33,665 nucleotides of DNA. Origin: an uncultured Mycoplasmatota bacterium (lineage in GTDB: Bacteria; Bacillota_I; Bacilli_A; RF39; UBA660). Location of the stretch: assembly GCA_947643405.1 (NCBI GenBank), contig CANRVY010000020.1, positions 1 through 33,665 of the forward strand, read 5' to 3'. Positions 1 through 33,665 of this stretch are shown piece by piece. Numbering within the stretch: the stretch's first letter is position 1; each line of letters opens with the position of its first letter. The notes beneath the pieces are model-generated. The model saw only the letters and a list, made by a program, of their open reading frames with translations. It did not search any database and was not told where the DNA came from. The position numbers were made by a program, and so were the translations under genes.

Positions 1-19
1 TAACATTTATAATTTTAAA

Positions 20-53
20 AGACTGTTCACAAAAAATTATTTGTCAACAGTCT
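20..53 (-). terminator. Long stem-loop, probable terminator
   Basis: AGACTGTT (20-27) pairs with AACAGTCT (46-53). After one C-C mismatch the stem continues with ACAAA (29-33) and TTTGT (40-44). On the minus strand the stem is followed by TTTTAAAATT, a moderate T-run. It lies beyond another minus-strand terminator, so it may belong to a gene outside the window or be the end of a small mobile element. Confidence 0.4.
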
Positions 54-57
54 GAGA

Positions 58-81
58 AAAGCCTTTTTAAAGGCTTTTTTT
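58..81. terminator. Bidirectional rho-independent terminator
   Basis: A perfect 9-bp stem, AAAGCCTTT (58-66) with AAAGGCTTT (69-77), has a 2-nt loop. A T-run follows on the plus strand and an A-run precedes it, so it can work in both directions. It most likely ends a plus-strand gene that lies left of the window. Confidence 0.7.
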
Positions 82-163
82 ATTAAAACATAACATGCAT
101 ATTTTTAACATCTATGATAACTATAATAATTTATTCAATGATTTTTTATATTCTACCACAAAA

Positions 164-194
164 AACCTTGCTTCTTATATCAAGAAACAAGGTT
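164..194 (-). terminator. Terminator of the split lipoprotein gene
   Basis: AACCTTG (164-170) pairs with CAAGGTT (188-194), with a second block TTCTT/AAGAA inside. On the minus strand the stem is followed by TTTTTTG. It sits about 20 bases after the minus-strand stop codon at 216-218. Confidence 0.75.
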
Positions 195-215
195 CAATTT
201 TCATAAAGTACTTTT

Positions 216-1204
216 TCAACGTGGACATAATTGGTACTGGTATCCACCATCTATATTTTCGCCAAACTCTGTTTGTGAATTGAGATGATCCCCACTATCA
301 TTACTTATAACACCTGATGGCACCAAACTTTCATATGTGTCCTTATCCTTATGTGTTAATTCAAATTCTTTTGTTCCATCACTATTATATTCAAAAGTTA
401 TATTCCATAAGTTTGTATTTCCAAACGTTTCAACAAAACAGTCCGTTTTTGTAATTACTATTCTGAATATTTCATCACTACCTCGATTGAGATCATTTGA
501 GGGTAGGACGCCCTCTTTTAAAGGCGCAATTACGTTAATGATTGAACAGTTCTGCAAACTTCTAATTAAAGTACCATTTAAATCAATATCAGAATAATAA
601 ATGTTTACATTTATTTTATTTCCTGTATCTACTTTCAATTCAGAAGGGGCATAATATAATGAAACAGTTCCAACATTTTTATGAAATACTAATTCTTCTA
701 CCTCTTGTGGCATTTCTTGACAATCAACAATTACCTCTTTGGCATTTAAATTCGGTAATAAAGAAATTGCTGATCCTATATTACCAATGCCAATTCTTGG
801 CAATTGCGTTCTAGGATTATTTGCCACAAAATCACTAAGACTTTCTAAATCTGAATCAGTAGAGAAAGTAATGCAACCATCTTTTTTTATCAGCTCTTTC
901 ATAACATTGCTAAAGTTTTTTAATGTACTATTTGCTAGTGTTATCTCATTCACTCTTTCACTAATTCCTTCTAAATCTACATTTTCACTTCCAGATAATT
1001 TTATTGCAACATTTTCAAAATTTTCTGGAATATTTAATTTTGAAAAATCAATTTGGCTTTTATAATTTACAAAATTTAATATTAAATTTTTATTTTCATC
1101 CTTTTTAAAAGCGATTAATTGATTAATTGCATCATAGAACTGAGTTTCTGTATAAGTCCCACTTTCTAAATTTGGTTCCTGATTACATAAACTAATTTTT
1201 TTTT
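216..1204 (-). CDS. Downstream (shifted-frame) part of the repeat lipoprotein
   Basis: This frame is open from the A9 tract (1204) down to the stop at 216, about 329 codons, although its first possible start (GTG, 953-951) is far inside. Translated from the A9 tract it runs KKISLCNQEP... and then contains SQIDFSKLNIPE, FYDAINQL and VDLEG. These match NQIDFSKIELPE, FYDLLNQL and VSLNG in the first domain of the gene immediately upstream. There is no ribosome-binding site in front of GTG 953, and no promoter or terminator between the two frames. I therefore read it as the C-terminal half of one secreted repeat protein, reached only if one A is added at the tract or the ribosome shifts by -1. It would form a second copy of a leucine-rich or beta-solenoid-like surface domain. 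Function is unknown. It could also be a simple decay product or a sequencing error. Confidence 0.7.
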
Positions 1205-2446
1205 ATTATTTCCATTTTGAAAATATAACACATCTAAATTCATAGTACTATCAGTTGCAATCTTCATTGTATCTTCAATTGATAATTTAGATACTTGAAT
1301 TCCCACTATATTTTGATTATCATCATAAATAAACTTCGCGTCTGTATTTTGGTCTACAACAATTTTAGGTTCTCTTTCTTTAGACAATTGTACTTCTTCC
1401 ACACCATCTACTGGATTTGAAATTACAATATAAGGCGCTATGCTGGTTGTACTATATAAAGGCATTTTAAAATCTATTAATTCAATTCCATCAAAATAAA
1501 CATTTGTTAAGGCACCTATTGCAATATTTGTATTTAATACTTCTTCCATAGATGCATTTTCACTTTTTGAAAGATGTAACCTTTGTGTATTTTCATTTAT
1601 ATAAAGTATGTTATGAGTTGAATTTCCAGAAATTTGAACCCATATATTAATTGCATTCACTTCAGAAATTGAATAAAAATCTTTCCCCTCAAGGGTGATT
1701 GCAAATGTATCAAAGAAAAGCTCATTCGATCTTAAAATTTCTTTAATTTCATTCATATCCCCTTGTTCAATTGCTACACTGCCCTTTTTTTGCCCTATTT
1801 CCCTAATAATCTCATAAGAATCTAATGTAGAACAATTTATTTTTAAATCTTCTGTTTTTGTAGTTAAACCATTTAAACTTACATTTTTAGAATGATGAAC
1901 TTCAACATAGATTCCTTCTGGTAATTCAATTTTACTAAAATCAATTTGGTTCGAATAATTATTTAACACAATATGAATTTCATCTGCTTGATATTTTTTA
2001 AACAATTGATTTAATAAATCATAAAAAGTTTCATCTTCTAAAGATTCACATTTTTTTCCTTCTAATGTCATTGTAATTTGATACTCAGAAGTCAAACGAT
2101 GTCCTCCAACCCCTGCTGAAGGTGATGGAAATCTATCATTTATTGGACAATTTATTGCATCTCTTTGTATCTCTAAATCTATATAATCTGTTGCTTTTTC
2201 TTTTAAGGCCTCCACAAAATCTGAAAATGTTTCTAATTGTTCTCCAATTGCATTTGCCTCTTCATAATCTCCTGTTATAATATCCTCGTTTTCAAATTCA
2301 GAAAGTATTATCACATTCTCTGATGTTGCCTCCTCTCCCACTCTTTGTTGGCATCCTGCCATTGTTAATGTTGCCATTAAACTAAATGGTATTAAAACTG
2401 CTGCTCCTAATCTTCTCACACCATTATAAATTCTAAAATTTTTCAT
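1166..2446 (-). CDS. Secreted lipoprotein with repeat domain (N-terminal frame)
   Basis: 426 aa. The N-terminus has basic residues (MKNFRIYNGVRR), a hydrophobic stretch (LGAAVLIPFSLMATLTMA) and a lipobox ending at Cys (TMAGC, about residue 32), so the product should be exported and lipid-anchored. The rest is Asn/Ile/Glu-rich with alternating short strands (NQIDFSKIELPEG, NVSLNGL), suggesting a leucine-rich-repeat or beta-solenoid surface domain. I recognise no enzyme motif. The reading frame ends shortly after a run of nine A residues (KKK codons) with a nine-residue tail, LVYVIRNQI. The -1 frame continues for some 329 more codons with a second copy of the same domain, so this ORF is probably the short form of a protein of about 740 residues. 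The start is well supported: AAAGGGGGAAG lies 6-8 bases upstream, behind a strong promoter. Confidence 0.8.
   Translation of the reverse strand: MKNFRIYNGVRRLGAAVLIPFSLMATLTMAGCQQRVGEEATSENVIILSEFENEDIITGDYEEANAIGEQLETFSDFVEALKEKATDYIDLEIQRDAINCPINDRFPSPSAGVGGHRLTSEYQITMTLEGKKCESLEDETFYDLLNQLFKKYQADEIHIVLNNYSNQIDFSKIELPEGIYVEVHHSKNVSLNGLTTKTEDLKINCSTLDSYEIIREIGQKKGSVAIEQGDMNEIKEILRSNELFFDTFAITLEGKDFYSISEVNAINIWVQISGNSTHNILYINENTQRLHLSKSENASMEEVLNTNIAIGALTNVYFDGIELIDFKMPLYSTTSIAPYIVISNPVDGVEEVQLSKEREPKIVVDQNTDAKFIYDDNQNIVGIQVSKLSIEDTMKIATDSTMNLDVLYFQNGNNKKKLVYVIRNQI
1196..1204 (-). repeat. A9 homopolymer at the frame junction
   Basis: Nine T on the plus strand (A9 in the mRNA). With nine A the frame closes nine codons later. 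With ten A the frame is KKKISLCNQEP and stays open to 216. With eight A a TAG follows at once. This is the right geometry for slippage-controlled expression. Confidence 0.8.
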
Positions 2447-2470
2447 TGTCTTCCCCCTTTAATTGAACAT

Positions 2471-2499
2471 ATTCTAGCATTATAAAAAAGTTTTGTCAA
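2471..2499 (-). promoter_or_regulatory. Sigma-A-type promoter of the lipoprotein gene
   Basis: On the minus strand: TTGACA (2499-2494), a 17-base spacer, then TAGAAT (2476-2471). Shine-Dalgarno GGGGGAAG follows before ATG 2446. A perfect -35 with ideal spacing predicts strong expression. Confidence 0.75.
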
Positions 2500-2512
2500 A
2501 TTGAACAAAAAG

Positions 2513-2530
2513 AATCTAAAAATTTAGATT
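2513..2530. terminator. Terminator after the CofE-like gene
   Basis: AATCTAAA (2513-2520) pairs with TTTAGATT (2523-2530). On the minus strand it is followed by CTTTTTG, on the plus strand by TTTT. It lies just past the minus-strand stop at 2545 and just ahead of the next promoter. Confidence 0.65.
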
Positions 2531-2544
2531 TTTTCGTTACATTT

Positions 2545-3732
2545 TTATTCATCAGCTAAACTATCAAAATATCCTTGAATAAAGACTACTGGTGTTCCCT
2601 TATCTCCACTTCCAGAAGTTAAATCACACAGTGAACCTATTAAATCTGTATATCTTCTTGGCGTTGTTCCTTGTGTTACCATTTTTCCTTTTAAATTAGC
2701 TTCCTTTTCTTTAATCGTTTTACAAATAGAAGCTTTTAATTCATCACCTTTTAAATCTGCATATACATTATCTGAAACATATTTTAGCTTAATTTCATTC
2801 GGAGTTCCTTCTAAACCTTTTGTATAAGCAGGAGATACCACTGGATCAGCAAGTTCCCAAATCTTTCCAACTGGATCTTTAAAAGCCCCATCTCCATATA
2901 CCATAACTTCTATTTCTTTTCCCGTCTTCTCTTTCAATTCTTTTTGAATTTTTTCCACCAACTCTTGTCCATTCTTTGGGAATAATTTTAATCTTTCTTC
3001 TGTTGATTTATTGGAACCTAAAAGCCCATAATTAGGATTAAATCCACTTCCTTGAATTGATTCCTTTAAAATGTCATCTAATCCATATACATTTGCACCT
3101 TTTTTTTCTAACAAACGCTTTGTTGTTTTTCTTGTATGAATATCACATGCCAGAACATCTTTTGTATAGTCAAGAATCGCATCTGCATGATTTGAGAAAA
3201 CAAAATTTACTTCTGCTCCTTCTTTTTCTACTAACTCTCTATAAAAATCTACATAATTAATTCCTGTAAAAGGATGAACAATAGAACCAAATTTTTCTAA
3301 ATAAGATGTTTCATTTAATACATCTATATAAGGATTAATTCCATAATCTTCTAATAATTCATCATCAAACAAATGATTTCCTACTTCATCAGCTGGATAA
3401 CTAAGAAGTATTGTTACTTTTTTACAGCCTCTTGCAATTCCTTTCAAAATTAAAGAGAAACGATTTCTACTTAAAATTGGAAATACAACACCAACATGTC
3501 CACTTGAATATTTTTCTTTTATATCTGTTGCTACATCATCTACATTGGCATAATTTCCATCACTGATTGCTACTACTGCCTCTGTAATTCCAACAATATC
3601 ACGATTTCGGAATTCAAAATTCTCTGTTTTACTTGCTTCTAATAATGAATCAACCACAACAGACGCTAAATCCATTCCTTCCTTAATGATTGGGGTACGA
3701 ATCCCTCTTACAACTGTTCCAACATTTCTCAT
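2545..3732 (-). CDS. Coenzyme F420-0:L-glutamate ligase (CofE/FbiB)-family protein
   Basis: About 395 aa. The N-terminus (VGTVVRGIRTPIIKEG, GDIVGITEAVVA-like segment) and the late block YGDGAFKDP ... WELADPVVSPAYTKGL resemble the F420_ligase family, where CofE adds glutamate to F420-0 using GTP and a divalent metal. The length is greater than archaeal CofE (about 250 aa) but similar to the uncharacterised firmicute members. Nothing else in the window belongs to F420 synthesis, so the substrate here may be something else. I place the start at the second Met: GGAGGG lies 5 bases before ATG 3732, while the upstream ATG at 3744 contains that Shine-Dalgarno itself. A TATAAT at about 3765-3760 could be its -10. 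Confident of the family, not of the reaction. Confidence 0.7.
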   Translation of the reverse strand: MRNVGTVVRGIRTPIIKEGMDLASVVVDSLLEASKTENFEFRNRDIVGITEAVVAISDGNYANVDDVATDIKEKYSSGHVGVVFPILSRNRFSLILKGIARGCKKVTILLSYPADEVGNHLFDDELLEDYGINPYIDVLNETSYLEKFGSIVHPFTGINYVDFYRELVEKEGAEVNFVFSNHADAILDYTKDVLACDIHTRKTTKRLLEKKGANVYGLDDILKESIQGSGFNPNYGLLGSNKSTEERLKLFPKNGQELVEKIQKELKEKTGKEIEVMVYGDGAFKDPVGKIWELADPVVSPAYTKGLEGTPNEIKLKYVSDNVYADLKGDELKASICKTIKEKEANLKGKMVTQGTTPRRYTDLIGSLCDLTSGSGDKGTPVVFIQGYFDSLADE

Positions 3733-3773
3733 ATAACCCTCCATATCTATGTTACATCTTTATTATAGCAAAA

Positions 3774-3798
3774 AAAGGATAGCGAATGCTAGTCCTTT
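3774..3798 (-). terminator. Terminator of the SDR gene
   Basis: AAAGGA plus TAGC (3774-3783) pair with GCTA plus TCCTTT (3788-3798), with one bulged base. On the minus strand the stem runs into TTTTTTT. It directly abuts the stop codon at 3799-3801. Confidence 0.75.
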
Positions 3799-4683
3799 CT
3801 AGTGGTTTGCTTCACCTGACAATTCTTCAATCGTTTTACTTTGCGCTGATAATAAAGCCCCACTTGTCCAAGAAGATGTTAATCCATAATCAATATAAAT
3901 TAATTGTCCTGACATATAAGAGCAAATATCACTGCCAATAACTACCATTGGATATCCCATATTTTCTGGAGAAGCTGCATATCCATTCCAGCTTTTTAAA
4001 AAAATGTTAGATATCATTTCTTCTCCTTCTTTTAAGTCTCCTTTTGGACTTGTAGAACGATTAAAGTCTTCTGTTAACCCTGTCGTTGTATCCCCTGGAT
4101 TAATGACGTTCAAACGAATTTTTCTATCAATAAATTCTTTACTCATACATTTATAAGTAACATAGGATTCCAAACACTGTTTTGAAAATACATATGCACT
4201 TGCAATTAGTTCTGGATGTTCTTCATACCATTTCATCGCTTCTTCCCATGTAGGTAGATTGATTAACTCTACACATTTTTCATAAACTTGTTGCCATCCA
4301 AATCCTCCTACTGATGAAATATAGGTTACGGAACCATGGTCACTCATTCGTTCTAATAACTTTTCTGTCATGTATTTCTGACTATAAAAATTTACCTTTT
4401 GCACTAGCAATTCTTTCCCTGGAAAAAACGCAATTCCATGACATAAGAATAAAGCATCAATCTTATCTGGGAGCTCACTAATAACTCTATCAATTTCTTC
4501 CTTTTTGCTTAAATCTGCTTGCCATGACTTTATAACAGGTAAACAAACAGGATTGATATCAATAGCATACACATTCGCTCCCAATTCTATCAATAATTCT
4601 GTTGCTGCTTTACTCATACCAGAAGCAGAACCAGTAATCACGACATTCTTACCTTCATAACCAAATAACTTTTTTAAATCCAT
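3799..4683 (-). CDS. Short-chain dehydrogenase/reductase (hydroxysteroid/coniferyl-alcohol dehydrogenase-like)
   Basis: 294 aa, cytoplasmic NAD(P)H-dependent oxidoreductase with a Rossmann fold. The cofactor motif is TGSASGM (near residue 17), then an acidic residue after strand beta-2 (YAIDIN) that favours NAD(H). The catalytic Ser is in SSVGG, and Tyr and Lys are in YVFSK. Between Ser and Tyr there is an insertion of about 40 residues, and NPGDTTTGL follows the active site. That layout recalls bacterial 3-alpha-hydroxysteroid dehydrogenases and coniferyl-alcohol dehydrogenases rather than FabG. The substrate cannot be decided from sequence. The start is clear: AAAGGAGG lies 7 bases upstream of ATG, with TATAAT further up. 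It appears to be a single-gene unit. Confidence 0.75.
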   Translation of the reverse strand: MDLKKLFGYEGKNVVITGSASGMSKAATELLIELGANVYAIDINPVCLPVIKSWQADLSKKEEIDRVISELPDKIDALFLCHGIAFFPGKELLVQKVNFYSQKYMTEKLLERMSDHGSVTYISSVGGFGWQQVYEKCVELINLPTWEEAMKWYEEHPELIASAYVFSKQCLESYVTYKCMSKEFIDRKIRLNVINPGDTTTGLTEDFNRSTSPKGDLKEGEEMISNIFLKSWNGYAASPENMGYPMVVIGSDICSYMSGQLIYIDYGLTSSWTSGALLSAQSKTIEELSGEANH

Positions 4684-4763
4684 AATATCCTCCTTTATTA
4701 TTTGTTACTTTTATTATAACACATTTCTATTTACAATCCTTTTTTTATATAAAATTTCTAAAA

Positions 4764-4788
4764 AAAGAAAACTATCTATGTTTTCTTT
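4764..4788 (-). terminator. Terminator overlapping the end of the 122-aa gene
   Basis: A perfect 9-bp stem, AAAGAAAAC (4764-4772) with GTTTTCTTT (4780-4788), has a 7-nt loop and is followed on the minus strand by a T-run. The stop codon of the gene (4772-4774) lies inside it. Confidence 0.75.
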
Positions 4789-5140
4789 CTTCATCCCTTT
4801 TTTCCATTCCGTCCATAACAATACTTCTTCCAAGAAATTCTCTTTGCGCATTTACTAATCCCATTATATCTTTTGCAGTATATCCTTGATATCCTTTTGC
4901 TAGGGGATTAGTATAAACGATTTTATTTTGGCCCTCTAAAGTGACTTCCTCTATTGCTTGTGTAGTCCCTACAAATGGAATAACTCGGCTATCAACACTA
5001 ATAGAATCAAAAGGATAAACTCCATCTAGGACTCCAGTATAAACAACCTCTTCTCCCACTTGCCATACTTTCCAAGAAACTACCTCTCCTATTCTTCTAC
5101 TTAATGCTTCAAATTGTAAATTCGATAATTCTTCGCTCAT
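4772..5140 (-). CDS. Hypothetical protein, 122 aa
   Basis: A small soluble protein I do not recognise. It has no signal peptide or membrane segment. The middle is rich in short beta-type segments (VVSWKVWQVGEEVVYTG, SRVIPFVG, VTLEGQNKIVYTNP), suggesting a small beta-barrel, and the C-terminus is charged (MEKRDEERKHR). The start is supported by AGAGGGT about 7 bases before ATG 5140. It has its own terminator and lies between the SDR and the GNAT gene, all on the same strand, so no function follows from context. Confidence 0.6.
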   Translation of the reverse strand: MSEELSNLQFEALSRRIGEVVSWKVWQVGEEVVYTGVLDGVYPFDSISVDSRVIPFVGTTQAIEEVTLEGQNKIVYTNPLAKGYQGYTAKDIMGLVNAQREFLGRSIVMDGMEKRDEERKHR

Positions 5141-5196
5141 GTTTTACCCTCTTTTCCTTCTATAATATACCATATTCAAAAATAAGATACAAGAAA

Positions 5197-5216
5197 AAAT
5201 GTCAAACTTGACATTT
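5197..5216 (-). terminator. Terminator of the GNAT gene
   Basis: A perfect 9-bp stem, AAATGTCAA with TTGACATTT, has a 2-base loop and is followed on the minus strand by TTTTTTC. It begins at the stop codon of the acetyltransferase gene. Confidence 0.75.
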
Positions 5217-5652
5217 ATAACTCTTTTACTAAATAAATCTCGTTGTTTAAAATATTCTCTTGTTCTTCTATTCTTGTAAAATTCCAACCATTTTTTACTA
5301 AATAAGAAAGCATATCTCGCTTATCATTTCTAGTTTTTATAGTTACCTTTTGATAACCTCCTTTTTTGCTCCATTCAAAGAAATAATCAAACATTTTTGT
5401 TAAAGCACCAATTCTTCTGTAACGATAATCCACCCCTGCTAACCAACAATAAAAGCTTCCATTTTCTTCTTTTTCATATCCAATCATATATCCAATAGGT
5501 TCTTGATTAAAATAAGCAGCAATCACTAGATGTTTCTCATTCTGATACCTTTCTAGGAAAAAAGATGCTGGAGCATTTGGGTCATCAAATTCTACAATAT
5601 TGGGATGGACTTTCAAAATATCTTTTATATCTGTTTCTTCCACCGTTATCAT
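5215..5652 (-). CDS. GNAT-family N-acetyltransferase
   Basis: About 145 aa, the usual GNAT length. The central AGVDYRYRRIGALTKMF matches the acetyl-CoA pyrophosphate-binding motif A (V-x-x-x-x-R-x-x-G-x-G/A). It is preceded by the two strands VIAAYFNQEPIGYMIGY and followed by VTIKTRNDKRDMLSYLVKNGW, which resembles motif B. It should transfer an acetyl group to an amine; the acceptor is unknown. I start it at ATG 5652, which has GAGGTG 6 bases upstream. The ATG at 5670 overlaps a TATAAT (5674-5669) that looks like the -10, so it would not be transcribed from that promoter. Confidence 0.75.
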   Translation of the reverse strand: MITVEETDIKDILKVHPNIVEFDDPNAPASFFLERYQNEKHLVIAAYFNQEPIGYMIGYEKEENGSFYCWLAGVDYRYRRIGALTKMFDYFFEWSKKGGYQKVTIKTRNDKRDMLSYLVKNGWNFTRIEEQENILNNEIYLVKEL

Positions 5653-5687
5653 AATACACCTCATGTTCATTATAGCACACTTTTTTG

Positions 5688-6311
5688 TTAAAATTCTTTT
5701 TTCTCATAAATATGCTTTGATAATATATAAGAGCCTATTAATATTAAAATAGATACAATGATAATTAGAATCATACTATATTGTTCTAAAAACGAAATCA
5801 TATCTTTAGGAATATTTATTGATTTCAGTAAAATTGTGAATAATGAAACTCCTAAAAATGTAATTACAAACATTGCGATCCTACCTTTTTCATTGCCAAA
5901 CTTAAAAATAATAGGATAGGTAATAGAAATTAATAAAATAACTGCAAAAATTGATCCTCCCATTGTCCCAACTATTTCTTCTAGGTTCAATTGATTTCTA
6001 ACTATCCCTATCACAATGGATAAAATTGACGCGATTGCAACAGAAATCAATAATAAAATAATAGTTGTTACATATTTGGCACCTACAACATGTTTTCTGC
6101 CATTTGGAAGTGTTATAGCATAACTATCCCATTTGTTATATTCATCATAACTAAAAGTAGATAGAAATAATACGACACTGATAAAAGATGGTAAGAATGC
6201 TAAATTGATATCTTGAAAAAGTGCCATTCCAATTAACACAACTAACATAACACCTACTGCTTTCATATTGCCTTTAATTAAAAATAAATCTTTTTTTATA
6301 AACCCTAACAT
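5688..6311 (-). CDS. ABC-2 type transporter permease
   Basis: 207 aa with about six hydrophobic segments (for example AVGVMLVVLIGMALF, TIILLLISVAIASIL, IFAVILLISITYPIIF, MFVITFLGVSLFTILL, ILIIIVSILILIGSYIL). SYDEYNKWDSYAITLPNGRKHVVGAKY after the second segment is typical of the ABC2_membrane_5 (BcrB/YtrC-like) permeases paired with GntR/YtrA regulators. It would form the membrane part of an exporter with the ATPase encoded just before it. Its ATG overlaps the last codons of the ATPase gene, and the Shine-Dalgarno GGGGGAA lies within that gene, so the two are probably translationally coupled. The substrate is unknown; relatives act in cell-envelope stress or peptide resistance. Confidence 0.85.
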   Translation of the reverse strand: MLGFIKKDLFLIKGNMKAVGVMLVVLIGMALFQDINLAFLPSFISVVLFLSTFSYDEYNKWDSYAITLPNGRKHVVGAKYVTTIILLLISVAIASILSIVIGIVRNQLNLEEIVGTMGGSIFAVILLISITYPIIFKFGNEKGRIAMFVITFLGVSLFTILLKSINIPKDMISFLEQYSMILIIIVSILILIGSYILSKHIYEKKEF

Positions 6312-7165
6312 GATTTTTCCCCCTTTATCATCAAAACCATAAGTTCTTCTAATGTAATTTTATCAATCACAAAATTGGCATATTTTTTTAATAATTTATT
6401 TCTATCACCAATCAAAATTTCATATCCATATTTATTTTTCTTATATTGCATGATATCTTCTGGCATAATCATAGAAAACTCATTTAAAGAACATTTTAAA
6501 ATTCCATATTCTTCTAGCAATTCATCTCTATCTTTATGTAATAATATTTTTCCCTTATCAATAAAAACAATTTGATCTGCAATATGTTCTAAATCACTTG
6601 TAATATGAGTGGATAACAAAATAGTATGTTCTTCATCCTTGATAAAATTTAAAAAGATGTCCAATACTTCACTTCTTACTACTGGGTCAAGTCCACTTGT
6701 TGGTTCATCCAATATCAGCAATTTTGGATGATGAGAAAGAGCGGTTGCTATTTCAAGTTTCTTTCTCATTCCTTTGGATAATGTTTTAATCGCTTTATCA
6801 AATGGTAAGTTAAAATCTTGAATATATTTTCTAAATAATTTTTCATCCCATTTTGAATAAATTGATTTCATGGTTGAATTAATATCTTTGGCAGTTAACA
6901 ATTCAGGAAAGAAGGAATTATCTAGCACAACTCCAATTTCTTCTTGAATCAGATTGTTGTCTCCAATTTCCTGTCCAAACAATTTAATACTTCCTTGTTC
7001 TTTTTTAATGATATTTAAAATAGATTTAATCAAAGTTGTTTTTCCTGCACCATTTTCTCCAATTAGACCAATAATACAACCACTTGGAATTTCCAAATTG
7101 ATTCTTCCAAGTTCAAATTTTTCATATTTTTTTACTAAATCTTTTATCTCTATTACATTTTTCAT
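6305..7165 (-). CDS. ABC transporter ATP-binding protein
   Basis: 286 aa. Walker A is GENGAGKTT (near residue 36), Q-loop region EEIGVVLD, signature LSKGMRKK (a degenerate LSGGQ of the type usual for ABC-2 exporters), Walker B LLILDEPTSGLDP, and H-loop LLSTH. The last 90 residues form an accessory domain. It supplies ATP hydrolysis for the permease downstream. Its start overlaps the stop of the GntR gene (ATGA at 7165-7162) and its end overlaps the permease start, giving a three-gene coupled operon, gntR-ATPase-permease, the same order as in the ytr/bce-like loci of Firmicutes. Confidence 0.92.
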   Translation of the reverse strand: MKNVIEIKDLVKKYEKFELGRINLEIPSGCIIGLIGENGAGKTTLIKSILNIIKKEQGSIKLFGQEIGDNNLIQEEIGVVLDNSFFPELLTAKDINSTMKSIYSKWDEKLFRKYIQDFNLPFDKAIKTLSKGMRKKLEIATALSHHPKLLILDEPTSGLDPVVRSEVLDIFLNFIKDEEHTILLSTHITSDLEHIADQIVFIDKGKILLHKDRDELLEEYGILKCSLNEFSMIMPEDIMQYKKNKYGYEILIGDRNKLLKKYANFVIDKITLEELMVLMIKGEKSC

Positions 7166-7539
7166 ATTTCACTCTCCATTAAAAATTCTAGTATGTCATA
7201 GACTTCTTTTTTCTCTATTCCAAAACGTTCTCTAATTTCAATTGCTTTTAAGATATGCTCTTCTATTTCTTTTTTGGCTTGTTCTTTAGCAAGTTCCATA
7301 TTTTGGGGTGCTACAAAAGTCCCCTTCCCTTGCACAGAAATAATATAGCCATCTTTTTCTAGTTCATCATAAGCCTTTTTTATTGTCATAACGCTAATCC
7401 TAATATCAACAGCTAAATTTCGGATAGAAGGAAGTGGTGCTCCCTCTTTTAATTCTCCACTCATAATTTGGTCAATCATGGCATTTTTAATCTGTTCATA
7501 AATTGGAATTGGACTACTATTGCAAATAATCAATTTCAT
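7162..7539 (-). CDS. GntR-family transcriptional regulator (YtrA subfamily)
   Basis: 125 aa. An N-terminal winged helix of GntR type (PIYEQIKNAMIDQIMSG, LPSIRNLAVDIRISVMTIKKAYDELEKDGYI, GKGTFV) is followed by only about 50 residues of helix, the short C-terminal domain that defines the YtrA subfamily. Such proteins repress their own operon, usually an ABC exporter, and release DNA on envelope stress. AGAGGTG lies about 5 bases before the ATG. It is the first gene of the operon, and its promoter carries a good inverted repeat that is likely its own operator. Confidence 0.9.
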   Translation of the reverse strand: MKLIICNSSPIPIYEQIKNAMIDQIMSGELKEGAPLPSIRNLAVDIRISVMTIKKAYDELEKDGYIISVQGKGTFVAPQNMELAKEQAKKEIEEHILKAIEIRERFGIEKKEVYDILEFLMESEI

Positions 7540-7552
7540 ATATCACCTCTAA

Positions 7553-7592
7553 CTGTTATAACAATAATATAACAGTATATAACATTTGTCAA
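7553..7592 (-). promoter_or_regulatory. Promoter and probable GntR operator
   Basis: Minus-strand promoter: TTGACA (7592-7587), 17-base spacer, TATTAT (7569-7564). Over the -10 sits a perfect inverted repeat, CTGTTATA (7553-7560) and TATAACAG (7568-7575). A further half-site, TATATAACA (7576-7584), lies in the spacer. Repressor bound here would block RNA polymerase, fitting autorepression by the YtrA-type protein. Confidence 0.75.
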
Positions 7593-7593
7593 T

Positions 7594-7616
7594 AAAAAAA
7601 TTATCAAAATGATAAT
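7594..7616 (-). terminator. Terminator after the decayed gene
   Basis: ATTATC (7600-7605) pairs with GATAAT (7611-7616), with TTTTTTT following on the minus strand. It is located two bases past the last stop codon of the pseudogene and just ahead of the GntR promoter. Confidence 0.6.
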
Positions 7617-7617
7617 T

Positions 7618-7975
7618 TTAATTGTAATCGTCAAATTTTAGAGTTCTTTTATCAAACATGAATTTTCCATATTTCTCATATACTTGGTCAGCGATGCAAG
7701 AAATAATTTCTTCTGCTTGTTTTTTTCCTCTTCTGATAATCAATTATCCAATTCAAAAAAATAGAAGTTCTAATTTTGAAAGTGAAGTTTCATATTTTAT
7801 TTGATTTTTTTGGTTCTTTTAATTGTATTAACAAATCAATATATCTTCTATAAATTGTTGGAAAATCATAAGTATATAAATATTGCTTTGCCTCTTTTCT
7901 TAATAATTTGTAAACTTTCTAATTTTTTATAAATTCTTCTTTATTGATATCTAAAATCTTAATTTTTAATTCCAT
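7618..7975 (-). pseudogene. Decayed CYTH-like gene (class IV adenylate cyclase / thiamine-triphosphatase family)
   Basis: Reading minus from ATG 7975 gives MELKIKILDINKEEFIKN, then a TAG. The same frame resumes with LRKEAKQYLYTYDFPTIYRRYIDLLIQL before another stop. A separate frame near the 3' end encodes IISCIADQVYEKYGKFMFDK and a stop at 7618. The opening (MELKIKI with alternating acidic residues, then YLYTYD and R-x-I-D) resembles the E-x-E-x-K start of CYTH enzymes. At about 110 codons with internal stops and a large gap it is shorter than the family (about 170-190 aa), so it must be non-functional. The family call rests on a few motifs. This is the only content of the gap between the VanZ gene and the GntR promoter. 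Confidence 0.5.
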
Positions 7976-7998
7976 TTTTCCATACTTCTATTCCTTTC

Positions 7999-9303
7999 TT
8001 ATTCTATGATTTCATATAATACTTCTAAATCATCATTTATGAGCAACTGATATATTTTGGTACTGATGATGTGATTTAGTTTTTCATCGAGAAATTCTAT
8101 TTTGACTATAGTCTTTCCAGCTTTCTTTGGAATAAAGTGAAGCTCCAAAGAAATTTTATTTCCATTATATTTCAAATTGAACGTTTTTATTCCCAATAAA
8201 CTAGGTTCTTCAATCATTATTTGATAAGTGTTTCCTTGCTCTTCTATTTGAATCATTTCATATTTGTTTTCTTTTATCACTTCTAGTCCTGCTTTTTCTA
8301 AACTTTCTATTGTAATTGGATATTCCGTTGGATTGTTTTTTAGAATTTCTTTGACCAAATATTTTTGATTATTTATCTTTACATAAACGGAATCGCTTTT
8401 CACGCAACTAAAGTTATAAATATATAATTCATCTTCATAAAATGGTTCTAATGCATCTGCACAAGTAGAGGATTCATCTATAATTTGAATATGATTATTT
8501 CCTATTTTATTTAGATTTTTCTGATAGAGAAATTCACGATATTGAAATAGAAAATATAAAATAACCATTACAAATATAAATATAGTAGCTATTTTAAAAA
8601 GCGATTTTTTATCTACTTTATTTTTTCTTAGTAAAAAAATATTTTCAATTACATTTTGAAGTGTTGGTAACTTTAATACTTGATATAAAAGAAAAGCTCC
8701 CAATACATTGAGTATGACATCATCAATATCACAGCTTCCAGATAAAGTGAATAGTTGCAAAACTTCTATTATAACAACAAATAAAGTAGTTGTAATCAAA
8801 AATACTTTCCAATTTTTTTGTTTTGGAAAAAGAAGAGTGAGAAAGAAAGCAAGCGGCATTAAACAAACAAAATTACCAATTAAATTAAAGAATATGATTC
8901 TAGTAGAAAGCAAACTGTCAAAGTTACTAATATATTCGAATATTGTTTTAAAAGGGATGAAATTAAAAGAATGATTGATATAGTTATTCCATAATTCAGT
9001 AGACCATTTGGGAATGATTCTCCCATTTCTTCCCCAAGCAGGGTCAAATAAGGTAAGTGTTAAAAATAAAAGGACATATAGAAACATAAAAATCCATAAA
9101 TTGATTATCAATGGTTTTTTGCTTTCTATATTTTTAGATAATAGAACTCCTCCCATATGAAGAAATAAAACACATCCACAAAGGAGTATCAATCTTCCAA
9201 CTTCGGATAATGTAAATCTAGAAGAAAAATCAAGTACAATATAAATCATCAATAGCGCTATAGCTATGGAATATAAAACAATACTGCTTGCTTTTTTTTT
9301 CAT
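7999..9303 (-). CDS. VanZ-family membrane protein with C-terminal extracytoplasmic domain
   Basis: 434 aa. Residues 1-215 hold about six membrane segments and the VanZ features NFIPFKTI, NLIGNFVCLMPLAFF and IEVLQLFTLSGSCDIDDVILNVLGAFL. VanZ relatives influence sensitivity to lipoglycopeptides and similar drugs by an unclear mechanism. A further membrane segment (IATIFIFVMVILYFLF, about residue 240) leads into roughly 180 residues of soluble beta-rich sequence with two Cys, probably outside the membrane and not part of usual VanZ proteins (about 150-200 aa). The gene begins one base after the methyltransferase stop, so they form one operon. Codons 2-4 are an A9 run (KKK), a possible site of slippage right after the start. 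Confidence 0.8.
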   Translation of the reverse strand: MKKKASSIVLYSIAIALLMIYIVLDFSSRFTLSEVGRLILLCGCVLFLHMGGVLLSKNIESKKPLIINLWIFMFLYVLLFLTLTLFDPAWGRNGRIIPKWSTELWNNYINHSFNFIPFKTIFEYISNFDSLLSTRIIFFNLIGNFVCLMPLAFFLTLLFPKQKNWKVFLITTTLFVVIIEVLQLFTLSGSCDIDDVILNVLGAFLLYQVLKLPTLQNVIENIFLLRKNKVDKKSLFKIATIFIFVMVILYFLFQYREFLYQKNLNKIGNNHIQIIDESSTCADALEPFYEDELYIYNFSCVKSDSVYVKINNQKYLVKEILKNNPTEYPITIESLEKAGLEVIKENKYEMIQIEEQGNTYQIMIEEPSLLGIKTFNLKYNGNKISLELHFIPKKAGKTIVKIEFLDEKLNHIISTKIYQLLINDDLEVLYEIIE

Positions 9304-9304
9304 A

Positions 9305-10054
9305 TTACTTTTTACGAGCTACTATAATTAACGTAGTTGGTGCTGCTTTTAATTTTCTAGCATCCCAATAGTGACTTTGATAGTCTCCTATTCCATTTTT
9401 TTCTTGCGGATTTTCTTCAATTACTTGTTCTATTTCCATTCCATTATTGATGATTCCATTCATAATTGTTGATATTTTTAAATTATATTGCATTAATTCT
9501 ACTTTACTTGGCCCTTTGGTAATAATCTGTTTACTTTCATCATTATAGTTATGAGCAATCACTAATTTATCTTCTTCTATCTTCAAGCAATTAAAGAAAG
9601 GGTGTATCCAACATAGTATTAATTTGCCATCTGATTTTAGGTATTCACTAGACAATTTTAAAGTTTGCATTGGATCGGAACTAAATCCAAGACTATACAG
9701 TGACAATACATAATCAAAATATTCTAATGGCAATCCTGGATTTTCTTCCATAGGAGAAACAACAAATCTAGAATTTTCTATATTTAAACTTTCTGCTTTT
9801 TTGATTTGTTCTTCTGAAATATCTAATCCCCATATTTCATCTGCTCCTTTTTTCTTTAAATATTCCAGGCTTTTCCCAGAAGCACATCCTAATTCTAGTA
9901 CTTTTTTCCCTTCCATATTTTTAAAAAGTTTTAGCTTTTCTTCATTTGCCATAAATGGGCCATATTCTGGTAAAGAGGTGTTAGAAAAAGGTTCCCCATT
10001 TTTCACTAACGCATTCCATCCTTTTTTATTAATTTCACAAAAATTTTTCTCCAT
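9305..10054 (-). CDS. Class I SAM-dependent methyltransferase
   Basis: 249 aa. Motif I is VLELGCASGKSLEYL (near residue 52), the acidic residue after beta-2 is in WGLDIS, and a post-I region FDYVLSLYSLGFSSDP follows, giving a Methyltransf_11-type fold. It is cytoplasmic and takes a methyl group from S-adenosylmethionine; the acceptor cannot be told. The N-terminal NKKGWNALVKNGEPFS resembles firmicute methyltransferases that start with an N-x-x-x-W-N motif. GTGGGAA lies 6 bases upstream of the ATG. It is the first gene of a pair with the VanZ protein. Confidence 0.85.
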   Translation of the reverse strand: MEKNFCEINKKGWNALVKNGEPFSNTSLPEYGPFMANEEKLKLFKNMEGKKVLELGCASGKSLEYLKKKGADEIWGLDISEEQIKKAESLNIENSRFVVSPMEENPGLPLEYFDYVLSLYSLGFSSDPMQTLKLSSEYLKSDGKLILCWIHPFFNCLKIEEDKLVIAHNYNDESKQIITKGPSKVELMQYNLKISTIMNGIINNGMEIEQVIEENPQEKNGIGDYQSHYWDARKLKAAPTTLIIVARKK

Positions 10055-10114
10055 TTTATTCCCACTTTCTAAATCATATTATACAATAACAGTTTTCCTT
10101 TTACAAGAAAAAAA

Positions 10115-10132
10115 CTCAAACTTAAATTTGAG
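10115..10132 (-). terminator. Terminator of the glycosyltransferase gene
   Basis: CTCAAA (10115-10120) pairs with TTTGAG (10127-10132) and TTTTTTT follows on the minus strand. The stop codon (10122-10124) lies in the loop. Confidence 0.75.
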
Positions 10133-11189
10133 CTTCTATGAGTTTTTTATTATTGAGCAATCGTTCATCATTAGGACAAAGTTCGATGGCTTGATTGATG
10201 CATTCTAAGGCTTTCTCATAATTTCCTTGATAATAATAACTTAAAGATAATAAATCATAAACGGTATGGTTCCAGCTAAAAGGTTCATTAATGTAACTTT
10301 TTTGATGTGTTTTAATTTCTAAAGCTTTCCAACAATATTCTTCTATCAATTTCCAATTTTGAAATCGATTTTCTAAAAGAGCTCTTTCAATATAAGCATC
10401 TCTTAAATAAGGTGCTTCTTCTATTGCTTTATCTAACCACATCCTGGCTTCTTCGAAACGCTCTAATGCAATATAAGAACGAGCGATAAAACGCATAGAA
10501 GCTGCTCTTTCATCTTTCCAAGTTGCTCGCTTTAAATTTAAATGCTTTATTAAAGTATCAATTGCTTCATTCCATTTTTTATAATACATATATTCTCTTC
10601 CTAAATAATGCATATTTCTATCATCTTCTGGATCTTCTTTTACAGACAATTCTAATAGTGGTAAATAATTACTTCTAGATTTATTTGCATCTGGATAATG
10701 ATTTAAAGTAATATTAGGGATGGTAATTGTATGTTCTTCTCCTTCATAACTCAATACTTCATGTACAGGATGCGTCCATTTATATCCTGTTCTTCGATGC
10801 ATTTTTTCAATATAAAAATTGACTGCTGGTTTGCCGAATTCATCAAAACTCCAATTGTAATTATATCTTGCTCTAGTAGTATCAGAAGTCCAAACTGCTT
10901 CTAGTTTTTCTCTCCACCCTTCTTCAAATACTTCATCTAAGTCTGTACAAACACAAATATCTGTGTCTGTTGGAACTAATTCTAATGATTCATTTCTAGC
11001 GACGTCAAATCTCCAAGGGTCTATTTTTTTTATCGTTACATTCACACCAAACTTTTTTAATTCTTCTACAGTACTATCAGTAGAACCAGTATCTAATACA
11101 AAAATTTCATCTGCTTCTTTCATTGAACTTACCCAACGACTAACAAATTTCTCTTCATTTTTTGAAATCGCATATACACAAACTTTCAT
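10122..11189 (-). CDS. Family 2 glycosyltransferase with TPR tail
   Basis: About 355 aa. Residues 1-220 are a GT-A glycosyltransferase 2 domain: VCVYAISKNEE, then FVLDTGSTDST binding the nucleotide, and ICVCTDLDEVF as the DxD-type metal site. The C-terminal third is made of TPR-like helix pairs (AARSYIALERFEEARMWL-like, LSYYYQGNYEKALECINQAI). Relatives transfer sugars to cell-surface glycans or proteins; the substrate is unknown. ATG 11189 is chosen because AGGAGG lies 5 bases upstream, whereas the ATG at 11204 precedes that site. It is single, with its own terminator, and divergent from the tRNA-Thr gene. Confidence 0.85.
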   Translation of the reverse strand: MKVCVYAISKNEEKFVSRWVSSMKEADEIFVLDTGSTDSTVEELKKFGVNVTIKKIDPWRFDVARNESLELVPTDTDICVCTDLDEVFEEGWREKLEAVWTSDTTRARYNYNWSFDEFGKPAVNFYIEKMHRRTGYKWTHPVHEVLSYEGEEHTITIPNITLNHYPDANKSRSNYLPLLELSVKEDPEDDRNMHYLGREYMYYKKWNEAIDTLIKHLNLKRATWKDERAASMRFIARSYIALERFEEARMWLDKAIEEAPYLRDAYIERALLENRFQNWKLIEEYCWKALEIKTHQKSYINEPFSWNHTVYDLLSLSYYYQGNYEKALECINQAIELCPNDERLLNNKKLIEAQI

Positions 11190-11241
11190 AAATCCTCCTA
11201 TCATTATAATATATTAGAGTTATTTATTTTCAGTTCCTATA

Positions 11242-11270
11242 TTGAATTAAATATAAGGATTTGCTATAAT
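11242..11270 (+). promoter_or_regulatory. Promoter of tRNA-Thr
   Basis: TTGAAT (11242-11247), a 17-base spacer and a perfect TATAAT (11265-11270). The mature tRNA begins 12 bases further on. Confidence 0.8.
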
Positions 11271-11282
11271 ATGAGTAGAAGC

Positions 11283-11358
11283 GCTGGAATAGCTCAGTAG
11301 GTAGAGCAACTGTCTCGTAATCAGTAGGTCGCGGGTTCAATTCCTGTTTCCAGCACCA
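11283..11358 (+). tRNA. tRNA-Thr (anticodon CGU)
   Basis: 76 nt with the CCA tail encoded. Acceptor GCTGGAA pairs with TTCCAGC (11348-11354). The D-arm is GCTC/GAGC. The anticodon loop CTCGTAA gives CGU, reading ACG. The T-arm is GCGGG-TTCAATT-CCTGT, with a G-T wobble. One U-U mismatch closes the anticodon stem. A mobilizable element follows it. Confidence 0.93.
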
Positions 11359-11369
11359 TTGACGAATCT

Positions 11370-11386
11370 GTTCGAACTATTCGAAC
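11370..11386. repeat. Perfect inverted repeat at the left element boundary
   Basis: GTTCGAA, CTA, TTCGAAC: 7-bp arms around 3 bases, 12 bases after the tRNA. Its right arm overlaps the putative att core. It could be the integrase half-site pair or a small hairpin in the tRNA trailer. Confidence 0.5.
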
Positions 11387-11389
11387 TTT
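11378..11389. repeat. Putative attL core
   Basis: TATTCGAACTTT, matched 11 of 12 by TACTCGAACTTT at 16920-16931. Joining the sequence left of this core to that right of the other restores a tRNA-Thr followed by a stem (ATTCGA/TCGAGT) and T-run, as expected for an uninterrupted tRNA gene. Confidence 0.5.
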
Positions 11390-11398
11390 GATATATAG

Positions 11399-11423
11399 AA
11401 TCAATCGAAAGATTGGTTTTTTT
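11399..11423 (+). terminator. Terminator behind the tRNA, in the element's left end
   Basis: AATCAATC (11399-11406) pairs with GATTGGTT (11411-11418) around a GAAA tetraloop, then T-run. If the att core is correct it was brought in by the element and now serves as terminator of the tRNA. Confidence 0.8.
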
Positions 11424-11459
11424 CTGTTTTAAGAAAAAATCATAGAAAGGTTGGTGTCT

Positions 11460-11735
11460 ATGATTAATGTAATCAAAAAAGAAATTGATATGGAGGAATC
11501 TTTAAAAAAGAGATTAGAGATAATATGTGATTTTTGTAATACTACTCCAACAATTATAAATGGTAGTATTCGTAAAATTGATAAGACTAATTTAAACTAT
11601 ATTGAACCTCATAGAATAATTATCAATAATGTAATGTTTCTTGCTTTTAACTATTCCAATGAAATCTATATCAATAATTTAAGTAAAAAAATTAAAATAT
11701 CAGAATTAGAAAACTACATAAAATCTATGAATTAA
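11460..11735 (+). CDS. Small hypothetical protein of the element, 91 aa
   Basis: I do not recognise it. It is a small, mildly basic, Ile/Asn-rich protein (IIINNVMFLAFNYSNEIYINNL), with a helical N-terminus (EESLKKRLEIICDFC). It has no clear helix-turn-helix. ATG 11460 has AAAGG 9 bases upstream; the in-frame TTG at 11451 abuts that site and is unlikely. As the first gene of the element, next to the integration end, it could be a recombination directionality factor or a regulator, but that is only position-based. Confidence 0.55.
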   Translation: MINVIKKEIDMEESLKKRLEIICDFCNTTPTIINGSIRKIDKTNLNYIEPHRIIINNVMFLAFNYSNEIYINNLSKKIKISELENYIKSMN

Positions 11736-11804
11736 TGCTTACTAGGTAATAGACAAAATAAGAAAAATGTTGTATTATGTAATTGATTTACAAAGACTTA
11801 TTTT

Positions 11805-11850
11805 GAGAAGTAAAAGTATTAGTTTGTAGTACCTTTACTTCTCTTTTTTT
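11805..11850 (+). terminator. Terminator/attenuator ahead of the recombinase
   Basis: GAGAAGTAAA (11805-11814) pairs with TTTACTTCTC (11834-11843), 10 bp, then T7. It ends 30 bases before the recombinase start. It stops transcripts of the small ORF and tRNA, or attenuates the recombinase mRNA. No separate promoter is obvious between it and the recombinase start. Confidence 0.8.
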
Positions 11851-11877
11851 GAAAAATTAGAAAAAGGGAGATGATAA

Positions 11878-13836
<1,959 letters not shown>

Positions 13837-13900
13837 GCTTTATGTAATTTTGTTTTATTACGAAGTTTTAAAACCATATGGAATAAAGTAAAACGGATTC

Positions 13901-13987
13901 TAAGGTGTCCTTAGCCCACGAGGGCATTTTGCTATACTTGGCAAAATCCCTAGGGGGTTAAGTATTTTGTCAAAGCCAAAATATAGC
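13901..13987 (+). other. Candidate origin of transfer (oriT)
   Basis: A run of small perfect inverted repeats in a GC-richer patch of the 200-bp gap before the relaxase: TAAGG-TGT-CCTTA (13901-13913), GCCC-ACGA-GGGC (13914-13925), ATTTTGC-8 nt-GCAAAAT (13926-13947) and CCCTAGGG (13948-13955). GCCAAAATATAGC (13975-13987) is an imperfect inverted copy of GCTATACTTGGC (13931-13942). MobV relaxases nick at such hairpins immediately upstream of their own gene. The nick site itself is not identified. Confidence 0.6.
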
Positions 13988-14042
13988 TAAAAAATCACCA
14001 TTAAAACAACTATAAAAATATAAAAATAAAGGAGTGTGATTT

Positions 14043-15422
14043 ATTATACAATTAGCATATTCATTTCATTTAGGTAGTGATAAGAATAAGAAAAATAGTT
14101 CTAGAACTAGTGCAAAATCTAATGTAAGTGGTACAACATCTAAAAGTAATAATGCAATACAAAATTCAGCAGGATTAACTAAGTGTGATAACCATAATTA
14201 CAGAAAATATGATGACAGAGAGTATGACATCGAAATTATTAGAGGTAGTTCTTCTCTTGTAGATGATGTGAAGAAGTTATATAGAGATGAGTTTGATGAG
14301 GCAAAGGAAGAATACAATGCTAAACAAACAAGAGAAAATAGGAAAATTAACGACTACTTTACTCATATAAGTAACAATTCTAAAAGTGATCTAGCTTGTG
14401 AGATTATTATAGAACTTGGAGATAAAAAGTATTGGGATACAAAGGATATAAAGTTTAAAAAACGAATGACAAATGTGTTTAAACAACAAGTTATTGATTT
14501 AGAAACTATACTACCTACTTTTAAAATAGCTTCAGCCATTATCCATTATGATGAAACAAGCCCACATCTTCATATTGTAGGAGTTCCCATTAAAATCGGT
14601 GGTAAAAATGGTATGAAAAAACAAGTTGGAAAAAGTGATGTTTTTACCAAAGAATCACTTCGTAAATTGCAAGATAAAATGAGAGTATTATGTATTGAGT
14701 CGTTCAATAAAGAATATGGACTTACTAACTCATTAAAAGGAAAGAAAAAAGGCAGAAATCGTGATTATCATATAACTGAAATGGACGACTATATGGAAAT
14801 GAAAGAACACCTAGAAAAAAATCAAGAACGACTAGAAATAGCCAATAAAAAAGCATTAGAACTTGATAATCATACCAAAGAAGTAAAAGAAATTATAACT
14901 GATTTAAAAACAACTTTAACTTCAAAAGAAAAATATGTTTTAAAACAAGAAGATAAAGATAAATTAGTATCTTATATTGATTCAGTTAGTAAAACAAATG
15001 ATGAATATAAGAAAATCAAAACTTTATCTGTAACTCTTAACAATGTAGATATAGAAATAAGGGAAAATCATGATAAAATCAAGACACTAACTGAAAATAA
15101 TAAAGCACTTACTTTAAGAGTAGAAAATTTAACTAAGAATATCAGTAGCAAAGATAAAGAAATAGAAGAATTAAAAGAAGAAAATCATTCATTAAAAAAT
15201 ACTCTAGAATTTTGGAAAGATAAGTTTTTACGAGTTATGTCTTTAATCAAAGATAAATTATTTGGTAAGGAAAAAGAACGAGAAAACTACTTTGATGTAT
15301 CAAAAGATTTATACAAAAAAGGCATTATTAAGGAAGATACTTTTAATGACTTAAATGATAAATATAATTTTAGCAAAGAACATGATAATAAGGGAAAAGA
15401 TGATTTTGAGATAGAAATTTAA
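14043..15422 (+). CDS. MobV/Mob_Pre-family relaxase (mobilization protein)
   Basis: About 459 aa if read from 14043. The metal-binding three-His motif is IHYDETSPHLHI (H-x-D-E-x-x-P-H-x-H), and EYNAKQ, DYFTHIS, GVPIK and the coiled-coil C-terminal half are as in plasmid recombination/mobilization proteins. It would nick the element at oriT and pilot the strand. The only standard-type start codons are internal (for example GTG 14268), but the same frame is open further upstream and encodes the conserved beginning QLAYSFHLGSDKNKK and REYDIEIIRGSSSL. AAAGGAG (14028-14034) stands 8 bases before ATT 14043 (ATA follows at 14046), and TGA closes the frame at 14037. So the gene either uses a rare ATT/ATA start or has a mutated ATG. 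A long coiled coil covers about residues 250-400. Confidence 0.8.
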   Translation: MIQLAYSFHLGSDKNKKNSSRTSAKSNVSGTTSKSNNAIQNSAGLTKCDNHNYRKYDDREYDIEIIRGSSSLVDDVKKLYRDEFDEAKEEYNAKQTRENRKINDYFTHISNNSKSDLACEIIIELGDKKYWDTKDIKFKKRMTNVFKQQVIDLETILPTFKIASAIIHYDETSPHLHIVGVPIKIGGKNGMKKQVGKSDVFTKESLRKLQDKMRVLCIESFNKEYGLTNSLKGKKKGRNRDYHITEMDDYMEMKEHLEKNQERLEIANKKALELDNHTKEVKEIITDLKTTLTSKEKYVLKQEDKDKLVSYIDSVSKTNDEYKKIKTLSVTLNNVDIEIRENHDKIKTLTENNKALTLRVENLTKNISSKDKEIEELKEENHSLKNTLEFWKDKFLRVMSLIKDKLFGKEKERENYFDVSKDLYKKGIIKEDTFNDLNDKYNFSKEHDNKGKDDFEIEI

Positions 15423-15453
15423 TTAAAAATGTAGATTTTATTAAAAAATAATG

Positions 15454-15459
15454 TATAAT
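15454..15459 (+). promoter_or_regulatory. -10 box of the orphan gene
   Basis: A perfect TATAAT lies 35 bases before ATG 15494, in the 71-base gap after the relaxase. The -35 is poor (GTAGAT at 17 bases). GGGGG follows 9-10 bases before the start. The gene seems to have its own promoter rather than relying only on the relaxase transcript. Confidence 0.5.
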
Positions 15460-15493
15460 AGTAGGTACTTAACAGATTGGGGGAAAATTAATC

Positions 15494-16801
15494 ATGTTAA
15501 AAGAAAAAAAATCGGTGTTTTTGATTTATGATAAAAAAATAGCACCACGTTTTAATAAGTTATTATCTGAAAATTTAGAAATTGAAACTGAACTTGAAGA
15601 TTATGGATGTAATAAACTTGTTTCAGTTTCAGTTGAAGATTATCAAAGAGCTTTAGAGGAAGGTCTCAACATTTCAAATCTAAATCATTGGGATATGAGT
15701 TGGGTAAATGCTTATAAAGAGCCAAGACCAGTTGGATATATTAATATAATGTATAGTAGTTTGCCAAAAACAAGAGAAGCCAGTTCTTTATGGGAAGCAT
15801 TTGAATTACCAGATCATTGTCCTATTGATATTAAAGAATATATTGAGAAACTACAAGCATTTTTAGGTGGGCGCCCTATAAAAATTAAATACAATAGTTT
15901 TGATAATGCAATAGAGTTTTTAGTTAAAGGTTTATTAGAAGATTATGAACTTGTAAAACAACAATGTGAAGGATTTAATTACGTTATGAAAAATTCACCT
16001 TTTATTAAAACTACATTTTTAGAAAAAGATGGAACTTTAATTAGAACTGAAAAAGAAGAGGAAAAAGAAGAATCAAGCCTTAAATCTTATTTTAATGAAT
16101 CTATGTTTGTGGATGGTTTATTAAGACCAGAAGGTTCTAATATTGCGCCAAAAACAGATACTGACCAAGATTTAACAACAGGTTATAAATATAATAGTCG
16201 TAGATTTGGTGCTAGAAATTTTGATATCAGTTCTGTTGGGATTTATGATTTGACAGAGAGCATTCAAGGAACATTCCTTATTTATGAAGAAAAAGATTAT
16301 AATCACTATTGGAATAACGAAAAAGAGGAACAAACGAATTGTAAATCAATAATGCCTTTCACTATGTTAGATAATGGTAGTTTTGAAAGTAAAGTTACTA
16401 TTCAAGATGGAGAAACAGTAGTAGTAAACACAAGTGTGAATGTTATTAGAAATATAGTCGGTTGTAATTTTGATGATAAGAGTGTAAGAGATGGATTGTT
16501 TTCTGGACTTGCACATGAAGATTGTAGAGGCAATTTTGAATTAAACGAATATTATAAAACAATTTCTAATAGAACAAGATTACTTCATTATTCTGAATCT
16601 TCCGATTTCTTTGAGGTGTATGAATTGCCTAATGGATGGGTTGTTGAAGATGGAATTTCAAAGTTAGAATATCCAAAGGTATTTGATGATGTAGATTTTG
16701 ATAAGCAAGATAAGGATCTAGAAGAAATTAATGGTATTTTAGCATCACGAACTAATAGCAAAGGTATGTCTTTAGTTAAAAAAATTGATAATAGCAAGTA
16801 A
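15494..16801 (+). CDS. Orphan 435-aa protein carried by the element
   Basis: I do not recognise a family. It is soluble, acidic and without signal peptide. The N-terminal ~110 residues include VSVEDYQRALEEGLNIS, NHWDMSWVNAY and EPRPVGYINIMY. A Glu/Lys-rich linker (about 183-195) separates an N-terminal from a C-terminal half containing SRRFGARNFDISSVGIYDLT, MPFTMLDNG and GDETVVVNTS-like strands, which reads like a beta-rich domain. GMSLVKKIDNSK is the C-terminus. It has its own promoter and terminator and is the last gene before the right end, the position where mobilizable elements carry accessory (for example defence, anti-defence or fitness) genes. No function can be claimed from sequence. 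Confidence 0.75.
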   Translation: MLKEKKSVFLIYDKKIAPRFNKLLSENLEIETELEDYGCNKLVSVSVEDYQRALEEGLNISNLNHWDMSWVNAYKEPRPVGYINIMYSSLPKTREASSLWEAFELPDHCPIDIKEYIEKLQAFLGGRPIKIKYNSFDNAIEFLVKGLLEDYELVKQQCEGFNYVMKNSPFIKTTFLEKDGTLIRTEKEEEKEESSLKSYFNESMFVDGLLRPEGSNIAPKTDTDQDLTTGYKYNSRRFGARNFDISSVGIYDLTESIQGTFLIYEEKDYNHYWNNEKEEQTNCKSIMPFTMLDNGSFESKVTIQDGETVVVNTSVNVIRNIVGCNFDDKSVRDGLFSGLAHEDCRGNFELNEYYKTISNRTRLLHYSESSDFFEVYELPNGWVVEDGISKLEYPKVFDDVDFDKQDKDLEEINGILASRTNSKGMSLVKKIDNSK

Positions 16802-16822
16802 AAATTTGCTATTATTTTTTAA
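16790..16822 (+). terminator. Terminator of the orphan gene
   Basis: AATAGCAA (16790-16797) pairs with TTGCTATT (16806-16813), overlapping the stop codon, with TTTTTT just after. Confidence 0.8.
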
Positions 16823-16859
16823 AATTTTATGGTAATATATATTTAGTGATTGATTCTTA

Positions 16860-16947
16860 TACCAATCGTTGTGGTAAAAAGTTGTAGATAACTACGACAA
16901 TGGCACCAGATTTGATTGCTACTCGAACTTTATGTATCGAGTTTTTT
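16860..16947 (+). ncRNA. Candidate structured RNA at the element's right end
   Basis: Three stem-loops in a row: TACCA/TGGTA (16860-16876), GTTGTAG-ATAA-CTACGAC (16881-16898, 7 bp with one G-T) and ACTCGA/TCGAGT (16921-16942) followed by TTTTTT. TGGCACC stands between the last two. A weak AT-rich -10 (about 16832-16840) precedes it. It may be a small RNA of the element, or just the att region plus the original tRNA terminator. It resembles no RNA family that I can name. Confidence 0.35.
16920..16931. repeat. Putative attR core
   Basis: TACTCGAACTTT, the partner of 11378-11389 (one mismatch). The bases to its right complete a terminator stem that also works with the left-hand copy of the core. 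Confidence 0.5.
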
Positions 16948-17014
16948 GTTGCTTTATTTTTATTCTTCTGTTATGATATAGAACAAATTAGTTGACTATT
17001 AGGTGGTGATTAAA

Positions 17015-18058
17015 ATGAATCCTTATGAAATTATTAATATTTTTACTCAAAGTCATCAATTAGATGAAAACAATCCAAATGTTTTGGGAATTATTTTTTA
17101 TGGAAGTACCAAATATCAAACAAATAAGCCGAGCTCTGATATTGATTTATTAATCGTTACCAGCTCTCCTAAATGTTATAAAGGAGTTACTTATATTGAT
17201 GGAATAAAGATCGAATATTTTGAAAAATGCTTTGATTATCTTCTAAATCAAATATATGATATGAAAAGTTCTTTAGATTATTCTTTATTATCTATATTTA
17301 AAAATGGAGAAGTCTTATTTAGCAGAGATTATTCAATTGAATATTTAACTGATGAAATTTTATCCCAAAATAGTTTTCTAAATAAAAAACATGTTACAAG
17401 TCATAGAATTTTAAATGAATGGCTTGAATTTTTTGATGGAATCAATATCGATAGTACAATGTTTCCTTTTATATATCACAACTTATTAGAGTTTATTAGA
17501 AAACTATTTCATGAAGAAAACGGTTTTTCTAAATTACCAATAATGAAGGTTTATGATCTATATCAAGATAAGAGTTATGCAACTAAATTCTATTGCGCTA
17601 AACTCCCTCCCCAGGAATTTAGAAGTTGTTTTTTAGATTTGATAACAAGTCACTATAACCATTCCCAATTTCAAACTTTACTAAAAACTATTTCTCCAAA
17701 AGAGGAATATAGTGAGTCTTCTCCAAAAGCATATCGTTTAAATGAATTAAAATATAAAAGTACAATTGCTGAAACTTGTGTTTCTAAAGTAATTGCATTA
17801 TATCAAGAAAATCATCCAGCTTCCTTGCACTGCTATTATATTGCTTTAGAAAAATTAAGAGTCTTATACTGTAATATTAATGGTCTCAATGAATCAATTC
17901 ATCATTTTAAAGACTCCTATGATGCAGAATTTCTATCTTTCTTTCAAAACTGCATTGATAAAATAGACCCAAATAATTTGAGAAATTTATTTGTTTTTAT
18001 TTCCTCTCCACTTAAAATGGATTATCATCATTATAAAATTTTAGAATGTCATACATAA
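17015..18058 (+). CDS. Nucleotidyltransferase-fold protein
   Basis: 347 aa. The N-terminus holds the polymerase-beta-type signature GSTKYQTNKPSSDIDLLIV (G-S-x(n)-S-D-x-D, metal-binding acidic residues) near residue 30, followed by IDGIKIEYFE with the third acidic residue expected before the second strand. The remaining 240 residues are helical, as in aminoglycoside nucleotidyltransferases (KNTase-like) that have a helical substrate-binding domain. It would transfer a nucleotide to a small molecule, protein or tRNA; the acceptor is unknown. The start is ATG 17015 with AGGTGGTG 7 bases upstream; the in-frame GTG 17003 is inside that site. It lies just outside the inferred right end of the element. 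Confidence 0.75.
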   Translation: MNPYEIINIFTQSHQLDENNPNVLGIIFYGSTKYQTNKPSSDIDLLIVTSSPKCYKGVTYIDGIKIEYFEKCFDYLLNQIYDMKSSLDYSLLSIFKNGEVLFSRDYSIEYLTDEILSQNSFLNKKHVTSHRILNEWLEFFDGINIDSTMFPFIYHNLLEFIRKLFHEENGFSKLPIMKVYDLYQDKSYATKFYCAKLPPQEFRSCFLDLITSHYNHSQFQTLLKTISPKEEYSESSPKAYRLNELKYKSTIAETCVSKVIALYQENHPASLHCYYIALEKLRVLYCNINGLNESIHHFKDSYDAEFLSFFQNCIDKIDPNNLRNLFVFISSPLKMDYHHYKILECHT

Positions 18059-18130
18059 AAATGGCATTAAAAATTCTATAAGTTTTTTTTACAAGTTTAC
18101 AATTTAAAGCAAATCTTATTATGAAATAAA

Positions 18131-18154
18131 AAATGATTCGGTTAAAAATCATTT
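18131..18154. terminator. Shared bidirectional terminator
   Basis: AAATGATT (18131-18138) pairs with AATCATTT (18147-18154). A T-run lies on the plus side and an A-run on the other. It lies between the convergent nucleotidyltransferase and MBL genes; the MBL stop codon is in its loop. Confidence 0.75.
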
Positions 18155-18870
18155 TTTTCTTTTACTATCTCTACAACATGAAACCCTAAAGCTTTTGCAC
18201 GTTCAATACAACTATCATCATTAAAATGCATACAATAAACAGATTTTTTAAATTCTTCTGGTATTGCATCTTTTAAGATTTCAATATATAAATGAACATT
18301 GCCAGGAAAATTCGCTGTTGTTGTATCTATATATAATTTATCAATTGGCTGATTGGCAATCAAGTTTTTAATTGTCTCCACTTCCCTTGTGTCTCCAGAA
18401 TAATAAACAATTCCCTTTTTGGTAGTAAATAATAACCCGTAACTCTTTAATTCATCACAATGATCTGTTTCTATATATCTAATTGTATCAAAGGTTTCAT
18501 ATTGTCCATCAAAACTTTTTTCATCAACATAGTGATACATTGATTTTGTACATCCAAATCCACTCAATATTTTTTCAATATTAGAAAAATGTTTTGCGTT
18601 TTTAGGTAAAATAATATTTAATGGTTTTTGTAATGTATAAAAAGAATAAGTGATCAAACTACCTAAGCTGCCAATATGATCAGAATGGGTATGCGTTACC
18701 ATTATATTGATTGCTTCTATATGTTTTAATAAATTTTTTTCAATCAGTCTTTCAAATATATTTTCACCACAATCTATCAAAAAGATTTGATTGTTCTCAG
18801 TAAAATAAGCAGAATTATTTCCCTCTTTTGGATTTAGTGATGCTCCCCTTCCTAAAAATTTTAATTCCAT
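18142..18870 (-). CDS. MBL-fold metallohydrolase (RNase Z-like)
   Basis: 242 aa. It has the metallo-beta-lactamase core with THTHSDHIG (H-x-H-x-D-H, near residue 60), a conserved His in ETDHCD, the Asp of YYSGDTRE and the last His of CMHFND. The opening MELKFLGRGASLNPKEGNNSAYF is typical of RNase Z/phosphodiesterase-like members. It should bind two Zn ions and hydrolyse a phosphodiester or similar bond. The absence of the tRNA-grasping exosite arm and the length below RNase Z (about 300 aa) argue against tRNase Z itself. GAGGAGAGG lies 5 bases before ATG. Confidence 0.82.
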   Translation of the reverse strand: MELKFLGRGASLNPKEGNNSAYFTENNQIFLIDCGENIFERLIEKNLLKHIEAINIMVTHTHSDHIGSLGSLITYSFYTLQKPLNIILPKNAKHFSNIEKILSGFGCTKSMYHYVDEKSFDGQYETFDTIRYIETDHCDELKSYGLLFTTKKGIVYYSGDTREVETIKNLIANQPIDKLYIDTTTANFPGNVHLYIEILKDAIPEEFKKSVYCMHFNDDSCIERAKALGFHVVEIVKEKNDF

Positions 18871-18927
18871 ATTTTCCTCTCCTCTTACATCTAAGTCCAG
18901 TTCCTATATTATAAAAATAATCAAAAA

Positions 18928-18963
18928 AGACTATATAAAAAATAAATTACTTTCAATTAGTCT
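18928..18963 (-). terminator. Terminator of the HD-domain gene
   Basis: AGACTA (18928-18933) pairs with TAGTCT (18958-18963), followed on the minus strand by TTTTTTG. The loop is 24 bases. It lies 25 bases after the stop at 18989. Confidence 0.5.
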
Positions 18964-18988
18964 CTTTTATAAAATAGATCCCGAACCT

Positions 18989-19642
18989 TTATTCAAAATA
19001 CCAAGTATTTGCATATTGTTCATTTAATGATTTATAAAGTTCGTTCTCATCTAAATTAAATTGTGTTCCCTTTTTTGCTTTATTAAACCATAAATTAACA
19101 AATGATAATTTTTTATCCATATCATCTGCATACTTTACAATAATAGCTTCCAAAAGTTTTGGAGGTAAAGTCCTCTCTTGTTCATGTGTAATTGCAATAA
19201 TGTGCAATACCTGATCTTTAAATTCTTTATCTATAGAATATTTTGACAAATAGGAATCTATAATATGTATACTTTTGTATGAGTTTCCTAAAAATTCGTG
19301 ACTATTTGATATGTAATCAGATTGATTATTCATAAAATCAGAATACTCATATACTTTTCCAATATCATGCAATAAAGAACCAAATATAATTAAATCAGAA
19401 TCCATTTTCAATCTTGCATACAAATCCATAATTGATATAGCATTTTTAGCTACACAATACATATGACATAAGAGACCACCTTTATAGTAATGATATCTAT
19501 TTATAGAAGCTGGTTTACGCATTAATTTTTCTTTATAATCAGATAATATCTTTTCACAACATTCTTTTAAAATTGGATTTTTAATTTGGTGAATTAATTT
19601 AATACATTGATCATAAATTTGTTCTAAATTTACATTTTCCAT
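18989..19642 (-). CDS. HD-domain phosphohydrolase
   Basis: 217 aa. The HD signature is FGSLLHDIGKVYEY (near residue 92), with an earlier His in GGLLCHMYCVAKNA and later IIAITHEQ and YADDMDKK. This is the full H...HD...H...D metal-binding set seen in YhaM-like 3'-5' exonucleases and small HD hydrolases. No RNA-binding OB domain is present, so it is not YhaM itself. The start follows AAAGGAAAG by 6 bases. It lies 19 bases behind the sensor kinase stop, so it is probably co-transcribed with it and could act on a nucleotide or phosphorylated partner in the same pathway. Confidence 0.8.
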   Translation of the reverse strand: MENVNLEQIYDQCIKLIHQIKNPILKECCEKILSDYKEKLMRKPASINRYHYYKGGLLCHMYCVAKNAISIMDLYARLKMDSDLIIFGSLLHDIGKVYEYSDFMNNQSDYISNSHEFLGNSYKSIHIIDSYLSKYSIDKEFKDQVLHIIAITHEQERTLPPKLLEAIIVKYADDMDKKLSFVNLWFNKAKKGTQFNLDENELYKSLNEQYANTWYFE

Positions 19643-19661
19643 GAATCTTTCCTTTCAATTT

Positions 19662-21482
19662 TTATTTCATTTTAATATATTTATCTAAAATTTGTTTTAC
19701 TTCATCCTTTATAATAGGAACTCCAATTGTATCACAAAAACCAATATTGATATAAGTGTCTTTTGTTTCTATATCTTTATGCTTTGTCATTAGTACTACT
19801 GGAATATTAAAACTATCAATTGTTCTTAATTTATCAAAAGTATGAACACTGCTCAGTTTTGGTAAAGTTTCATCCATCAAAATTAATTGATAACTTTCTT
19901 TTTTTCTGATTTTTTCTAAGCATTCTTGTCCATTTGCTACAACACTATAATCAACGTGAAATTTTTTTAATAAAGTAGATAGTTTTTTTTCGATTTTTTC
20001 ATCTGATGTAACAACTAAAATGTGATCTTGATTTATATAAATGTTTTCGTACTGTTTAACTGCTTTTGATAGTTCATTTTCTTGTTTAATAGGTATCTTC
20101 TGATCTATCACTACTACAAATTTACTTCCTTTCCCGACTTCACTATTAACTGTAATTGTACCACCTATTAAATCAACTAAAGTTTTTATAAATACTAAAT
20201 TTTTCTGACTATCATCTACACCATTTGAAAGGTCATTTTTACTCTTATCAAATAAATTATTTAATTGTTCCACATTTATTCCTTTTCCTGAATCTTCTAC
20301 AGTTACAATTAATCGGCATACATCATATTTAATAACTGAATTAACTGTAATTTCAATAAAGCCTTTGCTAGTATGCACCACAGCATTCTCAAGTAAAGTT
20401 CCCAGAATCTGCTTTAATCGTAAAGAATCTCCACTTAAATATTCTGGAATACTTTGATCATAATTAAAACGCAACTCTAAACTTTTTTCTTTGGCTTGTA
20501 ATTTTGTAGCACGAACCAAACTATTAAATAAGTTAGCTGGTTGATATTTATGAGCTGTAATAGAAATTTTTCGATTTTCTAATTCTGATATATCTAAAAC
20601 ACTATTTACCAAAGAAAGTGCATTTTTAGATGAATATTTAATTTCTGTTAAATTATTTTTTATTACTTCACTATCATTTTCCATTAATGCCTCTTTACTT
20701 AAACGACTGATTTCTCTAAGTGGCTCTCGTAATTGTTGAGTAATATTAAATAAAAAGGTAGATTTTTCATTATTGGAATTCTCTGCATATTCTCTTGCTT
20801 TATGAAGTTCTCTCAATAACTGAATATCAGGATTTTCAATTGTAAAATACATCATAAAAGATACAAAAGTTTCCATTCCTGTCATTAATATAATACTCGG
20901 ATTTAACATTTGTATTGTTGCTACAACTGCTCCAAATACAATAAATACAAAAAGTGGTAAATATCGCTTTTGTTTTATGTTTTTAAAATTTTTCAATAAA
21001 CTTCTTAACCAGGCTATGATGCAAATCCCACTTGCTACATAAATAATATTAATACTAGCTCCATAAGTATATCCATTTGTACCATTATAAGAGACATGCA
21101 TTGGTAGCAAAAACATTACTATAATTAAAACCCAATAAATAACGGTCCATTCTTTTCTAATACTTTTTATTAATTGTTTCTGTTTCTCTGGCTGTTTTTG
21201 ATAGGAAATAAAACGAATGTAAACAGTAAATATTACTAGCCAACTAATTAAATAAACCAAATATAATCGCAATATAGCAAATGCAATTAATGGTACAGAA
21301 TCAGTTATCTTTAGTGCCCAATGGCAGCTAATATCAATAACTAATCCAAATAAATTTATAACAATTATCCACGAATATAATTTATTTTCAATTGTATTAA
21401 TTCTCTTTTTAGAAAAATAAATAATTACTAATAAAATACTAAACGCTAAACAACCATAACGAAATAATAAGCCATCTGTCAT
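19662..21482 (-). CDS. Membrane hybrid sensor kinase-like protein lacking the phospho-accepting His
   Basis: About 606 aa. It has some seven membrane segments (about 5-220), then a short coiled coil (LLRELHKAREYAENSNNEKS) and a HisKA-like helix pair. The H-box reads NITQQLREPL where hybrid kinases have N-M-S-H-E-I-R-T-P-L, so Gln replaces the phospho-accepting His. The ATPase domain is present: N-box LLENAVVHT, G1 VEDSGKGI, G2 GSKF. The C-terminal receiver has its Asp (LILMDETLP), but the acidic pair is weakened (VVTSDE) and the conserved Lys before Pro is Val (IGVPI). It is likely a pseudokinase/pseudo-receiver that signals by binding. ATG 21482 is preferred (GGAAG 8-9 bases upstream). ATG 21497 is also possible but only some 6-8 bases after the predicted transcription start from TATAAT 21517-21512. 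Confidence 0.82.
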   Translation of the reverse strand: MTDGLLFRYGCLAFSILLVIIYFSKKRINTIENKLYSWIIVINLFGLVIDISCHWALKITDSVPLIAFAILRLYLVYLISWLVIFTVYIRFISYQKQPEKQKQLIKSIRKEWTVIYWVLIIVMFLLPMHVSYNGTNGYTYGASINIIYVASGICIIAWLRSLLKNFKNIKQKRYLPLFVFIVFGAVVATIQMLNPSIILMTGMETFVSFMMYFTIENPDIQLLRELHKAREYAENSNNEKSTFLFNITQQLREPLREISRLSKEALMENDSEVIKNNLTEIKYSSKNALSLVNSVLDISELENRKISITAHKYQPANLFNSLVRATKLQAKEKSLELRFNYDQSIPEYLSGDSLRLKQILGTLLENAVVHTSKGFIEITVNSVIKYDVCRLIVTVEDSGKGINVEQLNNLFDKSKNDLSNGVDDSQKNLVFIKTLVDLIGGTITVNSEVGKGSKFVVVIDQKIPIKQENELSKAVKQYENIYINQDHILVVTSDEKIEKKLSTLLKKFHVDYSVVANGQECLEKIRKKESYQLILMDETLPKLSSVHTFDKLRTIDSFNIPVVLMTKHKDIETKDTYINIGFCDTIGVPIIKDEVKQILDKYIKMK

Positions 21483-21547
21483 ATCAAACACTTCCATTCT
21501 TTACTATAACCATTATATCATGTTCTACTTACAATATAAAGAAAAAA

Positions 21548-21574
21548 CAATAGAAACTATTGAATTTTCTATTG
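21548..21574 (-). terminator. Terminator of the acyl-CoA synthetase-like gene
   Basis: CAATAGAAA (21548-21556) pairs with TTTCTATTG (21566-21574), a perfect 9-bp stem, followed on the minus strand by TTTTTTC. Confidence 0.8.
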
Positions 21575-21579
21575 TTATA

Positions 21580-23502
21580 TTATGCTGTAAAAAATTTTTG
21601 AACCAATTTTAAGATTTTTCCCTTTTCTTGCTCCATTGGTGCTTCTGCCAAAGGAACTCCTTTTTGCATTGATTCTAAATCCAAAACAGGGCTTCCATCT
21701 TCTGGTAACGCAATATAAGAATAAGTTTTTCCATCCATTGGTTTTGCATATCCTGTTCTCTCTCTTTTTAGAGCTGCAATATCCCTTTTTCCAGCTTTTG
21801 CTCGTGCAAACTTTGTTTTAAATTTAAATCCATATGGAATAGAAGCAGGGTGATTTTTGAATGCCTCTTTGCATCGCTTGTCTAAGTCAAATAAAATTTC
21901 TTCTTCATGCCCCACATATTCTTCACTTAAAACAACAAATGCAACTGGTACTTCTCTTGCACCATTTTCAATTTCTAAACCTACTACTTCGCATTGAACC
22001 ACTGCCTCATTTTGAAATAATACATTTTCAATATCAAATAAATATATTTTTTCTTCTTCTGGTCCTAAAATATAATCTGTTGATCTTCCAAGTACATGAA
22101 TTCCACCTTGCTCATCAATGAAACCAATATCTCCTGTTTTCCCCCATACAGTACCATTTTCATCGATTGAAAAATTAGCTTTCGTCTTTTCTGGATTATC
22201 TTTATAGCATTTCATTCTACAAGGTGTTGAAGCTAACAAAATTCCTCTTTCATTATAGGTTTGTTCTTCTGACGTTTCTATATCAATTGCTTTCATATTT
22301 ACCCAAGGAAGTGGAATTCCCACCGAATCTGCTATATTAAAATTCTCATTTGTAACAGTTAAGCAGGCACCATCTTCTGTTCTACCATAACCTTTTTGCA
22401 TAGCCATTTCTGAATAATGTGCTTCTAAAAAACGATTACACCATCTATCTGTTCCTATAGGTAATGGTTCTCCTCCTGCTACATAATAAATTACATGGCG
22501 AAAATCACTAACTTCTAATTGTTTCGATTTAAACATGGCCATTAATCTAGTTGTTGGAAAGATTGTATAATGAATTTTCCTAGTTGCAAAATATTTGGCA
22601 ATTGCTTCATTGTCTTCGATTCTAGGATCTAATAAAACTGTAACTCCTAGTCCTAATGGTAATATCATACAATTACATAATCCAGTCATAAACCAAGTTG
22701 GAATTGCTGAGAAAAAGAGATTTCCTCTTTCAAAACGCATTCCTGATACCTCATGTTGACATATCATAGCAGTAAAAGCTTCATTACCATGCACAACTCC
22801 TTTTGGTTCTCCTGTTGTTCCACTACTATATACGGTTACAAGATCCCTATCCTTTTCATACGGATGAGCTTCATGAACTTTTAAATTTTCGCCTTCTTTG
22901 ATAAACTGTTGCCAAGAAATAAACTTATCGCTTTTAGGTGTTGGAAGTTTTTTCTTCTTTAAAATGTCAATAAAGTCTTTTGCTTGTTTTAGTTGTCTAA
23001 TCCCTACTGGAAGCAAACTAGATGATGAAATGAAAACCACTTTTTCAATTGATGATTTCTCTATTGCATCTGCTATTTCTTTGTCATAGAAATCTTCAAA
23101 TAAAAATAATACTTTTGATTTGGATTTATTCATAACATCTAATAAATGTTCTTTTGAAAATGTAGGAGCAATAATATCTAATTGTCCTCCATTTTTACTA
23201 GCTGCCAAAAACAATGAAACTACTTGTGGTATTGCTGGCATACATACTAAAGCATTGTTATCATTTTCTATACCATATTTTCTAAACATTTCGGCACAAA
23301 TATCAACAGTTCTAAATAAATCATGATAAGTAATTTTCTGTCCCCATAACTCAAGTGCAACTTGATTCATATGTTTTTTATTTTTTTCATAAATATATTG
23401 ATATATTGTACATTCTGGAACATTTTCTATACAAGCTCCTTCTGGATAAAATTGTTGCCAAATTCTTTCTTCTGATGGCAGTCTTTTCGTATAGTCTTTC
23501 AT
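21580..23502 (-). CDS. AMP-binding acyl-CoA synthetase-like enzyme (ANL superfamily)
   Basis: 640 aa, cytoplasmic. Adenylation motifs in order: VTVYSSGTTGEPKGV (A3), YVAGGEPLP (A4), GYGRTEDGA (A5), KTGDIGFID (A7), HVLGRSTDYI (A8) and the catalytic Lys in KAGKRDIAAL (A10). It would activate a carboxylic acid as acyl-AMP and pass it to CoA. The length and the N-terminal RLPSEERIWQQFYPEGA recall acetyl/acetoacetyl-CoA synthetases. No carrier protein or PKS/NRPS gene is nearby, so the substrate is open. GGGAGAG lies 6 bases before ATG, behind a strong promoter. It is a single-gene unit with its own terminator. Confidence 0.85.
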   Translation of the reverse strand: MKDYTKRLPSEERIWQQFYPEGACIENVPECTIYQYIYEKNKKHMNQVALELWGQKITYHDLFRTVDICAEMFRKYGIENDNNALVCMPAIPQVVSLFLAASKNGGQLDIIAPTFSKEHLLDVMNKSKSKVLFLFEDFYDKEIADAIEKSSIEKVVFISSSSLLPVGIRQLKQAKDFIDILKKKKLPTPKSDKFISWQQFIKEGENLKVHEAHPYEKDRDLVTVYSSGTTGEPKGVVHGNEAFTAMICQHEVSGMRFERGNLFFSAIPTWFMTGLCNCMILPLGLGVTVLLDPRIEDNEAIAKYFATRKIHYTIFPTTRLMAMFKSKQLEVSDFRHVIYYVAGGEPLPIGTDRWCNRFLEAHYSEMAMQKGYGRTEDGACLTVTNENFNIADSVGIPLPWVNMKAIDIETSEEQTYNERGILLASTPCRMKCYKDNPEKTKANFSIDENGTVWGKTGDIGFIDEQGGIHVLGRSTDYILGPEEEKIYLFDIENVLFQNEAVVQCEVVGLEIENGAREVPVAFVVLSEEYVGHEEEILFDLDKRCKEAFKNHPASIPYGFKFKTKFARAKAGKRDIAALKRERTGYAKPMDGKTYSYIALPEDGSPVLDLESMQKGVPLAEAPMEQEKGKILKLVQKFFTA

Positions 23503-23544
23503 AATTTCTCTCCCTATTCTTTTCCCCTTTTTATTGCTTTCATT

Positions 23545-23573
23545 ATATTAGCACACGGCATACTTTTTGTCAA
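23545..23573 (-). promoter_or_regulatory. Promoter of the acyl-CoA synthetase-like gene
   Basis: Minus strand: TTGACA (23573-23568), 17-base spacer, TAATAT (23550-23545). It starts 6 bases past the mutL stop. Confidence 0.7.
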
Positions 23574-23578
23574 AGATT

Positions 23579-25387
23579 TTATTGTTTTTGTTCAAAACCA
23601 CTTCGTTTAAATAATTTTTCCAAATCATAATTTGAATAAAATATGATTGTTGGTCTTCCATGTGGACAATTAAATGGATTGTCGCAAAGTCTTAAATCTT
23701 TAATTAATGCTTCCATTTCTTCCATACTAATATTCATATTGGCTTTAATCGCCATTTTGCAACTTAGCATAGTTGCTATTTTTTCATTGAATTTTTCAAT
23801 TGTAAAGTCTTTTTCTTTTTCCAAAATTATATCAATAATTTTTCTTGTTGCTTGTTCTTCATAACTTTTTGGTAACCAAGTTGGATGTGCTTTTACAATA
23901 ATAGAATTAATTCCAAATTCTTCGATTTCAAATCCCATATTTTGCATTATTTCAAAATTTTCTTTTAGAATAATGTATTCATTATTTGCAAGTTCCATTG
24001 TGAAAGGGAACAAAAGTGAAATGCTACCTTCTTTTGGGCTCCCTAACTTCTTTTTATACATTTCATAATTAACCCGTTCTTTTGCTGCATGTTGATCAAT
24101 CAAATACATTCCTAAATCATTTTGACAAATAATATAAGTTCCATGTACAAGTCCTACTGGATATAAATCTGGAAGTCGTTCTTTTTTTTCTTCCACTACT
24201 TCTGGATGCTCTAATATAATTTCTTCTTGTTCTTCCATTATTTCTACAAAATCAGAATTCACTTCTAAAGTTTCTTTGTATTCAGGTTCTTTTACTATAT
24301 CAAACTCTAGTTTCTGTTCTTGATAAATTGGTTTCCGAACAGATTCTACAAAATGATTTACTTTGGTCTCTTTTTTTTCTTCTAACACGGCTTCTGGAAT
24401 TAAAGTTTTTTTATGAAGAACATTTTTAATTAATGTTTCAATTAATTCTATTAATTCTTCCATTTTACTAAATTTAATATCCATTTTAGTTGGATGAATA
24501 TTCACATCAATCAAACTAGGATCTACTGTAATATTTAATACTGTTATTGGATAACGATTATCTGGTTTAAAGGAATGGTATGCATCATTGACGATTCGAT
24601 TCAATTCTGTATTTCTAACAACTCTACCATTTACTAAAGTGATCATATGGTTCCGGTTTGCTCGATGTACTTCTGGTAAAGAGATAAATCCTTCTACCAT
24701 ATAGTCATCACTTTCTCCTTTTATCTCTATCATCTTTCTAGCAACTGTAATCCCATAAATGCTTTTAATTGTTTTTAATAGCATTCCACTCCCATCTGTA
24801 TTTAATAAGTTTGTCCCATTATTCGTTAATATAAATTTAATATCAGGATGTGATAAAGCTAGTTTATTGATATATTCTGTAATACTCGCAAGTTCTGTAT
24901 AAAGACTTTTCATGTGTTTTAATCTAGCTGGCGTATTATAAAACAAGTCTTTCACACACATAATAGTTCCTTTTCTAGCTTCGCTTGGGGTAACTTCTAG
25001 TACTTTTCCTCCTTTGATATGGACAAAAGTTCCAACATCTCCCATTGATGTTCTAAGAGTCACATCACTGACACTCGCAATAGACGCTAACGCTTCTCCA
25101 CGAAAACCTAATGTATCAATGTGATATAAATCATCTTCATCTTTTATTTTGCTAGTCGCATGACGAGAAAATGCTAATACGGCATCTTCTTTTTCCATTC
25201 CTTTTCCATTATCTGTTACTTTAATTTCTTTTGTACCAGATTCTAATAGTTCTATTTTTATTTCTGTACTTTCTGCATCAATACTATTTTCTACTAGTTC
25301 TTTTACAACAGAAGCACAACGTTCTACAACTTCTCCTGCTGCTATTTTATTGGCTAATATTTCATCCATTACTTTTATAATTGGCAC
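23579..25387 (-). CDS. mutL: DNA mismatch repair protein MutL
   Basis: 602 aa, the usual length. N-terminal GHKL ATPase: IAAGEVVERCASVVKELVENSIDA (motif I; Cys replaces the common Pro), DNGKGM (II), SRHATSKI and GFRGEALASI (III). The C-terminal dimerisation/endonuclease domain has IDQHAAKERVNYE (DQHA-x2-E-x4-E), SCKMAIKA and CPHGRP, the metal site of nicking MutL proteins found in bacteria without MutH. It couples MutS mismatch recognition to strand incision. The start is GTG 25387, since the conserved opening PIIKVMDEILANKIAAGE begins right after it. mutS is not in the window. Confidence 0.96.
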   Translation of the reverse strand: MPIIKVMDEILANKIAAGEVVERCASVVKELVENSIDAESTEIKIELLESGTKEIKVTDNGKGMEKEDAVLAFSRHATSKIKDEDDLYHIDTLGFRGEALASIASVSDVTLRTSMGDVGTFVHIKGGKVLEVTPSEARKGTIMCVKDLFYNTPARLKHMKSLYTELASITEYINKLALSHPDIKFILTNNGTNLLNTDGSGMLLKTIKSIYGITVARKMIEIKGESDDYMVEGFISLPEVHRANRNHMITLVNGRVVRNTELNRIVNDAYHSFKPDNRYPITVLNITVDPSLIDVNIHPTKMDIKFSKMEELIELIETLIKNVLHKKTLIPEAVLEEKKETKVNHFVESVRKPIYQEQKLEFDIVKEPEYKETLEVNSDFVEIMEEQEEIILEHPEVVEEKKERLPDLYPVGLVHGTYIICQNDLGMYLIDQHAAKERVNYEMYKKKLGSPKEGSISLLFPFTMELANNEYIILKENFEIMQNMGFEIEEFGINSIIVKAHPTWLPKSYEEQATRKIIDIILEKEKDFTIEKFNEKIATMLSCKMAIKANMNISMEEMEALIKDLRLCDNPFNCPHGRPTIIFYSNYDLEKLFKRSGFEQKQ

Positions 25388-25445
25388 TTTACCACGACCA
25401 TTCTAATTTTTTTGTTATTTCCATTATATCAAAATTCACAAAAAA

Positions 25446-25461
25446 AAACCATAAATGGCTT
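25446..25461 (-). terminator. Weak terminator before mutL
   Basis: AAACCAT (25446-25452) pairs with ATGGCTT (25455-25461), 7 bp with one G-U. On the minus strand it runs into T8. It separates the 168-aa gene from mutL. Confidence 0.55.
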
Positions 25462-25468
25462 ATTTCTT

Positions 25469-25975
25469 CTATTTTTGATCTAGTTTTTCTCTAACCATAT
25501 CTATTAATTTTAATACTTTTTGTTTTACTGTTGGCCCCTTTTGTAATGTATAAGTAATAGTAGGTCTTTCTATTAAATAATAACTATTTGCTAATATAAA
25601 CATTTTTCTAATAGTTGGCTTCTGCATTTTACTAAAGGCTTCTAACTTTACTAAACGATACTCTAGTAATTCTTTTGCTTTTTTATTTCTTGCTTTTTTT
25701 ATTCTAAATCCTATTTTCCCATCAGATAAAATAACTTCTTCAAATATTTCATGTTGATAATTATTTCCATAAGGAAAATTAAATGCCAAAGTTTCTTTGA
25801 TATCTGATTGATATTTATTGTATGCACTTGCAATCGCATTTCGATATCTTTGTAAGTCTTGTTCAGTAACAACTCCTTTTAATTCTGTTGCCTTTAAAGT
25901 CCAATATAATAATACATCTGCTGGTATTTCTATCAAGCTTGGTAAGCAACCAAAAATTTTTATATCTTCATCCAT
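25469..25975 (-). CDS. Hypothetical protein, 168 aa
   Basis: A soluble, basic (many Lys) and largely helical protein that I do not recognise. Visible segments are an N-terminal IFGCLPSLIEIPADVLLYWTLKA, then RYRNAIASAYNKYQSDIKETL, a basic block (KKARNKKAKELLEYR) and a helical tail. It has no signal peptide or membrane segment. The start is secure: GGAGGTGAG 6 bases before ATG. It is just upstream of mutL on the same strand, but a weak terminator separates them, so a link with repair is only a possibility. Confidence 0.65.
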   Translation of the reverse strand: MDEDIKIFGCLPSLIEIPADVLLYWTLKATELKGVVTEQDLQRYRNAIASAYNKYQSDIKETLAFNFPYGNNYQHEIFEEVILSDGKIGFRIKKARNKKAKELLEYRLVKLEAFSKMQKPTIRKMFILANSYYLIERPTITYTLQKGPTVKQKVLKLIDMVREKLDQK

Positions 25976-26078
25976 ATTCTCACCTCCAAATTATGACATT
26001 ATATCACTTTTTGAAAGTTAAATTCAAACCATTTTTATTGATTTCAAAAAAATTCTATAAAATTTTACAAAAACTATA

Positions 26079-26525
26079 CTATTGAAATCTTTTTTGATAT
26101 ATTTTAAATTGTTCTATTTGCTTTTCTGATAAAGATCGATTTAAAGAATAACCATATTTATTTAAAACATGCTCATATTTGCCAACTGTTCTTGGTCCAA
26201 TTCCTTTTTCTTGTAGCAAAATCTCTTTCCCAATTCCAATACTGTCAAAAACAAGTACAGTTCCTTTTAATTGCTTTATCCTTTTAACAGCATGAAGAAG
26301 GTCATTTCTAAAGAATTTAAGACCGTATGCTAGTACTGTTAAAAATTCTTCTAATTCTAAATTTAAAATATCAATTCGTTCTATGTGTTCAAAAACTTCT
26401 TGGTTAGTTTGTTCAATAGATATTTATATGAACTAATTTGTTCATTTAGAAAGTCTCTCAACTGTCTCATAATTTCTATATTGCCACTCACAATTTCGTG
26501 TTCAATAAATCTTTTTTTCTTTCAT
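26079..26525 (-). pseudogene. Frameshifted gene of unknown function
   Basis: From ATG 26525 (MKEKK) the frame must shift at an A7 run to give FIEHEIVSGNIEIMRQLRDF and LNEQISSYKY. It shifts again near 26422 and then runs 114 codons without a stop (EVFEHIERIDILNLELEEF, DSIGIGKEILLQEKGIGPRT, VGKYEHVLNKYGYSL) to TAG 26079. Together it would be a soluble, charged, mostly helical protein of about 147 aa. I do not know the family. Two shifts in a short gene point to real decay. This is the only content I see between 25976 and 26584 apart from AT-rich spacer. Confidence 0.55.
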
Positions 26526-26584
26526 AAGTTTCACCCTTTTTAGCTGTTATAGCTAACCACAAAGAAATTATAAGTGTCAAGAAA

Positions 26585-26611
26585 AAATTTGATATATTAT
26601 ATACCAAATTT
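26585..26611 (-). terminator. Terminator of the tandem membrane-protein cluster
   Basis: AAATTTG (26585-26591) pairs with CAAATTT (26605-26611), with an inner TATAT pairing. On the minus strand it is followed by TTTCTTG. It overlaps the last stop codon. Confidence 0.65.
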
Positions 26612-26859
26612 TAAAAATTCATATTCATAAAAGGTTTTAATTGTTCTGCAAATAAAGGAATAAGGGCTGTATTAATATCTTTGTCTTCTGAATCTACCAA
26701 TATATTTGTTCCTTCTTTTTCATAACAAATCTTTAAAGATGAGTGACTATTTGCTTCTATTAAATAATAATAGTTTTTATTTTGATAAACAACTTTGCTA
26801 GCAACTATATATTCATTACCATCATCTAAGGTAATTTTGTCTTTTACATCTATGTTCAT
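26611..26859 (-). CDS. Small protein, copy 2 of the tandem pair (DUF1292-like)
   Basis: 82 aa, a paralog of 27354-27611: both contain KDKITL-D-G-N-x-Y, YYYL-EA and KICYEK-GTNILVDSEDKDIN, and end in LIPLFAEQLKPF. The pattern (short beta strands, an acidic middle, E-D-K repeats) is like the small YrzB/DUF1292 proteins of Firmicutes, whose role is not known; this comparison is only by pattern. The start is ATG 26859, two bases after the stop of the membrane-protein gene and aligned with the paralog's start. The longer frame from 26892 overlaps the previous gene and is rejected. Confidence 0.7.
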   Translation of the reverse strand: MNIDVKDKITLDDGNEYIVASKVVYQNKNYYYLIEANSHSSLKICYEKEGTNILVDSEDKDINTALIPLFAEQLKPFMNMNF

Positions 26860-26860
26860 T

Positions 26861-27196
26861 TTATCGACTCTTCCCCTCTTGATTAGTTTCAAATTTCATA
26901 CCTTCTATTTGCTGTTGTATAAAATATTTTCTTTCCTGACTAATTTTAACTTCTTCTAACATAGACATTACTACTGAGGTTCCACTCAATCCCATTGCCA
27001 ATAACATGGCAGAAATATTAAATGGTGGTAAATTATTCAATAATCCCAAAATTATATACATAGCTTCTGCTCCAAAAGCCATTGCCATTATGATTTGGAA
27101 TTTTGATTGTTGTTCTATCTTTTCATTATATTTTTCTATTTTTGTTACAAGATTTTCATTTTCTACAACTCCAGTTATTTGATTTTCTATTTCCAT
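26861..27196 (-). CDS. Small membrane protein, copy 2 of the tandem pair
   Basis: 111 aa with two hydrophobic segments, about residues 34-55 (FQIIMAMAFGAEAMYIILGLL) and 60-80 (FNISAMLLAMGLSGTSVVMSML), framed by an N-terminal and a C-terminal charged helix. It is the paralog of 27619-27945 (same layout: EIEKY, Q-Q, TM hairpin, ML-E-K-I/V-K, QIE-M). It could be an adaptor for the small soluble protein encoded right behind it. No known family is evident to me; size and shape would also allow a holin-like protein. AGGAGG lies 10 bases before ATG. Confidence 0.7.
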   Translation of the reverse strand: MEIENQITGVVENENLVTKIEKYNEKIEQQSKFQIIMAMAFGAEAMYIILGLLNNLPPFNISAMLLAMGLSGTSVVMSMLEEVKISQERKYFIQQQIEGMKFETNQEGKSR

Positions 27197-27250
27197 ATTA
27201 TATACCTCCTATTTATAGGATACCACATTTCCTTATTTTTAAACTGTTTT

Positions 27251-27266
27251 GTAATTATTTAATTAC
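27251..27266. promoter_or_regulatory. 16-bp palindromic motif, site 1
   Basis: GTAATTATTTAATTAC, a GTAA-N8-TTAC site 55 bases upstream of the copy-2 membrane gene, just before its predicted -35. Related sites lie at 27997-28012, 30078-30093 and 31885-31900. Confidence 0.5.
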
Positions 27267-27353
27267 ATATAATACGAATTAACATTTTTTATTTTTTTAG
27301 CTTTCTTCCTCTGTCATTTTCTCACTCTCCCTACTAATAGTATATCACGATTT

Positions 27354-27611
27354 CTAAATTCTGACATTATTCATATCTAAAAATGGTTTTAGTTGTTCTG
27401 CAAATAAAGGAATAAGCGTTGTATTAATATCTTTATCTTCTGAATCTACCAATATATTTGTTCCTATTTTCTCATAGCAAATTTTAAATTTGTCTTGCTT
27501 TGTTGCCTCAACCAAATAGTAATAAGTTTGATTTTGATAATCTACTTTACCAACAACTACATAAACATTTCCATCATTTAAAGTGATTTTATCCTTGATA
27601 TCTATATTCAT
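27354..27611 (-). CDS. Small protein, copy 1 of the tandem pair (DUF1292-like)
   Basis: 85 aa. Predicted small beta-rich soluble protein. It is about 60-65% identical by eye to 26611-26859 and has the same N- and C-terminal motifs (IKDKITLNDGNVYVV, AEQLKPFLDMN). The start ATG 27611 is preceded by GAAGGGAAG, which ends the upstream gene 7 bases before. Translational coupling to the membrane protein is therefore likely. No motif with catalytic meaning is seen. Confidence 0.7.
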   Translation of the reverse strand: MNIDIKDKITLNDGNVYVVVGKVDYQNQTYYYLVEATKQDKFKICYEKIGTNILVDSEDKDINTTLIPLFAEQLKPFLDMNNVRI

Positions 27612-27618
27612 TTTAGCG

Positions 27619-27945
27619 TTACTTCCCTTCTATTTGATTTTCTTTTGTCATAGCTTCTATTTGATTTTTTACAAATTCTTTTAATTGATTATTAACTTTT
27701 ATTTTTTCAAGCATTATACACAACGCTGAAGTTGCGCCTATTCCAATACCACCTATTAATGCAGTTAAATATCCTGCTGAAAACGGCAGCATCCCAGCAT
27801 TCATTGCACTCATTGTATGCATAAATTGTATTACATTTGCTCCTGTTAGAAATGTAGTTAACAATAGTATAGAATCCGAAGGTTGTTGGTCCATTTGGTT
27901 CACATATTTTTCTATTTCAGTAACTACATATTCTTTATTATCCAT
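27619..27945 (-). CDS. Small membrane protein, copy 1 of the tandem pair
   Basis: 108 aa with two membrane segments (SILLLTTFLTGANVIQFMHTM, about 23-45, and GMLPFSAGYLTALIGGIGIGATSALCIML, about 51-80) and charged ends (IEKYVNQMDQQP; EKIKVNNQLKEFVKNQIEAM). It is the first gene of the unit. The promoter seems to be TATAAT at 27968-27963 with a poor -35 (CTGTTA) 17 bases away. The 16-bp palindrome 27997-28012 is adjacent. The unknown function must be shared with its paralog at 26861. Confidence 0.7.
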   Translation of the reverse strand: MDNKEYVVTEIEKYVNQMDQQPSDSILLLTTFLTGANVIQFMHTMSAMNAGMLPFSAGYLTALIGGIGIGATSALCIMLEKIKVNNQLKEFVKNQIEAMTKENQIEGK

Positions 27946-27996
27946 ATTCTCACCTATATATTATTATAAACTGATTTTTAAATATTAACAGTTTTT

Positions 27997-28012
27997 GTAA
28001 CCATTTTATTAC
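27997..28012. promoter_or_regulatory. 16-bp palindromic motif, site 2
   Basis: GTAACCATTTTATTAC (GTAA-N8-TTAC), 52 bases upstream of the copy-1 membrane gene and directly ahead of its -35, the same position as in copy 2. Confidence 0.5.
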
Positions 28013-28026
28013 CATAAAAACTTTTA

Positions 28027-29796
28027 CTAGTTATCATATTCTTTTAAAAACTCATATAAATTACTTGCTACATTATCTGGAAGTAATTGTTTTAATTCAT
28101 TTAAATTTAATTCCTTTAACTTTGTAATTGTCTTATATTTTTTTAATAATTCTTTTTTTCTTTTTACTCCTATTCCTTCTACCATATCCAAAATACTTTC
28201 TAGTGAACCTTTACTTCTTAATTGTTGATGATAATGAATTGTGAAATTATGTACTTCATCTTGCATTCTTTCTAAATAATAAAATAAATTACTTTTTTTA
28301 TCAATTTTAATTGCTTCAATTGGTTCATGTGCAAGTAGTTGACTAGTACTATGTTTATCATCTTTTTTTAGCCCCACGACCATGATGTTCATATTTAAAC
28401 TACTCAATACCTCTCTCGCAATATGCATTTGTCCTATACCACCATCTACAATAATCAAATCAGGCTTTTCTAAATTATCCTTTAAAACTCTAAAATATCT
28501 ACGATACATAACTTCTCTCATAGTTCCGTAATCATCATTCTGGTCTACACTAATTTTAAATTTTCGATAATCATTTTTAGAAGGTCTACCATTTTTAAAA
28601 ACAACCATTCCTGACACATTAAATGTTCCAAAGAGATTTGAATTATCAAAAATCTCAATTCTATCTAATTTTTTTAAATTTAAAATTTTAGCTAATTCTT
28701 CATTTGCCAAAACTGTTCTTTCTTCATCTCGGTTTATTAACTCAAATTTTTCTTCTAATCCAATTTTTGCGTTCTGACAAACCATTTCTAAAATACGTTT
28801 CTTTTCTCCTTTTTGTGGTATTTTTACAGATATATTTAAATATTCAGAAAGAAGTGTTGTATCAATTATTTCAGGTACTAATATTTCTTTTGGAGGAATG
28901 ACACTTTTTTCATAAAATTTAGCAATATATATTGTCATTTCTTCTCTAATTTCATCTACATAAGGAAAGATTTTAGAGTGTCTTTCTAATATTTTTCCGC
29001 CTCTAATAAAAAATACTTGAATGGATAAATATCCTTTTTCTACATAATATCCCCATACATCTCTATCTATAGAATCTCCTATTTCCACTTTCTGTCTTGT
29101 TAAAGTAATTTCGATATAATCTAATAATTCTTTCAATTCTTTAGCTTTTTCATAGTGCATCTTACTACTTTCAAGATACATTTCTTCTTCTATTTTTTTT
29201 GTTATTAAACTATGGTCCCCTTTTAAGAAACGGATAATATCATTTACCATATGATCAATATTTTCTTTTTCTATTTTGTTCGTACAATATCCTAAGCACT
29301 CTCCAATATGATAATAAAGACATGGCTTTTTTGCATATGTACTACATTTTCTTAAAGGATACATTCTATTTAGTAAATTAACTGTATTTCTGGCAGCTGT
29401 TACATTAGGATAAGGTCCATATAAATGTTGTCGATTTCTTTTTTTTCTATGAATATTTCTAACAACAGATAGCTTAGGAACATTATCCATTAAAAGTTCT
29501 ATATATGGATAACTTTTATCATCTCGAAGTAGAATATTATACTTTGGATCATATTTTTTAATCAAATTAATTTCTAAAATAAATGCTTCTGTTTCACTGC
29601 CTACTACCATATATTCAAAATCCACTATTTCACTTACTAGTTTTGCTGTTTTTCCTGTATGAGTACCTCTAAAATAAGAACTTAAGCGGTTCTTCAATTT
29701 TTTTGCTTTTCCGACATAAATGATAATTCCATCACAGTTCTTCATTAAATAACACCCTGGTAAATTTGGAACTAAAGATAATTTTTCTTTGATCAT
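28027..29796 (-). CDS. uvrC: Excinuclease ABC subunit C
   Basis: 589 aa. GIY-YIG endonuclease domain at the N-terminus (CYLMKNCDGIIIYVGKAKKLKNRLSSYF), UVR domain for UvrB contact (SKMHYEKAKELKELLDYIE), RNase H-like C-terminal nuclease (EIFDNSNLFGTFNVSGMVVF, DLIIVDGG), and a helix-hairpin-helix tail (GIGVKRKKELLKKY). It makes the 3' and 5' incisions around DNA damage with UvrA and UvrB, neither of which is in the window. ATG 29796 is chosen since GGTGA lies 5 bases before it; the TTG at 29808 is upstream of that site. Just upstream is TATAAT in an A-rich stretch (A10 at 29835-29826). Confidence 0.96.
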   Translation of the reverse strand: MIKEKLSLVPNLPGCYLMKNCDGIIIYVGKAKKLKNRLSSYFRGTHTGKTAKLVSEIVDFEYMVVGSETEAFILEINLIKKYDPKYNILLRDDKSYPYIELLMDNVPKLSVVRNIHRKKRNRQHLYGPYPNVTAARNTVNLLNRMYPLRKCSTYAKKPCLYYHIGECLGYCTNKIEKENIDHMVNDIIRFLKGDHSLITKKIEEEMYLESSKMHYEKAKELKELLDYIEITLTRQKVEIGDSIDRDVWGYYVEKGYLSIQVFFIRGGKILERHSKIFPYVDEIREEMTIYIAKFYEKSVIPPKEILVPEIIDTTLLSEYLNISVKIPQKGEKKRILEMVCQNAKIGLEEKFELINRDEERTVLANEELAKILNLKKLDRIEIFDNSNLFGTFNVSGMVVFKNGRPSKNDYRKFKISVDQNDDYGTMREVMYRRYFRVLKDNLEKPDLIIVDGGIGQMHIAREVLSSLNMNIMVVGLKKDDKHSTSQLLAHEPIEAIKIDKKSNLFYYLERMQDEVHNFTIHYHQQLRSKGSLESILDMVEGIGVKRKKELLKKYKTITKLKELNLNELKQLLPDNVASNLYEFLKEYDN

Positions 29797-29853
29797 ATGT
29801 ATCACCAACTTATTTTATTATAATGTTTTTTTTTTAAAATTGGAATATAAAAG

Positions 29854-29885
29854 AAAAGATTATTAAAATTCATTAATAATCTTTT
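29854..29885. terminator. Strong stem-loop upstream of uvrC
   Basis: A perfect 13-bp stem, AAAAGATTATTAA (29854-29866) with TTAATAATCTTTT (29873-29885), has a 6-nt loop. On the minus strand it is followed by CTTTTAT. It ends transcripts from the pilin-like genes or from the hairpin at 29898-29945, before the uvrC promoter. Confidence 0.7.
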
Positions 29886-29897
29886 CCTATAATGTAT

Positions 29898-29945
29898 ATA
29901 GTCTTAATGCCTGTAGGGTCGTCAGAGATTGGAGATTAAGACTAT
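29898..29945. ncRNA. Unidentified structured element between uvrC and the pilin-like gene
   Basis: ATAGTCTTAAT (29898-29908) and ATTAAGACTAT (29935-29945) form a perfect 11-bp stem. The 26-base interior is much less AT-rich (CCTGTAGGGTCGTCAGAG...). TATAAT stands 6 bases to the left on the plus strand, and a terminator stem lies beyond it on the minus strand. It could be a small RNA or regulatory leader. I cannot match it to a riboswitch class. Confidence 0.4.
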
Positions 29946-29995
29946 TCTAAAAACATAGATAAGTTTCCCTATTATGTAATTAGATATATTTATAA

Positions 29996-30033
29996 AGCAA
30001 TACCTTTAGTAGTGGAAGAAATTTGGTATTGCT
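29996..30033. terminator. Stem-loop behind the pilin-like gene
   Basis: AGCAATACC (29996-30004) pairs with GGTATTGCT (30025-30033), 9 bp with a 20-base loop. On the minus strand it is followed only by TTTATAAAT, so it is a modest terminator for the gene ending at 30128. Together with 29854-29885 and 29898-29945 it accounts for most of the intergenic gap 29797-30127; the rest is AT-rich. Confidence 0.45.
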
Positions 30034-30077
30034 CTATTAATTTATTATATACATATTTATTTAATTATATATAATTT

Positions 30078-30093
30078 GTAACTATTTGATTAT
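30078..30093. promoter_or_regulatory. 16-bp palindromic motif, site 3
   Basis: GTAACTATTTGATTAT, 35 bases beyond the stop of the pilin-like gene; matches the consensus except at two positions. Confidence 0.4.
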
Positions 30094-30127
30094 CAACTAA
30101 TCCGATTTTTTGCTATAGAAATTGAAA

Positions 30128-31756
30128 CTATTTAGTTAATATATACGGATCATTTTCTGTTCCTGTTCCACTTTTTATTTTTACACTAGAATTTAGATAT
30201 ATTACTGGACGTGCACTAAAGCTAGTCTGGGCCACAGAAACATCATTGATATATCCGTCCACAAATACAGTCCACACAGTAGCCACAGTGTTGATATTTG
30301 GAATGATCGTCCATTGGTAGTGTGAACTAGTAAATAACCAGTTATCATTCTTACATGTTGGGTTATTATACAAATTTAAGTTATCTGTACAACTACTATC
30401 TGAACTTGCATATCCATAATCAGCTACTGTCATCAATCCCACTTTTCCTGTCCATGTCTTACTTGTTTCATTATTATAAAAATTACTTAATGTATAATTT
30501 GATGATATTCCTCCAATCCCCCAATTATGATTCTGATCTACCATTGCTTGTGCTGTTGCATTTAATGATTCCCAGTATGCTGTATTTAATGTTGTATTTA
30601 ATGCTGATGGCTTTGCCCATTTATTACTACTATTACTACCACTTGTATCCCAGACTATTCCTGTTAGATATTGGCTTCCTTCTGCTGTATAACTTCCCCA
30701 ATATATCAATTTCATTTGTCCATTAAATACTCCTATAATTCTATATGCTTCTCCATTAAATGTTACAAAGTTATTTGGATTTGCTCCTTGATATCTATAT
30801 CCATTACCTACATTTGGTAAATTATCATTTTCAGCAAGATCACTTCCACTTGTTCCCTCTGATTCAACAGTTACCTTTGGACTTATGGTTGCTGTTTTCC
30901 CATTCTTTCCTGTTGCTGTACATGTTAATGTATAACTTCCTAGTGCTAATGTATTTAAGTTTGTTACTACTGTATCTCCATTCTTACAAGTAACATTTCC
31001 TCCCATTCCTCCGAATGTTACATTATATAATGTATCTACTTCTACACTTGTTTTCTCTGTCATACTATATGCTTCATTTATATATGGACTTGTTATCGTT
31101 GGTATTGTTGCATCTATTTTAAATGTTCTTGTTAATGATGCGATTTCTTTATTCTCATATGTCATTCTGCATTTTACACTGTTTTCCCCTTCTTTTAGCT
31201 CAGAAGTATTTGTTACTTCTCTATTTTCATCTGATAAATTAATACATGTCACTATTCCTTTTTGATTTCTAATATTATAATAACTTCCTGGTATCGCACT
31301 ATCCAATCCTGATTCTATATAACTTAGTTTTATTCCTTCTTCTATCATTGGAGACTCAATTTTACATGTTTCTTTATTGTAATTTATAATTTCTATACTT
31401 TCTTTGTCTTCCCTTTTTATTGCACACCATTTTTCATTATAGATAGACATTTCTATTTTACCATTACTTTTTACAATAATGGTTCCGCCTTTTGGTCTAG
31501 TGCCCTTATATTTTAATTCATTTTCTTCTTCCTCATATGAAAATACTTTATCCCCAAGTTCTTTATTGTCTATAATGTTTTCTACATAATATAATCTTGC
31601 ACTTTCCATAATCCCATATGCACTATTTTGAAATGCACTCTTTCTTGCTTTCTCTATGATATTTAATATTAATGGAACTGATATCAGCGCTATAATAGTT
31701 AGAATGATAATAACTGCTAGCAATTCTATTAATGTAAATCCTTTTTCTTTCTTCAT
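30128..31756 (-). CDS. Prepilin-like surface protein with Ig-like and lectin-like domains
   Basis: 542 aa. The N-terminus MKKEKGFTLIELLAVIIILTIIAL is a type IV prepilin leader with cleavage after Gly and Glu at position 5 of the mature protein. It would be processed by a prepilin peptidase and built into a pilus, or kept as a pseudopilin. About residues 145-300 hold Cys-containing Ig-like domains (KCRMTYENKEIASLTRTF, CKNGDTVVTNLNTLALGSYTLTC). Residues 310-542 form a lectin/FGE-like domain (YRYQGANPNNFVTF, AYRIIGVFNGQMKLIYWG, WTGKVGLMTVADYGYAS, WLFTSSHYQWTI, RPVIYLNSSVKI). The end of this domain is coded by a GC-rich variable stretch. AGAAGGTGA lies 5 bases before ATG. It is probably an adhesive minor pilin. 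No pilus assembly gene is in the window. Confidence 0.85.
   Translation of the reverse strand: MKKEKGFTLIELLAVIIILTIIALISVPLILNIIEKARKSAFQNSAYGIMESARLYYVENIIDNKELGDKVFSYEEEENELKYKGTRPKGGTIIVKSNGKIEMSIYNEKWCAIKREDKESIEIINYNKETCKIESPMIEEGIKLSYIESGLDSAIPGSYYNIRNQKGIVTCINLSDENREVTNTSELKEGENSVKCRMTYENKEIASLTRTFKIDATIPTITSPYINEAYSMTEKTSVEVDTLYNVTFGGMGGNVTCKNGDTVVTNLNTLALGSYTLTCTATGKNGKTATISPKVTVESEGTSGSDLAENDNLPNVGNGYRYQGANPNNFVTFNGEAYRIIGVFNGQMKLIYWGSYTAEGSQYLTGIVWDTSGSNSSNKWAKPSALNTTLNTAYWESLNATAQAMVDQNHNWGIGGISSNYTLSNFYNNETSKTWTGKVGLMTVADYGYASSDSSCTDNLNLYNNPTCKNDNWLFTSSHYQWTIIPNINTVATVWTVFVDGYINDVSVAQTSFSARPVIYLNSSVKIKSGTGTENDPYILTK
30204..30316 (-). repeat. GC-rich hypervariable cassette in the prepilin-like gene
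   Basis: Bounded by the shared CAATGG and CGTCCAGT ends. About 43% GC (my count, 120 bases) against roughly 25% just outside. The encoded residues (VWTVFVDGYINDVSVAQTS) differ almost completely from the corresponding parts of the neighbouring gene, while both borders are kept. Confidence 0.6.
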
Positions 31757-31812
31757 TTTTTCACCTTCTGATTTTTCTAGTATATAAATTAGTAGAAACC
31801 ATTAATAAACAA

Positions 31813-31847
31813 GACAATATCTATATTCAAAGTTTCTTGATATTGTC
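31813..31847. terminator. Stem-loop between the two pilin-like genes
   Basis: GACAATATC (31813-31821) pairs with GATATTGTC (31839-31847), with a 17-base loop and T-rich sequence on both sides. It lies about 55 bases upstream of the complete gene and beyond the stop of the previous one. Confidence 0.55.
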
Positions 31848-31884
31848 CTTATTTATTTTATATAAACTTATATTAATTAAATTT

Positions 31885-31900
31885 ATAACTATTTAATTAC
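31885..31900. promoter_or_regulatory. 16-bp palindromic motif, site 4
   Basis: ATAACTATTTAATTAC, one base away from the consensus in its first position. It lies in the gap between the two pilin-like genes, about 130 bases upstream of ATG 31756. Confidence 0.4.
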
Positions 31901-32013
31901 TCAATTATAGTTAACAAAACATTTTAGTTGAACAGTATCACAGTGAGATAAATACCGCCCTATTGTTTTATATTTTAAAATCTTTTTGGTTTAGTCTTTG
32001 TTGTTATAATCTC

Positions 32014-33665
32014 TTATTTACTCAAGATATATGGATTACTTTCGGTTCCTGTTCCACCTGTTATTTTTACACTAGAATCTAGATATACGACTGGGCGCAC
32101 CCCACGAGTGTTGCTCGCGCTGGCGTTCGTGACATACACACTCGTATGCACACGCCACACGTAAGCCGAGTTGTCGCTATCAGGAGTGATTGACCATTGT
32201 TGATTTGCATATCCTATCCAGTTATTACTCATACATGCATTATTCGTACTTGTCATTACTGTTGATGTTGTACATCCGCTTCCTGCATATCCAAAGTCTA
32301 CCATACTCATTAATCCTACATATCCTGTTGTACTATTACTTCTCTCTCCATCTATAAATGATTGTAAATTATATGTCGTAGTGTTATTGGCTCCTGTATA
32401 CCATGTTGCATTTATAATATATCCTCTATGCGTTGCGTCTATATATGTATTATTACTATAGAATGATGATCCATTTAATTCTGTTTTTAAATCCGCTGGT
32501 CTTCCCCAGTTGTTACTTCCATATGTTCCTCCTGATGTATCCCATCTTTTTCCTGTACTATAGTAATAATTTGTCATTATCTTCATTCGCCCATTACTAT
32601 CTATACCAATAATTCTCCATTTATGATTGGCATCACAACTTCCTGGACTCGTTATGCTTGAAGATCCAAAGCATACCCAGTTATTTGGACTTTCTCCTCT
32701 ATACCGATACATATCTGCTAATAATGGAAGATTGTTATCAATTGCTAATTTATCTCCTTCTGTTGGGGTATATGATAATGTATATGGTGAACTTGCAGTT
32801 CCACTTCCTCCTGTTATCTTTGTATTATATTTTAAATATAGAACTGGACGCACCCCAAAAGAACTGTCAATATTGCTTGTGTGGTTAAAACTGATAAATC
32901 CGTTCTTATGCACGAAGTACACATGACCCGGATCGCCAGTATGGCCAGTGATTGTCCATTGGTGGTATGAACTCGTAAATAACCAGTTGTTATCTTTACA
33001 TGCCGTCGAACTAAACATATTTAAACTATCTGTACAACTACTACTTGTACTTGCATATCCATAATCAGCAGGAGTCATCAATCCCACTTTTCCAGTCCAC
33101 TTCCCATTATTTTCAGCCGCTTGGAATTGACTTCTTGTAAACCCAGAACTTATTCCTCCTATACTCCATACAAGACTTTGGTCTATCATTCCTTGCGCAG
33201 TTGAATTTAATGAATTCCAATATGTACTATTTAATGTTGTATTTAATGTTGTTGGGCTTGACCAGTTATTGCGACCGCTTGTATCCCATGCTACATTAGT
33301 TAAATATTGACTTCCTGCTGCTGTATAATCTCCCCAATATATTAGTTTCATTTGACCACCAAATATTCCTATTATTCTGTATGCTCCTCCATTAAATGTA
33401 ACAAAATTATTTGGATTTGCTCCTTGATATCTATATCCTCCTCCAACATTTGGTAAATTATCTTTATTTGCTAAATCGCTTCCACTAATTCCAGCTGCTT
33501 TCACTGTCACTTTAGGTTTCACACTCGCTGCCTTCCCATTCTTCCCAGTTGCTGTACATGTTAATGTATGAGTTCCTACTGCTAATGTATTGAGGTTTGT
33601 TACTGTTGTTGTTCCATTCTTACAAACTACTGTTCCTCCCATTCCTCCAAATGTCGCTTTATATA
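32014..33665 (-). CDS. Surface protein with two lectin-like domains (5' end beyond the window)
   Basis: At least 550 residues, open to the right edge of the window; the ATG at 33642 is internal, since YIKATFGGM continues the alignment with the neighbour. It contains the same Ig-like block (VVCKNGTTTVTNLNTLAVGTHTLTC) and two lectin/FGE-like domains: YRYQGANPNNFVTF ... YHQWTITGH ... VRPVLYLK, then YRYRGESPNNWVCF ... NQQWSITPD ... VRPVVYLD. It is a tandem paralog of 30128-31756, which has one such domain. A prepilin leader at its missing N-terminus is likely but not visible. Both lectin domains carry a GC-rich variable stretch near their ends. It is probably a pilus-associated adhesin. Confidence 0.82.
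   Translation of the reverse strand, partial: YKATFGGMGGTVVCKNGTTTVTNLNTLAVGTHTLTCTATGKNGKAASVKPKVTVKAAGISGSDLANKDNLPNVGGGYRYQGANPNNFVTFNGGAYRIIGIFGGQMKLIYWGDYTAAGSQYLTNVAWDTSGRNNWSSPTTLNTTLNSTYWNSLNSTAQGMIDQSLVWSIGGISSGFTRSQFQAAENNGKWTGKVGLMTPADYGYASTSSSCTDSLNMFSSTACKDNNWLFTSSYHQWTITGHTGDPGHVYFVHKNGFISFNHTSNIDSSFGVRPVLYLKYNTKITGGSGTASSPYTLSYTPTEGDKLAIDNNLPLLADMYRYRGESPNNWVCFGSSSITSPGSCDANHKWRIIGIDSNGRMKIMTNYYYSTGKRWDTSGGTYGSNNWGRPADLKTELNGSSFYSNNTYIDATHRGYIINATWYTGANNTTTYNLQSFIDGERSNSTTGYVGLMSMVDFGYAGSGCTTSTVMTSTNNACMSNNWIGYANQQWSITPDSDNSAYVWRVHTSVYVTNASASNTRGVRPVVYLDSSVKITGGTGTESNPYILSK
32091..32200 (-). repeat. GC-rich hypervariable cassette, second lectin domain
   Basis: 57% GC by hand count over 110 bases, in a gene of about one-third GC. 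Codons end mostly in C, G or T (GTG, ACG, GCC, AGC, AAC), unlike the A/T-ending codons on either side. It encodes VWRVHTSVYVTNASASNTR. The ends are CAATGGTCAATCACT and GGGGTGCGCCCAGT. Confidence 0.65.
32843..32961 (-). repeat. GC-rich hypervariable cassette, first lectin domain
   Basis: About 45% GC over 120 bases. It encodes VYFVHKNGFISFNHTSNIDSS, between CAATGGACAATCACT and GGGGTGCGTCCAGT. Its borders match those of the other two cassettes, its interior does not. Confidence 0.6.

Follow-up and report, generated by a model that had tools for sequence, protein, structure and literature searches.

The predicted lipoprotein gene at positions 2446 to 216 (minus strand) is read in two parts that lie in different frames, and these parts are well supported as pieces of a single gene that is interrupted at a tract prone to slippage, a run of nine adenines (A9). 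We favour, with a probability of about 0.45, the reading that a two-repeat lipoprotein gene is out of frame at the A9 and that its long form would derive from slipped transcripts. The window, that is, the whole stretch of DNA that was analysed (33,665 nucleotides), is the entire contig C20 of a draft genome of an uncultured Mycoplasmatota bacterium (1.55 Mb, 57 contigs).

A lipoprotein gene in two frames

The first part of the gene, ORF1 (1166..2446, minus strand, from ORF reading), encodes 426 amino acids. Upstream lies a promoter-like site (2471..2499, minus strand; a consensus match only) of the form TTGACA-17-TAGAAT with an extended -10 (TG), which has 11 of 12 matches and the top score within 4 kb in a pattern scan, and the start AAAGGGGGAAGACA-ATG provides a good ribosome site. 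By inspection, the N-terminus consists of a signal peptide and a MAGC lipobox with the cysteine at position 32 (Cys32); in the orthologous N-terminus of the congener G004 the lipobox is kept as LSSC and the cysteine is conserved. The ORF1 product is a predicted extracellular or surface lipoprotein. The frame break is the A9 tract itself (1196..1204, minus strand, from sequence reading), which is read in the 0-frame as AAT AAA AAA AAA TTA and contains A_AAA_AAA. After the tract, nine 0-frame codons are followed by the TAG that ends ORF1. An initial annotation, made from the letters of the window, had reported a lipobox gene that stops nine codons past an A9, and its coordinates, tract length and frames agree with ours.

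The continuation of ORF1 is found in the -1 frame (216..1202, minus strand), which is recognised as an open frame and by its repeat. It is bounded by TAA TAA immediately 5' of the tract and by TGA at 216, and we counted 328 open codons between tract and stop, in line with the initial annotation of this frame as open down to 216. In 2000 base-shuffled versions of the region no open run was longer than 125 codons, compared to 328 in the real sequence. The coding log-odds per codon are 0.23 for the -1 frame and 0.31 for its first 82 codons, and range from 0.10 to 0.37 for the other genes of the window; both other frames of the region score negative. No start codon occurs in about the first 82 codons of the -1 frame. 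The earliest possible start of the second part is a GTG at 953, which is located within the repeat and is preceded, at a distance of about 12 nt, by a weak AAGGA; initiation at this weak site is conceivable. The earlier statement that the second part has no start signal of its own therefore holds for its early portion and is nearly, not strictly, correct for the whole. A single fused reading across the junction results in 743 amino acids, close to the 740 residues given before. A terminator-like hairpin with a T-rich tail (163..195, minus strand; pattern match only) follows 20 nt past the second stop, and a pattern scan of the minus strand yielded no such hairpin between the two parts.

Both parts share a repeat domain, as detected by BLASTP and profile comparison. 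Copy 1 (1724..2089, minus strand) corresponds to about residues 120-241 of ORF1, and copy 2 (816..1202, minus strand) begins right at the A9 tract. In the BLASTP alignment, residues about 138-241 of ORF1 match residues 22-129 of the -1 frame with 29% identity (E = 5e-12), and hhalign assigns a probability of 95 to the comparison of both copies. The C-terminal halves of the two parts are no more alike than shuffled sequences. The detectable duplication is limited to a segment of about 108 residues; the initial annotation had described the -1 frame as encoding a second copy of the upstream domain. In AlphaFold models computed from two-row alignments (mean pLDDT 52 and 56), which are of low confidence and serve as illustration only, the A9 is located within a strand-turn-strand region just 5' of repeat 2.

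The shared repeat, the coding statistics, the single promoter and terminator matches and the lack of an early start of part two together argue for one gene in two frames. Two features expected of transcriptional slippage are present at the junction: a run of at least 9 A at the point of the frame change, and coding sequence that continues beyond it in another frame, in a second part without a clear start of its own. According to a neutral decay estimate, a divergence of about 1.3% would suffice for half of such 328-codon frames to acquire a stop, and one of about 6% for 95% of them. The lack of any stop in 328 codons therefore suggests that the -1 frame is still in use or owes its break to a very recent event; for an unexpressed second part, the same estimate implies a recent break.

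Proposed transcriptional slippage at the A9 tract

In the favoured reading, the single gene (2446-216, minus strand) would encode a protein of about 743 residues with two repeats, the second of which is set one frame off by the A9. Normal transcripts would give rise to a 426-residue one-repeat form ending in KKKLVYVIRNQI. Backward slippage of RNA polymerase on the A9 would add one A to a minority of transcripts, and this extra A would restore the frame and yield the two-repeat long form. The ability of long A tracts to induce RNA polymerase slippage, already noted in the initial annotation, is known. In E. coli and Buchnera, single-A insertions by RNA polymerase become exponentially more frequent as the run gets longer (PMC5574713), about half of the product of the A9 in Thermus dnaX is frame-shifted (PMC1088944), and 12-50% of the transcripts are corrected in endosymbionts whose genes are interrupted at long poly(A) runs (PMC5009743). 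By analogy, the lipoprotein A9 should yield some A10 mRNA and hence some long form.

The lipoprotein gene shares several properties with such cases of A9 slippage (Thermus dnaX, IS elements, Buchnera and Blochmannia), namely an intragenic A9, coding sequence in both frames, AT-rich DNA and a frame that is restored by one extra A. It differs from them in that its product is predicted to be an extracellular lipoprotein, in which one domain is duplicated, and in that the genomes searched gave no homologue of its tract. We infer that the A9 is probably the true genomic state, that slippage would occur on it in this organism, and that useful amounts of the long form may be produced, or its production regulated. 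It is plausible that the cell produces a short as well as a long form, since slippage of RNA polymerase on A9 tracts is known from bacteria and another A9 split of this genome recurs in relatives (see below). Of the interpretation put forward initially, the split of one gene at a slippage-prone tract is upheld, whereas the presence of both forms in the cell is kept as plausible. The split may plausibly be a new case of a known effect. If the A9 is real and slipping, the locus would offer a clean natural example of a short and a long surface lipoprotein from one gene in an uncultured AT-rich lineage, as well as a warning that automatic annotation labels such genes as truncated.

Long A tracts in the genome

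A pattern search of the genome located 64 tracts of exactly nine A and 13 that are longer; all were read in stretches. About 22 long tracts are intragenic, and about 20 tracts of at least 9 A, well within genes, stay in frame. That most such tracts in the genes of this genome simply stay in frame counts against slippage. Only two true splits were found: the lipoprotein A9 and a tract at C9:43912 in the gene downstream of mutS. Three further candidates were rejected. Two of them, L063 and L067, resemble overlapping genes of neighbours, with an ATG on the A9 or adjacent to it; the third, L065, has no coding support. The same census of the congener G001 resulted in one true split, located in the orthologue of the mutS-adjacent gene. 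A set of several contingency loci was not found in the genome, as the tracts of at least 9 A include one true split besides the lipoprotein gene; with only 2 of about 22 long intragenic tracts off frame, the genome appears to have no family of contingency loci. Several loci per genome are common, albeit not obligatory, for homopolymer phase-variable surface proteins.

A second split gene beside mutS

The second A9-split gene lies at about 42468-44302 on contig C9 of this genome (G000; L085 1469-3303) and is split at C9:43912 in the same -1 sense. We compared its orthologues in five congeners. In G001 an A9 is out of frame and the tail carries a further indel; in G004 an A10 is out of frame with an intact tail; in G003 an A10 is in frame within a single 605-codon ORF; and in G002 and G005 the tail is lost. 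Three species thus have an A9-A10 that breaks the frame at this junction, and a fourth has one that keeps it; neither in this genome nor in G004 does the tail contain a stop. A rough estimate of dN/dS between this genome and G001 gives 0.71 and 0.21 for the two parts of the tail and 0.11 for the upstream part.

The recurrence of the split across species, together with the census, argues that homopolymer frame breaks with open continuations are real in the genus rather than produced by a single assembly. The comparison likewise indicates that such breaks are unstable over species time, i.e. evolutionarily volatile, and the pattern at this locus resembles conserved slippage no more than it does drift and decay. 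A broader proposal, that the genus tolerates or uses poly-A slippage for decoding, with the lipoprotein A9 kept for a set ratio of one- to two-repeat forms and the mutS-adjacent gene treated alike in several species, is quite unlikely. With six species available for comparison, the fate of homopolymer frame breaks can be traced at this locus, from gain to tolerance and to loss of the tail.

Alternative explanations

A first alternative is phase variation at the level of DNA, with replication slippage giving rise to a mixture of A9 and A10 cells, an assembly that reports the A9 majority, and a switch between one- and two-repeat lipoproteins. We consider it unlikely. A surface lipoprotein whose ORF contains a homopolymer and whose off-frame continuation is intact is the usual picture of such genes, and tract length does vary between species at the mutS-adjacent locus. 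Mismatch repair normally stabilises tracts of this kind, and a mutL with all domains is encoded in the window, while mutS, with at least its C-terminal domain, is found on contig C9. Replication slippage, which had been proposed initially alongside slippage of the polymerase, is therefore possible, but a high rate is less likely given an apparently intact mutL and the presence of a mutS gene (C-terminal domain). The small share of off-frame tracts (2 of about 22) also speaks against this alternative. A precedent is the poly-A in the p78 lipoprotein gene of Mycoplasma fermentans, as cited in PMC3711429, which likewise combines a poly-A within a lipoprotein ORF with an open continuation. Compared to the phase-variable type as described there, the short form of our gene keeps a whole repeat and is not an off state, and mismatch repair genes are present in this genome.

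An error of consensus or assembly, in which the real tract is A10 and the gene an intact 743-codon ORF, is also doubtful. The gene is located on a single draft contig, 216 bases from its end, the junction is covered by one genome only, and part two looks fully intact, all of which would fit such an error. About 20 other intragenic A9-A10 tracts in the same assembly are read through correctly, which argues against a general weakness of this assembly at homopolymers, and the mutS-adjacent split recurs in independent assemblies. Should the tract prove to be A10, the result would be a correction to a single assembly.

A recent frameshift mutation would imply a fixed A9, the short form as the sole product and repeat 2 as a fresh pseudogene. 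Loss or damage of the tail at the mutS-adjacent locus in G001, G002 and G005 is in line with such an event, and in a break younger than about 1-6% divergence a second lesion is not yet expected. We nonetheless regard it as improbable: the 328 codons show zero decay, and an A9 is expected to leak some long form anyway through polymerase slippage. Programmed -1 ribosomal frameshifting is very improbable, as the 0-frame AAA AAA AAA does hold the canonical slippery heptamer A_AAA_AAA in the right phase for -1, like E. coli-type dnaX, but unlike dnaX the junction has neither a hairpin nor a clear internal Shine-Dalgarno stimulator (downstream RNA without stable structure, fold z = -0.25; upstream a weak GGA only).

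Relatives and genomic context

A homologue of the junction was not found by protein search in 60 relatives and 386 family genomes, nor in two scans of genome_contigs, and a two-row profile gave no significant match in 385 order genomes; its matches at E-values from 1e-4 to 1e-2 are at chance level over 385 genomes. The exact junction DNA has no match in viral_contigs. The lipoprotein has no match in Pfam, NCBIfam or PDB sequences, and a fold search with the low-pLDDT models gave no significant hit, the best being internalin LRR chains (E = 0.05). Congener G004 encodes the first 35 residues of the lipoprotein with 54% identity, beside the same neighbour gene, and its contig ends there. At the equivalent place in G001 the lipoprotein gene is absent, and a membrane-transporter-like gene is found instead on the opposite strand. 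By these searches the lipoprotein appears to be an orphan apart from the N-terminal stub in one congener. We note that the G004 contig stops less than 200 bases past the orthologous lipoprotein start (L010 1-190) and that the contig of the window ends 216 bases after the stop; given these contig ends, assembly around the gene may be difficult.

Several other features of the window were observed. A large serine recombinase (11878-15422) with Resolvase and Recombinase domains and a long C-terminal extension adjoins a Mob_Pre relaxase, and together they probably constitute an integrated mobilisable element or its remnant. Two adjacent surface-type proteins with similar-looking C-terminal repeats are encoded at 30128-33642, one with an N-terminal methylation (pilin-like) motif and the other, at the contig end, with a match to DUF6273. 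A GNAT-like gene is intact in the window (5215-5670) and appears split into two frames in G001 (L009 9394-9884).
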